Assembly: GCF_009749525.1 (NCBI RefSeq)
Contig: NZ_WOAC01000010.1
Location: forward strand, 1 to 64,000
DNA length: 64,000 nt
Reading direction: 5' to 3'
Source of the DNA: Mesorhizobium xinjiangense
GTDB taxonomy: Bacteria; Pseudomonadota; Alphaproteobacteria; Rhizobiales; Rhizobiaceae
Every line of letters begins with the position of its first letter. Within the stretch, counting starts at the first letter, position 1. The notes below the pieces were generated by a model that worked only from the letters and a program-made list of their open reading frames with translations, was not told where the DNA came from and did no database searches. The position numbers were made by a program, and so were the translations under genes. Positions 1 to 64,000 of this stretch are shown here, piece by piece.

Positions 1-935
1 CCACGGGCGGCTGCCGCCGTGCCTGACATCGCCACGCCAGCGCCACGTGCGGCGAGACCGGCGGCGCCCGCGCCGGCAAGAGCCGCGCCGCCGACGGCAA
101 GGCCAGTGCCGACCGCGGCTCCCGCGCCGAGCTGCGGCCCACCCGAGACGAGACCGTTGGCGATTCCTGGCCCGAAGATGCCAAGGCCAAGCAGCGAGAG
201 CGCGGCGAGCACCACGGCCATGGCCTCGTCAATGGTCGGTGTGACGCCGCCAAAGCCGGCGGTGAACTGCGAGAACAGCGTAGACCCGATGCCGATGATG
301 ACGGCGAGCACCAGAACCTTGATGCCGGAGGAAATGACGTTGCCGAGCACCCGTTCGGCCATAAAGGCGGTCTTGCCGAAGAGGCCGAAGGGAATGAGGA
401 CGAAGCCCGCGAGCGTCGTCAGCTTGAACTCTATGAGCGTGATGAAGAGCTGGATAGAAAGGATGAAAAAGGCCAGCAGCACCAACGCCCAGGCGAACAG
501 CAGGCAGGCGATCTGGATGAAGTTTTCGAAGAAGGCGACCCAGCCCATCAGGTCGGAGATGGATTCGAGCAGTGGCCGGGCGGCATCGAGCCCGGTCTGT
601 GCGACGCGGCCGGGCCGCATCAGATCGGCTGCGGTGAAACCGGTGCCCGACGCCATCAGGCCGAGGCCCGCGAAGCTTTCGAAGACGATGCGGGCAAGAT
701 TGTTCCAGTTGCCGATGATGTAGGCGAAGACGCCGACGAACAGGGTCTTCTTGACCAGGCGGGCGATGATGTCGTCGTCGGCGCCCCATGACCAGAACAG
801 GGCGGCGAGCGTGACGTCGATGACGATCAGCGTCGTGGCGATGAAGGCCACCTCGCCGCCGAGGAGGCCGAAGCCGCTATCGATATAGCTGGTGAAGACC
901 CCGAGGAAGTTGTCGATGACGCCTGTGCCGCCCAT
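1..935 (-). CDS. trbL: TrbL, type IV secretion inner-membrane channel protein (partial)
   Basis: Polytopic VirB6-like component of the Trb mating-pair formation system, which forms part of the inner-membrane channel for DNA transfer. The reading frame is open from the ATG at 935 to the left edge (about 311 codons), so the C-terminus is missing. It has several hydrophobic segments, a conserved central helical region, and a Gly/Ala-rich stretch near the visible end that is typical of TrbL. It follows trbK in a run on the minus strand; trbF, trbG and trbI would be expected further left. The identification rests on membrane topology, composition and its place in the standard trb order. Confidence 0.9.
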   Translation of the reverse strand, partial: MGGTGVIDNFLGVFTSYIDSGFGLLGGEVAFIATTLIVIDVTLAALFWSWGADDDIIARLVKKTLFVGVFAYIIGNWNNLARIVFESFAGLGLMASGTGFTAADLMRPGRVAQTGLDAARPLLESISDLMGWVAFFENFIQIACLLFAWALVLLAFFILSIQLFITLIEFKLTTLAGFVLIPFGLFGKTAFMAERVLGNVISSGIKVLVLAVIIGIGSTLFSQFTAGFGGVTPTIDEAMAVVLAALSLLGLGIFGPGIANGLVSGGPQLGAGAAVGTGLAVGGAALAGAGAAGLAARGAGVAMSGTAAAAR

Positions 936-941
936 GGATCG

Positions 942-1223
942 CTAGTCCTCGTTGTGCTGCGGTGCGGCAGGCGGCGTGCGACCAAGGAAGCGGTCGCGGG
1001 TCTCGGCCCAGACGCGGAGACATTCGGGATCGTTTGCGGCGGCTTCGCCCATTTGCTGACAGCGGCGCTGATCCGCGCGCAGCGGGTCGGCGGAAGGCGC
1101 CAGCGCCGGCGTAGAGGCCGGTCGCCCCGGTTCGTCCTTGCGCGTCATCTCGATCACCGCCGCCGTAATGGCGAAAGCGACGAAGACGATCGCTCCGATC
1201 CGCGCCAGGTTCTTGCCCTCCAT
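942..1223 (-). CDS. trbK: TrbK-like small membrane/lipoprotein (entry-exclusion type)
   Basis: A 93-residue protein with one N-terminal membrane helix (about residues 9-27), a Pro/Ala-rich linker and a short periplasmic domain containing two cysteines. This is the pattern of the TrbK-alt proteins found between trbJ and trbL in alphaproteobacterial elements, where TrbK of IncP plasmids blocks redundant mating. The start at 1223 is preceded by a purine-rich ribosome site (GGAAGAG). An upstream in-frame ATG at 1280 lies inside trbJ and is less likely. It ends 6 bp before trbL. The role is inferred from position and topology, since sequence conservation in this family is low. Confidence 0.75.
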   Translation of the reverse strand: MEGKNLARIGAIVFVAFAITAAVIEMTRKDEPGRPASTPALAPSADPLRADQRRCQQMGEAAANDPECLRVWAETRDRFLGRTPPAAPQHNED

Positions 1224-1251
1224 CTCTTCCCCCTTCCGGCCGTCTGACCCG

Positions 1252-2022
1252 TCAGTTACCGTTGCTGAACATCTGCGCATTGCCAGGCTGGTAACCAGTG
1301 CCCGGCGTCAGGAAGCGTTGGCGCTGGATGCGACCCTGCTCGGCCGCCGCCGCGCGCTCGGCGTCGGTCAGTGCCTGCGCGCGGCCATTGGCGGCGACAA
1401 CCGCCGTGAGGTCGGTAAGCTGCTGCGCCTGCAATGCGAGGAGCTGGTTGCCGGCCTGGGTCGCCTGCAAGGCGCCCGTCGCGCCCTGGCTCTGATCGAC
1501 CAGCGCGGACATCTGCGCGCGATTGGTCTCGATATTGCCGACGACGCCCGCCTGGACGCGCATGGCGTCCTGCAAGCCGCCGACCGTGTTCTGCCACCGT
1601 GCGCGCGCGTCGGTGACGAGTTGTTGTTCCGACATGCTCAGATCGATGTTGCCGTAATTCTGCTGGAACGCCTGGTCGATCTGCTGGACGTCGAAGGCGA
1701 TGTTCTGGGCTTCGCTAAGCAGGGATTGGGTGCGCCCGACCGCCTGCTGGAGCTGCTGCAAGGACGAATGAGGCAGGCTCGCGAGGTTGCGGGCCTGGTT
1801 GATAAGCATCTGCGCTTCGTTCTGCAGCGAGGTGATCTGGTTGTTGATCTGCTCGAGGGCTCGCGCCGCCTGAAGCACGTTCTGTGCATAATTGGTGGGG
1901 TCGTAGACGATCCACGCCGCCGCGGCCGGGGGCGCAAGCACCATCGGCAGCGCAGCGACCGGCGCGGCGATGAGCGCGGCGGCAAAGCGGGCCGCAAGCG
2001 TGCGGGGTTTACGAGTCTTCAT
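1252..2022 (-). CDS. trbJ: TrbJ, periplasmic mating-pair formation protein
   Basis: A 256-residue VirB5-like protein. A signal peptide of about 36 residues ends in an Ala-rich run and is followed by a Trp-Ile-Val-Tyr-Asp start of the mature chain. The rest is almost entirely helical and rich in Gln/Asn/Ala, with repeated LQxAQ-type heptads typical of TrbJ. It probably acts in the periplasm in assembling the mating apparatus. The ATG at 2022 has a GAAGGAG site just upstream and overlaps the 3' end of trbE by 14 bp, which suggests translational coupling. Confidence 0.9.
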   Translation of the reverse strand: MKTRKPRTLAARFAAALIAAPVAALPMVLAPPAAAAWIVYDPTNYAQNVLQAARALEQINNQITSLQNEAQMLINQARNLASLPHSSLQQLQQAVGRTQSLLSEAQNIAFDVQQIDQAFQQNYGNIDLSMSEQQLVTDARARWQNTVGGLQDAMRVQAGVVGNIETNRAQMSALVDQSQGATGALQATQAGNQLLALQAQQLTDLTAVVAANGRAQALTDAERAAAAEQGRIQRQRFLTPGTGYQPGNAQMFSNGN

Positions 2023-4474
2023 GGTCAGTCTCCTTCTCGGCTTGGGGGGTGAGATTGCTGAGCTCTGGAATGAGGTCGGCCGCCCAGTCGACACCGCGTT
2101 CGCGCAGCCAGGCATCGAGGAAGCCGGGGCCGCCGTGTTCCGCGAGGATGCGGGCGATTGCGGTCTGATCGGTCTTGGCGGAAGTGGCGCAGAGCGCGAG
2201 TGCCACTTCGCTCAGGCCCAGTTCGAAGAGCCGGTTGCCGCGCCGCGACTGGCAGTAATAGTCACGCTTGGGCGTCGCCCGCGCGAGGATCTCGATCTGG
2301 CGGTCGTTGAGGCCGAAGCGCCGGTAGATGGCAGTGATCTGCGGTTCGATCGCCCGCTCGTTGGGCAGGAGCAATCGCGTCTGACAACTCTCGATGATGG
2401 CCGGCGCGACGGCTGATCCGTCGATGTCGCTGAGACTTTGCGTAGCGAAGACGACGGACGCGTTCTTCTTTCTGAGCGTTTTCAGCCATTCGCGGAGCTG
2501 GCCGGCAAAACCCTCGTCGTCGAGCGCCAGCCAGCCCTCGTCGATGATGATGAGCGTTGGCGAGCCATCGAGCCGGTCCTCGATGCGGTGGAAGAGATAG
2601 GCGAGGACCGCCGGCGCCGCGCCGGTGCCGATCAGGCCCTCGGTCTCGAAGGCCTGCACAGAAGCCCCGCCGAGATGCTCGGCCTCCGCGTCGAGCAGAC
2701 GGCCATAGGCGCCGCCGACGCAATAGGGCTTGAGCGCCTGCTTGAGGTCGTTGGACTGAAGCAGCACGGCAAGGCCGGTGATCGTGCGTTCCTCGACGGG
2801 CGCCGAGGCGAGTGAGGTTAAGGCCGTCCAGAGATGCTCCTTCACCTCCGGCGTGATCTCGACGCCCTCACGCATGAGAATCGCCACGACCCAGTCGGCG
2901 GCCCATGCGCGCTCGGCCGTTTCCTCGAGACGGGAAAGCGGCTGCAGCGAGACGCTGTGCTCGTCGCCTTCGGTGAGACCGCCGCCGAGATCGTGCCAGT
3001 CGCCGCCCATGGCAAGTGCCGCGGCACGGATCGAGCCGCCGAAATCGAAGGCGAAGACCTGGGCGCTCGCATAGCGGCGGAGTTGCAGCGCCATCAGCGC
3101 CAGAAGCACGGACTTGCCCGCGCCGGTCGGACCGACGACGAGCGTGTGCCCGACATCGCCGACATGAAGGGAAAACCGGAACGGGGTAGAGCCTTCGGTC
3201 TTGCCGAACAGCAGTGGGGGCGCTGCAAAGTGCTCGTCCCGTTCCGGCCCCGCCCACACGGCGCTGAGGGGGATCATGTGGGCGAGATTGAGCGTGGAGA
3301 TCGGCGGCTGGCGGACATTAGCGTAGACATGTCCGGGCAGCGAGCCGAGCCACGCATCGACGGCATTGATCGTTTCGGGCATCGCGGTGAAGTCGCGGCC
3401 TTGGATCACCTTTTCGACCAGGCGCAGTTTCTCGTCGGCGACGCGCGGGTCGGTATCCCACACCGTCACCGTCGCAGTGACATAGGCGACACCGGCATAG
3501 TCCGCGCCGAGCTCCTGCAGGGCGAGGTCTGCATCAGCCGCTTTGTTCGACGCATCGGTGTCGACCAGCACCGAAGCCTCGTTGGTCATGACCTCCTTGA
3601 GGATCGCGGCGATCGACTTGCGCTTGGCGAACCACTGGCGCCGGATGCGGGTCAGTAGCTTGGTCGCATCGGTCTTGTCCATCAGGATGGCGCGGGTCGA
3701 CCAGCGATAGGGAAAGGCGAGCCGGTTGAGTTCATCGAGCAGACCAGGCGTGGTCGCCGTCGGGAATCCGGTGATCGTCAGCACGCGCAAATGCTCGTCG
3801 CCGAGTCGTGGCTCGAGCCCGCCGGCAAGCGGTTGGTCGGCAAGCAGCGCGTCCAGATAGATCGGCGTCTCGGGCACGCGGACGCGGTGGCGCTTCGTGG
3901 AAACGCAGCCATGCAGATAGGTCAGTGTCTCGGTGTCGTCGAGCCAGCGGCATTCGGGCATGAAGGCGTCGATCAGGCGCAACACGCGATCGGTGCGGTC
4001 GGCGAAGCCGGTCAGGACCTCGTGCGCATCGACGCCCTTGGTCTCGCGGCCTTCATAGAGCCAGCTCTCCGCGCGCGCGGCGTCCTCGGCCGGCGGCAAA
4101 TAGGTGAAGGTCAGGAAATAGCTCGACTCGAAGTGCGCTCCGGCCTCCTCGAAACTTGCCTTGCGCTCGGCATCCACCAGCGCGGATGCCGCGTCGGGAA
4201 AGCGGCTGTCGGGATAGCTGTTCGAGGGATGGCGCTGCGCCTCCACGAAGATGGCCCAGCCCGAGCCGAGACGGCGAAACGCATTGTTCAGCCGGCCGGC
4301 GACGGCGATAAGCTCGGCCGGAACCGCGGAATCCAGGTCCGGTCCCCGGAACCGTGCCGTGCGCTGGAAGCTCCCGTCCTTGTTGAGGACGACGCCTTTG
4401 CCCACGAGGGCCACCCAGGGCAGGTAGTCGGCGAGCTGGGCGTTGCGGTTGCGGTATTCGGCGAGGTTCATCAT
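2009..4474 (-). CDS. trbE: TrbE, VirB4-like conjugation ATPase
   Basis: An 821-residue ATPase that powers assembly or substrate transport of the Trb type IV secretion system at the inner membrane. Walker A (GPTGAGKS) lies near residue 450 and Walker B (LIIIDEGW) near residue 645, followed by a conserved FATQSLSDI-type segment. The N-terminal half matches the CagE/TrbE/VirB4 domain in layout. The length is usual for TrbE. Two consecutive ATG codons occur at 4474 and 4471, with GAGAGGAA upstream. The gene sits between trbD and trbJ in the canonical order. Confidence 0.95.
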   Translation of the reverse strand: MMNLAEYRNRNAQLADYLPWVALVGKGVVLNKDGSFQRTARFRGPDLDSAVPAELIAVAGRLNNAFRRLGSGWAIFVEAQRHPSNSYPDSRFPDAASALVDAERKASFEEAGAHFESSYFLTFTYLPPAEDAARAESWLYEGRETKGVDAHEVLTGFADRTDRVLRLIDAFMPECRWLDDTETLTYLHGCVSTKRHRVRVPETPIYLDALLADQPLAGGLEPRLGDEHLRVLTITGFPTATTPGLLDELNRLAFPYRWSTRAILMDKTDATKLLTRIRRQWFAKRKSIAAILKEVMTNEASVLVDTDASNKAADADLALQELGADYAGVAYVTATVTVWDTDPRVADEKLRLVEKVIQGRDFTAMPETINAVDAWLGSLPGHVYANVRQPPISTLNLAHMIPLSAVWAGPERDEHFAAPPLLFGKTEGSTPFRFSLHVGDVGHTLVVGPTGAGKSVLLALMALQLRRYASAQVFAFDFGGSIRAAALAMGGDWHDLGGGLTEGDEHSVSLQPLSRLEETAERAWAADWVVAILMREGVEITPEVKEHLWTALTSLASAPVEERTITGLAVLLQSNDLKQALKPYCVGGAYGRLLDAEAEHLGGASVQAFETEGLIGTGAAPAVLAYLFHRIEDRLDGSPTLIIIDEGWLALDDEGFAGQLREWLKTLRKKNASVVFATQSLSDIDGSAVAPAIIESCQTRLLLPNERAIEPQITAIYRRFGLNDRQIEILARATPKRDYYCQSRRGNRLFELGLSEVALALCATSAKTDQTAIARILAEHGGPGFLDAWLRERGVDWAADLIPELSNLTPQAEKETDHEDS

Positions 4475-4490
4475 GGGCGGTTCCTCTCGC

Positions 4491-4772
4491 TCAGGCCGTC
4501 AGATGCGCGGGAATGCGCAGGTGGCGGCGGCCGACCTCGACGAAGAGCGGATCGCGCTTGGCGGCCCAGACCGCCGCGAGATGCCCGATGGCCCAGATCG
4601 CCATGCCAGCGAGCCAGAGCCGCAAACCAAGGCCGATTGCGCCGGCGAGCGTGCCGTTCATGATGGCGATGGCGCGCGGCGCGCCGCCCAGCAGGATCGG
4701 TTCGGTCAGCGCCCGGTGGACCGGCACCGAGAAGCCGAGCAGGTCCCCGCCGCGTTCGTCGGCACCCGCCAT
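4491..4772 (-). CDS. trbD: TrbD, VirB3-like inner-membrane protein
   Basis: A 93-residue protein with two adjacent hydrophobic segments in its middle (about residues 38-70) and the N-terminal pattern VPVHRALTEPILLGG that marks TrbD/VirB3. It is an inner-membrane T4SS component that works with the TrbE ATPase. The ATG at 4772 overlaps the trbC stop in an ATGA arrangement, so translation is probably coupled. It ends 16 bp before trbE. Confidence 0.92.
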   Translation of the reverse strand: MAGADERGGDLLGFSVPVHRALTEPILLGGAPRAIAIMNGTLAGAIGLGLRLWLAGMAIWAIGHLAAVWAAKRDPLFVEVGRRHLRIPAHLTA

Positions 4773-5104
4773 CAGACGAGCGCCCCGCCGCCGAAGGAGA
4801 AGAAAGACAGGAAGAACGAACTTGCCGCGAACGCGATCGAAAGACCGAAGACGATCTGAATCAACCGACGGAAGCCGCCCGAGGTGTCGCCGAAGGCGAG
4901 CGTCAGGCCGGTGATGATAATGATGATGACGGCGAGGATCTTGGCGACCGGCCCCTCGATCGATTCCAGAATGGACTGGAGCGGTGCCTCCCATGGCATG
5001 GAGGAACCGGACGCATGAGCGGCGGGCGCCGTCATCAATGTAATGACCGCGACCGAAGCCGCCGCAGCCAGGCGGTGGCGGGCGTTACGCAGGGTCTGGT
5101 TCAT
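4772..5104 (-). CDS. trbC: TrbC, conjugative pilin precursor
   Basis: A 110-residue VirB2/TrbC-type pilin precursor. It has a long signal peptide cut near AHA-SGSS (about residue 32), then two hydrophobic helices separated by a short loop containing GDTSGGFRR. In IncP plasmids TrbC is matured and cyclised by the TraF peptidase, and a TraF-like gene is present here at 16508-17053. The start at 5104 overlaps the trbB 3' end by 20 bp. Confidence 0.92.
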   Translation of the reverse strand: MNQTLRNARHRLAAAASVAVITLMTAPAAHASGSSMPWEAPLQSILESIEGPVAKILAVIIIIITGLTLAFGDTSGGFRRLIQIVFGLSIAFAASSFFLSFFSFGGGALV

Positions 5105-6107
5105 GTGGGTTTTCCTTTGCGACTGGTGTGAGAAGAGGTGCGTCGGGCGCGACGACGGCAGTGACGCGGTAATCGCCATCCGGCCCGAGGCCTTCCACGT
5201 GAGCGAGTTCGGAAAGACGGCGGGCGCCGCCACGTCCCGACAGGACCGCCACGAGATCAATGGTCTCGGCGATCAGCGCGCGCGGAACGGTGACGACGGC
5301 TTCCTGGATGAGCTGTTCGAGACGGCGCAGCGCACCGATCGCCGTGCCGGCATGGATGGTGCCGACGCCGCCCGGATGACCCGTTCCCCAGGCTTTGAGG
5401 AGATCGAGGGCCTCGCTCCCGCGCACCTCGCCGATGGGAATGCGATCGGGACGCAGGCGCAGCGAGGAGCGGACGAGATCAGATAGCGTCGCGACGCCAT
5501 CCTTGGTCCGCATGGCGACGAGGTTCGGTGCGGTGCATTGCAGTTCGCGGGTGTCTTCGATCAGCACCACGCGGTCGGAGGTCTTGGAAACCTCGGCGAG
5601 CAGCGCATTCGTCAGCGTGGTTTTGCCGGTCGAGGTGCCTCCGGCCACGAGGATATTGCGCCGTTCCGCAACCGCGATCCGCAGCGCCTCGGCTTGACTG
5701 GCGAGCATGATTCCCGTTGCCACATAATCGCCGAGCGTGAAGACGGCGACGGCGGGCTTGCGGATCGCGAAGGTTGGCGCCGCCACGACGGGCGGGAGGA
5801 GCCCCTCGAACCGCTCCCCTGTTTCCGGCAGTTCAGCCGAGACGCGCGGGCTTCCAGTATGGACCTCCGCGCCGACATGGTGCGCGACGAGGCGTATGAT
5901 GCGCTCTCCATCGGCCGCGGAGAGGTTCTGATCCGTTGCGGTAAGCCCTTCTGAGAGCCGGTCGACCCAGAGCCGCCCATCGGGGTTGAGCATCACCTCG
6001 ACGATCGCGGGATCTTCTAGAAATCCGGCGATCGCGGACCCGAGCGCCGTGCGCAACATGCGCGCGCCGCGAAGGATCGCCTCGGATTTCTGATGAAGGT
6101 TTGCCAC
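5085..6107 (-). CDS. trbB: TrbB, VirB11-like secretion ATPase
   Basis: A hexameric traffic ATPase of the T4SS, first gene of the trb run. Walker A ([10 protein letters not shown]) lies near residue 157, followed by the Asp box (LIEDTREL), the Walker B region and the conserved GEVRG and GGVGTIHAG motifs. A GTG at 6107 gives a 340-residue protein beginning [10 protein letters not shown], which fits the family. An ATG at 6182 would add 25 non-conserved residues. In related ICEs trbB follows copG directly, whereas here about 4.8 kb of cargo separates them, so trbB may need its own promoter in 6108-6300. Confidence 0.93.
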
Positions 6108-6512
6108 GTCGTCCCCGTTCTCTTGCGGGCGCGCCCAATGCGCGACCCTGGGTCGGGGATAAGTAGAAGAGGCAGAATTCAAGGCATGACAACAACCAAA
6201 ATGTGGTCGTCGTACCGTGGCGTATAAATACAGGGAAACGGCGGAGGGCTGAAATACTTCTTGGCGAAGTGCTCGTTAAGACAAGTCGGGCCGCACCGGC
6301 TCTAGCCGCACGAAATGTCGTCGATCGTCCTCGTTTCCTGATTGTACGAGATATTCATCCGCGTCCAATCCAGGTCGGAGGCTCTCGCACAGGTCGAACA
6401 GGTTAGCCGCCATCTCGCATTCGCTGGCTTTTGGGAAGCGCGTCGACGCTCTGTGCGGTCGGTTTTGGGTCTGGCGACCTGCTGACCGCTTAGCGCGGCG
6501 CGGCCGCTGGCG
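6108..6512. other. Mostly non-coding stretch upstream of trbB
   Basis: About 400 bp between trbB and the Rrf2 gene. It should contain the trbB promoter, because the usual upstream neighbour copG lies 4.8 kb away. Apart from one doubtful small ORF on the minus strand (6276-6413) no gene can be supported. The tract around 6195-6240 is locally AT-richer and contains TATAAATA, which could be a promoter element. Confidence 0.4.
6276..6413 (-). CDS. Possible 45-residue hypothetical protein
   Basis: A short open frame from an ATG at 6413 to TAA at 6276. It encodes an acidic, soluble peptide starting MAANLFDLCESL and ending RLEPVRPDLS. The composition is protein-like and unlike the Arg/Ser-rich shadow frames around it. 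There is no clear ribosome site and I do not recognise a family. It lies 99 bp downstream of the Rrf2 gene on the same strand and could be a remnant left where the cargo joined the trb operon. Confidence 0.3.
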   Translation of the reverse strand: MAANLFDLCESLRPGLDADEYLVQSGNEDDRRHFVRLEPVRPDLS

Positions 6513-6950
6513 TCATCTGTGGGCATGCACGCTGGCGGACACCGGATGGCGCGGCGCAATCTGGTCGAGCGTGATCTCGCCAAAGCGCGTGGTAAACAGG
6601 GTCGCGGCCTCTGCCATGGTATCCACCATCACGGCGTTGACGTTCTTTTCCACCAGGCACTCGGCGTGCTCGCTGCGATTACCGATGGCGAAAAGATTGG
6701 GGCGGCCGAGCGCTTCATAGACGTCTAGAAGCGTGATCTCGTATAACGGACGCGCCAGTTGCCACCCCCCACCATGTCCCTTCTCAGAACGAACCAGGCC
6801 CGCCTCGCGCAGCCCCGCCATTGTCCGCCTGAACACGGCCGGATTGGTTCCCATGCTCCGGGCCAGCACATCTGACGTAAGCAGTTCGTTCGCCTGCTCC
6901 ATATGAAGCAGGACGTGGAGGACGTCGGAAAGACGGGTATCTCGGTTCAT
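6513..6950 (-). CDS. Rrf2-family transcriptional regulator
   Basis: A 145-residue Rrf2 regulator. The winged helix-turn-helix (about residues 5-75) has the family signature of a recognition helix (NPAVFRRTMAGLREAGLV) followed by the GHGGGWQLARP wing. Only one cysteine (in HAECLVEKN) lies in the C-terminal half, so the three-Cys iron-sulfur site of IscR/NsrR is absent. A thiol-based or ligand switch is more likely. The ATG at 6950 has GAGG seven bases upstream. It is divergent from the FAD oxidoreductase gene, and two similar operator-like repeats lie in the shared promoter (7017-7072), so it probably represses itself and that operon. Confidence 0.88.
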   Translation of the reverse strand: MNRDTRLSDVLHVLLHMEQANELLTSDVLARSMGTNPAVFRRTMAGLREAGLVRSEKGHGGGWQLARPLYEITLLDVYEALGRPNLFAIGNRSEHAECLVEKNVNAVMVDTMAEAATLFTTRFGEITLDQIAPRHPVSASVHAHR

Positions 6951-7016
6951 CGTATAGCCTCTTTTGTGCATCGGCGTCGGATATCGCTACGGTGCCGCCG
7001 ACCGCGCGGAATATTC

Positions 7017-7072
7017 GTATCTCCTATTGATACATGATGCCGATGCGATTATGTATCTCTAACTGTTACATG
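7017..7072. promoter_or_regulatory. Two operator-like repeats between Rrf2 and oxidoreductase genes
   Basis: Two 20-bp elements starting at 7017 and 7053 align at 16 of 20 positions and share the pattern GTATCTC-N5-G-N-TACATG. Each has dyad symmetry: GTATC/GATAC in the first and TGTA/TACA in the second. They are 36 bp apart, in the 179-bp gap between two divergent genes. A third GATACAT half-site overlaps the Shine-Dalgarno region of the oxidoreductase gene (about 7123-7129). They are the best candidates for Rrf2 binding sites. Confidence 0.6.
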
Positions 7073-7129
7073 TGTTGGCGCTCCTGGTCCAGTCGGAACG
7101 GACCGCCGACTGCACTCAAGGAGATACAT

Positions 7130-8026
7130 ATGACTTTCGACACGATCATTGTCGGGGGGAGCTTTGCGGGGTTATCGGCCGCCCTTTATCTCGCCCGGGC
7201 GCGCCGCTCGGTCCTGGTGCTCGACACAGGCGCGCCGCGCAATCGTTTTGCTGCCGCCTCCCACGGCTTTTTTGCCCAGGACGGGAGCGATCCCAAGGCC
7301 ATGCTCGAAATCATGCGCGCACAAGTGGCGGCCTATCCGACCGTGCAGTTCCGCGATCTGAAAGCCCTGAACGCTACTCGCAAGGAAGACCGTTTTCGGG
7401 TGACGCTGGAGAATGGCGGAGCGGTGACCGGGGCCAAGCTGCTCTTGGCCTTCGGAGTCAGCGACATTCTGCCCGACCTTCCCGGCCTCGCCGAACGCTG
7501 GGGGCGAACCGTTATCCATTGCCCCTATTGTCACGGCTACGAGTTCAACGACGAGCGGTTCGGCGTCCTCAATCTCTCGCCAATGTCGGCGCATCAGGCC
7601 ACCTTGATCCCCGAATGGGGGCCGACGACCTTCTTTCTCAATGGCGGCACGATTGAGCCAGACGTTGCGGCGAAACTCGACGAGCGGGGCGTCACAATCG
7701 AGCCCGAGCCCGTGGATTGCCTTGTCGGTGAGGGGACGAGCCTGTCGGCGATCCGTCTCCGCAATGGCGTCGAGCAACCGATCGACGCGCTATTCGTCGG
7801 TCCGCGCAATCGCTTCAACAGCGATATTGCCGAAAGGCTCGGATGCGCGGTCGAGGAAGGTCCCCTCGGATCGGTGGTGACGGTCGACGAAATGAAGGCG
7901 ACCAATGTCGCCGGGGTCTATGCCGCGGGGGATATCACGCGGATGGGGCACACTATCACCTTTGCCTGCGCGGACGGCGTCATGGCCGCGCTGGCAATTC
8001 ATCGTTCGCTGGTGTTCGGAGGCTAA
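7130..8026 (+). CDS. NAD(P)/FAD-dependent oxidoreductase, thioredoxin-reductase fold
   Basis: A 298-residue flavoprotein of the thioredoxin reductase-like group. The N-terminal FAD site IIVGGSFAGLSAALYLA covers about residues 6-22. A CPYC redox pair lies at about residues 131-134 in the context HCPYCHGYE, and a C-terminal AGD motif (YAAGDITRMG) binds FAD. The second nucleotide-binding region is atypical (NLSPMSAHQA in place of GGGxSA), so its electron donor is uncertain. The ATG at 7130 has an AAGGAG site. It starts a two-gene operon with the methyltransferase and is probably controlled by the divergent Rrf2 protein. A role in thiol or electrophile stress is an inference. Confidence 0.85.
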   Translation: MTFDTIIVGGSFAGLSAALYLARARRSVLVLDTGAPRNRFAAASHGFFAQDGSDPKAMLEIMRAQVAAYPTVQFRDLKALNATRKEDRFRVTLENGGAVTGAKLLLAFGVSDILPDLPGLAERWGRTVIHCPYCHGYEFNDERFGVLNLSPMSAHQATLIPEWGPTTFFLNGGTIEPDVAAKLDERGVTIEPEPVDCLVGEGTSLSAIRLRNGVEQPIDALFVGPRNRFNSDIAERLGCAVEEGPLGSVVTVDEMKATNVAGVYAAGDITRMGHTITFACADGVMAALAIHRSLVFGG

Positions 8027-8031
8027 CCGTC

Positions 8032-8712
8032 ATGGATCACAAACACGCACCCTTCACCAACCCGGCCGCCATCGCCTCCTACGCGGCCAATGCCCCTCGC
8101 AAGGTGCCCGGGCTGGCCGATCTTCATCGCATGGTAATGTTGCTTCTTGCCGAACAGGCCCTGGGAGACGCGCATATACTCGTTGTCGGTGCGGGAGGCG
8201 GCATGGAAACCAAGGCCATGGCCGAGGCGCAGCCGGCTTGGCGCTTCACCGGCGTTGATCCTTCACCCGCAATGCTGGACCTTGCGCGCCAAACGCTCAA
8301 CCCTTTTGCAGATCGTGTCGATCTGATCCAAGGCAGCATCGATCAGGCGCCCGCAGGTCCGTTCGATGGCGCGACATGCCTTCTCACGCTACATCACCTC
8401 GACCGGGAGGTGCGACTGCGGACGTTGGAGGACATTCGCCGCCGTCTTAGGCCGGGCACCAGTCTTGTGGTCGCGGAGCACTCGGCACCCGGTCCCGACC
8501 CCGAGCGCTGGATGACGCGTTCGATCGCCTTCGGCGATCGTGAGGAGCTTGATTGGGCGAAGGCGGCAGCCACCGGCAGGATGATGATGGAGCGCCTGTC
8601 ATTGCTTACGCCGGCCCAGGAAGAAGACCTGCTGCGCGAGGCCGGGTTCACTGACGTAGAGCTGTATTACGCCGCCTTCTCCTTCCGCGGCTGGGTCGGA
8701 ACAGCCGGCTAG
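8032..8712 (+). CDS. Class I SAM-dependent methyltransferase
   Basis: A 226-residue Rossmann-fold methyltransferase. Motif I is VVGAGGGMET (about residues 45-55), the acidic ribose-binding loop is GVDPSPAML, and a third motif reads LLTLHHLD. The start at 8032 lies 5 bp after the oxidoreductase stop, so the two are co-transcribed. The substrate cannot be read from the sequence. Rrf2 regulator, oxidoreductase and methyltransferase together form one regulated cassette. Confidence 0.85.
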   Translation: MDHKHAPFTNPAAIASYAANAPRKVPGLADLHRMVMLLLAEQALGDAHILVVGAGGGMETKAMAEAQPAWRFTGVDPSPAMLDLARQTLNPFADRVDLIQGSIDQAPAGPFDGATCLLTLHHLDREVRLRTLEDIRRRLRPGTSLVVAEHSAPGPDPERWMTRSIAFGDREELDWAKAAATGRMMMERLSLLTPAQEEDLLREAGFTDVELYYAAFSFRGWVGTAG

Positions 8713-8896
8713 CTTCAATGAAACGCCTGGTCTGTCGAATATATCGGCTACAGCATGGAATCGGCGGTTCACTATGCCGCTTGGCGGCGTGCGGTGATCG
8801 GCGGCAATATCGTATGTTGAGGACAATCGGTGGTTTATGGCGAACCGTGCGAGATGAAACTGAGCGCTATTGCACTATGACCGACTGGGTGGAACC

Positions 8897-9856
8897 TCAT
8901 GGCAAAAGAGCCAAGCTGCCGGTCGTGCGGCCAGCTTCAAGCTCCACATGTGCTTTCACGGCCTCCGCGAGCCGGCAGGTTCCGCCGATCTGGCAGACAA
9001 TGCCCGCCCCGAACGCGTCGATGACCGCCTGGCTCGCGCGCGTATAGCGATCCCGGTCGGACGAATAGGCCATGACGCTCGGCTTCGCCAATGCGGCCAT
9101 TCCCAGTTCCTCGATCCCGATCGGAGGAACCGGTCCCGCGACCCAGCCGATGCTCGCGACAAGACCGAACGGACGCGCGCACCTCAGCGACTTGCCAAGC
9201 ATGTCGCCGCCGATGCCATCGATCACGAAGTCGACGCACTGTCCGTCCGTCAGATCGGAGATCTCTCGGGGAATATCCGCATTTCGTCCGAGGATGACGT
9301 GACCGGCCCCGTTGGCCACGGCCAGAGCCGCTTTCTCTTCCGTGCTTGCCGTTCCGATCACGGTGGCGCCAAGATGCGCGGCCCAGCGCGTGAGCATCAC
9401 GCCAAGGCCGCCGGCAGCGGCATGGACCAGCAGCACCGATCCGAGACGCACCGGATAGCCGGCATTCAGCAGCATGTGCGCGGTTAGACCGCGCAGCATG
9501 GATGTCGCCGCGACGTCGAACGGAATGTCGTCGGGCAGCCGGACGGCCCGCCAGGCAGGCAGCAGCCGTGTCGACGCGTAACCGCCTGGAATGCCCGCAT
9601 AGACCACGCGGTCCCCCACCCGAAGGCCCTCGACATCTTGACCTATGGCCTCAACGGTCCCGGCCCCCTCGACGCCCGGAACACGCGGCTCGGGCAGTGG
9701 ATAAAGCCCGCTGCGATGATAGACGTCGATAAAGTTGACGCCGATGGCGTGCTGGCGAAGGCGAATTTCGCCGGGTCCGGGCGCCTGCGGCGCGGCGTCC
9801 ACGACCTCGAACACCTCGGGGCCACCGGCCCCTTTCATACGAACCTGAACATCCAT
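8897..9856 (-). CDS. Zinc-independent quinone oxidoreductase (MDR superfamily)
   Basis: A 319-residue NADPH:quinone reductase-like protein. It has a GroES-like N-terminal domain with the QOR signature (GVNFIDVYHRSGLYP), a VPGVEGAGTVE segment, and a nucleotide site AAAGGLGVMLTRWA in the Rossmann domain. Catalytic zinc ligands are absent, as expected for QOR proteins. The start at 9856 is preceded by GGAGG; an ATG at 9871 is possible. It is divergent from a LysR gene across a 94-bp gap containing a perfect palindrome. It converges on the methyltransferase gene across 184 bp with no visible gene. Confidence 0.88.
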   Translation of the reverse strand: MDVQVRMKGAGGPEVFEVVDAAPQAPGPGEIRLRQHAIGVNFIDVYHRSGLYPLPEPRVPGVEGAGTVEAIGQDVEGLRVGDRVVYAGIPGGYASTRLLPAWRAVRLPDDIPFDVAATSMLRGLTAHMLLNAGYPVRLGSVLLVHAAAGGLGVMLTRWAAHLGATVIGTASTEEKAALAVANGAGHVILGRNADIPREISDLTDGQCVDFVIDGIGGDMLGKSLRCARPFGLVASIGWVAGPVPPIGIEELGMAALAKPSVMAYSSDRDRYTRASQAVIDAFGAGIVCQIGGTCRLAEAVKAHVELEAGRTTGSLALLP

Positions 9857-9920
9857 GATCACTGCCTCCATCTAGGGGGACAATCATGCAGGCTTTACGA
9901 TCGGCGAAAAATTCCCTTTA

Positions 9921-9941
9921 TTTTCCCAACTAATGGGAAAA
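9921..9941. promoter_or_regulatory. Perfect palindrome in the QOR/LysR divergent promoter
   Basis: TTTTCCCA (9921-9928) and TGGGAAAA (9934-9941) form an 8-bp perfect inverted repeat around a 5-bp centre. It sits 9 bp upstream of the LysR start codon. LysR regulators often bind dyads next to their own start and control the divergent gene, so this is the likely regulatory site for both genes. Confidence 0.6.
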
Positions 9942-9950
9942 TACTAACAT

Positions 9951-10796
9951 ATGGATTGGGACGACCTGCGCCATTTCTCGGCCTTCGCGACACATGGCAG
10001 CCTGAGCCGCGCGGCGCAGGGTCTCGGCGTCGAACATGCGACGGTCGCCCGCCGGATCGCCGCGCTGGAAGCGCATCTTAAGGTCAAGCTGGTGGATCGA
10101 CGCGGGCGTCGGCTGATGCTGACACCGGATGGCGAGCGGATCGCGACGATGGCGCAAGGCATGGGGCGCGATGCGGCTGCGATCGAACGCGCGGCCGCGG
10201 GGGCGCGCGCCGAGCTGAGCGGCGTGATCACCGTCAGCGCCCCGCCGGCGTTCGCGGCCGCCCGACTTGTTGCGCCACTTGCCGCCTTGCGACAACGCCA
10301 TCCCGGCCTTGAGATACGGCTCATCGGCGAATCCCGCAGTGCGGCGCTGGAAAGGCGCGAGGCGGACATCGCCATTCGGCTCAGCCGCCCCGAAGAGGGT
10401 GAGTTCACGATCACAAACCTCGGTGCGATGACCTTTCGCCTCTATGCCAGCCCGGCCTATCTGGCGCAGACGCCCGAGGCGAAGTGGACATTCATCGGCT
10501 ATGACGGAGCCATGACGTCCGCACCCCAGCAGGTGAAACTGCGGGAAATTGCAGCCGGAAGACCTATCGCCTTTACCGCCAGCACCGCAGAGATACAGTT
10601 GGCGGCAACCAAGGCAGGTGCCGGTGTTGCGATTTTACCTGACTTCACGGTTGAGGGAGACAAGTCGCTTGTGTGCGTAAACACAAACGAACCCGCCTTC
10701 CGCCGCGACATCTGGTTGGCCGTTCATTCAGACATGAAAGGCGCACCGGGCATACGCGTCACAATCGAAGCGTTAAAAGCGGAGCTTGCCCAATAG
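9951..10796 (+). CDS. LysR-family transcriptional regulator
   Basis: A 281-residue LysR regulator. The N-terminal helix-turn-helix (about residues 3-60) carries the family pattern LRHFSAFATHGSLSRAAQGLGVEHATVARRI, split here by function into the scaffold and recognition helices. The C-terminal part is a LysR substrate-binding fold, and short length is due to a compact C-terminus. It is divergent from the quinone oxidoreductase and most likely regulates it through the palindrome at 9921-9941. The inducer is unknown. Confidence 0.88.
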   Translation: MDWDDLRHFSAFATHGSLSRAAQGLGVEHATVARRIAALEAHLKVKLVDRRGRRLMLTPDGERIATMAQGMGRDAAAIERAAAGARAELSGVITVSAPPAFAAARLVAPLAALRQRHPGLEIRLIGESRSAALERREADIAIRLSRPEEGEFTITNLGAMTFRLYASPAYLAQTPEAKWTFIGYDGAMTSAPQQVKLREIAAGRPIAFTASTAEIQLAATKAGAGVAILPDFTVEGDKSLVCVNTNEPAFRRDIWLAVHSDMKGAPGIRVTIEALKAELAQ

Positions 10797-10909
10797 CGCA
10801 CAAACAAGGTCGCCGGCAGTGGCAGGGGACAGGAAAGCTGGTCACGCAATCGGCGATGTTTGGCGGAAGGGGTGGGATTCGGACTGCTTGTTCCCGGGAG
10901 ATCTTCGCC

Positions 10910-11344
10910 TCAAGCTTGGTCAGGTTCTGGGATGACGTCCTCGGAAATCTCCTGCCTCAGCTTTGGCCCAGTCGCGAGGCGGCGCCCCAGCGCCGCGACG
11001 AAGGCCTCATAGCGTTCGCTCGCCTTGGCGCGCGCAGCCTGCGCTGCGGGCTCAGGCAAAACCGGTGTCGTGTTCAGCCAGAAGCGCACGAAGATCGCCA
11101 GCGTCTCGACGGCGATGCCGAGATCACGTTCCATCCGCGTCATGCGGCGGTCGAGCTGGTCGAGGCGCTTGGTGATCGCCGCCTCCTGGCGCTCGGCCGC
11201 GTCCGGCGAGAGGAAGGACGCGATGCCGGCCTCGGCGACCAGCGACAGCGAATGACCACGACGCGCGGCGTGCTCTGATAGCGCCTTCATGACGTCGGGC
11301 TCGAGATAGACGGAGAGCCGTTGCTTCCTTGGCGATTTCGTCAT
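10910..11344 (-). CDS. CopG/ribbon-helix-helix protein of the transfer operon
   Basis: A 144-residue protein beginning MTKSPRKQRLSVYLEPDV, a ribbon-helix-helix DNA-binding segment of about 45 residues. A coiled-coil-like helical region and a Pro-rich tail follow. Proteins of this kind follow traG in Trb-type ICEs and are annotated as CopG or conjugal transfer regulators. They may bind oriT or a transfer promoter. The ATG at 11344 is preceded by AGGAGA and lies 10 bp after the traG stop. The usual next gene, trbB, has been displaced by cargo. Confidence 0.82.
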   Translation of the reverse strand: MTKSPRKQRLSVYLEPDVMKALSEHAARRGHSLSLVAEAGIASFLSPDAAERQEAAITKRLDQLDRRMTRMERDLGIAVETLAIFVRFWLNTTPVLPEPAAQAARAKASERYEAFVAALGRRLATGPKLRQEISEDVIPEPDQA

Positions 11345-11354
11345 GATAGGTCTC

Positions 11355-13340
11355 CTACATCTCGATGCCGTCGCCGGGATCCAGCGAAGCCTGACGGGCG
11401 ACCTGACGCATCGTGTCCTTGAGGCGGCTGTTGCGAGCGATGTCATCGTCGGCGTCGCTGGTTGGATCGATCTCGAACTCGTTCTCGATCGGCGCCTTCT
11501 TCTCGACCGGTTGCACGCGGCTCAGTTCAGGCTGCCGCCGCCGTTCGGATTCGGTGGTGTCCTCGTCATCGGGACTGGCGGCCCCTGCTGCTGCCGACAT
11601 TTCCGGCACCGACGGAAGCGTCAGCTTGCTCCAATCGTCGGTCGACGCCCGGCCGGGTTTGATGTGTGCCGGCGGTGGCAGGATCCGCTCCTGAAACCGC
11701 TGATCCTCATAGTAGCGGGCTTTCTTCGCCCGGATCGGTGGCGTGCCGGCGACCATGACGATCTCGTCGGCGGGTGGAAGCTGCATGACCTCGCCGGGTG
11801 TGAGCAGCGGCCGCGCCGTTTCCGAGCGCGATACCATCAGGTGACCGAGCCAGGGCGACAGCCGATGGCCGGCATAGTTCTTCATCGCGCGCATTTCCGT
11901 GGCGGTACCGAGCGCATCGGACACCCGCTTCGCGGTGCGCTCGTCGTTCGCCGCGAAGCTCACGCGGACATGGCAGTTGTCGAGGATCGAATTGTTCGGC
12001 CCGTAGGCCTTCTCGATCTGGTTCAGCGATTGCGCGATCAGGAAGCTCTTGAGGCCATAGCCTGCCATGAAAGCGAGCGCGCTTTCGAAGAAGTCGAGCC
12101 GGCCGAGCGCCGGGAACTCATCGAGCATCAACAGCAGCCGGTGCCGCCCCGCCTTGGCCTGTAGATCCTCGGTCAGGCGCCGGCCAACCTGATTGAGAAT
12201 GAGACGGATCAGCGGTTTCGTGCGATTGATATCGGAGGGTGGCACGACGAGGTAGAGCGTCGTTGGTTGCTTGCTGCCGACGATGTCGGTGATGCGCCAG
12301 TCGCAGCGCCGGGTGACCTCGGCGACCACGGGATCGCGGTAGAGGCCGAGGAACGACATGGCGGTCGACAGAACGCCCGACCGTTCGTTGACACTCTTGT
12401 TCAGCAGTTCCCGCGCGGCGCTGGCGATAACGGGGTGCGGCCCGGATTCGCCGAGATGCACCGTCTTCATCATCGCCGCAAGCGTCGACTCGATGGGGTG
12501 TTTCGGATCTGAGAGAAAGGCTGCGACACCGGCGAGCGTCTTGTCCTTCTCCGCATAGAGGACGTGCAGGATCGCGCCGACCAGCAGCGCATGGCTGGTC
12601 TTCTCCCAATGGTTCCGCTTTTCGAGACTGCCCTCCGGATCGACCAGGGTGTCGGCGATGTTCTGGACGTCGCGAACCTCCCATTCTCCTTTCCGGACCT
12701 CCAGGAGCGGATTGTAGGCGGCCGATTTCGGATTGGTCGGGTCGAACAACAGGACGCGGCCATGCCGCGACCGAAAGCCGGACGTGAGCTGCCAGTTCTC
12801 ACCCTTGATGTCGTGGACGATCGCCGAGCCGGGCCAGGTCAGCAGCGAGGGCACGACCAGGCCGACGCCCTTGCCGGATCGGGTCGGTGCGAAGCACAAG
12901 ACATGCTCGGGGCCGTCATGGCGCAGATAGTTCTGTTCGAGCTTGCCGAGCACGACGCCATCGGGACCGAGCAGGCCAGCGGACCTCGCCTCGTCGGGCC
13001 GTGCCCATCGTGCAGACCCGTAGGTCTCGACATTCTTCGCCTCGCGCGCCCGCCAGACCGACATGCCGATCGCCACGGCGATCGAGATGAAGCCGCCGGA
13101 TGCGGCGATGCAGGCGCCCTCGATGAAGATCGGCGGGGCATAGGCATCGTAGAAATACCACCACCAGAAAAAGGCTGGCGGATAATAGATCGGCCAACCG
13201 GCGATCTCGAACCAGGGCGCGCCAAGCTGGGGCTGGAAGCCGAGGCGCCAGGCCGTCCACTGCGTTGCGGCCCAGGTCGTCAGCAGCACGATCACGTAGA
13301 CGGTGAGGATCTGGCCCCAGAGGATTTTTGTCGCGGGCAT
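11355..13340 (-). CDS. traG: TraG/VirD4 type IV coupling protein
   Basis: A 661-residue coupling ATPase that brings the relaxase-DNA complex to the T4SS channel. The N-terminus has membrane helices in about the first 110 residues. Walker A (APTRSGKGVG) is near residue 150 and Walker B (LLLMLDEFPALG) near residue 405. The start at 13340 is preceded by AAGGAGA. It sits between the relaxase and copG, the standard order for this ICE family. Confidence 0.95.
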   Translation of the reverse strand: MPATKILWGQILTVYVIVLLTTWAATQWTAWRLGFQPQLGAPWFEIAGWPIYYPPAFFWWWYFYDAYAPPIFIEGACIAASGGFISIAVAIGMSVWRAREAKNVETYGSARWARPDEARSAGLLGPDGVVLGKLEQNYLRHDGPEHVLCFAPTRSGKGVGLVVPSLLTWPGSAIVHDIKGENWQLTSGFRSRHGRVLLFDPTNPKSAAYNPLLEVRKGEWEVRDVQNIADTLVDPEGSLEKRNHWEKTSHALLVGAILHVLYAEKDKTLAGVAAFLSDPKHPIESTLAAMMKTVHLGESGPHPVIASAARELLNKSVNERSGVLSTAMSFLGLYRDPVVAEVTRRCDWRITDIVGSKQPTTLYLVVPPSDINRTKPLIRLILNQVGRRLTEDLQAKAGRHRLLLMLDEFPALGRLDFFESALAFMAGYGLKSFLIAQSLNQIEKAYGPNNSILDNCHVRVSFAANDERTAKRVSDALGTATEMRAMKNYAGHRLSPWLGHLMVSRSETARPLLTPGEVMQLPPADEIVMVAGTPPIRAKKARYYEDQRFQERILPPPAHIKPGRASTDDWSKLTLPSVPEMSAAAGAASPDDEDTTESERRRQPELSRVQPVEKKAPIENEFEIDPTSDADDDIARNSRLKDTMRQVARQASLDPGDGIEM

Positions 13341-13362
13341 GGCGGCTCTCCTTTTTTCTTCG

Positions 13363-15102
13363 TCAGAGGCCGAGGCCCCGTTTGCGGCCGAAGCTCCAGT
13401 CGACGCCGCCGTCCTTACGGGCGACGCCGGAGATATGCTGGCCGAGTTGTCGTTCGAGGGATGGTGTCCAGGGCACGAGCTGGAAGCCGAGACCGTCGTC
13501 GATCATGGCAAAGCGACCGGAGGCCAGTGCGAAGCGCTGCCGATAAGTGCCGGCGACATATTCGCCGGTGCCCGCCTTCGCGAACGGCCGTCCCGTCTCC
13601 CTTGCGAGTCTCTCGCCGAGCGCCTCGACCTCGCGCTGCCGTAGCGTGTCGATCAGGTTGCGGGAGAAGATGACGCTGCGGCCATGGCGTTCGGCCAGAC
13701 GCTGCTCGATCAGATGTTCGGCGCGGCGATCCTTGGCTTCGCGCACTTCGGCGCCGAACCCGCCGCCGCCGAGCGCGGCTGGCTCACGAGCGACGGCCTG
13801 CCGGTCGAGCCATGTGGCGCCCGTCGCCGTGACCTGGGTAGAAATGTCGAGATCGGACCGGACCGCGAGCGCAACCCGGCGCCGGCCCCGTGCATCGTCG
13901 AAGCGGCGCAGCTCGACGATCGAGCCTGGCGCGCTATCGCCGGCCGCATCGAGATCGGGAAGCTTGATGTGATGGGTGCGGCCATCGACGCCATCGACCA
14001 CGGCATAGGCCGTGCCCTTCAGCTCGTCATCGAGACCGCGATCGACCAAGCGTCCGACGATGGGATCGTCGATGCTCTCGGCGGCCAGCACATAGCTTGC
14101 GGCGCCGCGATCGATGCCGCGTTCGGTGAGGCCGCGATGGATGCGTTTGATGATGTCACCGCGCTCGCCGAGCTCGCGCAGTGTCGTCTCGGCCTTCTCG
14201 GCAATCGCCCATTGGCCGGGGCCGATCTCGTCGGCGAGACCCAGCGTCTTCAGCTTGCGCAGGCGTCCGACCTTCATCGCGTGAAATTCGTCAGGCTGTC
14301 GATCGGGATGAGGCGCGCGATCGACGATGCCGGTGCGATACGCATCGCGGGCGAGCTGGCGGTCGAGGTTGGTCCAGCGGTCGGCCTCGATCTGGCGTTC
14401 GAGCGTGCGGCGGATGTCGTGGTCGGTGCGCGGACCGAGTTCCAGGGTAATGAGGTCGCGCGCCCGGTCGCGCATCCCTTCCTTGATGTAGTCGCGCGAG
14501 ATGACGAGGTTCTCGCCGTCGTCGCGGACGCCGCGCACGATCAGGTGGACGTGGGGATGCTCCGTGTTCCAATGATCGGCGGCGGCCCAGTCGAGCGGGG
14601 TGCCGAGATCCTTTTCCATCTGTCCAACCAGGTCGTGAGTGAAGGATCTCAGGTCCGACATCTCCAGCGCATCGTCGGGCGAGACGATGAATCGGAAATG
14701 ATGGCGATCATCCTCGCAGCGGTCGGCGAAATCCTTCGGATCGACATCATCCCCGCCGGGGCCGAAGAGCCGCGCCTTCTCCCCGTCGCGGGTGACGCCC
14801 TCGCGGCGCAGATAGCCGAGATGGGGCGCGAGCGGGGCGTTGCGGCCGCCATGACGAACGACGCGCGCCTTGACGACGGCGCCGCGCGAGCGGGTGGTGA
14901 GCAGACGGTTGGCCTGCACTGCGGCGCGCTGGCCGCGGCCGAAGCGCGAGCGATTGCCAGGACCGATCTTTCCTTTCCTGGAGACGGACCCTCCGGCCTT
15001 CTGCGCGGCGGCGAGCGCCTGCGCGATGAAGGGCCTTGCCTGCTGGGCGCGCGTGGAGCGGATGCGGCCCGGGCGGATACGAAAATCGTCCTCGCTGCTC
15101 AT
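13363..15102 (-). CDS. Relaxase/mobilisation nuclease with DUF3363 domain
   Basis: A 579-residue relaxase that should nick oriT and lead the transferred strand. The three-His metal site is visible as TEHPHVHLIVRG near residues 178-190, and the C-terminal half is the DUF3363 domain. A candidate catalytic tyrosine lies in the HLGYLRREG segment, about residues 90-100. Basic N- and C-termini suit DNA binding and secretion signals. The family corresponds to the RlxS-type relaxases of rhizobial symbiosis ICEs. The start at 15102 faces the putative oriT at 15103-15346. Confidence 0.92.
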   Translation of the reverse strand: MSSEDDFRIRPGRIRSTRAQQARPFIAQALAAAQKAGGSVSRKGKIGPGNRSRFGRGQRAAVQANRLLTTRSRGAVVKARVVRHGGRNAPLAPHLGYLRREGVTRDGEKARLFGPGGDDVDPKDFADRCEDDRHHFRFIVSPDDALEMSDLRSFTHDLVGQMEKDLGTPLDWAAADHWNTEHPHVHLIVRGVRDDGENLVISRDYIKEGMRDRARDLITLELGPRTDHDIRRTLERQIEADRWTNLDRQLARDAYRTGIVDRAPHPDRQPDEFHAMKVGRLRKLKTLGLADEIGPGQWAIAEKAETTLRELGERGDIIKRIHRGLTERGIDRGAASYVLAAESIDDPIVGRLVDRGLDDELKGTAYAVVDGVDGRTHHIKLPDLDAAGDSAPGSIVELRRFDDARGRRRVALAVRSDLDISTQVTATGATWLDRQAVAREPAALGGGGFGAEVREAKDRRAEHLIEQRLAERHGRSVIFSRNLIDTLRQREVEALGERLARETGRPFAKAGTGEYVAGTYRQRFALASGRFAMIDDGLGFQLVPWTPSLERQLGQHISGVARKDGGVDWSFGRKRGLGL

Positions 15103-15114
15103 GGCCAGCGCTCC

Positions 15115-15275
15115 GCACATCGCGCAAAGACACGGAAATCAATCAGGAAATGCGCGTCGCGCAGGCTGCGCCGCTCAGGCGCACATCGCGAAATCGCGCC
15201 ATAACCCCTTGAAAAATCACAACCGCCCGAGACCGCACATCGCGGCCCTTTATCCTGCCATCGTGCGGTTGTGAT
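15115..15275. other. oriT: Putative origin of transfer (oriT) with nic core
   Basis: The 244-bp gap upstream of the relaxase has oriT architecture. TATCCTGCCA at 15251-15260 matches the nick core shared by IncP oriT and T-DNA borders (ATCCTG/C), which puts the predicted nick between 15257 and 15258. An 11-bp perfect inverted repeat (15216-15226 and 15265-15275) brackets it, and the right arm starts 7 bp past the nick, much as in RP4. GCACATCGCG occurs three times, at 15115, 15181 and 15235, probably as accessory-protein sites. Confidence 0.75.
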
Positions 15276-15346
15276 GCCCGCGCTTCCCCGCGCTCCCGCC
15301 TTTGACACGCCGGACCCCGCCATGGTGCGATAGGGTGCGAACGGGG

Positions 15347-16111
15347 TCATTGCGGTTCTGCGTCATCGGTTCGGGTGACGAAAAGGTCGCCTGTCTGCGG
15401 GTCGGTCGGTGCCAAATCACGCGCGGCAGGCGACGATAATGGTGCGATGGAAGCGTCGTCATTGTGCCGGGCATCTGCACCTGTGCTGCTGTCGGCTCGC
15501 GCAATGAACAGCGGCGCTCGCATCCACGCGAGCGGATCGGCGGGCGCGACCGTGACGGGAAACGTGAGATCGCCGCCACCGATGATCGGCGCGAGTGCGG
15601 CGACATAGGCGCGCGTTTCAGCCGGCAGAGGACGGCCCGTCACGCGGTATTCCTCATAGCGGCCGGGGCCGGCATTGTAGGCGGCCAGAAAAGCCGGCGA
15701 GCCGTAGTGATCATGCATTTCGCGCAAGTAAGCGGCGCCCGCGAATATGTTGTCGCGCGGATCGTAAGGATCGCTGCCGAGCCCATAGCGCGCGCGCAAT
15801 TCCATCCATGTCGCGGGCATGATCTGCATCAGACCCATTGCTCCCTTGGGCGAAACGGCATGCACATCGCCGCGGCTTTCGACGCGCATGACCGCACGTA
15901 TCCAGACCTCTGGAATGCCGAACCGCTGCGCTGCCTCGGCGACGAAGCCGGCATAGGGATCGGCGGGAACAACGCGCATCGGCAGCGTGTCCTGCGCAAA
16001 AGCAGACGCCTGTGGGACCGCAGTGATGGCAAGGCCGGAAAGGAGAAGGAAGGCGGAGCGCCGAACGGTGGCCCACCGCCCGGCGACGGCATGAGAGCGG
16101 TGGGACCGCAT
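15347..16111 (-). CDS. Lytic transglycosylase (conjugation peptidoglycanase)
   Basis: A 254-residue SLT-domain murein hydrolase that opens peptidoglycan for the secretion channel. A signal peptide (about residues 1-40) precedes the catalytic domain. The domain has the catalytic Glu in MRVESRGD, then GAMGLMQIMPATW, and the AAYNAGPG motif near residue 145. The C-terminal 100 residues look disordered. It lies between DUF736 and the putative oriT, as VirB1-like genes often do in ICEs of this kind. Confidence 0.92.
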   Translation of the reverse strand: MRSHRSHAVAGRWATVRRSAFLLLSGLAITAVPQASAFAQDTLPMRVVPADPYAGFVAEAAQRFGIPEVWIRAVMRVESRGDVHAVSPKGAMGLMQIMPATWMELRARYGLGSDPYDPRDNIFAGAAYLREMHDHYGSPAFLAAYNAGPGRYEEYRVTGRPLPAETRAYVAALAPIIGGGDLTFPVTVAPADPLAWMRAPLFIARADSSTGADARHNDDASIAPLSSPAARDLAPTDPQTGDLFVTRTDDAEPQ

Positions 16112-16114
16112 CGC

Positions 16115-16462
16115 TCAGTCCCGCTCGCCGCGCCTGGGCGGGCGGTTCCAGTGCAGGCCCCAAGCGGATTTGTCGTCGGCCGACTGAAACAGGTTGGCGC
16201 GGATGGGCTGCGGAAAGGTCGGATCATCGAGCAACAGGGAGATGTAATCACCGGCCTTCTCGCCGGTACGTTTCCAGCCGGCTCCGATCTCCGCGCCAGC
16301 CTCGTTGGTCATACCGTCGAAGACGTGGACGCGATAATGTGGTGCGTTCTCGGCTTCGGACGGCTCGGCCGGAATGATGATGATGTCCTGGTGCAGCAAG
16401 AGTGTCTCCAGATTGCCGATAAAGCCGTTATCGTCTCGCGTGAATTGACCGATCAGGGACAT
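16115..16462 (-). CDS. DUF736 family protein
   Basis: A 115-residue soluble protein with the DUF736 hallmarks: an N-terminal IGQFTRDDNGFIGNLETL strand pair and the later segment DYISLLLDDPTFPQPIRANL. DUF736 proteins are common near traF and transglycosylase genes in alphaproteobacterial ICEs and plasmids, but their function is not established. The ATG at 16462 follows ATGGAGG. An upstream in-frame ATG at 16474 is less likely. It ends 3 bp before the transglycosylase start. Confidence 0.9.
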   Translation of the reverse strand: MSLIGQFTRDDNGFIGNLETLLLHQDIIIIPAEPSEAENAPHYRVHVFDGMTNEAGAEIGAGWKRTGEKAGDYISLLLDDPTFPQPIRANLFQSADDKSAWGLHWNRPPRRGERD

Positions 16463-16507
16463 GATTGCCTCCATGCATTTGCGGTGGGGTTGGACATGGG
16501 CGCGCCG

Positions 16508-17053
16508 TCACCGCGTCGGCGCGAGCCAGACGAAGCGGCCATCGCCGTCTTCGTCGGTGTAGAGTGGGATCGCTCGACCGATGACGGCGGAGGCCGGAAG
16601 CGGACCGAAGTAGCGGCCGTCGAGGCTGTCGCGAACCTGCCAGTTCATGAGGAAGAGTTCGTCATCGGCAACGATACGGCAGCCCTGCCAGACGGGCAGA
16701 GGACGACCGAGGCGATCACGATCCAGGGCGTCCCCCATCGGCACGGCGTCGACCGTGATCGCGCGGCCGGTACGGCAGACGCGCTGTCCGGGCAGCGCGG
16801 CGATGCGCTTCATCAACGGCACGCCGCGACCGATATAGCCGCGTTCGACCATGAAGCTCTCAAGCGGCTCGGGCGGGCGCAGGGCGACCAGGTCGGTGAT
16901 GTCCGGGGACCGTTCCGGCTCGATGGCGTAGAGGCCGATCGGCGTGCTGGCCGAGGCGTTCCAGATGATCCTGGGCGCGAAGGACACGATCGACAGGACG
17001 CCGACGAGCGACGCGGCGCAGGCCGTGGTGATGGCGTAGCCGAGCCGGATCAT
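16508..17053 (-). CDS. traF: TraF-like S26 peptidase (conjugal pilin maturation)
   Basis: A 181-residue S26 family serine peptidase with one N-terminal membrane helix. The catalytic Ser lies in SASTPIGLY (about residue 36) and the general-base Lys in LMKRIAALPG. In IncP plasmids TraF trims and cyclises the TrbC pilin, and a TrbC gene is present here. The ATG at 17053 overlaps the DUF2840 stop (ATGA), which indicates coupling. A 45-bp gap separates it from DUF736. Confidence 0.92.
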   Translation of the reverse strand: MIRLGYAITTACAASLVGVLSIVSFAPRIIWNASASTPIGLYAIEPERSPDITDLVALRPPEPLESFMVERGYIGRGVPLMKRIAALPGQRVCRTGRAITVDAVPMGDALDRDRLGRPLPVWQGCRIVADDELFLMNWQVRDSLDGRYFGPLPASAVIGRAIPLYTDEDGDGRFVWLAPTR

Positions 17054-17553
17054 GCGCCGGTCCTCCGCGTGAGCAGGAAGGCGCGATGGCGCCGCATCGT
17101 ATAGGCGCGCGGTGTCTCGCCTGCGGCCAGGCGGTTGTGAACGTGCCGCCAGTGATCGTGTGAGACCTCGACCGGATCGATTCTGCCGGCCTCGATCGCG
17201 TCGATGTGTTGGAGCATCCGCTCCACCTTCGACCAGCCGTTGACGCGCAGCAGGATGTCGCCGCCGGGTGTCACGGTGGGAACGGTCTGGCAGGGCTCGC
17301 CCCGCCGCACGGTGCGCAGGATGTCGAGCCGCGACAGCACGGTGCCGTGCTCGTTCGTGGCCCAGCGCACCAGTGCGAAAATCGCGTCGGGCGCGAAGAA
17401 GAGGATGCGGCGGCGACGGTCAAGGATCTGCTCGCGCGTTTCGCGACCGAAGCGAATCCAGTGCTCGGTCTGCTTCTCGATCCAGACGAGTTCGACCTGG
17501 GTGAGATCATCGGGCGCTGAGGCGCGCGCGGATGCGGCGACAAGGCCGGTCAT
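17050..17553 (-). CDS. DUF2840 domain-containing protein
   Basis: A 167-residue soluble protein with the DUF2840 pattern. It includes VELVWIEKQTEHWIRFG near residue 25, a basic RRRILFF segment, and VLSRLDILRTV further on. Members are almost always next to traF and parA in these ICEs. No function has been shown. The ATG at 17553 overlaps the stop of the ribbon-helix-helix gene by one base (TAATG), so the genes are probably translated together. Confidence 0.87.
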   Translation of the reverse strand: MTGLVAASARASAPDDLTQVELVWIEKQTEHWIRFGRETREQILDRRRRILFFAPDAIFALVRWATNEHGTVLSRLDILRTVRRGEPCQTVPTVTPGGDILLRVNGWSKVERMLQHIDAIEAGRIDPVEVSHDHWRHVHNRLAAGETPRAYTMRRHRAFLLTRRTGA

Positions 17554-17804
17554 TATCCTTCTCCTGACGAGGGTGGGAATTCGCGTTCGAACAGCGCACG
17601 CAGCATGTCGGCGACGGTCTGGCCGCTCTGGAAGGCGGCGATCTTGATGCGGCCGCGCATGTCGGCGGTGACGTCGATCGTCAGCCGAGCGGTGAAATCC
17701 TCGGTAGCCGGTGCGCGCTTGGCGGAGTGTTCCGGCGCTCTGATCCAGCGATCGGGATCGCGGGGACGCGAAGCAAAGCTGCGCTTGGAAGACCGCTCGT
17801 TCAC
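17553..17804 (-). CDS. Small ribbon-helix-helix (ParB-like partner) protein
   Basis: An 83-residue protein. The N-terminal half is basic and probably flexible; the C-terminal half (ARLTIDVTADMRGRIKIAAF) looks like a ribbon-helix-helix DNA-binding domain. The best start is the GTG at 17804, which overlaps the parA stop as GTGA and has GAGGGG upstream. Longer frames reading into parA are not credible. Directly after ParA it is the likely DNA-binding partner in a stabilisation module, although repression of parA is an alternative role. Confidence 0.75.
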   Translation of the reverse strand: MNERSSKRSFASRPRDPDRWIRAPEHSAKRAPATEDFTARLTIDVTADMRGRIKIAAFQSGQTVADMLRALFEREFPPSSGEG

Positions 17805-18439
17805 GATGTGATCCCCTCGATGGCATTGGCGAGGGCGGCGATCTCGGCTGTCGCCGAACCGGCATGCTCCATTTCGCTGACAAGCCGGCCGCCTTGTGCG
17901 GCAACGGCGAAGGCAACGCGCTGACCGATCGTTGCCTGCAGCACCGGCGGGTCGTGATCCGCGAGCGCTTGCGCTGTCTCGCGTGCGATGACGGTGCGGG
18001 CCGCGCAGCGGTTCAGCACGAAACATGCGATGAGCTGAGGGCGATAGATGTGTGCCTCGTCGAGTAACGCCAGCATCTCGGCCGAGGCCCAGCCGTCGAG
18101 CGGCGATGGCTGCACAGGGATCAGCACCAAGTCTGCGGCAAGCAGCGCCGAACGCATCAACCCCGCTACTCTGGGTGGCCCGTCGATGATGATGTGATCG
18201 ACTTCGCGGGCAAGTTCGGGGGCTTCCCGGTGTAGCGTGTCGCGTGCCAGGCCGACGACGCCGAACAGGCGCGGCAGTCCTTCGCGGGCGCGCTGCTCAG
18301 ACCAGTCGAGCGCCGAGCCTTGGGGGTCGGCGTCGATCATGGTGACGCGCCGTCCCTGGCTCGCCCAGTACCCGGCGAGATGCAGCGCAAGCGTCGTCTT
18401 GCCGCTACCACCCTTCTGATTGAGGAGCGCGACGATCAT
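17801..18439 (-). CDS. parA: ParA-family partition ATPase
   Basis: A 212-residue Walker-type ATPase. The deviant Walker A motif NQKGGSGKTTLA begins at residue 7, with switch regions DADPQGSALDW and IIIDGPPRV. There is no N-terminal helix-turn-helix, so this is the short ParA form typical of ICEs. It probably keeps the excised circular form in dividing cells together with the small ribbon-helix-helix protein and the RepA-iteron region upstream. Confidence 0.92.
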   Translation of the reverse strand: MIVALLNQKGGSGKTTLALHLAGYWASQGRRVTMIDADPQGSALDWSEQRAREGLPRLFGVVGLARDTLHREAPELAREVDHIIIDGPPRVAGLMRSALLAADLVLIPVQPSPLDGWASAEMLALLDEAHIYRPQLIACFVLNRCAARTVIARETAQALADHDPPVLQATIGQRVAFAVAAQGGRLVSEMEHAGSATAEIAALANAIEGITS

Positions 18440-18580
18440 GGCGCACTCCTTCCTGCCGGCGGACGGTTATCCGCAGGCGGGGAAAAGCGGCGGTCCGTTA
18501 GAAAGATTCCGAAGGAATCTAGGTTAGAGAAGTTACGGGGATCGCAAGATGCTGATTCAACGCGATGAATCGACGATTTT

Positions 18581-18644
18581 GGTCCCCGATAGCACGAGTC
18601 TCCGGTCCCCGATGGCACGATAGTCGCGGTCCCTGATAGCACGA
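18581..18644. repeat. Three iteron-like repeats downstream of repA
   Basis: Three 17-bp direct repeats of the form GGTCCCYGATRGCACGA start at 18581, 18604 and 18628. Their spacing is 23 and 24 bp, close to two helical turns. They lie between parA and repA, only 6 bp from the repA stop. Such spacing is typical of iterons bound by a replication initiator, and similar sequences could also act as autoregulatory sites. Confidence 0.75.
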
Positions 18645-18650
18645 GACAAT

Positions 18651-19538
18651 TCACAGCTTATCCCCAGTGCGTGATGTTGCGCGGCGACGACGACGCGGCG
18701 TTCCGAAAGGGATCGGATCGACCGGCGCGAAGGTCAGGATGTCGGGACCACTGGCGCACGGCTCGATGGCGAGGCGGTAGCCGGGCAGCGGCTGGCGCCG
18801 GACGATGTCGCGCAGGTCGTAGGCGAAATGCTTGAGCGGTGAGAGGCTGCCGGACTTGGCATGGAGATGGCCAAAGTCGAAGCTCCAGCCGAACTCCTGT
18901 TTGCCGCCATGCTTGCGCACCAGTCGGTAGAGCCAGCGCTCGAGCCCGCCGGTCAGCCTGAAATAATTGCGGTCGATCGTGAGCACGAGCGCGTCATCGA
19001 GGACCGCGCCGTAGAACCAGTCGGGGACGATCAACTCGAGGCCGAGCGGCCGTCCGCGATGGTCTGCGCGTTCCTTCCATTCGTTGATCCAGGAGAAGCG
19101 GTGCATGCGCCGCTCGGTTGGCTGGCGGATGGAGGTTGCTATGGTCGTCGACTGGAGCCGGTCGAGCGCTGCCTTCAGGCGGTCGTAATCGCGCAAGCTG
19201 ACGCCGCGGCCGATGAAGTTGAGGATCTCGTAGGGTGTTGTCGCCATCAGCCTTGATGGTCGGAGACCCAGGTCGCGGGCTTCGACGATCTGCGAGGCGG
19301 CCCAGATCAGGATGTCGGCATCCCAGATGGTCGCGATGCCGTGCTCGGCGACGGCCTCTGCCCGAATCACGATGGTTCCTGCCTTGAAGTCGATTGGCGC
19401 CAGACGCTTCGATTTGGCGAGCGAGAAGAATGGATAGGCCATGAGGTCCTGCGCATCGCGCGGCGCAAGATCACCGGGCAGCGCCCGGAACAGATCGAGC
19501 TGGGCGCGCTCATCGCTTTGACGGCGGGGGGACGACAT
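18651..19538 (-). CDS. repA: RepA-like replication initiator protein
   Basis: A 295-residue protein of the replication initiator protein A group, with winged-helix features. Recognisable segments are LMAYPFFSLAKSKRLAPIDF near the N-terminus, an ILIWAASQIVEARD helix, and a central RLTGGLERWLYRLVRKHGG segment. It probably binds the three iterons at 18581-18644 and supports replication of the excised circle. The start at 19538 lies 11 bp after the AlpA-like gene, so both are probably on one transcript. Confidence 0.85.
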   Translation of the reverse strand: MSSPRRQSDERAQLDLFRALPGDLAPRDAQDLMAYPFFSLAKSKRLAPIDFKAGTIVIRAEAVAEHGIATIWDADILIWAASQIVEARDLGLRPSRLMATTPYEILNFIGRGVSLRDYDRLKAALDRLQSTTIATSIRQPTERRMHRFSWINEWKERADHRGRPLGLELIVPDWFYGAVLDDALVLTIDRNYFRLTGGLERWLYRLVRKHGGKQEFGWSFDFGHLHAKSGSLSPLKHFAYDLRDIVRRQPLPGYRLAIEPCASGPDILTFAPVDPIPFGTPRRRRRATSRTGDKL

Positions 19539-19549
19539 GGCGGACCGCC

Positions 19550-19831
19550 TCAGCGCGGGGAGCGGCGGTTACGGACCGGCGGCACTGTTTCGTGGCGCTT
19601 CGCGGGCAGGACAGTCCCGCGTGGGTCGGATGTCGAAACGATGGTGCCGCGGTCAGCCCAGGCCTGCAGATCGTCGATGGAGTAGACCACGCGGCCACCG
19701 AGCTTTCGGTAGGCCGGACCGGTGCCATAGGTGCGGTGCTTTTCGAGCGTGCGCTCGGAAAGGCCGAGAAACAGCGCTGCCTCGGGTGTGCGCAGGTAAC
19801 GTGGCGGTATGCCGGCGATCGTATCGGCCAT
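19550..19831 (-). CDS. AlpA/MerR-like helix-turn-helix protein, candidate excisionase
   Basis: A 93-residue protein with an HTH_17 (AlpA-type) domain: RYLRTPEAALFLGLSERTLE followed by YRKLGGRVVYSIDDLQAW. In the Mesorhizobium symbiosis ICE an equivalent small protein, RdfS, is the recombination directionality factor and is switched on by FseA. The ATG at 19831 follows GGAGG. Its place between the FseA-like locus and repA, at the head of the transfer operon, fits that role. A purely regulatory role is the alternative. Confidence 0.8.
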   Translation of the reverse strand: MADTIAGIPPRYLRTPEAALFLGLSERTLEKHRTYGTGPAYRKLGGRVVYSIDDLQAWADRGTIVSTSDPRGTVLPAKRHETVPPVRNRRSPR

Positions 19832-19961
19832 GGTCGAACCTCCGTGTTCTCGATGAGGGCCGCTGAGGTTCAGCGGCGGGTCGAGAGCACGGTGGCGACG
19901 AAAGCGCCCCGGCACGATGTCGAAGATGTCGTTGGAAAATCGACACCCCTGAAAGCGGGTG

Positions 19962-20513
19962 TCAGGATCTGCGCGGCCGGCGCAGCAGCGTGCGATAACC
20001 GCCTTCGACGAGCTTCAGCCCGTCGCGCGCCAACCTGATGGTGGTTTCGCGCAGGGCATTTCCGACCCAGGAAGCGGCATCGATGCGGTGTTGCAGAAAG
20101 AGGATTTGCGCGATGGTGCGGTAAGTCGCGCCCTCGATGCGGGCGTCGACGACACGCAGCATCTCACGCAGGCGATATCGGCGCTGCAATGTCAGCCGCG
20201 GATCGGGTGAGGCTGGCGGATGGCGAAGTGCTGCCCAGAACCGGTTCAGAGCCTCTATGCGATCGGGCGTGTCTTCATCAAGGAGAAGCGTAGCCGCGAA
20301 CGCCACACCTGGCTCCGGCATATCGAGCAAAACCGCTGAAAAATCAGCGCCACCGATGCGAAGCTGCCGATAAGCGCCACCTCCATCGGCATCACGGCTA
20401 ATCGTGGCAAGCTGTCGGCTATCAAGGGGATCGTTGCCGGGCTGGTCGGGTGCAGCGCCGAGAAAGATCATGGCGGGGTTCGCGGAAGGGGTCCAGAAGA
20501 TGGGTGCTTCCAA
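19962..20513 (-). CDS. DUF2285 domain protein, second part of an FseA-like activator
   Basis: A 183-residue frame with a DUF2285 domain (RLTLQRRYRLREMLRVVDAR and LVEGGYRTLLRRPR at the C-terminus). It has no convincing start: TTG at 20513 is the first candidate and lacks a ribosome site. The frame is open upstream to about 20603 and there encodes ATDPSLSALEAPIFW. That segment completes the DUF6499 protein in the +1 frame. It is therefore most likely expressed as a frameshift fusion with 20422-20730, as in FseA of ICEMlSymR7A, an activator of excision. Confidence 0.8.
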   Translation of the reverse strand: MEAPIFWTPSANPAMIFLGAAPDQPGNDPLDSRQLATISRDADGGGAYRQLRIGGADFSAVLLDMPEPGVAFAATLLLDEDTPDRIEALNRFWAALRHPPASPDPRLTLQRRYRLREMLRVVDARIEGATYRTIAQILFLQHRIDAASWVGNALRETTIRLARDGLKLVEGGYRTLLRRPRRS

Positions 20514-20730
20514 TGCGCTCAGGCTCGGGTCCGTAGCGAAATCGCAACCCCCATTTGTCGGAGAGTGCGGCGGCGCCGGATCGGCTGAGCTGTCCGTTCT
20601 TGGTCAGTTGCAAATAATCCTGTCGATAGTCCGGGTTTCGTCTGAGGAATTCCCAGGCAACTGCAGCGGGATCGAGATCAGAAATGTACTTATAAGCGGC
20701 TGCGGACCGCCAATCGCCTCCCTCGGGCAT
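20422..20730 (-). CDS. DUF6499 domain protein, first part of an FseA-like activator
   Basis: A 102-residue frame with the DUF6499 N-terminus DWRSAAAYKYISDLDPAAV and WEFLRRNPDYRQDY. The ATG at 20730 has GGAGG upstream. Homology-like sequence stops after KWGLRF (about residue 64); the remaining 38 residues are Arg/Pro-rich and non-conserved. The expected continuation lies in the +1 frame. TTT followed by C at 20541-20538 would let tRNA-Phe re-pair with TTC and give KWGLRF-ATDPSL. I infer a regulated +1 shift that limits production of the full activator. Confidence 0.82.
   Translation of the reverse strand: MPEGGDWRSAAAYKYISDLDPAAVAWEFLRRNPDYRQDYLQLTKNGQLSRSGAAALSDKWGLRFRYGPEPERIGSTHLLDPFREPRHDLSRRCTRPARQRSP
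20538..20541 (-). other. Candidate +1 ribosomal frameshift site (UUU-C)
   Basis: Read on the minus strand, the phenylalanine codon TTT is followed by C. Slippage of one base keeps Phe pairing (TTC) and moves the ribosome from the DUF6499 frame to the DUF2285 frame. Both frames are open from 20603 to 20422, so the exact site could differ. This position is chosen because it gives the most natural fused sequence. Confidence 0.5.
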
Positions 20731-20822
20731 CGTTTGGCCTCCCAAGCATTCGCGTTTTGCGTGAAATGCAAGGTCATACGATTCCGGATAGATCGATGTT
20801 CGGGAAGAACGAAGACACTGAC

Positions 20823-20847
20823 AGGTGATGCGGGTTATGCATCACCT
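20823..20847. promoter_or_regulatory. 9-bp perfect inverted repeat upstream of the FseA-like locus
   Basis: AGGTGATGC (20823-20831) and GCATCACCT (20839-20847) are separated by 7 bp. The element lies between the QseM-like gene and the DUF6499 start, 93 bp upstream of the latter. It has no T-run on either strand, so an operator is more likely than a terminator. Confidence 0.5.
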
Positions 20848-20856
20848 CACAGAAGG

Positions 20857-21120
20857 TTAGTGGTAGCTCGAACGAACGAGATGCCGGAAACCGTGCTCGC
20901 TCATCCAGCGGGCACGCGCGATGTGGCTGGTGTAAATCCGCGAGGCCCACTCCGGATCGGTTTCAGGGTCGAGGCCAAAGATCACCTCGACGATCTCTTC
21001 CCAGCAAGCGCCGTCCGCTTCGGCATCAAGCAGCCGTGCGTAAGTTGCCATATGCCTGCGATCATAGGCCGTGAGCGCAGGCGATTGAGGCGGCTCGTCC
21101 AGGAAGTCTTGTCCCGTCAC
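20857..21120 (-). CDS. QseM-like DUF2285 antiactivator
   Basis: A small acidic DUF2285-type protein (87 residues from the GTG at 21120, beginning VTGQDFLDEPPQSPALTAY). The pattern LLDAEADGACWEEIVEVIFG and the C-terminal HIARARWMSEHGFRHL resembles QseM, which binds and blocks FseA and TraR in ICEMlSymR7A. A TTG at 21132 is a second possible start. It lies upstream of the FseA-like frames and downstream of a QseC-like gene, matching that control circuit. Confidence 0.72.
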   Translation of the reverse strand: MTGQDFLDEPPQSPALTAYDRRHMATYARLLDAEADGACWEEIVEVIFGLDPETDPEWASRIYTSHIARARWMSEHGFRHLVRSSYH

Positions 21121-21234
21121 CGATTTCCCCAACGAAGAATCATGTCATTTCGCGATTTGCTTACCGTAACCCACGTTTGAGGCATTTATTGAACAGCGCG
21201 TTGAGGGGGAAGAGCGTCGAGGTAGATCCTCAAG

Positions 21235-21480
21235 CTATTTCCGATCCCTTCTTGCATGCATCAACATCACACCCATTCCTTGATCGGAGTTCAGAAAGAC
21301 CACGCCATTGTCTTCGAAGGCGCGGCGAACCTGATCGCGCGTTGACTCATAGACCTCGAGTCCACTCTCGGATTCGAGTCGCTTGAGTGCGGTCAGCGAT
21401 ACACGGGCCTTGTCAGCGAGCGTCTCCTGTGTCCAACCTAGTAACGCGCGTGCGGCCCGGCATTGTCGGGCGGTGATCAT
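21235..21480 (-). CDS. XRE-type helix-turn-helix regulator, QseC-like
   Basis: An 81-residue HTH protein: ARALLGWTQETLADKARVSL is the DNA-binding motif and the rest is a short strand-rich tail with VRRAFEDNGVVFL. This domain pair matches small QseC-type repressors that control the antiactivator gene. The ATG at 21480 is supported by the family-typical ITARQCRAAR start. The gene is upstream of the QseM-like gene on the same strand and divergent from a second HTH gene. Confidence 0.78.
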   Translation of the reverse strand: MITARQCRAARALLGWTQETLADKARVSLTALKRLESESGLEVYESTRDQVRRAFEDNGVVFLNSDQGMGVMLMHARRDRK

Positions 21481-21580
21481 GCATGATCACCGCCCATACG
21501 GACCTGCGCACATCCCAAAACTACGACTTCTCTATTCGGACCAACCGGATAGCGTGGTTTCCCACACTCTCCAGCGGCTC

Positions 21581-21619
21581 ATTTACATACTATAGTTGAT
21601 AAACTTAAAGTATGTAAAT
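21581..21619. promoter_or_regulatory. Long perfect palindromic operator upstream of HTH gene
   Basis: ATTTACATACT (21581-21591) and AGTATGTAAAT (21609-21619) form an 11-bp perfect inverted repeat with a 17-bp AT-rich centre. It ends 16 bp before the ATG of the plus-strand XRE gene, in the gap shared with the QseC-like gene. It is a likely autoregulatory binding site and may overlap a promoter. Confidence 0.65.
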
Positions 21620-21635
21620 CGCGATCTTGCTGCGC

Positions 21636-21854
21636 ATGGATATGCGCAAACTGGTCGGTCGGAACTTCGCCCGCCTGCGTCGGGAGAAGGGTCTGACACA
21701 GGAAGAGGTCGAAGCGCGTTCCGGCTTCAGCCAACAATATCTCAGTAGCCTCGAACGCGGCCGGAGGAATCCGACCGTGATCACGCTGTATGAGCTTGCC
21801 CAAGCCCTCGGTGTCAACCACGTCGATCTGATCGAGCCCGACGACGAGGTTTGA
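21636..21854 (+). CDS. XRE-family HTH regulator
   Basis: A 72-residue protein that is almost entirely a Cro/C1-type HTH: RNFARLRREKGLTQEEVEAR followed by GFSQQYLSSLERGRRNPTV. Starts at ATG 21636 and ATG 21642 are both possible, with no strong ribosome site, and a leaderless transcript is possible. It is divergent from the QseC-like gene and has a perfect palindrome just upstream, so it is probably autoregulated and may tune the ICE control circuit. Confidence 0.85.
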   Translation: MDMRKLVGRNFARLRREKGLTQEEVEARSGFSQQYLSSLERGRRNPTVITLYELAQALGVNHVDLIEPDDEV

Positions 21855-22055
21855 GCGGCACGCCCGCGAGGATCATGCTTCTCTTCGTGGTCGGTACGAG
21901 ACTGCCACAGGATGGGATCAGAGGAGCCCGCGGGACAATCTAAATTGCGACATCACCTCGGCATCTGCCTTGGCGGTCAAGTCGTATTTGCGCGCTCGCC
22001 GTTCCCCGTCCCCTCGCGGGGAAGTGCCTCGACCGGATTTGCGCCCGGTCGAACC

Positions 22056-22223
22056 TTATGTCGATGGGGCCATGTCTTGTGATCGCTTGCCCCAGTCGAA
22101 CTCCGTTCCGTCGACCCACATACGATGAAGGATCACCGCAATTTTGCGCGCCAGCGCGATGATCGCCTTTTTATGGCCTCGGCGCTGCGAGATCTCTGCC
22201 CCAGGCTCTATGCGCCGACCAAC
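22056..22223 (-). pseudogene. IS110-family transposase, C-terminal fragment
   Basis: About 55 codons ending at TAA 22056. They read GHKKAIIALARKIAVILHRM and then WVDGTEFDW, the C-terminal signature of IS110-type transposases. The frame is closed upstream by a stop at about 22224, so only the tail remains. The preceding 200 bp (21855-22055) hold no gene I can support. Confidence 0.7.
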
Positions 22224-22308
22224 GCTTCACCGTATCGCTCCGGTGAAGGCCGCCTTGCGGCTGAGGGTGAACATCGGAAGTCCTAGGGATAATCCTAGGA
22301 GTAGCTCT

Positions 22309-22470
22309 ATGACGATGCCAAGCGTTGAGTTGATCACGTCGGTGGAGAGACGCCGGCGCTGGACGTGGGAGGAGAAGGAGCAACTCGTTGCGGCCTCCTT
22401 CGAGCCGGGCATGACAGTCTCGGAGGTTGCGCGCGCTGCGGGCATTGCTATCGGTTCCTTCTATCGACAT
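22309..22470 (+). pseudogene. IS66 TnpA-like accessory gene, 5' fragment
   Basis: A frame from ATG 22309 encodes a helix-turn-helix segment with RRRRWTWEEKEQLVAASFEP followed by GMTVSEVARAAGIAIGSFYRH, typical of the small IS66 TnpA protein. The similarity stops near 22470, where the sequence runs into the 3' end of the hydrolase gene on the other strand. CCTAGG-GATAAT-CCTAGG precedes the start. The fragment marks a recombination junction. Confidence 0.6.
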
Positions 22471-23542
22471 GCTCGCTTACCCAGTTCACGAGAACATCGG
22501 CGACCCGGAGGTTGTTCTCGTCCTGCATGAACATGTGGCTGTTGCCCTCCAGGCCAACATCCGGAAGCGAGATGAAGGTCATGTCGCCACCCGCAGCTTC
22601 GATCTGTTCCATGTGTATGACGCAGGCCGCATCGGGGTCCTCCCCGAGATAATCACCAACGATCACCAGGATCGGAACCTCAGCCAGGGTCTGCACCTGA
22701 TCGTCGGTCAGGTTAGAAAAGCAGCCGGTTTCGAGCTGTATGATGCCCTTTATGCCGCCCTTGTTCTTCAGAACCGCCTGCGTCGGAAAACCCGCTGACT
22801 GCGAATGGCCGACCAGAACGGCACCACCGAGCTCTTGCGCGAGGGTGGCAACATTCTCGACAGTCGGGTTACTTGTTTCCGGCGAGGTCAGTTCGCCGAG
22901 CAGGCTCGGTACTTGCGTCTCGATCGTGTCTGGAATGACCTGCTTGTAGAACTCGTCGACATGATCCATCGGGAACTGCACGCTGGGCCAGGCTTCGCCC
23001 AGCTCCGGGCCGAAGCGGAAGACCTTCCAGGCCATGTTCGAGGTGCCCAGGAAAACACGCGGCTGCTTGCTGGGCGGCACGCTCCCGACACGTACCTGGT
23101 TGAAGATCGTCGCGTTGAAGCCGGAGCGCGCGCGCCCCGTCTGCTCGGCCATATAGGTCGGGAAGCCCTGACGGGTGAAGTATTCGTACCAGCCCATGCG
23201 GCCATCTGGCGTCGTCTCCCACTGTTTCGAGGAGAGCAGGCCGCCGTGCATGAAGACGATCGGCGTGTGCGACGGTTCCGGTGGCGTCTGGAACTGGACA
23301 TACATCTGATCGACCAGCACCTCGCCGGCTTCGAACGATTGCCCGAACACGTCTTTCATTTCGCTCCATCCGGCGTTTTCCGTCTCGACGGTTCTGCCAC
23401 CAACGAAGAAGCTTCCCTGACTTTGTAGAACGAGTGGTTCTGGAGACGGCTTGAGATCGGAGAGTGATTGTGCGGAGGCGCTCGTCGCCGCAAATGTAAG
23501 TGCGATTAAGCCAGCGTTCCGCATCAAAGACAGCGTATTCAT
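22448..23542 (-). CDS. Secreted alpha/beta-fold hydrolase (esterase/lipase type)
   Basis: A 364-residue protein with a Sec signal peptide of about 24 residues ending ATSASA. The oxyanion region is PIVFMHGGLLSSKQWE. The nucleophile elbow is LVGHSQSAGFPT, where Ser is the expected nucleophile, and a late His (GNSHMF) can complete the triad. It is probably periplasmic or secreted; the substrate is unknown. The last few residues run into the IS66 fragment, so the natural C-terminus may be altered. It is divergent from a LysR gene. Confidence 0.85.
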   Translation of the reverse strand: MNTLSLMRNAGLIALTFAATSASAQSLSDLKPSPEPLVLQSQGSFFVGGRTVETENAGWSEMKDVFGQSFEAGEVLVDQMYVQFQTPPEPSHTPIVFMHGGLLSSKQWETTPDGRMGWYEYFTRQGFPTYMAEQTGRARSGFNATIFNQVRVGSVPPSKQPRVFLGTSNMAWKVFRFGPELGEAWPSVQFPMDHVDEFYKQVIPDTIETQVPSLLGELTSPETSNPTVENVATLAQELGGAVLVGHSQSAGFPTQAVLKNKGGIKGIIQLETGCFSNLTDDQVQTLAEVPILVIVGDYLGEDPDAACVIHMEQIEAAGGDMTFISLPDVGLEGNSHMFMQDENNLRVADVLVNWVSEHVDRRNR

Positions 23543-23701
23543 AAGTATCCTTTGCGTGGACTCTGTTTGGTTTGTTGCAGCAAGAGGGCGTGGCTAGGGT
23601 GGTGCGCTATTGCACGCTCTTTGCTGGTAGATTATCCGTAACCAACATCGTGCTTGGTTTAAACTAGCGATGATCGCATTACAGTTGTGACAAAACGCAC
23701 C

Positions 23702-24601
23702 ATGGATCGCTGGGATGAAATCCGCATGTTTCTTGCTGTCGCAGAAGGCGGCACGGTGCGCGCGGCCGCGGAAGCACTTGCCGTCAATCACGCTACGATC
23801 ATCCGTGGCATCGGGCGTCTGGAAGAGAAGCTCAACACGAGGCTTTTCGACAAGCTGCCGTCCGGATACAGACTGACGGATGCGGGGGCCGACATCGTGG
23901 AATTGGCCAAGCAGATGTCGATGGCGTCGTCTCAGATTGAGGCGAAGATTTTCGGGCGTGACCAGAGCGTATCAGGACCTTTGAGGCTCACGCTCCCCGT
24001 TTCATTCGCGACCGACCTGTTGATGCCGACACTGGTGGATTTCAGGGCTGCCTATCCCGATATCGCGCTGGAAATCATCGGCTCGGGATCGGTGGCCAAT
24101 CTGAGCAACCGGGAAGCGGACGTCGCCCTGCGCGTGGTTGTTGGCGACGGAGCTCCGCCAGACAATCTTTACGGAACGAGGCTCTGCGAATTCCGTACGG
24201 GATTCTACGTCCAGAGAAATCTGATGACAGCCCAGTCGACCCCTGCAGCTTGGTTATTAGGAACCAATGAGGCCGTTCCAACGGATTGGCATCCAGAAGG
24301 CGGGATCAGGATGACGACCACTCCGATCCGATTTACAGAGATGCGATCGCAGTTCGAAGCCGCCCGCGCGGGCATGGGGATTACATTCTTGCCGTGCTTT
24401 CTGGGCGATGCTGATCCCATGCTTGTCCGTGTGCCAGGAAGTCCGGTCACATGCACTGGGGACATATGGTTGCTGACACATGGCGACACGCGGCAAACAA
24501 AGCGCGTGCGCCTCCTTTGTGATCACATCCGCACCTCGATGCGAGGTTTGGCTGGAAGAATGGCAGGACAAATCGAAAGCGGCGACTCCGAGTTTCCTTG
24601 A
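23702..24601 (+). CDS. LysR-family transcriptional regulator
   Basis: A 299-residue LysR protein. The HTH lies in the first 60 residues (MFLAVAEGGTVRAAAEALAV, then HATIIRGIGRLE) and a substrate-binding domain follows. The ATG at 23702 gives the family-typical MDRWDEIRMF; a GTG at 23687 adds five residues. It is divergent from the hydrolase across 159 bp, which include GTGC-N6-GCAC near 23610. Regulation of the hydrolase is inferred from that arrangement. Confidence 0.88.
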   Translation: MDRWDEIRMFLAVAEGGTVRAAAEALAVNHATIIRGIGRLEEKLNTRLFDKLPSGYRLTDAGADIVELAKQMSMASSQIEAKIFGRDQSVSGPLRLTLPVSFATDLLMPTLVDFRAAYPDIALEIIGSGSVANLSNREADVALRVVVGDGAPPDNLYGTRLCEFRTGFYVQRNLMTAQSTPAAWLLGTNEAVPTDWHPEGGIRMTTTPIRFTEMRSQFEAARAGMGITFLPCFLGDADPMLVRVPGSPVTCTGDIWLLTHGDTRQTKRVRLLCDHIRTSMRGLAGRMAGQIESGDSEFP

Positions 24602-24918
24602 TTGCAGCTAGCATGAACGCTTCGGCGGTCCGTGAAATTCTTCGCCTTGACCTTCAATTTGATGGTCCGCTGAAAAGAAACGCCACCGGGCGAGTCCCGG
24701 AAATATGCGGTCTGGCCTCGAAGCTGCAGTTTGGGAGCGCCTGAATACCCCATCTATTTTAGTCGTTCTTGCCGTGGATTGCCAGACTGAACAACCTGAA
24801 TAGCATGATTTTCGGACTGCTGCGCTGCAACTGATTCGGCTGTATGGCGTTGGCAGAACATCCGAGCGAAAATCGCCGCCTCAAGGCGGAGATCGGGGGC
24901 CGAAAGCCCCCATCCGGT
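24602..24918. other. Stretch without a supported gene
   Basis: About 317 bp between the LysR gene and the small membrane gene. No frame here has protein-like composition beyond short shadows. The last part (24870-24918) contains GCCTCAAGGCGG and GGGGGCCGAAAGCCCCC, the latter a stem that could end transcription of the small minus-strand gene. Confidence 0.4.
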
Positions 24919-25083
24919 TCAAGCGAACGGATCGATCTCTTCGACGACAGTGTCATCGTCGCCGTCATATTCGGTGGCGGGCATGACGCTCAGGGTGCCG
25001 TCGCCGGCGCGGAAGATGACGATCGTGACCATCAGGGTGGTGGCGAGGCTGAAAGCGAAGGTGTGAGCATCTGTAAAGGACAT
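24919..25083 (-). CDS. Small single-span membrane protein (54 residues)
   Basis: A 54-residue frame from ATG 25083, with AGGAG eight bases upstream, to TGA at 24919. One hydrophobic helix (FSLATTLMVTIVIF, about residues 11-24) is followed by an acidic tail that ends EEIDPFA. I know of no assigned function. The strong ribosome site, sensible composition and small size support a real gene. The acidic cytoplasmic or periplasmic tail is its main feature. Confidence 0.68.
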   Translation of the reverse strand: MSFTDAHTFAFSLATTLMVTIVIFRAGDGTLSVMPATEYDGDDDTVVEEIDPFA

Positions 25084-25714
25084 TTTTCGGCTCCTGTTTG
25101 GAGGCGGGGACTATTCCCCGCTCGACAGGCGCCCTAAGTGTTTTGATCTCGGCCGCGATCACCGCCGAGGCGAAGCCTCGCGCGGCGGCATGCATTGCAT
25201 AGTCCGACCCTCCATGGGTTGATCGTGGAAGGCCGGGATTGAAACCAGGGTCAGCCTCAAAGAGCGGGGTACGGTGCCTGACGACCGGAGCCGGAAATCC
25301 CTGCAATACTCAGTGTCGAAGCCTGCCGACGCCACTGTCATTTCCACAAGTTAAACGGAGCGCTCAGAAGAAAACCGAAGTAGGCTGGGAACGTCGCGAT
25401 TTGAGTGGGACTGGCAGGTTTCGGGCGTCCACCCCGGGAAAGCTGCCCTTCACCTGGTCGACCAGCTTCGGCGGCAACGCGCCCTCGAATCGGACGCAGA
25501 GATCAGCTTCGCTGCTTCCTGAAAGCAGACCTTCCAGGCGATCACGCTGGAGGTCGTGGTTGCGCCAAAGAACGAACCCGCTCGCGGGAGGGCGCGGGCT
25601 TCGAGGGCTGCGGTTTATCGGCAGCGCCGGTGATGTTGTGATCGATCAGGGGTGACGGACGGCCATCGACCTCCGAGCATGAAGTGTCAACCTTCAGCTT
25701 GAGAGGAGCATCCG
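25084..25714. other. Stretch without a supported gene, upstream of IS91-type element
   Basis: About 630 bp. It contains a GCGGGG-ACTATT-CCCCGC stem at 25104-25121, 20 bp upstream of the small gene start, and a GAGGCGAAGCCTC stem near 25170. No coding frame is convincing. The right part probably includes the terminus of the tyrosine-recombinase/IS91 element, but I cannot mark the end. Confidence 0.35.
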
Positions 25715-26620
25715 ATGACCGTCCCTTCGCATCCATCCGGCAACGCGCTTCGCGAGCGCATGATCGAAGACATGTCGCTGCGCGGCTTCACCGAGAAGAC
25801 GCGGCATGACTATATCCGTTGCGTGAAGGCGTTTGCAGCCTTCATCGGGCGTTCGCCTGACACAGCGACGCCCGAGGACTTGCGCCGTTTCCAACTGCAC
25901 CAGACAGAGGCCGGCATGCAGCCGCCGGGCATCAACAGCGCGGTTTCGGCCCTGCGCTTCTTCTTCACGGTGACGCTCGACCGGCGCGATCTGGCCCGCC
26001 GTCTCACCGTCGTGCGCCAGCCGCGCAAGCTGCCCGTGGTGTTGAGCGTCGAGGAGGTGGCGCGGCTGCTCGAGGCCGCACCCGGGCCGAAGTACAAGGC
26101 TGCCTTTGGCACGGCCTATGGCGCTGGGTTGCGGGTCTCCGAGGTGGTGGCGCTCAAGGTGAGCGATATCGACTCGACGCGCATGCTGATCCGCGTCGAG
26201 CAGGGCAAGGGGCGCAAGGATCGCGATGCCATGCTGTCGCCACAACTGCTCCGACTGCTGCGCGCCTGGTGGCATGAGGGCAAGCGCCGCGGGGTGATGC
26301 TGCCGCGGGGTTGGCTGTTTCCAGGCCGCAATCCGATCACGCCGCTGTCCACGCGGCAGCTGAACCGCGCCGTCCACGCCGCGGCGCACGCCGCCGAGAT
26401 CGGCAAGCGGGTGACGCCGCACACGCTGAGGCATTCCTTCGCCACCCATCTGCTGGAACAAGGCGTCGACATTCGTGTGATCCAGGTCTTGCTCGGACAT
26501 GCCAAATTGGAGACGACCGCGCTTTATGCCCGCGTCGCCACCAAGACGATCCGCACCGTAACGAGCCCGCTCGACCGCATCAGGCTGCTGGCAGACGACG
26601 AGGCGCGACCGGACGGGTGA
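25715..26620 (+). CDS. Tyrosine recombinase associated with IS91-type transposase
   Basis: A 301-residue phage-integrase-type recombinase. The N-terminal SAM-like domain includes GFTEKTRHDYIRCVKAFAAF. The catalytic domain shows Arg in GAGLRVSEVVAL, then HTLRHSFATHLLEQG (His-x-x-Arg), GHAKLETTALY with the second His and the nucleophilic Tyr. The ATG at 25715 follows AGAGGAG. Such recombinases precede IS91 transposases in many alphaproteobacterial IS91 elements and are not the ICE integrase. Confidence 0.9.
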   Translation: MTVPSHPSGNALRERMIEDMSLRGFTEKTRHDYIRCVKAFAAFIGRSPDTATPEDLRRFQLHQTEAGMQPPGINSAVSALRFFFTVTLDRRDLARRLTVVRQPRKLPVVLSVEEVARLLEAAPGPKYKAAFGTAYGAGLRVSEVVALKVSDIDSTRMLIRVEQGKGRKDRDAMLSPQLLRLLRAWWHEGKRRGVMLPRGWLFPGRNPITPLSTRQLNRAVHAAAHAAEIGKRVTPHTLRHSFATHLLEQGVDIRVIQVLLGHAKLETTALYARVATKTIRTVTSPLDRIRLLADDEARPDG

Positions 26621-26630
26621 CGCGGCGGCG

Positions 26631-27827
26631 GTGCGCCGCCCGTCCCTGGAGGTCGCCGACATCTTCCATCGCCATGGCGCCGCCTGGCGCGCGGCCCATG
26701 CCGGCCATGTGAGCCTCGGCCAGTTGAAGGTGATGTCGGCGATCGAGAGTTGCCGCACCGCCGCCCTCGGCGGTCACGTCGAGGCCTGTGAGGACTGCGG
26801 CCACAGGCGCATTGCGTTCAACAGCTGCCGCGACAGGCACTGCCCACGGTGCCAGGGCGCGGCGGCAAGGGAATGGCTGGCCGCGCGAAAGGCCGATCTG
26901 CTGCCGGTCGGCTACTTCCACGTCGTCTTCACCCTGCCGGCCGAGATCGCCGCCATCGCCTATCACAACAAGGCGGTGATCTATGATCTCCTGTTCCGCG
27001 CCGCCTCGCAGGCCATGCTCACCATTGCCGCCGACCCCAAGCACCTGGGCGCCCGCATCGGCATCACCGCCGTGCTGCACACATGGGGCTCGGCGATGAC
27101 CCATCACCCGCATGTCCATATGATCGTGCCCGGCGGCGGCATCGCGCTCGACGGGGAGCGGTGGGTGTCCTGCCGGCCCGGCTTTTTCCTGCCCGTGCGC
27201 GTGCTGTCAAAACTGTTCCGACGGCTCTTTCTCGACAAGCTCACGGAGGCCCATGCCGCCGGCCGGCTGATGTTCTTCGGCGATCATGCCGGTTTGAGCG
27301 AGTGCCGCGCCTTCACTCAATTCCTGGCGCCGCTCAGACGCAAGAACTGGTTTGTCTACGCCAAGCCACCCTTCGCAGGACCCGAGGCCGTGCTGGCCTA
27401 TCTGTCACGATACACCCACCGCGTCGCCATCTCCAACAACCGCCTGATCGCGCTCGACGAGGCCGGCGTGACCTTCCGCGTCAAGGATTACCGCCGCAAC
27501 GGCCAGGAGCGCTACCGCACCATGACGCTCGAGCCGGACGAGTTCATCCGCCGCTTCCTGCTCCACGTCCTGCCCAAGGGCTTCCACCGCATCCGCCATT
27601 ACGGGCTGCTGGCCAGTGCCCACGCCAAGGCCAACATCGCCCGCGCGCGCGACCTTCTCGCCGCGCCCCAGCCCACAGCCGAGGGCGATGATAGCGCCCC
27701 AACCGATTGGCGGCCGCCATGCCCGTGCTGCGGCGGCCGCATGATCATCATCGAAACCTTCGAACGCGGCGGCAACGCCCGCGCGCCGCCATCCGGCAGC
27801 CGGGCAAGCGGAGCTCGAGCTTCATGA
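26631..27827 (+). CDS. IS91-family HUH transposase
   Basis: A 398-residue rolling-circle transposase. The N-terminal zinc-finger region reads CEDCGHRRIAFNSCRDRHCP with further CxxC, the HUH motif is HHPHVHMIVPGGG, and the tyrosine motif is YLSRYTHRVAISNNR. A GTG at 26631 starts it 10 bp after the recombinase stop, so the two are probably one unit. The C-terminal residues after CPCCGGRM are basic and variable. IS91 elements can carry neighbouring DNA by one-ended transposition, and the defence island lies just beyond its 3' end. Confidence 0.9.
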   Translation: MRRPSLEVADIFHRHGAAWRAAHAGHVSLGQLKVMSAIESCRTAALGGHVEACEDCGHRRIAFNSCRDRHCPRCQGAAAREWLAARKADLLPVGYFHVVFTLPAEIAAIAYHNKAVIYDLLFRAASQAMLTIAADPKHLGARIGITAVLHTWGSAMTHHPHVHMIVPGGGIALDGERWVSCRPGFFLPVRVLSKLFRRLFLDKLTEAHAAGRLMFFGDHAGLSECRAFTQFLAPLRRKNWFVYAKPPFAGPEAVLAYLSRYTHRVAISNNRLIALDEAGVTFRVKDYRRNGQERYRTMTLEPDEFIRRFLLHVLPKGFHRIRHYGLLASAHAKANIARARDLLAAPQPTAEGDDSAPTDWRPPCPCCGGRMIIIETFERGGNARAPPSGSRASGARAS

Positions 27828-28324
27828 TCGTGACCCGCTCATCACTGCGCGTTATCTCGGCCGAGGGACCGTGCCGTCCCCGGATGAATGGCTTCGTGCG
27901 CCGCCGCTCACAAACCCAAACTTCCCGGCTCACGACGCTGAAACCGCCGGCTCTGCGACGGCCAACCTCCGGCAGACATAGCATCGGCCGGCCGTGCCCG
28001 CACCCCAACCGCATCATTCCCTCCCGCAAAGCGAAACCATGCGGCGGCTGCGGACCAGGCAATTCCATCAAATCCCCATAGCGCAGAGACCGCACTCTGC
28101 ATCCCGCGGGTTCTTTCCTGGGGGGCTTTCGGACGCCGGCCCCAGCGCCGCCCGCAACGTCGATCGCCGGCATCCGAAACCCTACACATAAGGGGTCATC
28201 TATTTCAGCACTTCAATGCCGACATTCGATCAGTTTCCTCCAAATTAGCTTCTCCAATAGAGCTGGCGTCTTGGATTGCACTGCCCCTATAGTCTGACCG
28301 GCTAACAAAGGGGGTTGGCGCGGC
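27828..28324. other. 3' flank of IS91-type element, no gene seen
   Basis: About 500 bp between the transposase and the next gene. The IS91 origin-like end should lie here. A composition change occurs near 28190, where GC-rich sequence gives way to AT-richer DNA after ACACATAAGGGGTCATC, and this is the best guess for the element boundary. Confidence 0.4.
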
Positions 28325-29467
28325 ATGATTGAATGGCGCCGTGGTGGCTGGACGGGCAGCTTGAACAAACGGGTACGACAGGAAGTTCGCGAACATATGC
28401 GGACTAATTCCGCAGCACAGCGATGCCGTTATCCTTGGTCTCTGCGGTTGTTAAAGAGCTTCTTTGCTGACCGCTCATTTTTGCAGTTCGTCGCAATTTA
28501 CATCGGCATTGCCGCCATCGTGGCGCTGCTCGAGATTGTCATCCCGCGCTATGTGCCGGAACTCCTCCCGCAATGGACGCGATCCGGTCCTCCGGGCGCC
28601 GACATCAAGGTGCTGCTGACCAACGTTGCCAGCTACCTCATCACGGCACAAGTTGGGGTGTTGGGCGTAATTGCCATCGCAATTGGCTTGGTGACCCTCA
28701 TTGCACAGAGGGAAGACGCAGGAACCGATGTGAAGGTCTACTATCACGAGTCTTTCGCCGTGGAGGTTGTGGCGAGCAGCCTTGCGCTGCTGTTCGTGCT
28801 AATTGCGCAGTTGCTCTGGCCACTGCAATTTCTGCTTCATCGCTTCGGCGAGGGCACTGAGCTTCAGATATTCAAGCTCTTTCTGACGGCCGTCCATATG
28901 GGTTGGCTGCTGGTGAATCTCTCGGGACTCGCGCATTTCATCACAACGACATTTCGTTTTGTTCAGAAGTCTGCGCGCGAGCAGCTTCGCGAACGCTACA
29001 CTGCGAATGTCGTTCAGCCCGTGGAGATGACGAGGCAGCTCCGCCTCAAACTCTATGAGATGGCCGGTTCCGACCTGATCGAGACCGATGCGACTGGTGG
29101 GCGCGGGACACGACAAGACGATCTTGTCGTTACATTCGGCTTTGATTGGGGCAAGCCGGATGATGTGGAACTCGAGAAGAGCTTCGTTCGACCAGCGGTC
29201 GTTCACGATGTGAGAGTCCGCTGGGTGCGATGGGTTGCCACGCGTTGGTGGCGGCGCTGCCTTGCCAATCCATCGGGCGGGCGCAACTCTAGGGTCGGCG
29301 GACTTGCAGCTGACAAGCCACTCCTCGTGTTCACACCGCAACTCGATGAGCCACTTAGGGGAAAGGTCGCGTGGTGCTGGCGGCGAGGTGGCGTGCCCCT
29401 GACCCGTTTCGAGCGCTGGGTCGTGGAGTGGAGCTTCAGGTTTAGGAAGGCATCAGATGAAGCATGA
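28325..29467 (+). CDS. Four-span membrane protein of unknown function
   Basis: A 380-residue protein with four predicted membrane helices: about residues 50-75, 102-127, 144-168 and 184-208. A soluble C-terminal domain of about 170 residues follows, with many Arg and Trp and a FGFDWGKPDDVELE segment. I do not recognise a family. The frame overlaps the next gene by 11 bp, so the two are very likely a functional pair. ATG 28325 has AAAGGGGG upstream; ATG 28397 is an alternative. Base composition is lower in GC than the ICE core, consistent with separate acquisition. Confidence 0.75.
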   Translation: MIEWRRGGWTGSLNKRVRQEVREHMRTNSAAQRCRYPWSLRLLKSFFADRSFLQFVAIYIGIAAIVALLEIVIPRYVPELLPQWTRSGPPGADIKVLLTNVASYLITAQVGVLGVIAIAIGLVTLIAQREDAGTDVKVYYHESFAVEVVASSLALLFVLIAQLLWPLQFLLHRFGEGTELQIFKLFLTAVHMGWLLVNLSGLAHFITTTFRFVQKSAREQLRERYTANVVQPVEMTRQLRLKLYEMAGSDLIETDATGGRGTRQDDLVVTFGFDWGKPDDVELEKSFVRPAVVHDVRVRWVRWVATRWWRRCLANPSGGRNSRVGGLAADKPLLVFTPQLDEPLRGKVAWCWRRGGVPLTRFERWVVEWSFRFRKASDEA

Positions 29468-31808
29468 CTTGCCGACACCCGATCAGATAATGGAGGAACT
29501 GGCCGACAAGGCTGCAGTTCAAATCGATCGTCTCGCGCCGGTGGCATTTGACGCGGCGCTAGACGAACTGATCCGATACCACCAATTTCTGCTTTCCCTG
29601 AACGCTACGAGTACACCTGATGGAGCCGCGTTCAGCTATGCTGAAGTCGCGAGCGGCTTCCTTCCGCGCATTCCGCATCTGCAATGGCTTAGACAGTATC
29701 GCAGGCTCTTCGAACGGGCTGCCGATAGGATCGGCGAGGACTCATCTTTCATTGAGAAGCTTGCCTACGTACCGCTCAGGTTGTTGCCAGGCCCTGCTGA
29801 TCCCGAACCGACCTCGGCAGTTGTCATAGCCATATTGAACCTGGGCCCGACGCTGATGCATCGGTTGGAGGATTGGGTCACAAAACGAACTGTAGCCGAA
29901 AATCCAGAAGGACAAGCTGCAAGCCAGCGGTTGTCACTGGCTGGATCGGACCGCAAGGCGTATGAAAGCGTCCTGCCCAACATTGTCGGTGCCTGGGAAA
30001 GATTGCTGCAAGGCCGGCCATCATTTTACCAGTGGCGGGACAAGCACGAACTGGACGCCACCGAGCAGTGGTCTGTCTTCGCCAAAAGTTGGCCGTTTCT
30101 TTCTCAGCATCTGCATAATACTGCTTATATGCTGGCCGTTGCGGTCTGGAATGAGGACGAGGTTGGTGCCGATCTGTTTCGAGATGCGCTCGTCCGTTGG
30201 CCGGAGAATCTGAGCCATGAACTCGCTGATCAGGCTGATTTGATCAATCGGCGATTACTGTATCCTGATGTGTTATCCTTGGAATGGTCCGCAGCGCTCG
30301 AACGTGTGAAGCCGATTCTGCCGCACTTTCTGCCGTCTCCGTCACCGGATCAATTGTTTAATTGCATACTGCGAAGCGCACACGACGACTGCATTCTGCT
30401 GACAGCTGCGCTGCTGCTGTCTTGGCACATAGATGAGAAGCAGATCTCCGATATCGGTGGACGCACGGCCGCAGCGCTGCTCCGTCGGGAGCTAGCCGAC
30501 GGTGATGATGCGATCGCGGACTCGCCAGCGGCGGGGCCTTCCTTCCGCTCTGTCTTCTTGGATTTCCTGCGAGTTGACATCGCTGGCGAGCGATTTCGCG
30601 ATGAGGGTTACGGCCGCGAGTTGGATAGGCTGGTGTCGACGCTGGATGGCATGAGCGAGCGCCGCGTTGTACCTGGCCGCGTGTTCAGCCCCTCCACGTT
30701 GCACGATCGAGAAGGTTTGTACTCGTCAATCCTGACTATTCTCGTCGCTCTCGCGCCGTCAGAAGGTGACGACGGGTTGGGGCAGCGAATTGGCGAATTG
30801 GCGGAGAACGAGCCGGCACTGCCAGATGCCGACCGTTCGCTGCGCAATCTTCTCCAGCATCTCCGCGCTCTCTCAGATCGGCTGGGTAGCCTGCCAGCCA
30901 AGCTGGACCGTGGCATAGCTGCGATACGAGCGGACATCAACGTCGAAGCGGCATCTGCCTCGCTCAAGACAGTAGTAGATCGGATATGCGCAACGATTGA
31001 GGGAGCGCGAGAGAGGCGGCTCACAGAGAGGCCAGTGGATGGAAAGAAGATTGAGCAGCTTCGTTCAGCCATTGATCAGGCATTGCTTACCCCGCCTGCT
31101 AGTATCCATTCGTTCTTTCGCGGCTACGGCCTCGGTAGTGAGGAAACAACAGACAGCGCCGAGGCCTTCGAGTTTAGGATTACCGGAATCAAAAAGGGCC
31201 AGCTCGTTGAACCTCCAATGGATTTTGACATGGTTAGTTCCACTGAAAGCTTGGCCAACATGACGTGCAACAATGCAGCCAGACACATATGGGCATCGCT
31301 CACACGGCGCCCGAGAGAAAATCTAGAGTTGGATTTCCAGATTCAGGAACTGGGTTTCTGGCGTGGCGTTGTGCAAGCGGCCGGCCGTGTTGGCCCGGAC
31401 CCGGTCTTGCTGATCTCAAACCGAGAGGAAGGCCGCGTCTTGCGCCGACGCTTCATCTACGTACGGGGAGACGAAAAGCCGCCGGTCAACGTAGTGCGAA
31501 AGCCACGCGATGATACGGGTGATCTCTACATCGCCACGATTGACGGTATCGATGTCCACGGCGCCGATTTCGAGCCGGGCATCGCTTGGCTGTTTTCTGC
31601 TCGCTCCCTGCAGGCTGTCACATACCACGCAGTCGGCGACTCAAATCGTCACGTTGAACTGAGCTTTGAATCAGACGACGGAATTACGGGCGCGCTGCTT
31701 GTTCGCTATAGGCAGTCGGTCGAATGGGCGGACACACCCGTCGTCGAGATCAAATTGCGAGCTCCGGATGCTGACTCTACCGATGGGCCGGTATCGCCTG
31801 CCACATAA
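29457..31808 (+). CDS. Large soluble protein of unknown function, partner of the membrane protein
   Basis: A 783-residue, largely helical protein without signal peptide or clear membrane spans. No nucleotide-binding motif, nuclease motif or protease triad stands out. The middle (about residues 480-560) is coiled-coil-like with repeated Leu/Arg/Asp, and the C-terminal 200 residues look strand-rich. The ATG at 29457 overlaps the 3' end of the membrane gene. A large effector or scaffold tethered to a membrane partner is a typical layout for anti-phage systems, but here it is only an inference from context. Confidence 0.72.
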   Translation: MKHDLPTPDQIMEELADKAAVQIDRLAPVAFDAALDELIRYHQFLLSLNATSTPDGAAFSYAEVASGFLPRIPHLQWLRQYRRLFERAADRIGEDSSFIEKLAYVPLRLLPGPADPEPTSAVVIAILNLGPTLMHRLEDWVTKRTVAENPEGQAASQRLSLAGSDRKAYESVLPNIVGAWERLLQGRPSFYQWRDKHELDATEQWSVFAKSWPFLSQHLHNTAYMLAVAVWNEDEVGADLFRDALVRWPENLSHELADQADLINRRLLYPDVLSLEWSAALERVKPILPHFLPSPSPDQLFNCILRSAHDDCILLTAALLLSWHIDEKQISDIGGRTAAALLRRELADGDDAIADSPAAGPSFRSVFLDFLRVDIAGERFRDEGYGRELDRLVSTLDGMSERRVVPGRVFSPSTLHDREGLYSSILTILVALAPSEGDDGLGQRIGELAENEPALPDADRSLRNLLQHLRALSDRLGSLPAKLDRGIAAIRADINVEAASASLKTVVDRICATIEGARERRLTERPVDGKKIEQLRSAIDQALLTPPASIHSFFRGYGLGSEETTDSAEAFEFRITGIKKGQLVEPPMDFDMVSSTESLANMTCNNAARHIWASLTRRPRENLELDFQIQELGFWRGVVQAAGRVGPDPVLLISNREEGRVLRRRFIYVRGDEKPPVNVVRKPRDDTGDLYIATIDGIDVHGADFEPGIAWLFSARSLQAVTYHAVGDSNRHVELSFESDDGITGALLVRYRQSVEWADTPVVEIKLRAPDADSTDGPVSPAT

Positions 31809-31952
31809 GCGCGGGATGGGCTCGCCCTGCTCATCGAGAAAGACTCGATGACGGTGGTGGCAGGTCGATCCTTGAACCTAAGAATATCGAAAAGCTTCAT
31901 TATGGATCTGCTAGGCGTTTAACCATGGAGAGTCTGCGCCCTAAAGGATAAA

Positions 31953-32813
31953 TTGGCAAGTATTGGCTATCGTTATAAATCAGAAGCCGTTACGGTATCT
32001 TCTGTTTCAACTCGCATGGGGAATTATGTGGAGCGCTTGAGATGCGCATACTGTGGCTCAACGGATGAAAAGCGGACGAAGGAACACCTTTGGCCGGCTA
32101 GCATCCACAAACGCGTTGTCGCATTGTTGGACGGGGGCGAGCAAAAATTCTGGCTTGCTCGTTTGGATAAGGCACTCCCCAACGAGCCTATCATTCGGGA
32201 TGTTTGTGCGGTTTGTAACAACGGTGAATTGTCGAAGCTAGATAATTATATCTGCGAGGCCTTCGATCGTTATTTTGGCGTCATCCGTGATCGTGGAGAG
32301 GAGGTCACGTTCGAATACGACTACCATTTGCTGAAACGCTGGTTGCTGAAGATGTCGTACAACTCAGCGCGCATCAGCGGTTCCGACGTGCCCGTCTTTC
32401 AACCGTTGATACCGTACATTATGGGGCAAAACATATCCGCAGGACGAACCGTGAGGCTCTTCCTGGAGATGACATATCCTAGTGAAATTCCCGCGGACGA
32501 GAGGCAGGCCGGGATGCCGGCGATCGTGAGGCCGGAAATCAACCGTGTCGGGTTCTTTGGCTACAACGCGTCGACCGGAACCAACATGCTGAGGGCAGTG
32601 CACCTGCGAAGCTTCAGCTTTCTTCTTGCCTTCCTACCGCGCGCCGCAAGCGCGGCGTCAGTGCAAGCTTTCGTTACGGAGTTTCTCTCACGCCGTCCCT
32701 CAGCCCGCGAGCTTAGGGCTTCTACTTTGCGAGTAACATTATTTTGTGACGGAATTGATTGTTGGAAATCGATCAAGTCGGGCATGGCGCACCGCATCCA
32801 TTTCAGCCGTTGA
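31953..32813 (+). CDS. HNH-like zinc-finger protein, putative endonuclease
   Basis: A 286-residue protein (265 from the internal ATG at 32016). Near the N-terminus it has RCAYCGSTDEKRTKEHLWP, then CAVCNNGELSKLDNY. Two CxxC pairs around an EHxxP His and a following Asn are typical of treble-clef HNH-type nucleases. The rest is mixed alpha/beta and unassigned. TTG 31953 has AAAGGA upstream, while ATG 32016 lacks a site but begins just before the zinc motif, so the start is uncertain. It is a lone gene, convergent with the HEPN gene. Confidence 0.65.
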   Translation: MASIGYRYKSEAVTVSSVSTRMGNYVERLRCAYCGSTDEKRTKEHLWPASIHKRVVALLDGGEQKFWLARLDKALPNEPIIRDVCAVCNNGELSKLDNYICEAFDRYFGVIRDRGEEVTFEYDYHLLKRWLLKMSYNSARISGSDVPVFQPLIPYIMGQNISAGRTVRLFLEMTYPSEIPADERQAGMPAIVRPEINRVGFFGYNASTGTNMLRAVHLRSFSFLLAFLPRAASAASVQAFVTEFLSRRPSARELRASTLRVTLFCDGIDCWKSIKSGMAHRIHFSR

Positions 32814-32887
32814 GGGCGGTCCAGAATGCACCGATAACTGGACGTAGTTGGCTGATCCAAGCATGTTTGTCGAAGTAGTACACTGAC

Positions 32888-34315
32888 TTACTCGCCTTCG
32901 CCGTCCTTCTCGCTCACACCCGATTTCTCGATTTTTTCCGGAGCGGCAAATTCCCATTGCAGGCCATGGCTGGCATCGGCGAGGCTTTGCATGAAGCGAT
33001 CTTGGGACATGGATAGGTCGCACCGGTTAAGCACGACCCAGAAAATCGTCTCCACATAGACCTGCAGATTGATCACATCCTGCCACAGCACCTCGCGTCT
33101 GCCACTGTGAACAACGGTAGAGCGAAGCGAGTACAGCCCCTTGATCTGGTTATAAACGGCAACTCGTGTCTTGACGTCCTGAGTGTAGATCACTGCCACA
33201 TGGCGGCTTATGGTCTGCGTAACTGGGTCATTTTTGTCGTTGGATGTGAGCAGGGCTTCAAGAGCTGTAAAGAAAGAAAGCAATCTCTCGGAGCGATCAG
33301 AGACTTGTCGACCTCTCGTCATCCAACCGAGGCCATGTGCCACGCGATAGGCTAGCGACTTATCGGTCGGATCGAACAGAACTGCTGCCTTCGACTGAAC
33401 CTCGGGCGTACCAAGTTCGGCCGCGACTTCGGCATTTGTTTCATACCAGCCAGGGAGCTTCCCGCCGCCCGTGAACAAGGTGTCACCTTCCATCGTCACA
33501 TGCGGCTGAGTATGAATCGTCGGATACGTCGGGTGCGCCTCCAGATCGCCCATCTTGGGGAAATGCCCCTGCCACTTTCTCGCGCTGAGCCGCATCAGGC
33601 TCACCGCCACGTCGATCAGCCACTTGGCTTCTTCCGCGACATTCTCTTTGGTCGCGGGGACGTCGATTACCCAAACGCTGCTGGGCATGCAAAGCGAAGT
33701 GGTCCCGCCTTCATGAAAGGACTGTTTGGGATAGGCGCCGACCGTTAGCATGACCCTTGAAGTCTTCGACAACGGGGTATTTGTGACAGCCAGTTCGGTC
33801 CGCATTGATCGAACACGGCCCAGGGCGACGACATCCGAGACCTCATGTCGGACAAGGAAGTTCGGCTCGATATGGACATATTCCCGACCGGCTTCTGCCA
33901 GCACCGTATCGACTAGGGCTTTGGCCGCGTCGTTGAGCGCATTTGGAATTGGTTGATCTATTGCCGCAGTCAGCTTCACATATTCCTGACCCGCCTTCTG
34001 ACACAGTGTACGAATCGTTTTCTCGTGCGCGCTCTTGGCTTTGAGCATTTTGGCAGCAAGTCCAGTGAACTCACGACGCGCTTTCAGATAGTCCTCGGTG
34101 AAACGGGCGGAATACCCTGCAAACAGAGTTACGCCATATTCGCCCCAGTCGTGCGGATTTGGATCATCATCCATTACCACACCCTTGTTGAACCCCGTGA
34201 TGACATCACGCGCATGCTCAAGCAGCTGCTTCTTTTGTCCAGAGTCGAAATACTTCTTCTTCTTTGACATACCCCCCCCCGAAATCACGATTCGCTCGAC
34301 TTCCTCTGGCTTCAT
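32888..34315 (-). CDS. ApeA-like HEPN protein, putative abortive-infection RNase
   Basis: A 475-residue protein. The C-terminal region resembles Apea-like HEPN domains: RLLSFFTALEALLTSNDKND, then LYSLRSTVVHSGRRE, whose R-x4-H (about residue 398) is the HEPN RNase motif. The N-terminal 300 residues are an unassigned sensor-like region. The ATG at 34315 overlaps the stop of a 51-residue frame as ATGA. An internal ATG at 34270 follows a run of nine G on the coding strand. Related HEPN proteins cut RNA on phage infection; that function is inferred. Confidence 0.72.
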   Translation of the reverse strand: MKPEEVERIVISGGGMSKKKKYFDSGQKKQLLEHARDVITGFNKGVVMDDDPNPHDWGEYGVTLFAGYSARFTEDYLKARREFTGLAAKMLKAKSAHEKTIRTLCQKAGQEYVKLTAAIDQPIPNALNDAAKALVDTVLAEAGREYVHIEPNFLVRHEVSDVVALGRVRSMRTELAVTNTPLSKTSRVMLTVGAYPKQSFHEGGTTSLCMPSSVWVIDVPATKENVAEEAKWLIDVAVSLMRLSARKWQGHFPKMGDLEAHPTYPTIHTQPHVTMEGDTLFTGGGKLPGWYETNAEVAAELGTPEVQSKAAVLFDPTDKSLAYRVAHGLGWMTRGRQVSDRSERLLSFFTALEALLTSNDKNDPVTQTISRHVAVIYTQDVKTRVAVYNQIKGLYSLRSTVVHSGRREVLWQDVINLQVYVETIFWVVLNRCDLSMSQDRFMQSLADASHGLQWEFAAPEKIEKSGVSEKDGEGE

Positions 34316-34467
34316 AGATAGCAGCTTTCGAGTCCAGGGACCCGAAACCCGACGGTCAACTTTCCGGCCCCCAAGCTGCCGAGCAGGAATTGCGCGCCCA
34401 TGTCAGCCGTAGCAATCAGCCCCGCGGCATCCTGAAAGCGGACACTCTCCGCGACGAAGTCGGACAT
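34312..34467 (-). CDS. Possible small protein coupled to the HEPN gene
   Basis: A 51-residue frame starting MSDFVAESVRFQDAAGL, with a hydrophobic stretch GAQFLLGSLGAG and ending LESCYL. Its TGA overlaps the ATG of the HEPN gene (ATGA), a strong sign of translational coupling. The frame is open upstream to about 34520, so a GTG start upstream or a truncated older gene is possible. No family is recognised. It could be a partner or antidote of the HEPN protein. Confidence 0.5.
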   Translation of the reverse strand: MSDFVAESVRFQDAAGLIATADMGAQFLLGSLGAGKLTVGFRVPGLESCYL

Positions 34468-34628
34468 CTCGATTGCGTACACCGCGGTCACCGATCTGCA
34501 TCCGGGGACACCTTCATACGCCGGTTAGTTTTGAGACAAACGGGGGGTACGCGCCCTTTTTGTTCAAGGACACCGCTACCCGCTTGCGGCATTCGACGCC
34601 TTGATGAGGAAGTAGCAGCACGAGAATG

Positions 34629-35360
34629 CTAGCGTCCGGCCAAGTCGGACATGCCGAGCGGCACGTGCGATCCGGGGCTGATGAAGCTGTAGACGCCGGT
34701 CAGGCCCTCTTCCTCGTTCTTGTCGATGAAACCCGACGTGCGCAGGTAAGCGACGACCTGACCCCACTTGTCTTCGGCGAAACTGCCCGGATGCGCAGCA
34801 AGCCGCCCCACCGCGATGGTCCGCGCGAGGGTTTCAAGCGCAACCCGCGCGGCATTCAGGCAGGCGTTCTTATTTCCGGCCTTGAACCCGTTCGCCGATT
34901 CCTCGATCATGCTGAGGATGGCATCTACTCCCTGAAGCTCTGAGCGTTTCAACTCGCTTGTGAGGTCGTCATCGACTGGCTGCACGCCGTCGATCGCAGG
35001 TTCGGCCGGAACGAAGAAATTCTGCTCCCGGCCATACTCGTCTTTGCCCTGGACGATATTGTCGAGCTGAAGGCACAGCTCCAGGTCGGCCCAAAGCTCG
35101 TCGTACCGGTATCTCGGGCTGATCTGCGACCGGATCGCTCCGCCGGTCCGCACGAGTTCCTGCAGGATCTCGGTGACCTGGGCATCGGATGCCCCAAGAA
35201 CCGCGTACATCAAGGCCTCTTCCCACAGGGGATTGTGCCAGCTTCCCGATATTTCATCGGCCGGAATGTCGTATTTTTCAAGGACGAGCACGACCCGCTG
35301 CCGCCCCAACAGCGGAAGGAACTGGCATAGCGAAAGCCGGGTCCGTTTGCCTATCTTCAT
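34629..35360 (-). CDS. Abi-like protein with HEPN-type C-terminus, tail shifted out of frame
   Basis: A 243-residue protein. The C-terminal part resembles abortive-infection family proteins: KAGNKNACLNAARVALETLA and GVYSFISPGSHVPLGMSDL. The frame stops at TAG just after LAGR. The natural-looking tail TLAFSCCYFLIKAS continues in the neighbouring frame to 34576, which indicates a single-base loss near 34630 or a very recent truncation. It ends an operon with the RecB-like gene 15 bp upstream. The protein may be inactive. Confidence 0.65.
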   Translation of the reverse strand: MKIGKRTRLSLCQFLPLLGRQRVVLVLEKYDIPADEISGSWHNPLWEEALMYAVLGASDAQVTEILQELVRTGGAIRSQISPRYRYDELWADLELCLQLDNIVQGKDEYGREQNFFVPAEPAIDGVQPVDDDLTSELKRSELQGVDAILSMIEESANGFKAGNKNACLNAARVALETLARTIAVGRLAAHPGSFAEDKWGQVVAYLRTSGFIDKNEEEGLTGVYSFISPGSHVPLGMSDLAGR

Positions 35361-35375
35361 CTCTGCCTCACGCCG

Positions 35376-36236
35376 CTACTTCGCGAGTCTTCTGGCAGCG
35401 GTCGAGGGCGCTTCCGGTTCGACGGCGATATTGATATGCCGGTACGTCACGGTGCCTTCAATCAAGTCTCCCGGAGGCACAATCTGCTTCTTGGTTACTA
35501 CTACCAGGTACCGCTGACTCTCCAACTCCACTCCAGCCAGTACCCCGCCCGAATACAGGGCAGCTTGCTCTTTGGCGGCCACATATTCGGTATCCGGATT
35601 CCCGATGCCTCTCTTCCATTCCGTCAGTACCATTCCCAGAGCTACGGGCGCGCTGCCGATCTGCGGAGGTTCTTGATAGACGAGATCCGTCTTACCGCCG
35701 TTTGCGTCGACTTTGAATGCCCAAATGCCGTGCCAAAGGAGATGCAGCGCACCGAGTCTTTCGCAGTGCGTCTCATGCTTCTCAAAAGCCTTTCGCCATT
35801 TCGCGCGGTAGTCTTGGTCAACGACAATCAACCTCTGAAGATGCATGAATGCGAGTTCCGCTGCCGACCGGACCCGCTCCGTTTGGCTATCGAGGCAAAA
35901 GCTCAGTTCGGCCTCGAATGCGACGAGCTTCACGATGATCGTGCGAACCAGCTTGGCGTCGCCTGCGTTGTTTTCGCGTATCTGCTTTCCGCCATCTTCC
36001 ATGAACCGCTCGATCGCGGCATTGGCCGCCGCCGGGAGCGAGTCGCGGAATGCCTCCCGAAACTGCTCAATGCTCGTGCGAATGTCCTCACAGTGCTTTT
36101 GGAGCGTCTTGTCCGCCCCGTAGGGCGAGCCGCTATTGACAGCAAGGAAACCAGCATGCACCGCAGACGCTCTTTCGAGGCCGTGAATTCTTGCTGAAAT
36201 AGGTCGCCAAGCGGCAAGATATGTAATTGTGCTCAT
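35376..36236 (-). CDS. Putative PD-(D/E)xK nuclease with RecB-like motif set
   Basis: A 286-residue protein. The N-terminal half is helical. The second half contains, in order, LLWHGIWAF (His, about residue 167), GGKTDLVY (GxxD, about 182), LTEWKR (ExK, about 206) and EQAALYSGG (QxxxY, about 225). This is the ordered motif set of RecB/Cas4-like nucleases. I do not recognise the full-length family. It starts the operon with the Abi-like gene and probably supplies DNA cleavage. The assignment comes from motifs read by eye. Confidence 0.6.
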   Translation of the reverse strand: MSTITYLAAWRPISARIHGLERASAVHAGFLAVNSGSPYGADKTLQKHCEDIRTSIEQFREAFRDSLPAAANAAIERFMEDGGKQIRENNAGDAKLVRTIIVKLVAFEAELSFCLDSQTERVRSAAELAFMHLQRLIVVDQDYRAKWRKAFEKHETHCERLGALHLLWHGIWAFKVDANGGKTDLVYQEPPQIGSAPVALGMVLTEWKRGIGNPDTEYVAAKEQAALYSGGVLAGVELESQRYLVVVTKKQIVPPGDLIEGTVTYRHINIAVEPEAPSTAARRLAK

Positions 36237-36356
36237 GATCTACTCTATGAATTCGGCCAGTGACTCCGGAACGAATTCTTTCACAAGGCTATAAGTGTCT
36301 CCAGTGAGGAATCGGCTGAGCAGTCTGGACCGACAGTTCGCGCCGCCGCCGTAGCC

Positions 36357-37847
36357 TCACCGCCCAGGACTTCCGAGCATGGCCCGATGCTTTTTGTCCC
36401 GTGCTTTGTTGGGATCTTCGATCGCCTCAACCGACTCGATGTGTTCGGCAATATACTCCGGCGGCAGGCCGTGTTCCCTGCCACCTGCAAGGACAAAGTC
36501 CTTGTACCAACCATAGGGTTTGAGGCTGTCGTCGATATTGTCGGGGGTGGCGAGATAGACGAGGACTTTACGCCTGCGACCTTTGTCGTTGATGACCGTG
36601 ACCATCGCGTGCTCGTAGCCGCTTCCGACGCCTTCAGCCTTATCTAGCTCCGCTCGCTCGACAGGATCGAAGCTGAACAGGACTCCGAGCACGCTATCGT
36701 CGTTGCCACTGGGATATGCATTGCATTTCCCGGAGTTGTCTACGCTGCGCTTGTGAAAACGGAGCGAATGACCCGGCAAGGTCGCGATGCCGAGCGGCTT
36801 GCAGCTCGGCATGCGTTCGCGCAGCCGGGCGGTTGACATGTTGGACCCATATGCAAAATAGACGACTGGCTCCGGTGGCCCGGTCTCTGTGTTCTTCAGC
36901 GCCGCTATTGTGGGATCGCCCGGCTTGAGGATTGTGCGCAGCGGTACCGTCATTATGCTGCACTCGTCGGTTTCTTCGCCCTCGCGTGTGATGATGGGCT
37001 GCCCATCGTCGAGGTCGACGATTGGAATCGGCCTGCCGGTCCATCCGCAGTCGGCGCACCGCGGTCTTTCCCAAAGGACTCCGGGTGCCGCGGTGTTTTC
37101 GCCCTGTTCGGGCTCGAGGTGTGGCGAGCCGCATTTCGGGCACTCCACAGGCACACCGCGCAGCGCACGAAGGATCAATGACGTCGCCATACCGATGGCG
37201 TGTTGGGTCAACGAGTGCGCCATGTCGGCATCAATCCAGGTGGCCGACTTTGAATGCGTCAGCCAATTGGAGAAGGTCCATGCTGACTCAAGCGCACCCT
37301 TGAGCGCCCCGCGACGCTCCTTGTTGGTGTCGCCCGGTAGAAGATCGTTGCAGATGATCTCCGCCCACGCGCGAAAGTTTGCGCGCTGCGGCGGTGCGTC
37401 GGTCCACGTTGCCGCGCCCTGCGCGACGCCGATCAGTTCGAGTAGCGTTTCCCGGCAGCGGACGCCGACGGCCTGATAGCCCGCGAGGTTGTGCGCCTGT
37501 GTTACGGCGGTGCCGGCTTCATCGATCTTCTCGAAGACGGGACCGAACGGGATGATGCGTAGATCGTCTTTCTGCTGCTCTTCCGTACGCGGGATGCGGA
37601 GGATCAGGCCAATATGGAAGGTCAGAGCAAGGTCCATATTGGGGAACTGCTCCTGAGAATAGAGGTTTGTGCCACCCGTGATGACCCACCAGCGATCCTT
37701 GTTGGTGTGGATATCCCACACGTCGTGGCGGGTGTTCAGGACGGCCTCCGAGTAGACCTTCTGCATGAAGGTCACTTCGAGGTCGGGCGCCTGCCATTTA
37801 AAGTATTCCCGGACTTCCTCGATCTCCTCTTCGGTAGCTCTCAACAT
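36357..37847 (-). CDS. Fusion: unknown helical domain, zinc ribbon, gamma-glutamylcyclotransferase-like domain
   Basis: A 496-residue multidomain protein. Residues 1-230 form an unassigned domain containing DRWWVITGGTNLYSQEQFP and a helical part with AWTFSNWLTHSKSATW. A zinc ribbon (CPKCGSPH and CADCGW) covers about 237-268. The C-terminal 170 residues are a GGCT/AIG2-like fold with VYFAYGSNM near residue 332 and the catalytic-type Glu in DKAEGVGSGYEH near 402. GGCT enzymes cyclise gamma-glutamyl groups. Why one is fused here is unknown. It stands alone in the defence island. Confidence 0.72.
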   Translation of the reverse strand: MLRATEEEIEEVREYFKWQAPDLEVTFMQKVYSEAVLNTRHDVWDIHTNKDRWWVITGGTNLYSQEQFPNMDLALTFHIGLILRIPRTEEQQKDDLRIIPFGPVFEKIDEAGTAVTQAHNLAGYQAVGVRCRETLLELIGVAQGAATWTDAPPQRANFRAWAEIICNDLLPGDTNKERRGALKGALESAWTFSNWLTHSKSATWIDADMAHSLTQHAIGMATSLILRALRGVPVECPKCGSPHLEPEQGENTAAPGVLWERPRCADCGWTGRPIPIVDLDDGQPIITREGEETDECSIMTVPLRTILKPGDPTIAALKNTETGPPEPVVYFAYGSNMSTARLRERMPSCKPLGIATLPGHSLRFHKRSVDNSGKCNAYPSGNDDSVLGVLFSFDPVERAELDKAEGVGSGYEHAMVTVINDKGRRRKVLVYLATPDNIDDSLKPYGWYKDFVLAGGREHGLPPEYIAEHIESVEAIEDPNKARDKKHRAMLGSPGR

Positions 37848-38191
37848 GATCGGTTCCTGGGGTGGGGGCGTCGCGCCACCTCACTATAGGGGCCCGCGAA
37901 AGCCTCGATAGTAGATTGATGTCACCGAGGTTTCAAAATCCTGTGCGGCTACGCGCTGGATGTCCGCTTCGAGCTCACTTGCGTTTTCAATCCCAGCAGG
38001 TTGCGCGCAATTTCGTAGGCCGCAAACCCCGCAGAACCGCAGGTGAAGTGGCGGTTCGATCGAACCCGGGCGAGATTTGCCCGGCCGGCAATGCTGGGAC
38101 AGCCGGAAACACCTTTCTTGGTGGGCACAGAGCATGCCGACGGTAATAAACAGATGGGAATTTTCTTAAAGCGATAGTAATCTTGGGCCGT
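37848..38191. other. Divergent intergenic region without a gene
   Basis: 344 bp between the cyclotransferase fusion (minus) and the Mrr-like gene (plus). It must hold both promoters. No coding frame or strong palindrome was found beyond CCGGGCGAGATTTGCCCGG at about 38067-38085, a candidate stem. Confidence 0.4.
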
Positions 38192-39487
38192 ATGAGCGAC
38201 GAAGAAAAAGAATGGATACTCCCTGCCTCAATCCCATTTCCGGAATTGAAGGGCCGGGATTTGGAGGAAGGCCTGTATTGGCTCTTAGACGCAATGGGCG
38301 CCAAGGACCTCGAGTGGCGCACGGGCGGGAGCGGCGGCGGCGCATCGGATGGCGGCCGCGACCTTGAAGCACATTTCTACACTCCGACGGCAGACCAGGA
38401 AATGGAGCCGCAGGTCTGGTGGGTGGAATGCAAAGGGCGGAGTGGAACTGTTGAACCGGACGAGGTAAAAAGCGCGGTTATCAATGCGCAGGCCAGAGGC
38501 GACCTCGACTATGTGGTCATCGCGACCAATACCCAGTTCTCCAATCCCACGCGCGACTGGGTAAAGGAATGGCAGAAGAAGAATCCCAGGCCGAAGGTCA
38601 AGCTGTGGGACAGCAGCCATCTGGAACGGCTGTTATCGCGCCATCCCGATGTTGTCTTGCGGCTATTTTCCGAAGCACTCAGCCTTGATGGACAGTTTCA
38701 GGCGCTCGAATCGCGGTTCTGGAACAAGCTCGAGTTTGTGTCCTCTCCCACCTTGAAGAAGCTTTGGAAGGCTCGCGCGGAGACCGAGCTCACGCCGCTT
38801 GGCGGATTCGCGCTTGTCGCAAACGAGTTCGCCAATGGCAGCATCACACGTCGGCCCTGGGGTGCTATTCTTGATGCGGCCTCTCTTGTCCAAGTGCTGC
38901 ATATAGGTCTGGTGAATGTACCCTACCTGATGATGCGCGCCTCTAAGGCCGGCGTGGAGCAGACGCCAATCATTCGGGCCTTTGCCTATTTGATATTATG
39001 CGCAATCGACCAACTACCTGCTGAGAGCGTCGCAGAGCTGGTGATCGACTCCATCACGCGCGGCGAACAGGACAAGTTTCCGGAGGATGTTCAAGCCTAT
39101 CTGCTGATGCCGATCGCCGATCAACTCCTATCGGAGATGCAGGATGTCTGCAGCGCGGACTGCACGCGAGTGAGCGCATTCAGCCGCATGACACTGACGG
39201 AAGATAAGGATGAGATAGACGAATACTGGCAGCGCCTTGAAGCTGCCGGCAGGGAAGAGGTTGAAGAGCCCGAAAAACACCTGCGTCTCGAAAGGCACGA
39301 TGCGCCGTGCCAGGTGGGTTTCGCCGTCGATAAAGAGCACGGCTGTCCGCTATTCGATGTAGAGCCGAGCGTACAGCATTTTGGCGAACTGCTAGCCATC
39401 CTCAAGCGGGTCGCAGCGTACCGCAAAGCTCAGGCCGCGGAGAAAAGGGAGGCTGACGCTGCGAGACGTCAGGCACGAGCCGGATAA
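38192..39487 (+). CDS. Mrr-like PD-(D/E)xK restriction endonuclease
   Basis: A 431-residue protein. The N-terminal nuclease domain has LEEGLYWLLDAMGAKDLEW, GGRDLEAHFY (Asp, about residue 57) and WWVECKGR (ExK, about residue 80), then DYVVIATNTQFSNPTRDW. This layout is that of Mrr_cat-type restriction enzymes. The C-terminal 270 residues are helical, with a Lys/Arg/Ala tail, and may sense or bind partners. ATG 38192 is preferred over a TTG at 38183. It is the first of three coupled genes and no methyltransferase accompanies it. Confidence 0.8.
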   Translation: MSDEEKEWILPASIPFPELKGRDLEEGLYWLLDAMGAKDLEWRTGGSGGGASDGGRDLEAHFYTPTADQEMEPQVWWVECKGRSGTVEPDEVKSAVINAQARGDLDYVVIATNTQFSNPTRDWVKEWQKKNPRPKVKLWDSSHLERLLSRHPDVVLRLFSEALSLDGQFQALESRFWNKLEFVSSPTLKKLWKARAETELTPLGGFALVANEFANGSITRRPWGAILDAASLVQVLHIGLVNVPYLMMRASKAGVEQTPIIRAFAYLILCAIDQLPAESVAELVIDSITRGEQDKFPEDVQAYLLMPIADQLLSEMQDVCSADCTRVSAFSRMTLTEDKDEIDEYWQRLEAAGREEVEEPEKHLRLERHDAPCQVGFAVDKEHGCPLFDVEPSVQHFGELLAILKRVAAYRKAQAAEKREADAARRQARAG

Positions 39488-39488
39488 T

Positions 39489-40112
39489 ATGGGGTCGTCT
39501 ACACTACCGGATAATTTTGAGGTCGCGCCCGGTTACAGAGTAGCTGACTGGACCTGTCTCACCCTGGACGAACAAAATTCCTCGCCGGAGGACTGGGCTG
39601 CAGCCATTTCAATTCTCGACGCGCGCATCCGGTCCCGCTTTATCGAACCGGCGCAGCTGTTAATCGATTCAGATAATGGCAAGGGGCGCGGCACAAACGG
39701 TTTTGCAGTACTCGCCATCGATTTTCTGTTGATCGAGACTATCCAGGGATTTCGACGCGGGCTGACCAATCATAACGGCCAAAGCAAAGCGCTCTTCCAG
39801 GCATTTCTGACGAGCTGGCCGGCCTTCACCGCATGCGTGCCCGCCGACAAAGATGCAGGGAAACTAGCAGCTAGTGTATTTGAGCAAGGCCGCTGCGCCC
39901 TCCATCATACTGGATCGACTGACCGTATTGTCGTGAGAAGGCGGGGCGAGCTTTTTGTCTTCCACGATGATGGACGGATCGAAATAAATCGCAGCCTTCT
40001 GCACCAGGAACTGACCAAGGCATTCGACGACTATCTCGCCGCGCTGAACGATCCGGCAAACACGGGCCTACGGAAGAAGTATAGACAGAAGATGGATCAC
40101 ATCTGCTCGTGA
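39489..40112 (+). CDS. HEPN-like protein, putative RNase or partner
   Basis: A 207-residue protein. FEQGRCALHHTGSTDRI near residue 134 carries an R-x4-H pair in the helical context usual for HEPN domains, then a short strand pair (ELFVFHDDGRIEINRS) and a C-terminal helix. Start and stop are tight: the ATG is 1 bp after the nuclease stop and the 3' end overlaps the next GTG. Together with the flanking nuclease and LA2681-like gene it forms a three-gene operon. The full family is not recognised. Confidence 0.65.
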   Translation: MGSSTLPDNFEVAPGYRVADWTCLTLDEQNSSPEDWAAAISILDARIRSRFIEPAQLLIDSDNGKGRGTNGFAVLAIDFLLIETIQGFRRGLTNHNGQSKALFQAFLTSWPAFTACVPADKDAGKLAASVFEQGRCALHHTGSTDRIVVRRRGELFVFHDDGRIEINRSLLHQELTKAFDDYLAALNDPANTGLRKKYRQKMDHICS

Positions 40113-41674
40113 CGGAACGTAGCGATAGCCTCACCAGAGAACTTCAGGAGTTGCGGGACAAAAGTCCGGCAGAAGCGCTCCGCCGGGTGGACGAGCTGGA
40201 CGAGACGCCGAACGGCAGGGCCACCGCTGCAATCATCCTAATCGATTGCGGAGATGCTCTTGGCGATCTCGCGTCGGTCAGTCGCGGCGTTGATATCCTT
40301 GAAGCCCTATCGGCGGAGATCGCTTTCAGTCCCGATATCGCATACAATTTGGCCAACGGCCTACAGCTTCGCGCGCGGCATTCTGTCGAGTCCGAAATGT
40401 CCTTTCGCGGGCAAGTCGCCGATGATCGTTTTCGAGCCCGCGTCCATTTTGGGGCGGTGATGAATGACACTTCGGCGTCACTGGCGACTCAATCTCGAAT
40501 GCTCACAAATATCGGGATTTTGTTCCTGGAAACGCATCGGTGGGTTGAGGCTCTTGATTGCTTTCAACACGCACAGCGTATCCTGCCGACAAACGCGGTA
40601 GCGGCATACCAGGAGATGCGGCGCTTGATGTCGCTGGCGAATCTTTTCTTCCAAAAGGAAGAAACTTACAGGTCCTATTGCCATGTCGATGCCTTGTGCC
40701 AGCGCGTTCGATACCTGGCGTCGGTCATTTCAAAGAACTACGACGTCTTCGAGCAATTTGCCGGGGCGTCCGCACTGCCTGAGGTACAAAAGGCGGTGGA
40801 GCAGGCACTGACATTCGATGAAGTGCCTGCGAAACCCGTAGATATCCCGTACTTCTCGTTTGTTCGCCGCAACAATATCGCACTGTCCCTGCATTGCAGC
40901 ACGGAGGAATTTTCGTCCGGACGTTTCGATCTTTTGACTATTCCCCATGTCCACACAAGCTTGCTAGATGAGTCAGGCGTCCCTGAAATTTTTGCCATGA
41001 TGAACGTCATGAAGGCAGATTTTGCCTTTGCCAGACAGGTTTTCTTCGAAGTTCGCGAGGACGACGCCGGTACGCCGTACTTCGAAACCACATCTCACGC
41101 GGACACTCTGGACTATGCCGTTTACGGGGTCAGGTACTCGGCGCTGACAACGGCACAGCGCATTGCATTCGATATCCTCGATAAAATTTCTGTCGCCATA
41201 GCCTGCTATTTGAAGCTTCCGCAGGCGCAGAAGACATCCTTCATCAATATCTGGGGCAAGCAGGAAAAGGGAAAGGGGTTCCTCTTGTCGGGGCCAGTTG
41301 AGGCCGAACTGATTGGCGGCAATCAACCGCTGATCGCACTCTTCAACATCTTCCAGGATGTCTCAAGGCATGAAAACCTGGGCGACGGCTTCATGGGCGC
41401 CCAGAAACAATTCAGGAACTCGTCTACCCATCGATTTACTGTGCTTCATGACATGGGACGCGACCATTCATCGAAGTTGTCGGCCATCGACCACAATAAT
41501 CTTGAGCAGTTTGAACAGCTGACGCTGGCCTCGTTGAGGCTTGCAAGAGCAGCACTCTTTTATTTCGTCGATTTTATTATTTTCTCTGAGCGCCACAAAG
41601 ACAACGCACAGGGTGCCTTGGTCTTATCTTCTGAGGTGCCGGACCACGATTACATCAGAGGCCGCAAGGAATAA
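40109..41674 (+). CDS. LA2681-like TPR-HEPN protein
   Basis: A 521-residue protein. The N-terminal 230 residues have a TPR-like solenoid (MLTNIGILFLETHRWVEALD, then CFQHAQRILPTNAVAAYQEM). The C-terminal region matches LA2681-type HEPN domains in layout, with QFRNSSTHRFTVLHD near residue 437 giving the R-x4-H motif. A GTG at 40109 overlaps the previous stop. It is the likely sensor-effector of the operon, with target binding by TPR and RNA cleavage by HEPN. This is inferred from domains. Confidence 0.72.
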   Translation: MTERSDSLTRELQELRDKSPAEALRRVDELDETPNGRATAAIILIDCGDALGDLASVSRGVDILEALSAEIAFSPDIAYNLANGLQLRARHSVESEMSFRGQVADDRFRARVHFGAVMNDTSASLATQSRMLTNIGILFLETHRWVEALDCFQHAQRILPTNAVAAYQEMRRLMSLANLFFQKEETYRSYCHVDALCQRVRYLASVISKNYDVFEQFAGASALPEVQKAVEQALTFDEVPAKPVDIPYFSFVRRNNIALSLHCSTEEFSSGRFDLLTIPHVHTSLLDESGVPEIFAMMNVMKADFAFARQVFFEVREDDAGTPYFETTSHADTLDYAVYGVRYSALTTAQRIAFDILDKISVAIACYLKLPQAQKTSFINIWGKQEKGKGFLLSGPVEAELIGGNQPLIALFNIFQDVSRHENLGDGFMGAQKQFRNSSTHRFTVLHDMGRDHSSKLSAIDHNNLEQFEQLTLASLRLARAALFYFVDFIIFSERHKDNAQGALVLSSEVPDHDYIRGRKE

Positions 41675-41813
41675 GCTGACCAGACGAGACGCAACGTCAT
41701 CGAGTGTTGCTCCACTTGAATGGTAGCTTTCCGCCATTGTTGCCTGAAACCTGCCTGTCCGGATTCGGCCCCGAAGCGGTCGATCTCGTCCGCGCAGCTA
41801 GGCTGCCAATGTC

Positions 41814-41890
41814 CGCGAGAACAATCGGAGGCTATAGCGTATTTCCGGTAGGTGTGGGGATTGGCGGTAGCGGTCCTTAGACTCGATACC
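41814..41890 (+). repeat. Left copy of 77-bp direct repeat flanking the metal module
   Basis: This stretch matches 49670-49746 in the same orientation with about 8 to 9 mismatches in 77 bp, including a 23-bp identical core (GGTAGGTGTGGGGATTGGCG and the next three bases). Both copies can be read as a short tail ending PVGVGIGG-x-GP and then TAG. It could be an attachment or resolution site, or the duplicated 3' end of a gene. Confidence 0.75.
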
Positions 41891-41974
41891 TTGGGGCGCC
41901 CGACAGCTAGGTCACATGCTCATAAAGGGGATTCCCTTTTGATGGGAGGCATCTCGGCAACTGACCATTCCAAC

Positions 41975-42007
41975 CCGTCGCAGATGCGAAACAAGCGTCT
42001 GCGACGG
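41975..42007. terminator. Hairpin downstream of the DUF411 gene
   Basis: CCGTCGCAGATGC (41975-41987) pairs with GCGTCTGCGACGG (41995-42007) with one mismatch and a 7-base loop. It lies about 73 bp past the stop of the last gene of the copper run. No T-run follows on the minus strand, so it could be a factor-dependent terminator or a binding site. Confidence 0.4.
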
Positions 42008-42079
42008 AAGGTTATTTCAGTTGCCGCTGTCTTTAGCGCCACTGCCGCGCCCCCGGGGCACTGTTTCGCCGGCCCGTCA

Positions 42080-42559
42080 TCAAGCGGCGGCGTAGTGGGA
42101 GAAGACGTCCGTGCTGCCATTCCGACGGATCAGGAACACGTCGTATGCCTCGCGCTCGTTCTCCGGCCCCATGCCGGGCGATCCGTAGGGCATGCCGGGC
42201 ACCGCGAGGCCAACCACGTCGGGGCGCTCATCCAGCAGACGGCGAATGTCGGCCACAGGGACGTGACCCTCGATCATGTAGCCCTCGACCCGCGCAGTAT
42301 GGCAGGAAGCCATCTCCTGCGGGATGCCGCTGTCCAGCTTGTAGCGCATAAGAACCGCCCCGGCGCTCGGCTCAGTCGTGACGGCAAAGCCGTCGTTCTC
42401 GAGGATCTCGATCCAGGCCGAGCAGCAGCCACAATTCGGATCCTTCATCACATGAATCGCCGGTCCGGCGCCTTGCGCCAGCGCCCCCAAGGGCGATGCA
42501 GCCAGCAGTGCAGCTCCACCGATCAGTAGCGTGCGGCGGGAGAAACTGTCTTGGATCAT
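42080..42559 (-). CDS. DUF411 periplasmic metal-binding protein
   Basis: A 159-residue protein with a twin-arginine-like signal (SRRTLLIGGAALLAAS) and the DUF411 core HVMKDPNCGCCSAWIEILE. The CxCC cysteines and a conserved SCHTARVEGYMIEGHVP segment probably bind copper. DUF411 proteins accompany copper or arsenic resistance genes as periplasmic metal carriers. It follows copA by 39 bp and is likely co-transcribed. The start at 42559 is unambiguous. Confidence 0.88.
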   Translation of the reverse strand: MIQDSFSRRTLLIGGAALLAASPLGALAQGAGPAIHVMKDPNCGCCSAWIEILENDGFAVTTEPSAGAVLMRYKLDSGIPQEMASCHTARVEGYMIEGHVPVADIRRLLDERPDVVGLAVPGMPYGSPGMGPENEREAYDVFLIRRNGSTDVFSHYAAA

Positions 42560-42598
42560 CTGATTTTCCTTTCGAGATTGTATGCGTGGACTGGCAGG

Positions 42599-44932
<2,334 letters not shown>

Positions 44933-44969
44933 GGTCTGCCAGCCTTTCGATCACTTGTTTCAGCTTGCG

Positions 44970-44988
44970 GCTTCCACTCGTTGGAAGC
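44970..44988 (-). promoter_or_regulatory. CueR/MerR-type operator-promoter of copA
   Basis: GCTTCCA (44970-44976) and TGGAAGC (44982-44988) form a perfect 7-bp inverted repeat with a 5-bp centre, very like CueR boxes. On the minus strand a TTGAGC hexamer (44992-44987) overlaps its upstream edge, and CAAGCT lies 19 bp further on. A long spacer of this kind is a hallmark of MerR-family promoters. No MerR-family gene lies in the window. Confidence 0.65.
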
Positions 44989-45000
44989 TCAAGCCCAATT

Positions 45001-46311
45001 TTATTGATGGTCGTGAGCGCCTTCCCGGACCGGATTGCGCGCCAGGAACACCCGGACGAACAGAAACACCAGCGCCATGCCGATCGCGCCAAGGACGACG
45101 ATGAGGGGGTCGGATTGCCACTTCATCGCGGCGAAGGCGGCCAGCACCACGGCATCGAGGGCGATGGCCGTCAGCAACACCCAACCCCGAGCGCCGATTT
45201 CCTCGCGCAGATGCCGGAACACGCCGAAGTGGATGATCATGTCCATCACCAGATAGAAGAAGGCCCCGAGCGAGGCGATGCGGCTGAGGTCGAAGAAGAC
45301 CGTCAGGAAGCCCGCGATCACGACTGTGTAGACGAGCGTGTGGTCCTTGATAGTGCCCGGCATCCCGAAATGGCTGTGCGGGATCATCTTCATGTCCGTC
45401 AGCATCGCCAGCATCCGCGAGACCGCGAACACGCTGGCGATCAAACCCGAGGCAGTGGCCACCAGCGCCAGCGCCACCGTCAGGTAGAAGCCGATCTGCC
45501 CGAGGGCGGGCTGGGCCGCTTCAGCCAGCGCATAGTCCTTCGCCGCCACGATGCGGTCGAGCGGCAGGCTGGAGCCGACGGCGAAGGCGACCAGCAGATA
45601 GACGACGACGCAGATGGCGATGGACAGGACGATGGCCCGGCCCACATTGCGGTGCGGGTCGGTGACCTCGGCGCCGCTGTTGGTGATGGTCGTGAACCCC
45701 TTGAAGGCGAGGATGGACAGCGCGAGCGACGCGACGAACCCGCTTGCGCTAGAATCTCCGACCGACGCCTCGAACGAGATGCCGCTGGCCCACAGACCGG
45801 CCGCCCCGAACAGCGCGATGCCGCCCACCTTGAGAACAGCCATGACGATGGACAACAGCCCGACCGACCGGCTGCCCGAGACGTTCACGAGCCAGGCGAG
45901 GACGATCAGCCCGACGCCGAGGATTGGCACCAGCACGCTGTCCGGATCGCCGCCAAATGCCCGCAGCGTGTAGGTGCCGAACGTGCGCGCGACGAGGCTT
46001 TCGTTGATGACCATCGACAGTGCCATCAGAAGAGCGGCGCCCGCCGCGACCGTCGTCGGCCCGTATGCTTTCTTCAGGATCATCCCGATGCCGCCCGCAG
46101 AGGGATAGGCGTTCGACATCTTGATGTAGGTATAGGCGCTGAACGCAGTCACGATGGCGCCCACGACGAACGAGAGCGGGAAGAGCGGCCCGGCAAGCTC
46201 GGCGATCTGTCCGGTCAAGGCGAAGATGCCCGCGCCGATCATCACACCCGTTCCCATGGCCAGCGCGCCAGGAAGGGTAATGCTGTTCCTCTCGTAATCG
46301 CTTTTCGTCAT
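45001..46311 (-). CDS. APC-superfamily permease
   Basis: A 436-residue transporter with about twelve membrane helices. The first-helix motif GTGVMIGAGIFALTGQ and the NSGAEVTDPHRNVGRAI loop are typical of amino acid-polyamine-organocation permeases. The C-terminus is short and His-rich (EGAHDHQ). Substrate is unknown; amino acid uptake as part of metal stress is a guess. The ATG at 46311 overlaps the TVP38 stop (ATGA). Its 3' end lies 68 bp from copA. Confidence 0.87.
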   Translation of the reverse strand: MTKSDYERNSITLPGALAMGTGVMIGAGIFALTGQIAELAGPLFPLSFVVGAIVTAFSAYTYIKMSNAYPSAGGIGMILKKAYGPTTVAAGAALLMALSMVINESLVARTFGTYTLRAFGGDPDSVLVPILGVGLIVLAWLVNVSGSRSVGLLSIVMAVLKVGGIALFGAAGLWASGISFEASVGDSSASGFVASLALSILAFKGFTTITNSGAEVTDPHRNVGRAIVLSIAICVVVYLLVAFAVGSSLPLDRIVAAKDYALAEAAQPALGQIGFYLTVALALVATASGLIASVFAVSRMLAMLTDMKMIPHSHFGMPGTIKDHTLVYTVVIAGFLTVFFDLSRIASLGAFFYLVMDMIIHFGVFRHLREEIGARGWVLLTAIALDAVVLAAFAAMKWQSDPLIVVLGAIGMALVFLFVRVFLARNPVREGAHDHQ

Positions 46312-46982
46312 GAATTTTCCTTTTCCGGCCTTCTCCGCATCGCCACCCAGAGCAGCGGCAAGCCCGTCACAAGGCCGAGGCCGAGAACTGCCCAAGTCGC
46401 CCGGCCGAGGTCTCCGCTCACCGCTTCCCCGCCGAAATGGGCGAGCAGGAAGCTTGCCGGGACAATGCCGACCAGTGTCGCGACGGCGAACCGCCAGGCG
46501 TGCAGACGGCTGAGTCCGGCCGCATAGCTGATCATGTCGAAGGATACGAAGGGCATCAGGCGGCTGGCAAAGACCGTCGCCGTCAACGCGGTCTGCGACC
46601 CGAGCAGCCCGGCATCGACACGGTCACCGAATACGCGCCGCAAGACGTCGTGCCCCAGAACCCGCGCGAGGCCGAACGCGATGAGCGCGCCGAGTTCCGC
46701 GCCGATCACGACCTGCACCGTCCCCCACAGATGTCCGTAGGCCGCCCCGGCGGCCAACGCGATGGGCGCGCTCGGGATCGGGCTGGCTACGACCGCGATG
46801 GTCATGAGCGTGACGATCAGGACCGGCCCCCAGAGACCCGCGCGCGCGACAAGCAGTTCGAGCGCCTCACGGTTCGGCACGCCGCGCGCATCGGCGAACA
46901 CCGACGGCGCGAACAGCCACGCACCGAGCAACCCGATCCCGAGGATCGCCAGCCCCGCGAGAATGGCGGTGCGCAGGCTCAT
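46308..46982 (-). CDS. TVP38/TMEM64 (DedA-like) membrane protein
   Basis: A 224-residue membrane protein of the VTT/SNARE-associated group. It has an N-terminal helix, a re-entrant region (VVASPIPSAPIALAAGAAYG), a cytoplasmic helix, and the conserved SRLMPFVSFDMISYAAGLSR segment. Such proteins are found with mercury and copper resistance genes but the substrate is not settled. ATG 46982 lies 1 bp past the DUF302 stop. It is coupled to the APC permease. Confidence 0.88.
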   Translation of the reverse strand: MSLRTAILAGLAILGIGLLGAWLFAPSVFADARGVPNREALELLVARAGLWGPVLIVTLMTIAVVASPIPSAPIALAAGAAYGHLWGTVQVVIGAELGALIAFGLARVLGHDVLRRVFGDRVDAGLLGSQTALTATVFASRLMPFVSFDMISYAAGLSRLHAWRFAVATLVGIVPASFLLAHFGGEAVSGDLGRATWAVLGLGLVTGLPLLWVAMRRRPEKENS

Positions 46983-46983
46983 C

Positions 46984-47370
46984 TCAGATCGCCGCGACGG
47001 CCTTCGCCAGAAGTTCGCGTACATCGCCCGCGAGTGCCGTCAAATCGGCGTTCTCGATCGCCTGCATCGACGCCACCGGGTCGATGGCGCTGACCTCGAC
47101 GCCGCCCTCGACCTCGCGCAGGATCACGTTGCAGGGCAGCATCGCGCCCACCCGAGGTTCGATCCCGATCGCCTGATGCGCCATCTTCGGATTGCAGGCG
47201 CCAAGGATGCGATAGGCCGGCATCTCGACATCGAGCTTCTTCTTCATCGTCGCTTTGACGTCGATCTCGGTCAGGACACCGAAGCCATGGTCCGCCAGAG
47301 CTGCTCGCGCGCGCTCATCGACATCGTCGATACCGGTGTCCGGGATCATGCGATTGATTGTGTAAGCCAT
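46984..47370 (-). CDS. DUF302 family protein
   Basis: A 128-residue soluble protein with the DUF302 core: LTEIDVKATMKKKLDVEMP, then ILGACNPKMAHQAIGIEPRV and LPCNVILREVEGG. The two Cys and nearby Met could bind metal, but a function is not established. It is frequent in metal-resistance loci beside multicopper oxidases. The ATG at 47370 has a clear GAGAGGTCC upstream region, and the gene is 17 bp past the small membrane gene. Confidence 0.9.
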   Translation of the reverse strand: MAYTINRMIPDTGIDDVDERARAALADHGFGVLTEIDVKATMKKKLDVEMPAYRILGACNPKMAHQAIGIEPRVGAMLPCNVILREVEGGVEVSAIDPVASMQAIENADLTALAGDVRELLAKAVAAI

Positions 47371-47386
47371 TGAGAGGTCCTTTCAC

Positions 47387-47503
47387 TTATTTTCGAAGGT
47401 ATTTGATCAGCGCCGCTATGGCCAAAACCACCAGCGCGAGGATCAGCAGGCCGAAGAGCCAGCCGAACCCCATTCCGGAGCCCATGTCGTTCCAGTTCAT
47501 CAT
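47387..47503 (-). CDS. Small membrane protein (38 residues) of the copper operon
   Basis: A 38-residue frame starting MMNWNDMGSGMGFGWLFG, with one helix rich in Leu/Ala/Val and a basic end (IKYLRK). AGGAGGATGAG precedes the ATG pair at 47503 and 47500, which is a very strong site. Short Met-rich single-span proteins of this kind are common beside alphaproteobacterial multicopper oxidase genes. It may bind copper at the membrane, but this is inferred. Confidence 0.78.
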   Translation of the reverse strand: MMNWNDMGSGMGFGWLFGLLILALVVLAIAALIKYLRK

Positions 47504-47627
47504 CTCATCCTCCTGATTTTCACCCGTAGGGTGCGCCTTTTGACCGGCCCTCACGACAACATGGGGCAGGACAGCATAGGATCGGTACCGGGACGTCGGG
47601 GCGCCCTGTCCGGACGCCCCACCCGGG

Positions 47628-49139
47628 TCAGGCTGATGCCGTGACCGCGAACTCGGTCATCATGCCGATCGCAAGGTGCGGCATGTGATGGCAATGCAGC
47701 ATCCAGCGCGCAGCCTCGCCGGCGTCGAGGGCGACATCGACCATCGACATCGGCGGCACGTGAACCGTGTCGCGCAGAGCCCCGGCGACGCGCCGCCCGT
47801 TCAGCCCGACGACCTGGAACACATGCCCGTGCAGATGCATCGGGTGGGCCATCATCGACATGTTGTGGAACGACAGCACGACCCGCTTGCCGCTGCGCGC
47901 GATGATCGGCTGGTGCTGGCCCCAGATCGCCCCATTGATCGTCCAGACATAGGGCTGCATCGAGCCGCCCAGCATCAGAACATGGCTGCGGTCCACAGGT
48001 CGATCCGGCAGGGCATCCAGCGCAATGAGGCGCGCCTCCTGCGCAAAATCGGTGTCGAAAGCGGGGGCTTCGGACTCCGCCATGGCATCCAGGCGCCGGA
48101 CCTCGGCACCCCGCGAGGCAAGGATCAGGCCGGTGCGCTCCCGCGCGCCTTCGCGCAGGGCGAGGACCGGCCAGGAGCCGCTTTCGTTCGGCAGGTCGAT
48201 CTCGATGTCCAGCCGCTGGCCCATCGCCAGCCCGAACCGCGTGCCCGGGACAGGCTGGACGGCGTGCCCGTCCACCGCGACAAGTCGCGCCTCTGCTCCA
48301 CCGGTTTCGATCCAGAACACCGTTGCCGCGGCGGCATTGATGACCCGAAGCCGGATGCGCCCGCCACGCTCGACCTGCACCACCTCCGGGTCCGACAGGG
48401 TCCGGTCGTTGGCGAGATAGGCGTCCCAGTCATAATCGTTCAGGTCCATGGCCATGCCGCCCATCATCCCGCCCATACCGGACATGTTGCCCATCGGCAT
48501 GCCGCCCATGGCGCCATGATTCATGCCCTGCATCGCCCCCACGCCTCCCATGGGCGCGCCTTGCTCGGGCTGCGCAGAGGGACCGGCGCCATCGCCGACA
48601 TGACCCCCGCTGATCTCCGCCAACACTTCCTCGGGGGCCCTGAAGGAGAAGTCATGCAGGAACATCACGACCTCCTGCCGGTCGGCGAGGATATCCTCTT
48701 GCGAGCGCACGATCAGCGGCGCGGCCAGCAGCTGCATTTCCTGGGTAGGTACGTGGCTGTGCATCCAGTGTGTGCCCGGCCGCGCCTCGAAATCGTAGGA
48801 TCGGGTCTCGCCCGCCGCGAGTAGCGGCATCGGCATGTCCGGCACACCATCCTGCGCATTTGGTGGAATCTGGCCGTGCCAGTGGATTATCGTGCCCACG
48901 TCGAGATCGTTGGTCAGATCGACACGGAACTTCTGGCCGGGCTCGAGGACAAGTCCCTGACCGCCGGGACCGGCAAGACCGAAGACCGTGGCCGCGCGCC
49001 CGTTAATGTCGAGCGTCCGGGTTGCAGCGATGAGGCTGATTGGGGCCACGGTCTGCGCGAAGGCAAGACGGGGCATGTGTGCAGCGCCAATGGCGGCAGC
49101 ACTTGCGGCGAGAAAGCCGCGTCGCGAAAGGGTGTTCAT
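47628..49139 (-). CDS. Multicopper oxidase (CopA/CueO type)
   Basis: A 503-residue periplasmic oxidase with a twin-arginine signal (SRRGFLAASAAAIGAAH, about residues 5-21). Copper-site motifs are in the usual order: IIHWHGQIPP, THWMHSHVPTQE, HPMHLHGHVFQVVG and WMLHCHHMPHLAIGM. A Met/Gly-rich loop with repeated MGGM units (about residues 200-235) is typical of cuprous oxidases. It should oxidise Cu(I) in the periplasm. It belongs to the minus-strand copper run and follows the Cys/His-rich gene by 72 bp. Confidence 0.94.
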   Translation of the reverse strand: MNTLSRRGFLAASAAAIGAAHMPRLAFAQTVAPISLIAATRTLDINGRAATVFGLAGPGGQGLVLEPGQKFRVDLTNDLDVGTIIHWHGQIPPNAQDGVPDMPMPLLAAGETRSYDFEARPGTHWMHSHVPTQEMQLLAAPLIVRSQEDILADRQEVVMFLHDFSFRAPEEVLAEISGGHVGDGAGPSAQPEQGAPMGGVGAMQGMNHGAMGGMPMGNMSGMGGMMGGMAMDLNDYDWDAYLANDRTLSDPEVVQVERGGRIRLRVINAAAATVFWIETGGAEARLVAVDGHAVQPVPGTRFGLAMGQRLDIEIDLPNESGSWPVLALREGARERTGLILASRGAEVRRLDAMAESEAPAFDTDFAQEARLIALDALPDRPVDRSHVLMLGGSMQPYVWTINGAIWGQHQPIIARSGKRVVLSFHNMSMMAHPMHLHGHVFQVVGLNGRRVAGALRDTVHVPPMSMVDVALDAGEAARWMLHCHHMPHLAIGMMTEFAVTASA

Positions 49140-49211
49140 GGTCGTCTCCTCGGGAGATCCGTCCCGTTCATCAATGCCGATGGGACGCCGCGGGCGTCGG
49201 CCCGGGCGCGA

Positions 49212-49568
49212 TCAGAGGAGACGGAACTTGGGAGGTCGTTCGTTCAGTCCTGGCGCATGGCCGACGTGGCTTGCCTCGGGCGGGAAGTCATGTCGGGAAG
49301 GCACGTACTCTTGTCCGGTTTTCGCGCTCGGAAACGGCAGGAAGGCCGTGAAACCGGCGCAGACGAACCCGCACATGCCGGTGTCGGCGGTGCCGCAATG
49401 AAGCTGGTCAGCACAGGAGCGTTCGCTGTCATCGGTGACGTGCATCATCTCGCTGACATGAACTACATGATCCTGCCCGGCACTCATGCGCACGGTATGC
49501 GCCGGAGTCATCGTTGTGACCACAGCGATCGCGAGCAAGGCAAACATGGTGACGAAGCGATCGATCAT
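49212..49568 (-). CDS. Cys/His-rich secreted hypothetical protein upstream of the oxidase
   Basis: A 118-residue protein with a signal peptide of about 23 residues, then a His/Met-rich stretch (HVVHVSEMMHVTDDSERS), several cysteines (CADQLHCGTADTGMCGFVC) and a Pro/Arg-rich tail. It resembles the short DUF2946-like or CopB-like proteins next to copper oxidase genes. A role in periplasmic copper binding is likely but unproven. It is the first gene of the run, and its promoter must lie in 49569-49670. Confidence 0.7.
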   Translation of the reverse strand: MIDRFVTMFALLAIAVVTTMTPAHTVRMSAGQDHVVHVSEMMHVTDDSERSCADQLHCGTADTGMCGFVCAGFTAFLPFPSAKTGQEYVPSRHDFPPEASHVGHAPGLNERPPKFRLL

Positions 49569-49669
49569 CTCTTAGTAGATAGGCTCTGGTCACGACAATG
49601 TCCATTGGATCGAGCCACTGGTGACTGCCGGCCGTGGTCAGCGGAGTGTACATTTATGCTGCGAAAAGC

Positions 49670-49746
49670 CGAGAGAATAGTCGGAGCCTGTAGCGTATAT
49701 CCGGTAGGTGTGGGGATTGGCGGTATCGGTCCCTAGACTCGATACC
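49670..49746 (+). repeat. Right copy of 77-bp direct repeat flanking the metal module
   Basis: Same orientation and length as 41814-41890, about 89 percent identical by eye. The two copies bracket 7.8 kb containing all eight metal-related genes. It lies 101 bp upstream of the first gene of the module. Confidence 0.75.
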
Positions 49747-50074
49747 CTAACGTTGTATCTCCTACGCTGGAGCACGCCAGAGCGACATCATCCTCCTCGG
49801 CCGAGCTGACCTAAACGCTACTTCCGCAGCCGGACCCGCAGATAACTGCTTCGCGCCCTCATGTCGGCCATAGGGGCAAACTTTGCCTCCACCCGGAAGC
49901 AGACTTCGGGGTTGACCATGCTGCAGGTTGTGGTCGCCGAAATAAGCGACACTGGTCCAATCGGCACTGTCGACCCCACCGCGACTTTTTCCAATATTGC
50001 GCAGCCGTTCATTGAGGCCTTCTTGTGCGCCTTTCAGTCGTCAACCGGCTTCCGCTGTTCCTGCGCGCTTCAAT
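49747..50074. other. Region without a supported gene
   Basis: About 330 bp between the right repeat and the methyltransferase. A minus-strand frame of 64 codons (49818-50012) has fairly protein-like composition and ends SSYLRVRLRK. It lacks a ribosome site and may be the remnant of a gene interrupted by the module. No function is assigned. Confidence 0.35.
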
Positions 50075-50911
50075 TCAAAGCCGGTTCGCAACCATGATCA
50101 CCGGGTCGATTTGCTCGGCCTCAAGTGCCTGGAGATAGTTGGCGAACTTCTCAGGCGAATTCCGCCCGGTCAGCAAATGCAGTCCGAGCGGTGGCGGGCC
50201 TCCTGCCTTTGCCGCCTTGGCAAAGGCCTCACGGAAGAACGAGATGGCGAAAGCACGCTGGCTTTCCTCCCTGTGAATTTTGAACCCCGCCGCCGCAAGG
50301 AGATCCCGTGTCTCGGCTGGTGTTTTGAGAAAGCTCGTCGTCTCCATTTCCGCCCAGGGCACGGGATAGACCATGCCTGGTGCCGGCCCTTTCATAACGT
50401 CGAACACGCACAGCGGCGCGCCGGGTCGCAACACGCGGGCAAGCTCGTCGTAGAAGCCCGCCCGATCGGAAATGTTCATGGCAACATGGAACGTAACGGC
50501 GGCATCGAACGCGCCGGCGGCAAAGGGCATTGCGAGCACGCTGCCTGCATGAAATGTACAGGCTCCGTCGAGATTCATCCGCGCGGTCAATGTCTCAGCC
50601 ACCTCAATATATTCGGGCGTGAGGTCAATGCCAGTAACGCGGCAGCCGTGCTCCCTTGCCAGCACCCGCACCGTCCCACCGATGCCGCAGCCGGCGTCGA
50701 GCACGTGCATGCCGGCCACGATGGGCATCATGCCGAGCGCCTTAAGTGTTGTGATCCGGCCGGCCGTATGAAACTCGTCCACCGGAGCAAGTTGCTCCGG
50801 CGCGGGGCGGGCCGAGTCTCCTCCCGCCGCTTCAAGTCCTGCCAGGATGGCTTCTAGCAGCCCTCGTCTGCCGTAGTGGGCCGTGACAGCGTCTTCCAGA
50901 TTGTGTTTCAT
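50075..50911 (-). CDS. Class I SAM-dependent methyltransferase
   Basis: A 278-residue methyltransferase with motif I VLDAGCGIGGTVRVLA near residue 72, acidic loop GIDLTPEYIEVAE, and post-motif LARVLRPGAPLCVFDVMK. The overall layout is like small-molecule methyltransferases of the sarcosine/dimethylglycine type, but the substrate is unknown. ATG 50911 gives a natural N-terminus; longer in-frame starts are not supported. It is divergent from the HxlR gene. Confidence 0.85.
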   Translation of the reverse strand: MKHNLEDAVTAHYGRRGLLEAILAGLEAAGGDSARPAPEQLAPVDEFHTAGRITTLKALGMMPIVAGMHVLDAGCGIGGTVRVLAREHGCRVTGIDLTPEYIEVAETLTARMNLDGACTFHAGSVLAMPFAAGAFDAAVTFHVAMNISDRAGFYDELARVLRPGAPLCVFDVMKGPAPGMVYPVPWAEMETTSFLKTPAETRDLLAAAGFKIHREESQRAFAISFFREAFAKAAKAGGPPPLGLHLLTGRNSPEKFANYLQALEAEQIDPVIMVANRL

Positions 50912-50978
50912 CACTATCTCCCTGAAACGTGCTTGCGAAGGTCGATATGCGCACCGTGAACTCGGCATGCTTGGTTGG

Positions 50979-50999
50979 AAACTCCACAAATTGTAGTTT
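50979..50999. promoter_or_regulatory. Inverted repeat in the methyltransferase/HxlR promoter
   Basis: AAACT (50979-50983) and AGTTT (50995-50999) flank an AT-rich centre (CCACAAATTGT). The element is in the 133-bp gap between the divergent genes. It is a plausible HxlR-type operator. Confidence 0.45.
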
Positions 51000-51044
51000 G
51001 GCGGGCGACGAAGATGTGCCACGTCAGCTCCGGGAGGGACAGCG

Positions 51045-51734
51045 ATGAAGCGTTACGCGCAATTTTGCCCCGTGGCCAAAGCAGCTGAATTGTTTTGTGA
51101 ACGATGGACCCCGCTCATCATTCGCGACTTGGCCTGGGGCTCGACCCGTTTTTCTGAATTGCAGCGCGGTGTGCCGCTGATGTCACCGACGCTTCTGTCG
51201 CGGCGGCTGAAGCAGCTTGAGGCAGAAGGGGTGGTGGAACGGCGGCCGCAGGCGAACCGCAGGGGCTGGACCTATCATCTGACGGAGGCCGGGCGCGAGT
51301 TCATTCCACTCATCGATACGCTCGGCGTTTGGGGCCAACGCTGGACTCGGCGCGATCTGGCTGACAACGAGATGAATCTTGGCCTGCTTCTGTGGTCGAT
51401 CGAAAGACGCGCTAAAGCCAACGCCTTCGGCAAGTATCCCGCCGTGGTCCGCCTTGCTTTCACCGATCTGCCCGCCGGACAGAACATATGGTGGTTTGTC
51501 AATCAGGATGGGCATTGCGAGCTCTGCCTCGATGATCCGGGATTTGAAGTCGATCTTTACCTGAGTTGCACGCTGCCGGATATGATCCGCATCGTTAGAG
51601 GTGATCTGCCGCTCAAAGAGGCCCTCGCAAGTGAGCGGCTGGAGGCGATCGGTACATCTGCGGCAAGACGGCGTCTGACCGCCTGGCTGAACCTCAGCCC
51701 ATTAACTGGCGTGAAATCCGTCCACACGCGCTAG
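51045..51734 (+). CDS. HxlR-family transcriptional regulator with SCP2-like tail
   Basis: A 229-residue regulator. The HxlR winged helix spans about residues 8-100: CERWTPLIIRDLAWGSTRFS, then LSRRLKQLEAEGVVERR and the YHLTEAGREF wing. The remaining 120 residues look like the SCP2/sterol-transfer-like domain found in long HxlR proteins, which may bind a lipophilic ligand. It probably represses the divergent methyltransferase gene. Confidence 0.88.
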   Translation: MKRYAQFCPVAKAAELFCERWTPLIIRDLAWGSTRFSELQRGVPLMSPTLLSRRLKQLEAEGVVERRPQANRRGWTYHLTEAGREFIPLIDTLGVWGQRWTRRDLADNEMNLGLLLWSIERRAKANAFGKYPAVVRLAFTDLPAGQNIWWFVNQDGHCELCLDDPGFEVDLYLSCTLPDMIRIVRGDLPLKEALASERLEAIGTSAARRRLTAWLNLSPLTGVKSVHTR

Positions 51735-52092
51735 CGCCTGGCATTGCGCCCCAATTTTCGGTTGTTCGAAATCTCTTCAATGCCGACCTCCCGTCCCACC
51801 CTCTGCCACTGGTGACGATAAGGGAAGGACCGTATTGGGCGTGCTCGTGACCTCAGTCCCAGTAGTTCGAAGGTCGGTAATCGCCGTCGCGAACTCGGAA
51901 CTCGCCCGTCCGCAGTCGGCCCCGATCAGAAGTCAGAAGGAAGTCGAGGTCGATTTGCATCCCGCGACTGATGTAGTGCAACATCGGAGCGGTGGTTTGG
52001 GATTCCGCTTCCACCAGAAACCACAGCGCTAGCAGGCTTGCAAAGGCAGCACCGGATCCCCAGCAAAACGCTCAACGCTGTGGGAGGCCCTA
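51735..52092. other. Region without a gene
   Basis: 358 bp between the HxlR gene and the small genes of the SIR2-HerA operon. No coding frame, strong hairpin or repeat could be supported. Confidence 0.4.
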
Positions 52093-52323
52093 CTAGGCTG
52101 AGAATTTCACGCTCACACCGCGCTGCCGAAAATAGGCCTGCATCATCTTGCGTCCCGAGCGGTTGTTTTGTGCTAGCTTAGTCGGATCGAAAACTGCTTC
52201 TTTGACGCCCTCCCGGGCCATTGCTAGCCTAAGGGCCGCTATGTGTTTGTCGACGTCCGCGTTGTCTGATTGGAGAGATGCATAAATGTTGTCGATCGCT
52301 TCGGTTACAGTCGGCTCGCTCAC
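52093..52323 (-). CDS. Small hypothetical protein, last gene of the SIR2-HerA operon
   Basis: A 76-residue protein, MSEPTVTEAIDNIYASLQSD at the N-terminus and a basic C-terminal half (NNRSGRKMMQAYFRQRGV). It is helical and soluble, with no known domain. The GTG at 52323 overlaps the stop of the previous gene (GTGA) and has GAGGGAG upstream, so coupling is likely. It may be an accessory of the defence pair or a separate small gene. Confidence 0.6.
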   Translation of the reverse strand: MSEPTVTEAIDNIYASLQSDNADVDKHIAALRLAMAREGVKEAVFDPTKLAQNNRSGRKMMQAYFRQRGVSVKFSA

Positions 52324-52619
52324 GGTTTGACTCCCTCGCCTTCAGACTGACCGGCTACCACAAATTGGCGGATGGACCCACCGCAGGACCGCAAGTGATC
52401 ATCAGCATATGCGCACCGCATGGCCTCGTCGTTGTTCTGCTTCTTCCCGCATAGCCGCAAATCGATTTCCGCTTTCAGCGTGCCACCATTCTCGTGTAAT
52501 GTCCCGGATTGGGGTGGTGTGCGGACTGGCGACTTGCGGGGAGCGGTCGTCGAAAGCGGACCTTCTGCTGAACGTCGCCATGTCCCGCTCCGGCCCAAAG
52601 CTGGCTCTGAGAGGTCCAT
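52320..52619 (-). CDS. Small hypothetical protein downstream of HerA
   Basis: A 99-residue frame from ATG 52619, beginning MDLSEPALGRSGTWRRSAEG, to TGA at 52320. The frame is open further upstream into herA, but that part has shadow composition. The C-terminal half (DEAMRCAYADDHLRSCGGSI) is the most protein-like. The overlap with the next GTG supports the reading frame. No family is recognised. Confidence 0.45.
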   Translation of the reverse strand: MDLSEPALGRSGTWRRSAEGPLSTTAPRKSPVRTPPQSGTLHENGGTLKAEIDLRLCGKKQNNDEAMRCAYADDHLRSCGGSIRQFVVAGQSEGEGVKP

Positions 52620-52683
52620 TTTCCTCCTTGTCGCCGAGGATGGATCGAAACGACAGCAGTCGTTCGAATCCGATCGGACTCGA

Positions 52684-54504
52684 TCAGGCAGGGATGATGT
52701 CCTGAAATCTGGTTGTTGCGCTTTTCGGCTGCAGCGCCTCTTCGAGAGGCTTGATCGCAAGTTTCAACGGCATCTGCCCCGCCATGCCGCTGAATATACA
52801 GGTTCCGGTGGGTAGCGTGGGGATGGACTCCTCGGTGATCTTGTCGATGTACGACACGGCACTCGCTATCGATTGCAGATCCTTTTGATTGATCAGCCGA
52901 TGGATAAAGTAATTGTGGGCCTGAGAGGTGATGGTATGAGAGATATCGTTAGGCCGTTGGCTGGAGATCGTTACGAACACGCCGAACTTGCGCCCTTCCT
53001 TGATAATCTCCTCGAAGGTCTCAAGTCGGTAATCCTTCCAGCTCTCAGCTTCACGGAATGACTCGCGCGACAGGATGTTGTGCGCCTCGTCGATAATGAT
53101 GTTAAGCGTGCGGTCGCCGCCAACCTTTTTGTGCTGTTCGTATATCTGCTTTGCAACGAGAAGAGGTATCGTCTTCTTCATCTCGAGATTGACATTACCC
53201 AGCGCAATAACCACGACGTTCTGATCGAACAGGTTGGCTTGGGTCGTATCGAACACCTTCGCAATGTCCGCCTGCTTGCTCCGAAGTTTATTGATAGCGG
53301 GCGCGATATGCTCATTCTGGGCCCTGTTCGAAAGCACGTCGCTTACTAGCTGGACATGGCAGAAGGCGATGAACAGATCGATTGCGTCCGTTGGAAACTG
53401 CAAATTATCGACGTGCTGGTAGACGGCAGTGGCGTTGATCGCGTCAGGATCAGACGCGAGATAATTCCCGTTGTGCATGTACGTCATGCTCTTGCCGTGC
53501 CACTCCAGATCTGCAAGCAGTTCGAACGGTTCCCCGTCGGCGCCAGTGGAGGGAAGGACATTCCGGAAGAAGTCGAACAATGCGTCAACGCGCACCTTTT
53601 CGGCCATCTGCAATGTCTGTTTTATTTGTGATCGCAAGATAGCTTGAAAGTAGGCGAGAGGGTTGCCCTTCTCGAGGGTGCGCTGCTGCAAGCCAAGCGC
53701 TCGTTTCAGGAAAGGCCGCTGCGTCTTCTCGGTTGCATCGGAGAGAATGCTGATAATTTCGATGTCCGACAGGCCTTCCGGCCCGATTGGTATTTTGTCG
53801 CCTGTGTCATTTCGCGTGGTAAGCTTGAGGACACGCTTGTGCGGAGTCAGACAATTGTCCCGTATATATTCGTTGTTGAAATCAAAAAGGATAATCTTGC
53901 TGCTAGCCGCGAACGCAGCCGCGTTGCGTGCGCGCATCTTTGCGATGAACTCCTGGTAGATCGTCGCAAGTGTGTTCGTTTTGCCGCTGCCGGTGTTCCC
54001 AAAGATCGCGATGTGACTGTTCATAAGCCCGTCAACAGGAAGGGCGATGTCATATCCCTCGTACTCAGACCGCGCGATATCCAGAGCAAGTCCGCTATTG
54101 CCGGTTAGGTTATGAACCTGATGGACTTTTGATTTTGTAAGCAGGAACGCTTCATTGCCGACCAGCGGCAATTCCTTCGTACCCCCAAAGAACGTACCGG
54201 AGCGGTCGAGAAACCCGACCAGCGAGACGGAAAGCACACGCTGCCCGCTTTTGTAGGCTATCTGCCGCACATTTCTGTCGTCTCCTTGCGCGTTCTCGCC
54301 CTCGACCTTTCCGATAAGGCTCAGAAATCCCTTCCGGATATCGACATAGCTGCCAACGGCAATGTTGCGGAGGATATCACCGTCGAAAAATAGCTCGGAT
54401 AGGTTCTTGTCTGTATCAACAGTTATGAAGATTTTTCGTCCCGTGACAGCCGTCACTTCGCCGACACGAAGGACCGCTTCTTCGGTCAGCCGGTCAGGCT
54501 CCAT
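52684..54504 (-). CDS. HerA-like ATPase of a SIR2-HerA defence system
   Basis: A 606-residue HerA/FtsK-type hexameric ATPase. An N-terminal HAS-barrel-like domain (about 1-130) precedes Walker A IFGNTGSGKTNTLA near residue 168, and Walker B LNIIIDEAHNILS near 470. A later segment FVTISSQRPNDIS and an arginine-finger region follow. In SIR2-HerA systems HerA assembles with the SIR2 protein and together they degrade NAD and/or DNA on phage infection. The gene overlaps the SIR2 gene by 11 bp. Confidence 0.9.
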   Translation of the reverse strand: MEPDRLTEEAVLRVGEVTAVTGRKIFITVDTDKNLSELFFDGDILRNIAVGSYVDIRKGFLSLIGKVEGENAQGDDRNVRQIAYKSGQRVLSVSLVGFLDRSGTFFGGTKELPLVGNEAFLLTKSKVHQVHNLTGNSGLALDIARSEYEGYDIALPVDGLMNSHIAIFGNTGSGKTNTLATIYQEFIAKMRARNAAAFAASSKIILFDFNNEYIRDNCLTPHKRVLKLTTRNDTGDKIPIGPEGLSDIEIISILSDATEKTQRPFLKRALGLQQRTLEKGNPLAYFQAILRSQIKQTLQMAEKVRVDALFDFFRNVLPSTGADGEPFELLADLEWHGKSMTYMHNGNYLASDPDAINATAVYQHVDNLQFPTDAIDLFIAFCHVQLVSDVLSNRAQNEHIAPAINKLRSKQADIAKVFDTTQANLFDQNVVVIALGNVNLEMKKTIPLLVAKQIYEQHKKVGGDRTLNIIIDEAHNILSRESFREAESWKDYRLETFEEIIKEGRKFGVFVTISSQRPNDISHTITSQAHNYFIHRLINQKDLQSIASAVSYIDKITEESIPTLPTGTCIFSGMAGQMPLKLAIKPLEEALQPKSATTRFQDIIPA

Positions 54505-55543
54505 GGGAAGCACTCCGCTCCGGTAGCACCGACGCAAGCAGTTTGTTGAGCAGCGCGAAGTCTATGACCTTTCCTGCCGGAGGCGCGATCACGACAGCGT
54601 TTCGCTGTTTGGCAAACTTGCCCTGATAATCGGTCGCCGCTGCTTGATCGAAAGCGAAAATGATCAGCTGTGCGGTAGGATTCCGTAAAGCCCGACGGGT
54701 GATGTCGAAGATATGCTCGTCGGCAAACGAGAACCCGAAACAGAACAGGATCGCATTGCCGCGATCCAGCGCATTCGCATAAAGTCTTAGAAGATCGTAA
54801 TAGACCCTATCCATCAGGGTCGTATGAAACTTCCGCATGTTGGGGAGAATAAGGAAGTGTCGCTCAAGGTACTTGGTGACCTCGCCTGCATCTGCTTTGG
54901 CCGCTTTCGACAGGGCCGGTATGCCCGAAGCCTCGAAAACGACCTCGGAGTTATCGCTACGCCATGAAAGGGACCCGTGAAGCTTGATAAGGTTGATCGT
55001 TGGGATTTCTATCTCGTGTTCATACACACCGCCCGAACGGTAGGTGCGGTCGAAATATCGCTCCGGCGTAAAGGGAAACCGGTTCGTCAATCCCGTCGTA
55101 CGGTCGAAGCCATCGTTCAGTATTACGCTCGGCGACAATGACGCCGCACACTCGACGAACATGTCGTAATTGGTTGTGAAGATGTTCGCCTGACGCGGAA
55201 GCAGCAAGTTTTTTCTTGAGAACAACAGCCGGTCCAGTGTGCGGACGAACTCGGTGTACCCTTCCAAGGTCTTGGAAACGTCCGCCGGCACGCCGGCCTT
55301 GCCGATCGATGCATGCACCGCGTTAATGTTTTCGATGAACTCTACGCACTTTGCATTTGCCGAGATTTCCTCTTTCTTTGTCAGAAAGGCATCGATCTCC
55401 TTCTCGATGTTTCCGGCAGTGGGCATCGCCGGAAACGAAGCGCCTGAACCCAGAAGAAAGTTTATGTTTCCCGACTGGATGTACGGAAGAAGAAACTCGC
55501 TGGCGGATTCGTGATCATCACCTGGTTCGAACACATCAGCCAT
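54494..55543 (-). CDS. SIR2-like NADase of a SIR2-HerA defence system
   Basis: A 349-residue SIR2-type protein. NAD-site motifs are FLLGSGAS (residues 29-36), IFTTNYDMF and NLIKLHGSLSW, and LFCFGFSFADEHI closes the Rossmann part. Proteins of this class deplete NAD in infected cells and act with HerA. The ATG at 55543 has a G-run just upstream (GGGGGG). It is the first gene of the operon and its promoter lies in 55544-55700. Confidence 0.9.
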   Translation of the reverse strand: MADVFEPGDDHESASEFLLPYIQSGNINFLLGSGASFPAMPTAGNIEKEIDAFLTKKEEISANAKCVEFIENINAVHASIGKAGVPADVSKTLEGYTEFVRTLDRLLFSRKNLLLPRQANIFTTNYDMFVECAASLSPSVILNDGFDRTTGLTNRFPFTPERYFDRTYRSGGVYEHEIEIPTINLIKLHGSLSWRSDNSEVVFEASGIPALSKAAKADAGEVTKYLERHFLILPNMRKFHTTLMDRVYYDLLRLYANALDRGNAILFCFGFSFADEHIFDITRRALRNPTAQLIIFAFDQAAATDYQGKFAKQRNAVVIAPPAGKVIDFALLNKLLASVLPERSASHGA

Positions 55544-56006
55544 GCAACCCCCCGAACTCGTTGGCCCGAACGGTAGCACGGTTGCTGCTCAATCTGGAGT
55601 GGAATGTTTGAGACCGGGCGTGAAACGGGTGCCATACGGTCTCCCGGTCAGTCGTAGGCTTCCTGCAGCGCTTCGAGCCAAGCACGCCTATCCGGCTTGC
55701 ATCGGACGTCGCGCAGAAATTCACATATCCCAAATCGCGTGTGCCGAATGTCCGTTTTGGATGAAACGCACGCGTCTCCGCTTCGACCGCAGTGGGGTCG
55801 ATTCGCGTCATAGACGATTCAACGAAATCATCCCGGATGACTTCCAATCTTAGCAATCTGTTCCCGTTTTTCCCGCGCGCTCCGGTTCACTATGCGATGG
55901 GTGGAACGGGCGTGATCTGCGCGCTTGAACCGGATGCGGATTTGGGTCGGCTAAGCTGGAATGGTGAATCTGGTGACGGACGCGGTCGGCCGCGAACATG
56001 AAGAAG
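55544..56006. other. Intergenic region, no gene supported
   Basis: About 460 bp between the SIR2 gene and the ssb terminator. Frames on both strands (for example 55542-55853 plus and 55536-55856 minus) mirror each other and lack ribosome sites, so I do not call them. The SIR2 promoter should be in the left half. Confidence 0.4.
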
Positions 56007-56030
56007 GCCCGGCGGCTTATGCCGCCGGGC
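56007..56030 (-). terminator. Strong hairpin terminator of ssb
   Basis: GCCCGGCGGC (56007-56016) pairs perfectly with GCCGCCGGGC (56021-56030) around a TTAT loop. On the minus strand it is followed by CTTCTTC. It lies 14 bp after the ssb stop and fits an intrinsic-type terminator. Confidence 0.75.
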
Positions 56031-56044
56031 TTTCGGCACTCTGC

Positions 56045-56446
56045 TCAGAACGGGATGTCATCGTCGTCGATGAACTTGCCGTCTTCGTTTTCAGTCTGCT
56101 TGGCTCGGCTCAGGAAGTCCACCGTCTCGGCGATGATCTCGCAACCGTAGCGGTCTACACCCGCAGCATCGGTCCATTTCGTGTAGTGGATGCGGCCGCG
56201 AACCAGGACCTTCATGCCCTTCTCGCAATACTGCTGGACCGTCTTGCCGAGGCCGTTGAAGCAGGTGATGCGGTGCCATTCGGTGTCTTGGACCCGGTAG
56301 CCGTTCTCGTCGCGAAGGACTCGGCCTTCCGAGTAGCGGGGGCGCGAGGTGGCCAGAGTGAAGTGGGTGATGCTGGTGCCACTCGGGGTGGCGCGGGTTT
56401 CGGGGGCCTGACCGATGTTGCCGGCAAGAATGACGATGTTCTGCAT
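56045..56446 (-). CDS. ssb: Single-stranded DNA-binding protein
   Basis: A 133-residue SSB with one OB fold: MQNIVILAGNIGQAPETRAT, then DTEWHRITCFNGLGKTVQQY and KVLVRGRIHYTKW. The acidic tail ends DDDDIPF, the partner-binding tip of SSB. It would coat the transferred single strand or support replication of the element. ATG 56446 is the conserved start. It is upstream of a strong terminator and downstream of a 700-bp region with a degenerate ssb fragment. Confidence 0.93.
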   Translation of the reverse strand: MQNIVILAGNIGQAPETRATPSGTSITHFTLATSRPRYSEGRVLRDENGYRVQDTEWHRITCFNGLGKTVQQYCEKGMKVLVRGRIHYTKWTDAAGVDRYGCEIIAETVDFLSRAKQTENEDGKFIDDDDIPF

Positions 56447-57142
56447 TGTAAGTCTCCGTTGCTTCCTCGGAGGGACCACCCCTCCGACGAGACCCGGCCA
56501 AGGCCGTCGGGAGACTCCCGCAACTGCCGGTTCGCCGGCAGCTCGCCCCTAAGGCCCGGAGTGGTGCGGGCAGGCGCTTGCGCCAACTCGGTCCGGAGCC
56601 GCGGGGGTTGCTGGTGGAAACAGAACGGACTTAGGGGATCAGTCAGTCGGAGGGACTGGTGCCTCAGTGGGCACAAACGGGGAGACGCAGCAGAGTCTTC
56701 GTTCTTGCCGTCAAGTCGCCTTATCAGGCCCGCAACCTCGCCATACCAAGTGCAGCATCCGCGATTGCCCCTTCAGCGGCCCCGCACGCCTCGAGCCGGA
56801 CAGGCGGGCCAGGACGAGAACGGCTATCGGGAACCAGACACATGGCGTTGTCCCCGGCTCATTGGCCGACGGCGCGATCCGGCGGGATGACGGGTTGGGA
56901 AGATGAAGGTGCTCGCGGCCATATCCACGATGGTACGAAGAGGACCGATGCGGCGGGTGATGATCGTGTCACAGCTTGGGGGGATCGGCGCACGGTGATC
57001 GACTGACTTGGCAGGCAAAGCAGACCGGGAACGAATGAACAGCGCGTCCATGACGTGACCATCATCCTGTTCTGAACGGAGTGCCGGAGGCGTGACGGTG
57101 CGAGCCGCCACGGAATTTTTTCATGGGAGCGGCAGGTCACCG
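56447..57142. other. Long non-coding region with a degenerate ssb fragment
   Basis: About 700 bp. It contains stems such as CTGCCGG-TTCG-CCGGCAG near 56523 and an ssb-like segment in the opposite direction (56813-56846). No intact gene can be supported. The left part should carry the ssb promoter. Confidence 0.45.
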
Positions 57143-57559
57143 TCAGCGTGAGAGGACGTCCGTGCCGAGCGCGTTGAGATTGAGCATGGCCGCAATGCCG
57201 ATGAACAGGCCGCCGGCGTTGCCGAGCAGGTTCAGGGCAATCGTGGAGTCCACGAAATTCTTCGTGACGCCATGGACAAGGGCATAGCCGGCAATGACGG
57301 CTGGTACGGCGAAGACGGCGAGCGCGATCAGCCGCAACGCCGGGTTTTTGGCAAAGCCCAGAACGCCAATAACCAGGGCGATCGAGCAGAGCGCGGCGCC
57401 GATGGCGGCAAGGCCTGACATGAGGAAACCCGCGTCCGTTCCATAGACGTACTGGAACGCGGACAATCCGACCATGAAGGGTAGCGCATAGATTGCAAAA
57501 TTATAGGCGATCACGCAGAGCGCGACGGTCAGAGAGATAGCAAGCAGGATCAGCGTCAT
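57143..57559 (-). CDS. Four-span membrane protein of unknown function
   Basis: A 138-residue very hydrophobic protein with about four helices: residues 1-25, 42-68, 73-98 and 105-130. It resembles small hypothetical membrane proteins kept in ICE maintenance regions near ssb and DUF2493 genes. No catalytic motif is visible. The ATG at 57559 has GGAGGC upstream. A 164-bp gap separates it from the DUF2493 gene. Confidence 0.75.
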   Translation of the reverse strand: MTLILLAISLTVALCVIAYNFAIYALPFMVGLSAFQYVYGTDAGFLMSGLAAIGAALCSIALVIGVLGFAKNPALRLIALAVFAVPAVIAGYALVHGVTKNFVDSTIALNLLGNAGGLFIGIAAMLNLNALGTDVLSR

Positions 57560-57723
57560 GGAAGCCTCCGCATGAACGGTTGAGGATCACGACAGGCTGC
57601 CGGAAGATACGCTCCGCCTGCGACTATGCTGCTTCGCCGGTTCTGCAAGGATGTTTTATTTGATCCAGAACAGGGCCTTCCGTCAAGTAAAGGCGGCTGA
57701 AACAGCCGCCAGGCGGCGGCGCT

Positions 57724-58659
57724 TTACGCACCGCTGTCGAACTTCATGACCGGGATGCCGAGCTTGCGCGCCTTGTCGGCGAGATTCTCCTGAATCCCCC
57801 TGCCGGGGAAGACGAGGACGCCGATCGGCAGGACGTCGAGCACGGCGTCATTGCGCTTGAAGGGCGCGGCCTTGCCGTGCCTGGTCCAGTCGGGCTTGAA
57901 GGCAATTTGCTGCACTTTGCGGTTGTCTGCCCATTTCGCGGCGATCAGTTCGGCGCCCTTGGGCGAACCGCCGTGCAGCAGCACCATGTCGGGGTGCTTG
58001 CAATGGACCTGATCGAGCTTCGACCAGATCAGGTGATGGTCGTTGAAGTCGAGCCCCCCGGTGACGGCGACCTTGGGGCCTGCGGGCAGCATCACCTCGG
58101 CTTCGGCCCGACGCTTCGCGGCAAGGAAGTCGCGGCTGTCGATCATCGCGGCGGTCAGATTGCGATGGTTGACCATAGATCCGCTGCGCGGACGCCAGGG
58201 GGTTCCGGTGTGGCGCTCGAACTGTTCGGCGGAGAGATCGCGGAAGAGCTCCATGCTGTTACGCCGCTCGATCAGGGTCTGGCCCTCGGCGGTGAGGCGC
58301 TCAAGTTCGACGGACTTCACCTCGCTGCCATCCTGTTCCCGCTGGAGGCGGCGCTGCGCCTGCTCGTTGTCGTCGAGTTCGCGTTCCACGCGTCCGGTGG
58401 CGCGGTGGAAGAGATTGACGGTCGACCAGAGCAACTCATCGAGGTCGGGCTCGAGGCGGGTGTCGCCCAGCGTGACGATCAGGGCGTCGAAGATGTCTGC
58501 GACGGCGACGGCGACGGCATTGCCTTCGGGAAGCGGCCTCGGATCGGCTTCGTCGTGGAAGGGGCGCCAGCCATAGAGCTGGAGTTCGGTGAGGACATGA
58601 TCGGTGGGGGATGAGGTGTGGACCGGCTCGAAACCTGCGTCGTCGTCTTCGTGCAACAT
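57724..58659 (-). CDS. DUF2493 (SLOG/YspA-like) domain protein
   Basis: A 311-residue protein. The C-terminal 120 residues are a SLOG-type Rossmann fold: KVAVTGGLDFNDHHLIWSKL, then VLLHGGSPKGAELIAAKWAD and VLVFPGRGIQENLAD. The N-terminal part is acidic and helical and is typical of the long DUF2493 proteins found on ICEs. SLOG domains bind nucleotides or nucleotide-derived signals; the role here is unknown. ATG 58659 is the supported start. Confidence 0.85.
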   Translation of the reverse strand: MLHEDDDAGFEPVHTSSPTDHVLTELQLYGWRPFHDEADPRPLPEGNAVAVAVADIFDALIVTLGDTRLEPDLDELLWSTVNLFHRATGRVERELDDNEQAQRRLQREQDGSEVKSVELERLTAEGQTLIERRNSMELFRDLSAEQFERHTGTPWRPRSGSMVNHRNLTAAMIDSRDFLAAKRRAEAEVMLPAGPKVAVTGGLDFNDHHLIWSKLDQVHCKHPDMVLLHGGSPKGAELIAAKWADNRKVQQIAFKPDWTRHGKAAPFKRNDAVLDVLPIGVLVFPGRGIQENLADKARKLGIPVMKFDSGA

Positions 58660-58983
58660 CGGGTGCTTCCTTCTGTCCAAGAGCCGCGCCCATCGCGGCC
58701 TTCGCAGGCGTCGAAAGCCCACGGACGGGACGGGCTGGCAGTCCTCGCGCTTCCGCGAGGGCCTTGATGGCCGGGTCCGGCTAATTTGGTTCGCGATGCA
58801 AAGGCGGCTTTGCCGCCGGCGGAAATTAGCCGGACGCGGCCATTGCCTGCCCGGCGCGTTTGTGGGCCGATCGCCCTCTCAAGAAGGCCGTGGGCGTGGC
58901 CTCTACGAAAGGCAGCACCGCAACGATGTCCGAATACGGGAGTTGAAGACGGGGCCGTGCCGCAATTTTCCCTCCAATCCGCC
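58660..58983. other. Intergenic region with a nested palindrome
   Basis: 324 bp between the DUF2493 and Toprim genes. No gene is seen. It contains the large dyad at 58775-58835, which lies about 116 bp upstream of the DUF2493 start. Confidence 0.45.
58775..58835. repeat. Nested inverted repeat (cruciform-like)
   Basis: GTCCGGCTAATTT (58775-58787) and AAATTAGCCGGAC (58823-58835) are perfect 13-bp arms. Inside them GGCGGC-TTT-GCCGCC (58804-58818) forms a second hairpin. The structure may be a single-strand origin, a terminator for the upstream gene or a protein site. Confidence 0.65.
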
Positions 58984-60018
58984 TCAGCCCTCCATGAACC
59001 GGGCGGCATCCTCGGGACGAAGCAGATCCTTCAGGGCCACCCGCAGGGCATCGGCGCCGGCTTCGCGCAGATCCTCGTTGAAATCCCCACGCACAGGCGA
59101 CAATCCGATGGCCTCGATGCCGACACTCTCGGCTCTAGCGATGAGGCTGTCTCTGGCACCGTCCCCTGCGGGGTCGCGATCGCGCAAGACGTAGAGCCTG
59201 CGCAGCGACGGGGGGAACAGGATGGCGGCAAGGTGCGCCGCAGAAAGCGCCGCCAGCATCGGCATATGGGGCAGAACCATGCGGGGCGACAGCACGGTCT
59301 CGATCCCTTCGCCGGCGGCGAGCACCTCACCGGCATCGCCGAAGCGGACTGCATGGCCGAGAAGATCACCCATCGCCCGCCGCGGTGTCTCGACAGGTGC
59401 CTTGTCTGTGCCGTCCGGGCTAAGCCAGGTGCGGTGTGCGCCGGTCTGTCGCCCGGTCAGGTCGGTGACGGCAGCAACGATCGCCGGCCAGGTTTCGGTG
59501 GGCGAATGCTCGTCCGGGCGATAGTAGCAGCGCGGATGGAAACGCAGGCTTCCGGTTCCGTGCAAAGCCGTAATGCCGCGATTGCGGAAATACGCCTCTG
59601 CAAGCGTGCCGCCGATCGGCTGCGACATGGCAAAGACCCGCCGCGCGGCTTCCGGCGATCCTGACGGCGCAGGATGGACATGGCCGTTCCGCCTCGTCTC
59701 ATCCGGTTCGGGATGTGGGAGACTGAGGAATCGCCGGGCTTCCTCGGCCACATCCTTGAAGTCGACAAGACCAAGCGCCTCGCGGATGATGTCCAGAAGA
59801 TCGCCATGCTCTCCGGTTGCAGCATCCGTCCATTTTCCGGCGCGGCCTTTGGCGGAATCCCTGAGCCGGACGTAGAGGGAGCGGCCGGGGTTGTTCTGGA
59901 CGTCGCCAACCAGCCAGTAGTTTCCAGCGCGATGGCCGGAGGAGAGATATTCGCGACAGACCGCCTCGGCCTCCCGGCCGAGACGATGCGCCAGTTCCGA
60001 GGCGTCGTGACGAGACAT
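58984..60018 (-). CDS. Toprim domain protein (DUF7146/primase-like)
   Basis: A 344-residue protein. An N-terminal zinc-free primase-like region (GNYWLVGDVQNNPGRSLYVR and GKWTDAATGEHGDLLDII) is followed by a Toprim fold with the catalytic Glu in LAAGEGIETVLS and the DxD-like RRLYVLRDRDPAGDG. It is of the type common next to strawberry-notch genes in ICEs. A role in priming the incoming or replicating strand is likely. The start overlaps the stop of the helicase gene (TGATG). Confidence 0.85.
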   Translation of the reverse strand: MSRHDASELAHRLGREAEAVCREYLSSGHRAGNYWLVGDVQNNPGRSLYVRLRDSAKGRAGKWTDAATGEHGDLLDIIREALGLVDFKDVAEEARRFLSLPHPEPDETRRNGHVHPAPSGSPEAARRVFAMSQPIGGTLAEAYFRNRGITALHGTGSLRFHPRCYYRPDEHSPTETWPAIVAAVTDLTGRQTGAHRTWLSPDGTDKAPVETPRRAMGDLLGHAVRFGDAGEVLAAGEGIETVLSPRMVLPHMPMLAALSAAHLAAILFPPSLRRLYVLRDRDPAGDGARDSLIARAESVGIEAIGLSPVRGDFNEDLREAGADALRVALKDLLRPEDAARFMEG

Positions 60019-63000
60019 CAGGCCGCCTCCCGCTCAGAGATACGCTCGACCGGATAGATGTCGAGCAGCTTGCCGAGGACAGCGGGACCGGAAGCATCGA
60101 CCGGAACAAAGAAGCGCAGCTTCCACGAAATGATCTCGGTGAAGAGACCGTAGGCGCGCAGGCGCTCGCGCATGGCTTCGGTGAAACCGGAAAGCTCGAT
60201 GCGGTTCGCGCCCATGACGCGGACCCGGCGAAGCTGGAGACCCTCGGCGAGATCGAGGACAGTCCGCCCCTCGATCAGCGCGGCATAGGCGTCGTCCGCC
60301 GTCAGGCTGGCCGGTTCGGTCGCGGTGGCGTTCGCCGCCCAGGCCGGCGAGACGCGGCGGCCGATGATGCGCTCGCCGTCATCGGTCTGGAGCCGATAAA
60401 CCCGCGTCGATTCATTCGGCAGGTGTTTCCACACCGGCAGGAGCAATCCGCTGACGATATGGATGGTGCTGTCGGTGAAAGCCGGCACCTCCGATACCTC
60501 GCGCTGCCACGTGGCGGCGAAGGTATCGCGGTCGGTTTCCTCCCAATGGCTCTCCGCCATCATCTTGAGCGAGGCGTGATGATGCTCCATCGGCCGGATC
60601 AGCCGCACACGCCGTTCGATCTCGCCGTCGTCGAGCATCAGCGATGGCGCCGGCACCTGCATGGCGGCGCGGCCGGATTTGCCGTTCACCAGCAGCTTGC
60701 CGTTGCCATCCGCCATCCAGCCAAAAGCGTCGTCCAGCATCATCGGCCGGTTGCGGCGGCGCTCGGTAATGGTGAGCAACCGTGTCTCCGCATCGGTGCA
60801 TGGATGGGTGTAGATCGTCTTGCGATCGGTAACGGCGAAACTTTCGGCGGTCAGCGTCTCCAGCCCGACGTCATAAACGCCGCTGGCGATCGCCCCCTGC
60901 ACCTTGGCGTCGAGTAACTGCTCGAAGGCGGTGAAGAGGATGCCCTGAAGCTCGATCGTCAGCGCCAGCAAGCGATTGAGAAACGTGGTGATCGGCGGCA
61001 ACTCATCCTTGATGCCGTTCGAATCCATCAGCTTCAGGCCGGTCGCCGCCTCGAAGCGGTCGAGCGAGCAGCCCTCGATCTTGCCGCGCACGATCAGGAG
61101 GTAGAGCTGGCGCAGCGCGGCGCGGGCGTAAGACGATTCCAGATTGTCCTCGGGCCGGAACAGGCCCTGGCCGCCGGTTTGGCGCTGCCCGCGCGTGATG
61201 GCGCCAAGCGTATCGAGACGCCGGGCGATGGTGCTGAGGAAGCGCTTTTCGGCCTTCACATCGGTCGCGATCGGACGGAACAGGGGCGGCTGCGCCTGGT
61301 TCGTCCGGTTGGTGCGGCCGAGGCCCTGAATGGCGGCGTCGGCTTTCCAACCCGCTTCGAGGAGATAATGGACCCTCAGCCTCCGGTTCCGGGCAGAGAG
61401 TTCGGCATGATAGCTGCGCCCGGTTCCGCCGGCGTCCGAGAAGACCAGGATACGCTTCAGATCGTCCATGAAGGCGGCCGTCTCCGCGAGATTGGCCGAG
61501 GGCGCGCGGTTCTCGACGACAAGGCGCTCGCCCGTGGCGTCGGCACCCGACTTGCGGACGATACGGCGGGAGCGGCCCGTCACTTCGGCCACCATGTCGG
61601 TGCCAAAGCGCTGGACGATCTGATCGAGCGCGCCGGGGACCGGCGGGAGCGACGCGAGCCGCTCGATCAGATCGTCGCGCCGCGCGACGGCCTCCCGGCT
61701 CTCGACGGGTTGGCCGTCACGATAAACGGGACGTGACGACAGATTTCCCTCGCTATCAGTGAACGGTTCGTAGAGCTGGACCGGGAAGGAATGGGCGAGG
61801 TAATCGAGAACATATTCCCGCGGCGTGATATCGACGCGGACGTCACCCCATTCCTCCGTCGGGATCTCGGCCAAGCGGCGTTCCATCAACGCTTCGCCGG
61901 TCGAGACGATCTGGATCACGGCGGCATGGCCTTCCTCGAGATCGCGCTCGATCGAGCGGATCAAGGTCGGAGTCTTCATGCTGGTCAGGAGGTGTCCGAA
62001 GAACCTCTGCTTGGCCGATTCAAAGGCGCTGCGCGCTGCGGACTTCGCCTGCTTGTTCAGCGTGCCTTCGCTGCCGGTGATATTCGCGGCCTGCATCGCC
62101 GCGTCGAGATGGTTGTGGATGATCGAAAACGCCCCGGCATAGGCGTCATAGATGCGCCGCTGCTCGTCGGTGAGTTGATGCTCGACCAGTTCATATTCGA
62201 CGCCATCGTAGGACAGCGAACGCGCCGTATAGAGACCGAGCGACCGGAGATCGCGAGCGAGCACCTCCATCGCCGCGACGCCGCCGTCTTCGATCGCCTC
62301 CACGAATTCGGCGCGGGTGGCGAAGGGGAAATCCTCGCCGCCCCACAGGCCAAGCCGCTGGGCGTAGGCGAGATTGTGGACCGTGGTGGCGCCGGTGGCC
62401 GAGACATAGACGACACGCGCATCGGGCAGCGCGTGTTGCAGCCGCAGGCCAGCACGTCCCTGCTGCGAAGGGGCAACATCGCCCCGTTCTCCCTTGCCGC
62501 CGCCGGCGTTCTGCATCGCGTGGCTCTCGTCGAAAATGATCACTCCATCGAAGTCGGAGCCCAACCATTCGACGATTTGCCGGACGCGCGAAACCTTTTC
62601 GCCACGGTCATCGGAGCGTAGCGTAGCATAGGTGGCAAATAGGACGCCTTCCGTCAGCGTGATCGGCTTGCCCTGCGGGAAGCGCGACAGCGGCGTCACC
62701 AGCAGGCGCTCCATGCCGAGGGCCGACCAGTCCCTTTGTGCGTCCTCGATCAGCTTGTCGGATTTCGAGATCCAGACGGCCTTGCGGCGGCCGCGCAGCC
62801 AGTTGTCGAGGATGATGCCGGCCGACTGGCGGCCCTTGCCCGCGCCGGTCCCGTCGCCGAGCATGAAGCCGCGGCGGAAGCGCACAGCATTCTTGGCCTC
62901 CGTGGGCGCGGCCTGGACCACGTCGAAGGTCTCGCTGATCGTCCACGATCCGGCGAGATAGTCGGAATGCGCCTCTCCGGCATAGATGACCGTTTCGAGT

Positions 63001-64000
63001 TGGGCGTCGGACAGGAACTCGAGAATGTTCGCCGGCAGCATCGGCCGGTAGCTCGGCTTGGGCGGCGCGACGCTCGCCATCGCGGCGGACTGCACCAGCT
63101 TGGTCGGATGGGCCCTCGCGCCGGGAATACGGATCGACTGTAATCCATATTCCTCATAGATGGCGTCGGTCAGTCGGGCGCCCTCGGCCGGCGTCCAGTC
63201 CGCCGTCTCATAGGCGAGTTCGACGCCCTCGGGATCGGCGGCGATCGCGGCAGACGGGCGCGAAGCGGCCGAGCGCGCGAGATAGCTGCGTACGGTCCTG
63301 GGCGTTGCGGTCAGACGTGGCGCCGAAACGACCGGCAATCGCGGCGGCACCTGGGCTTCGATCCAGTCGAGCAGCGTGGCGACATCCGGCGCGATGCCCG
63401 GCGAGGCCGGGACTATGGCCGGATCGTCGGCGGGCGCCTTGTCGATGACGGTCAGCCGCGTCGGGAAACTCGTGCCGTGCCTGGCATAGACCGAACCGGC
63501 GATAGTGGCGGAGAAGATGACCGTGCCCCGGTCCTGCAAACGGACGAAGGCCTCGCGCCAGTCGGGAAGGTCCGGGCCGACATTGGCGCCGGTGATCGTC
63601 ACCAGCCGCCCGCCGGGTGCTAGGCGATTCAGCGCCGAGGCGATATGGCGGAAGCCCGCGTCGGCCACGCGGCCGGAGACATTCGCCAGGGCTGAGAACG
63701 GCGGATTCATCAGCACGACGCTCGGCACCGCGTTCGCTGCGAGATGATCGTCGATCTGGGCCGCATCGACGCGAGTGAGGTCACAAGCCGGAAAGAGGAA
63801 GGCGAGGAGATCGGCGCGGGTCTCGGCCAGCTCGTTGAGGAGGAGTGTGCCGCCGGTGATTTCGGCCAGGATGGCGAGGAGACCCGTGCCGGCCGAAGGC
63901 TCCAGCACGATGTCGTTCGGCATGATCGCGGCTGCCGTCACCGCCGCGAGACCGAGCGGAACGGGCGTCGAAAACTGCTGAAGCGCCTGGCTCTCTTCCG
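60018..64000 (-). CDS. Adenine-methyltransferase/strawberry-notch helicase fusion (partial)
   Basis: Over 1320 residues, open at the right edge so the N-terminus is missing. The visible N-terminal part is an N6-adenine methyltransferase-like fold: VLEPSAGTGLLAIL and the catalytic NPPF in VVLMNPPFSALA. It is followed by a strawberry-notch-type SNF2 ATPase with FMLGDGTGAGKGRQ (Walker A) and VIIFDESHAM (DEAH-type Walker B), and a C-terminal helicase domain with ILVFSDAGGTGRSYH. Such giants are common in ICEs and may protect incoming DNA from restriction. This function is inferred. Confidence 0.92.
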   Translation of the reverse strand, partial: EESQALQQFSTPVPLGLAAVTAAAIMPNDIVLEPSAGTGLLAILAEITGGTLLLNELAETRADLLAFLFPACDLTRVDAAQIDDHLAANAVPSVVLMNPPFSALANVSGRVADAGFRHIASALNRLAPGGRLVTITGANVGPDLPDWREAFVRLQDRGTVIFSATIAGSVYARHGTSFPTRLTVIDKAPADDPAIVPASPGIAPDVATLLDWIEAQVPPRLPVVSAPRLTATPRTVRSYLARSAASRPSAAIAADPEGVELAYETADWTPAEGARLTDAIYEEYGLQSIRIPGARAHPTKLVQSAAMASVAPPKPSYRPMLPANILEFLSDAQLETVIYAGEAHSDYLAGSWTISETFDVVQAAPTEAKNAVRFRRGFMLGDGTGAGKGRQSAGIILDNWLRGRRKAVWISKSDKLIEDAQRDWSALGMERLLVTPLSRFPQGKPITLTEGVLFATYATLRSDDRGEKVSRVRQIVEWLGSDFDGVIIFDESHAMQNAGGGKGERGDVAPSQQGRAGLRLQHALPDARVVYVSATGATTVHNLAYAQRLGLWGGEDFPFATRAEFVEAIEDGGVAAMEVLARDLRSLGLYTARSLSYDGVEYELVEHQLTDEQRRIYDAYAGAFSIIHNHLDAAMQAANITGSEGTLNKQAKSAARSAFESAKQRFFGHLLTSMKTPTLIRSIERDLEEGHAAVIQIVSTGEALMERRLAEIPTEEWGDVRVDITPREYVLDYLAHSFPVQLYEPFTDSEGNLSSRPVYRDGQPVESREAVARRDDLIERLASLPPVPGALDQIVQRFGTDMVAEVTGRSRRIVRKSGADATGERLVVENRAPSANLAETAAFMDDLKRILVFSDAGGTGRSYHAELSARNRRLRVHYLLEAGWKADAAIQGLGRTNRTNQAQPPLFRPIATDVKAEKRFLSTIARRLDTLGAITRGQRQTGGQGLFRPEDNLESSYARAALRQLYLLIVRGKIEGCSLDRFEAATGLKLMDSNGIKDELPPITTFLNRLLALTIELQGILFTAFEQLLDAKVQGAIASGVYDVGLETLTAESFAVTDRKTIYTHPCTDAETRLLTITERRRNRPMMLDDAFGWMADGNGKLLVNGKSGRAAMQVPAPSLMLDDGEIERRVRLIRPMEHHHASLKMMAESHWEETDRDTFAATWQREVSEVPAFTDSTIHIVSGLLLPVWKHLPNESTRVYRLQTDDGERIIGRRVSPAWAANATATEPASLTADDAYAALIEGRTVLDLAEGLQLRRVRVMGANRIELSGFTEAMRERLRAYGLFTEIISWKLRFFVPVDASGPAVLGKLLDIYPVERISEREAA

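Follow-up and report, generated by a model that had tools for sequence, protein, structure and literature searches.

The 64,000 nt of Mesorhizobium xinjiangense DNA analysed here (contig NZ_WOAC01000010.1 of assembly GCF_009749525.1; hereafter the window) contain two overlapping reading frames at 20730–19962 on the reverse strand. The first (20745/20730–20422) encodes a DUF6499 domain (PF20109, E 1.8e-22) with the motif AWEFLRRN, and its ATG at 20730 is preceded by GGGAGG. The second, listed as running from TTG 20513 to a stop at 19962, encodes a C-terminal DUF2285 domain (PF10074, E 5.8e-31), which is positively charged (net +10 over 82 residues). Both frames are open between 20603 and 20422, and the coordinates given for this overlap in a preliminary description of the locus check out, as does the one-base skip at TTT-C (20541–20538) by which it joined the two parts: reading one base over at this point gives a fused product of 255 residues, passing through WGLRF-ATDPSLSALEAPIFW. 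The putative shift site, TGG GGG TTG CGA TTT C, occupies 20553–20538; beyond it, frame 0 continues as a 38-codon tail, and the +1 frame (20537–19962) encodes a middle part followed by DUF2285. With up to two mismatches allowed, the window has a single occurrence of the 16-mer TGGGGGTTGCGATTTC, where 0.03 would be expected (one was present in 3 of 100 shuffles). The AWEFLRRN motif, the basic C-terminal domain and the conserved +1 site between the parts are all features of the FseA family, and the assignment of the gene to FseA-type activators with a +1 frameshift site, a kind already known, is well supported by the sequence. Scans against NCBIfam returned no match for either fseA half or for the QseM-like and rdfS-like proteins described below, and PADLOC returned none for five window ORFs. 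The Yersinia protein RovC is an ordinary one-frame protein. Profiles built from the two fseA halves match its structure (PDB 6xz5) at E 3.6e-6 and 1.8e-5, while the single fused sequence reaches only 0.072; RovC activates a type VI secretion system (PMC10359603).

The genes around fseA lie on the same strand. Directly upstream, 21132–20857 encodes a lone DUF2285 protein that is acidic (net charge −6) and matches QseM (PDB 7uqt, E 3e-17), and upstream of it lies a small HTH_3 protein (21480–21235, E 2e-5), a possible controller judging by its position. Downstream of fseA there follow an rdfS-like HTH_17 protein (19831–19550, with its ATG at 19831; PF12728, E 7.4e-10), presumably a regulator of excision or transfer, and a replication initiator protein A family (RPA) gene (19538–18651, E 3.2e-86). 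Domain scans further identified a ParA-type ATPase (18439–17801), a DUF3363 relaxase (15120–13363), a TraG/VirD4 coupling protein (13340–11355), a VirB11-type ATPase (T2SSE, 6182–5085) and a VirB4/TrbE-type ATPase (4474–2009), and gene order shared with the annotated plasmid loci L135 and L136 points to a TraF-like S26 signal peptidase at 17053–16508. A similar order was found in seven annotated plasmid stretches, from Sphingopyxis, Sphingobium, Rhodopseudomonas (two), Indioceanicola, Agrobacterium and Haematobacter, whose gene tables are incomplete: a small gene, a DUF2285 gene, fseA, HTH, RPA, ParA (six of seven tables), DUF2840 and DUF736; in six of the seven, a lytic transglycosylase gene closes the stretch. 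In L135, L136 and L138 the DUF6499 part is unannotated.

A close known system is FseA (Msi172-Msi171) of ICEMlSym-R7A from Mesorhizobium japonicum R7A (PMC10359603). With it the window gene shares DUF6499 and DUF2285 in overlapping frames, the +1 site and UGGGGG at WGL, and the two elements have in common an rdfS-like gene, inverted hexamers 16 bp apart and a QseM partner (PMC10359603). The QseM-like antiactivator, the RdfS-like protein and the conjugation genes fit the published circuit. Unlike in R7A, where quorum control involves a TraR gene on the same element, the window's contig (C2, 175 kb and maybe not the whole element) carries none of the genome's three TraR-like genes (PF03472), which lie on contigs C3 and C7. 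Elsewhere in the window, a tyrosine recombinase adjoins an IS91-type transposase at 25715–27827 on the forward strand and is not evidently the element's own integrase, and two large ORFs side by side (380 and 783 aa) at 28325–31808, also on the forward strand, drew no match from Pfam, NCBIfam or PADLOC at E 0.001.

The junction was compared across homologues, as the preliminary description had proposed, using home-made profiles (E 1e-5) on the window and 142 loci from other genomes, one MAG and named plasmids. Of 116 distinct DUF6499 domains, 114 have a DUF2285 part behind them and two do not; the +1 relation is shared by 109 of these 114 pairs, so a chance mutation in the window gene is unlikely. 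Five pairs are in frame: L093 truly so, L053, L055 and L056 as distant relatives, and L138 through re-shifting, since it is +1 at the junction and carries another indel further downstream. This L138 copy (Rhodopseudomonas pBAL398.2), with its extra indel, is either non-functional or a sequencing error. In a wider set of 180 loci, 128 pairs are +1 and 18 in frame, and four domains lack a second part. When the fused protein was searched by tblastn against 72,556 plasmid records, 91 records matched, 62 of them covering at least 80% of the query, and 29 of the 60 listed rows came in two pieces. Separately, H48–H51, H53 and H56–H59 are near full-length single-piece matches among those listed, mostly on beta- and gammaproteobacterial plasmids, which suggests that they are in-frame FseA forms; H49, H53, H58 and H59 (loci L143–L146) are each annotated as one CDS.

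The two frames could instead stem from a simple frameshift mutation, or a sequencing error, in a gene that was once in a single frame. Such in-frame homologues do exist (L093, L169 and L173, besides the four with a single annotated CDS), and the nearest homologue recovered shares only about 53% identity, so there is no near-identical copy against which to test the window gene itself. Close homologues in one frame, which the preliminary description would have taken as a sign of simple mutation, were not found within that range of identity. A search of genome contigs for related loci returned one relative, L005. Against mutation or error stand the shared +1 relation, the codon constraint described below, and a second fseA in the host genome, on contig C24, which is also +1 and shares CGA TTT C with the window copy. 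We consider this explanation exceedingly improbable.

The codons of the site are strongly constrained in a strict set of 105 +1 rows, from which L050, L052, L054 and L064 were dropped, their profile match ending short of the junction. TGG is present in all 105. All 104 phenylalanines at the site are encoded by TTT (209 of 784 elsewhere in the genes), and the one row without phenylalanine reads TGT; arginine is encoded by CGA in 66 of 76 (334 of 3184, or 10%, elsewhere), glycine by GGG in 77 of 104 (190 of 1595 elsewhere) and leucine by TTG in 69 of 98 (287 of 2876 elsewhere). The following base is C in 93 rows and T in 12, so that in the 104 TTT rows the +1 codon is always UUY, readable by tRNA-Phe. 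Clustering at 50% identity leaves the pattern in place, with TTT-Y in 35 of 35 representatives, CGA in 20 of 23, GGG in 25 of 35 and TTG in 22 of 32. For comparison, the Trp was located in 14 of the 18 in-frame rows, L145, L168 and L174 being read at the wrong Trp. In those 14, CGA encodes 2 of 10 arginines, both in the re-shifting copies L138 and L084, which retain the whole site and then shift again later (L084 was scored +1 in the 114-pair count); five in-frame rows read TGG GGN (T/C)TG CGC CTG CTG, and the other four have no CGA. Confinement of CGA to these two copies is again at odds with a mutation or error, and conservation of the site's codons, largely lacking in the in-frame homologues, would be expected if a slippery site were under selection. 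RNA structure downstream of the site did not exceed that of shuffles (mean z −0.10, n=62), a result that is neutral for frameshifting. The CGA statistic was not met in the literature examined, outside which lies a 2015 PNAS paper that is reportedly about FseA frameshifting. UGGGGG and a conserved site were noted by Jowsey et al. 2023, who counted about 61% of 4709 FseA homologues as two-frame (PMC10359603).

The two parts might instead be made separately, from independent or coupled starts, and then assemble. TTG 20513 could start the second frame, and Azorhizobium homologues are said to have their own start and end codons (PMC9601964). Yet in 29 of the 105 rows the +1 frame offers none of ATG, GTG and TTG between the upstream stop and 18 codons past the junction, and only 28 of 105 have an ATG in that stretch. 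The +1 frame is kept right after the junction, with Pro +4 and Trp +15 each conserved in 58 of 59 representatives, and the proline lies ahead of the TTG. Separate starts would also leave the TTT-Y and CGA constraint unexplained, and we regard them as very unlikely.

The preliminary description took the run-on of the first frame past the junction as a departure from R7A, a point that did not hold up. Frame 0 runs on for at least 30 codons beyond the site in 53 of 105 homologues and for at most 10 in 45, and the Msi172 product of R7A also extends past the shift (PMC10359603, Fig. 3 legend). Judged by its homologues, the long window tail is ordinary. One could still suppose that the long-tailed frame-0 product is a selected second product, given 38 codons in the window and 32–40 in its 20 nearest relatives. 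With random synonymous codons, however, the window and these 20 would have a mean tail of 36.1 codons against the 37.6 found; over all 105 rows the mean is 25.5 against a null of 32.5 (sd of null means 2.4; both medians 30), so the tails are, if anything, short. Frame 0 is also less conserved after the junction than the +1 frame (mean top-residue fraction 0.33 vs 0.49), and selection for the tail appears very improbable. All three of these rival explanations were rejected.

The proposal of the preliminary description, an FseA-like activator made by +1 ribosomal frameshifting, is well supported by the frame relation, the codons of the site, the QseM-like and rdfS-like neighbours and the gene order. 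We give a probability of about 0.93 to the reading that this is the fseA-type gene of a conjugative element, in which a +1 slip would yield an activator that binds the box described below and a QseM-like protein would act as antiactivator. What the analysis shows is the sequences with their domains, the conservation of the frame relation and of the repeat, the constraint on codons, and the gene order; slippage, its low rate, DNA binding, activation and antiactivation are inferred, in part from the published R7A system. The element would be integrated or plasmid-derived. Ribosomes would start at ATG 20730, and most would stay in frame 0 and make the DUF6499 domain followed by a tail of 38 residues without an obvious function. 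A smaller share would pause at TGGGGG-TTG-CGA while tRNA-Phe slips from UUU to UUC, that is, by +1, and would go on to make the 255-residue DUF6499-DUF2285 activator. A dimer of this activator would bind the inverted repeat at 19945–19918 and switch on the rdfS-like gene together with the transfer genes that follow, and the QseM-like protein (21132–20857) would restrain it by binding DUF6499.

The candidate FseA box, TGTCGA-N16-TCGACA (19945–19918, reverse strand), lies between fseA and the rdfS-like gene. It is the only match to TGTCGA-N15/16-TCGACA in the window and one of four in the genome. The published FseA box is a pair of inverted hexamers separated by 15 or 16 bp, with one hexamer at 62–67 before the rdfS start (PMC10359603). 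Hexamers and 16-bp spacing agree in the window, but the 3' arm ends 86 nt before the rdfS-like start, some 20 nt further away than the published hexamer. An rdfS-like gene begins within 600 nt in 77 of the 105 rows, and 41 of these 77 loci have perfect inverted hexamers of the form N4GA-N15..18-TCN4 (shuffles: mean 1.0, max 3 of 77), a form settled after seeing the sequences and applied equally to the shuffles; 36 loci have no perfect hexamer repeat. Free of that form, at spacers 15–16, a perfect hexamer pair occurs in 31 of 77 loci against 9.2% of shuffles. In 40 of the 41 perfect-box loci the repeat ends 85–89 nt before the rdfS-like start, and in 19 of 41 the spacer is 17 or 18, outside the published range. 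The hexamer letters vary between loci, both arms changing together. Between box and rdfS-like gene lies a conserved leader (19918–19831, reverse strand) with CGCCACCGTG and a CCGCTGA/TCAGCGG inverted repeat. A further repeat, of the GTGCCG type and 1 of 32 bases off that of the second fseA element, was seen in L265 (G000:C45, 3494–3525), after genes that look trb-like by eye, 86 nt before an ORF at 3612 and ahead of a serine recombinase; recombinase genes may likewise be under FseA control.

The variation of the box is accompanied by variation in the protein. Over 40 of the 41 perfect-box rows (L045, with different spacing in the protein, was left out), it is columns 164 and 167 of the +1 part that track the hexamer type most closely. 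These fall within R163–R168 (fusion residues 227–232; codons at 20051–20034, reverse strand), and 164 and 167, beside R163 and R168, match the spacing of R243, R247 and R248 of R7A FseA, where alanine changes cut activation (PMC10359603); by this spacing-based alignment the stretch is presumed to lie in the recognition helix, H3, with E164 and I167 in the window. A rule was read off these 40 rows; in the classes now proposed, residues 164/167 go with hexamers as follows: E/I with TGTCGA, D/I with TGGGGA, A/I with TGAGGA, D/M-L with GTGCGA, H/K with GGGCGA and N-or-S/R mostly with the GTGCCG type.

The rule was written down before 80 further regions (one a filler) were drawn, and the held-out set also took in L150–L180, whose boxes were unexamined when it was fixed; scoring covered 89 rows from L150 on with less than 95% identity to the first set. 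The residue pair falls outside the rule in 66 of these and within it in 23, where the predicted box was the unique best match in 18, tied in 2 and another in 3 (shuffles: mean 6.7, max 14 in 5000). Held-out rows with a perfect box agreed in 14 of 15 cases (shuffled mean 4.4, max 12). Below 60% identity to the first set, 7 of 11 were as predicted, with 2 ties and 2 others, a result not significant alone (359 of 5000 shuffles reach 7). Among the 17 first-set loci that lack a perfect box, the predicted box came out best in 6, tied in 5 and gave way to another in 6 (shuffles: mean 1.5, max 5). Three D/I rows, L083, L139 and L123, contradict the rule, their best matches resembling GTGCGA or GGGCGA. 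Relatedness is incompletely controlled in these statistics. In 62 non-redundant rows pooled from both sets, columns 164 and 167 rank 1 and 2 of 172 in pairs below 50% identity, and 1 and 5 in pairs below 40%; one lineage of six rows at 60% linkage has three box types, each with matching residues. In the N-or-S/R class an rdfS-like gene is in view in 14 of 51 loci, and with spacers 12–21 tried, a perfect hexamer pair at spacer 20 was found in 11 of the 14 (shuffle mean 1.2), reading GTGCCG in 7, GGGCCG in 3 and GGGTCG in 1.

These data suggest that the DNA site recognised by each FseA-type switch is set in part by two amino acids. That FseA proteins fall into DNA-specificity classes, mainly through 164 and 167, with helix and box changing together and elements in one cell separately controlled, seems to us somewhat better than an even bet, the odds being lowered by the mixed N-or-S/R boxes and the differing box distance. 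The host genome itself holds two: the window copy, with E/I and a TGTCGA box, and the contig C24 copy, with N/R and a GTGCCG box. The covariation was not found in the main text of PMC10359603 (supplement aside) or in the other literature searched.

The window gene, itself of a known kind, is one more likely case of a conjugative element's master switch throttled by ribosomal frameshifting. Gene callers tend to split fseA-type genes, and CGA TTT Y after TGGGG is a sharp signature that helps to separate programmed shifts from broken genes. The covariation of helix and box is the part worth following. If the rule holds, it could be predicted from sequence which activators are able to switch on which other elements, giving a testable way into crosstalk among elements that share a cell.
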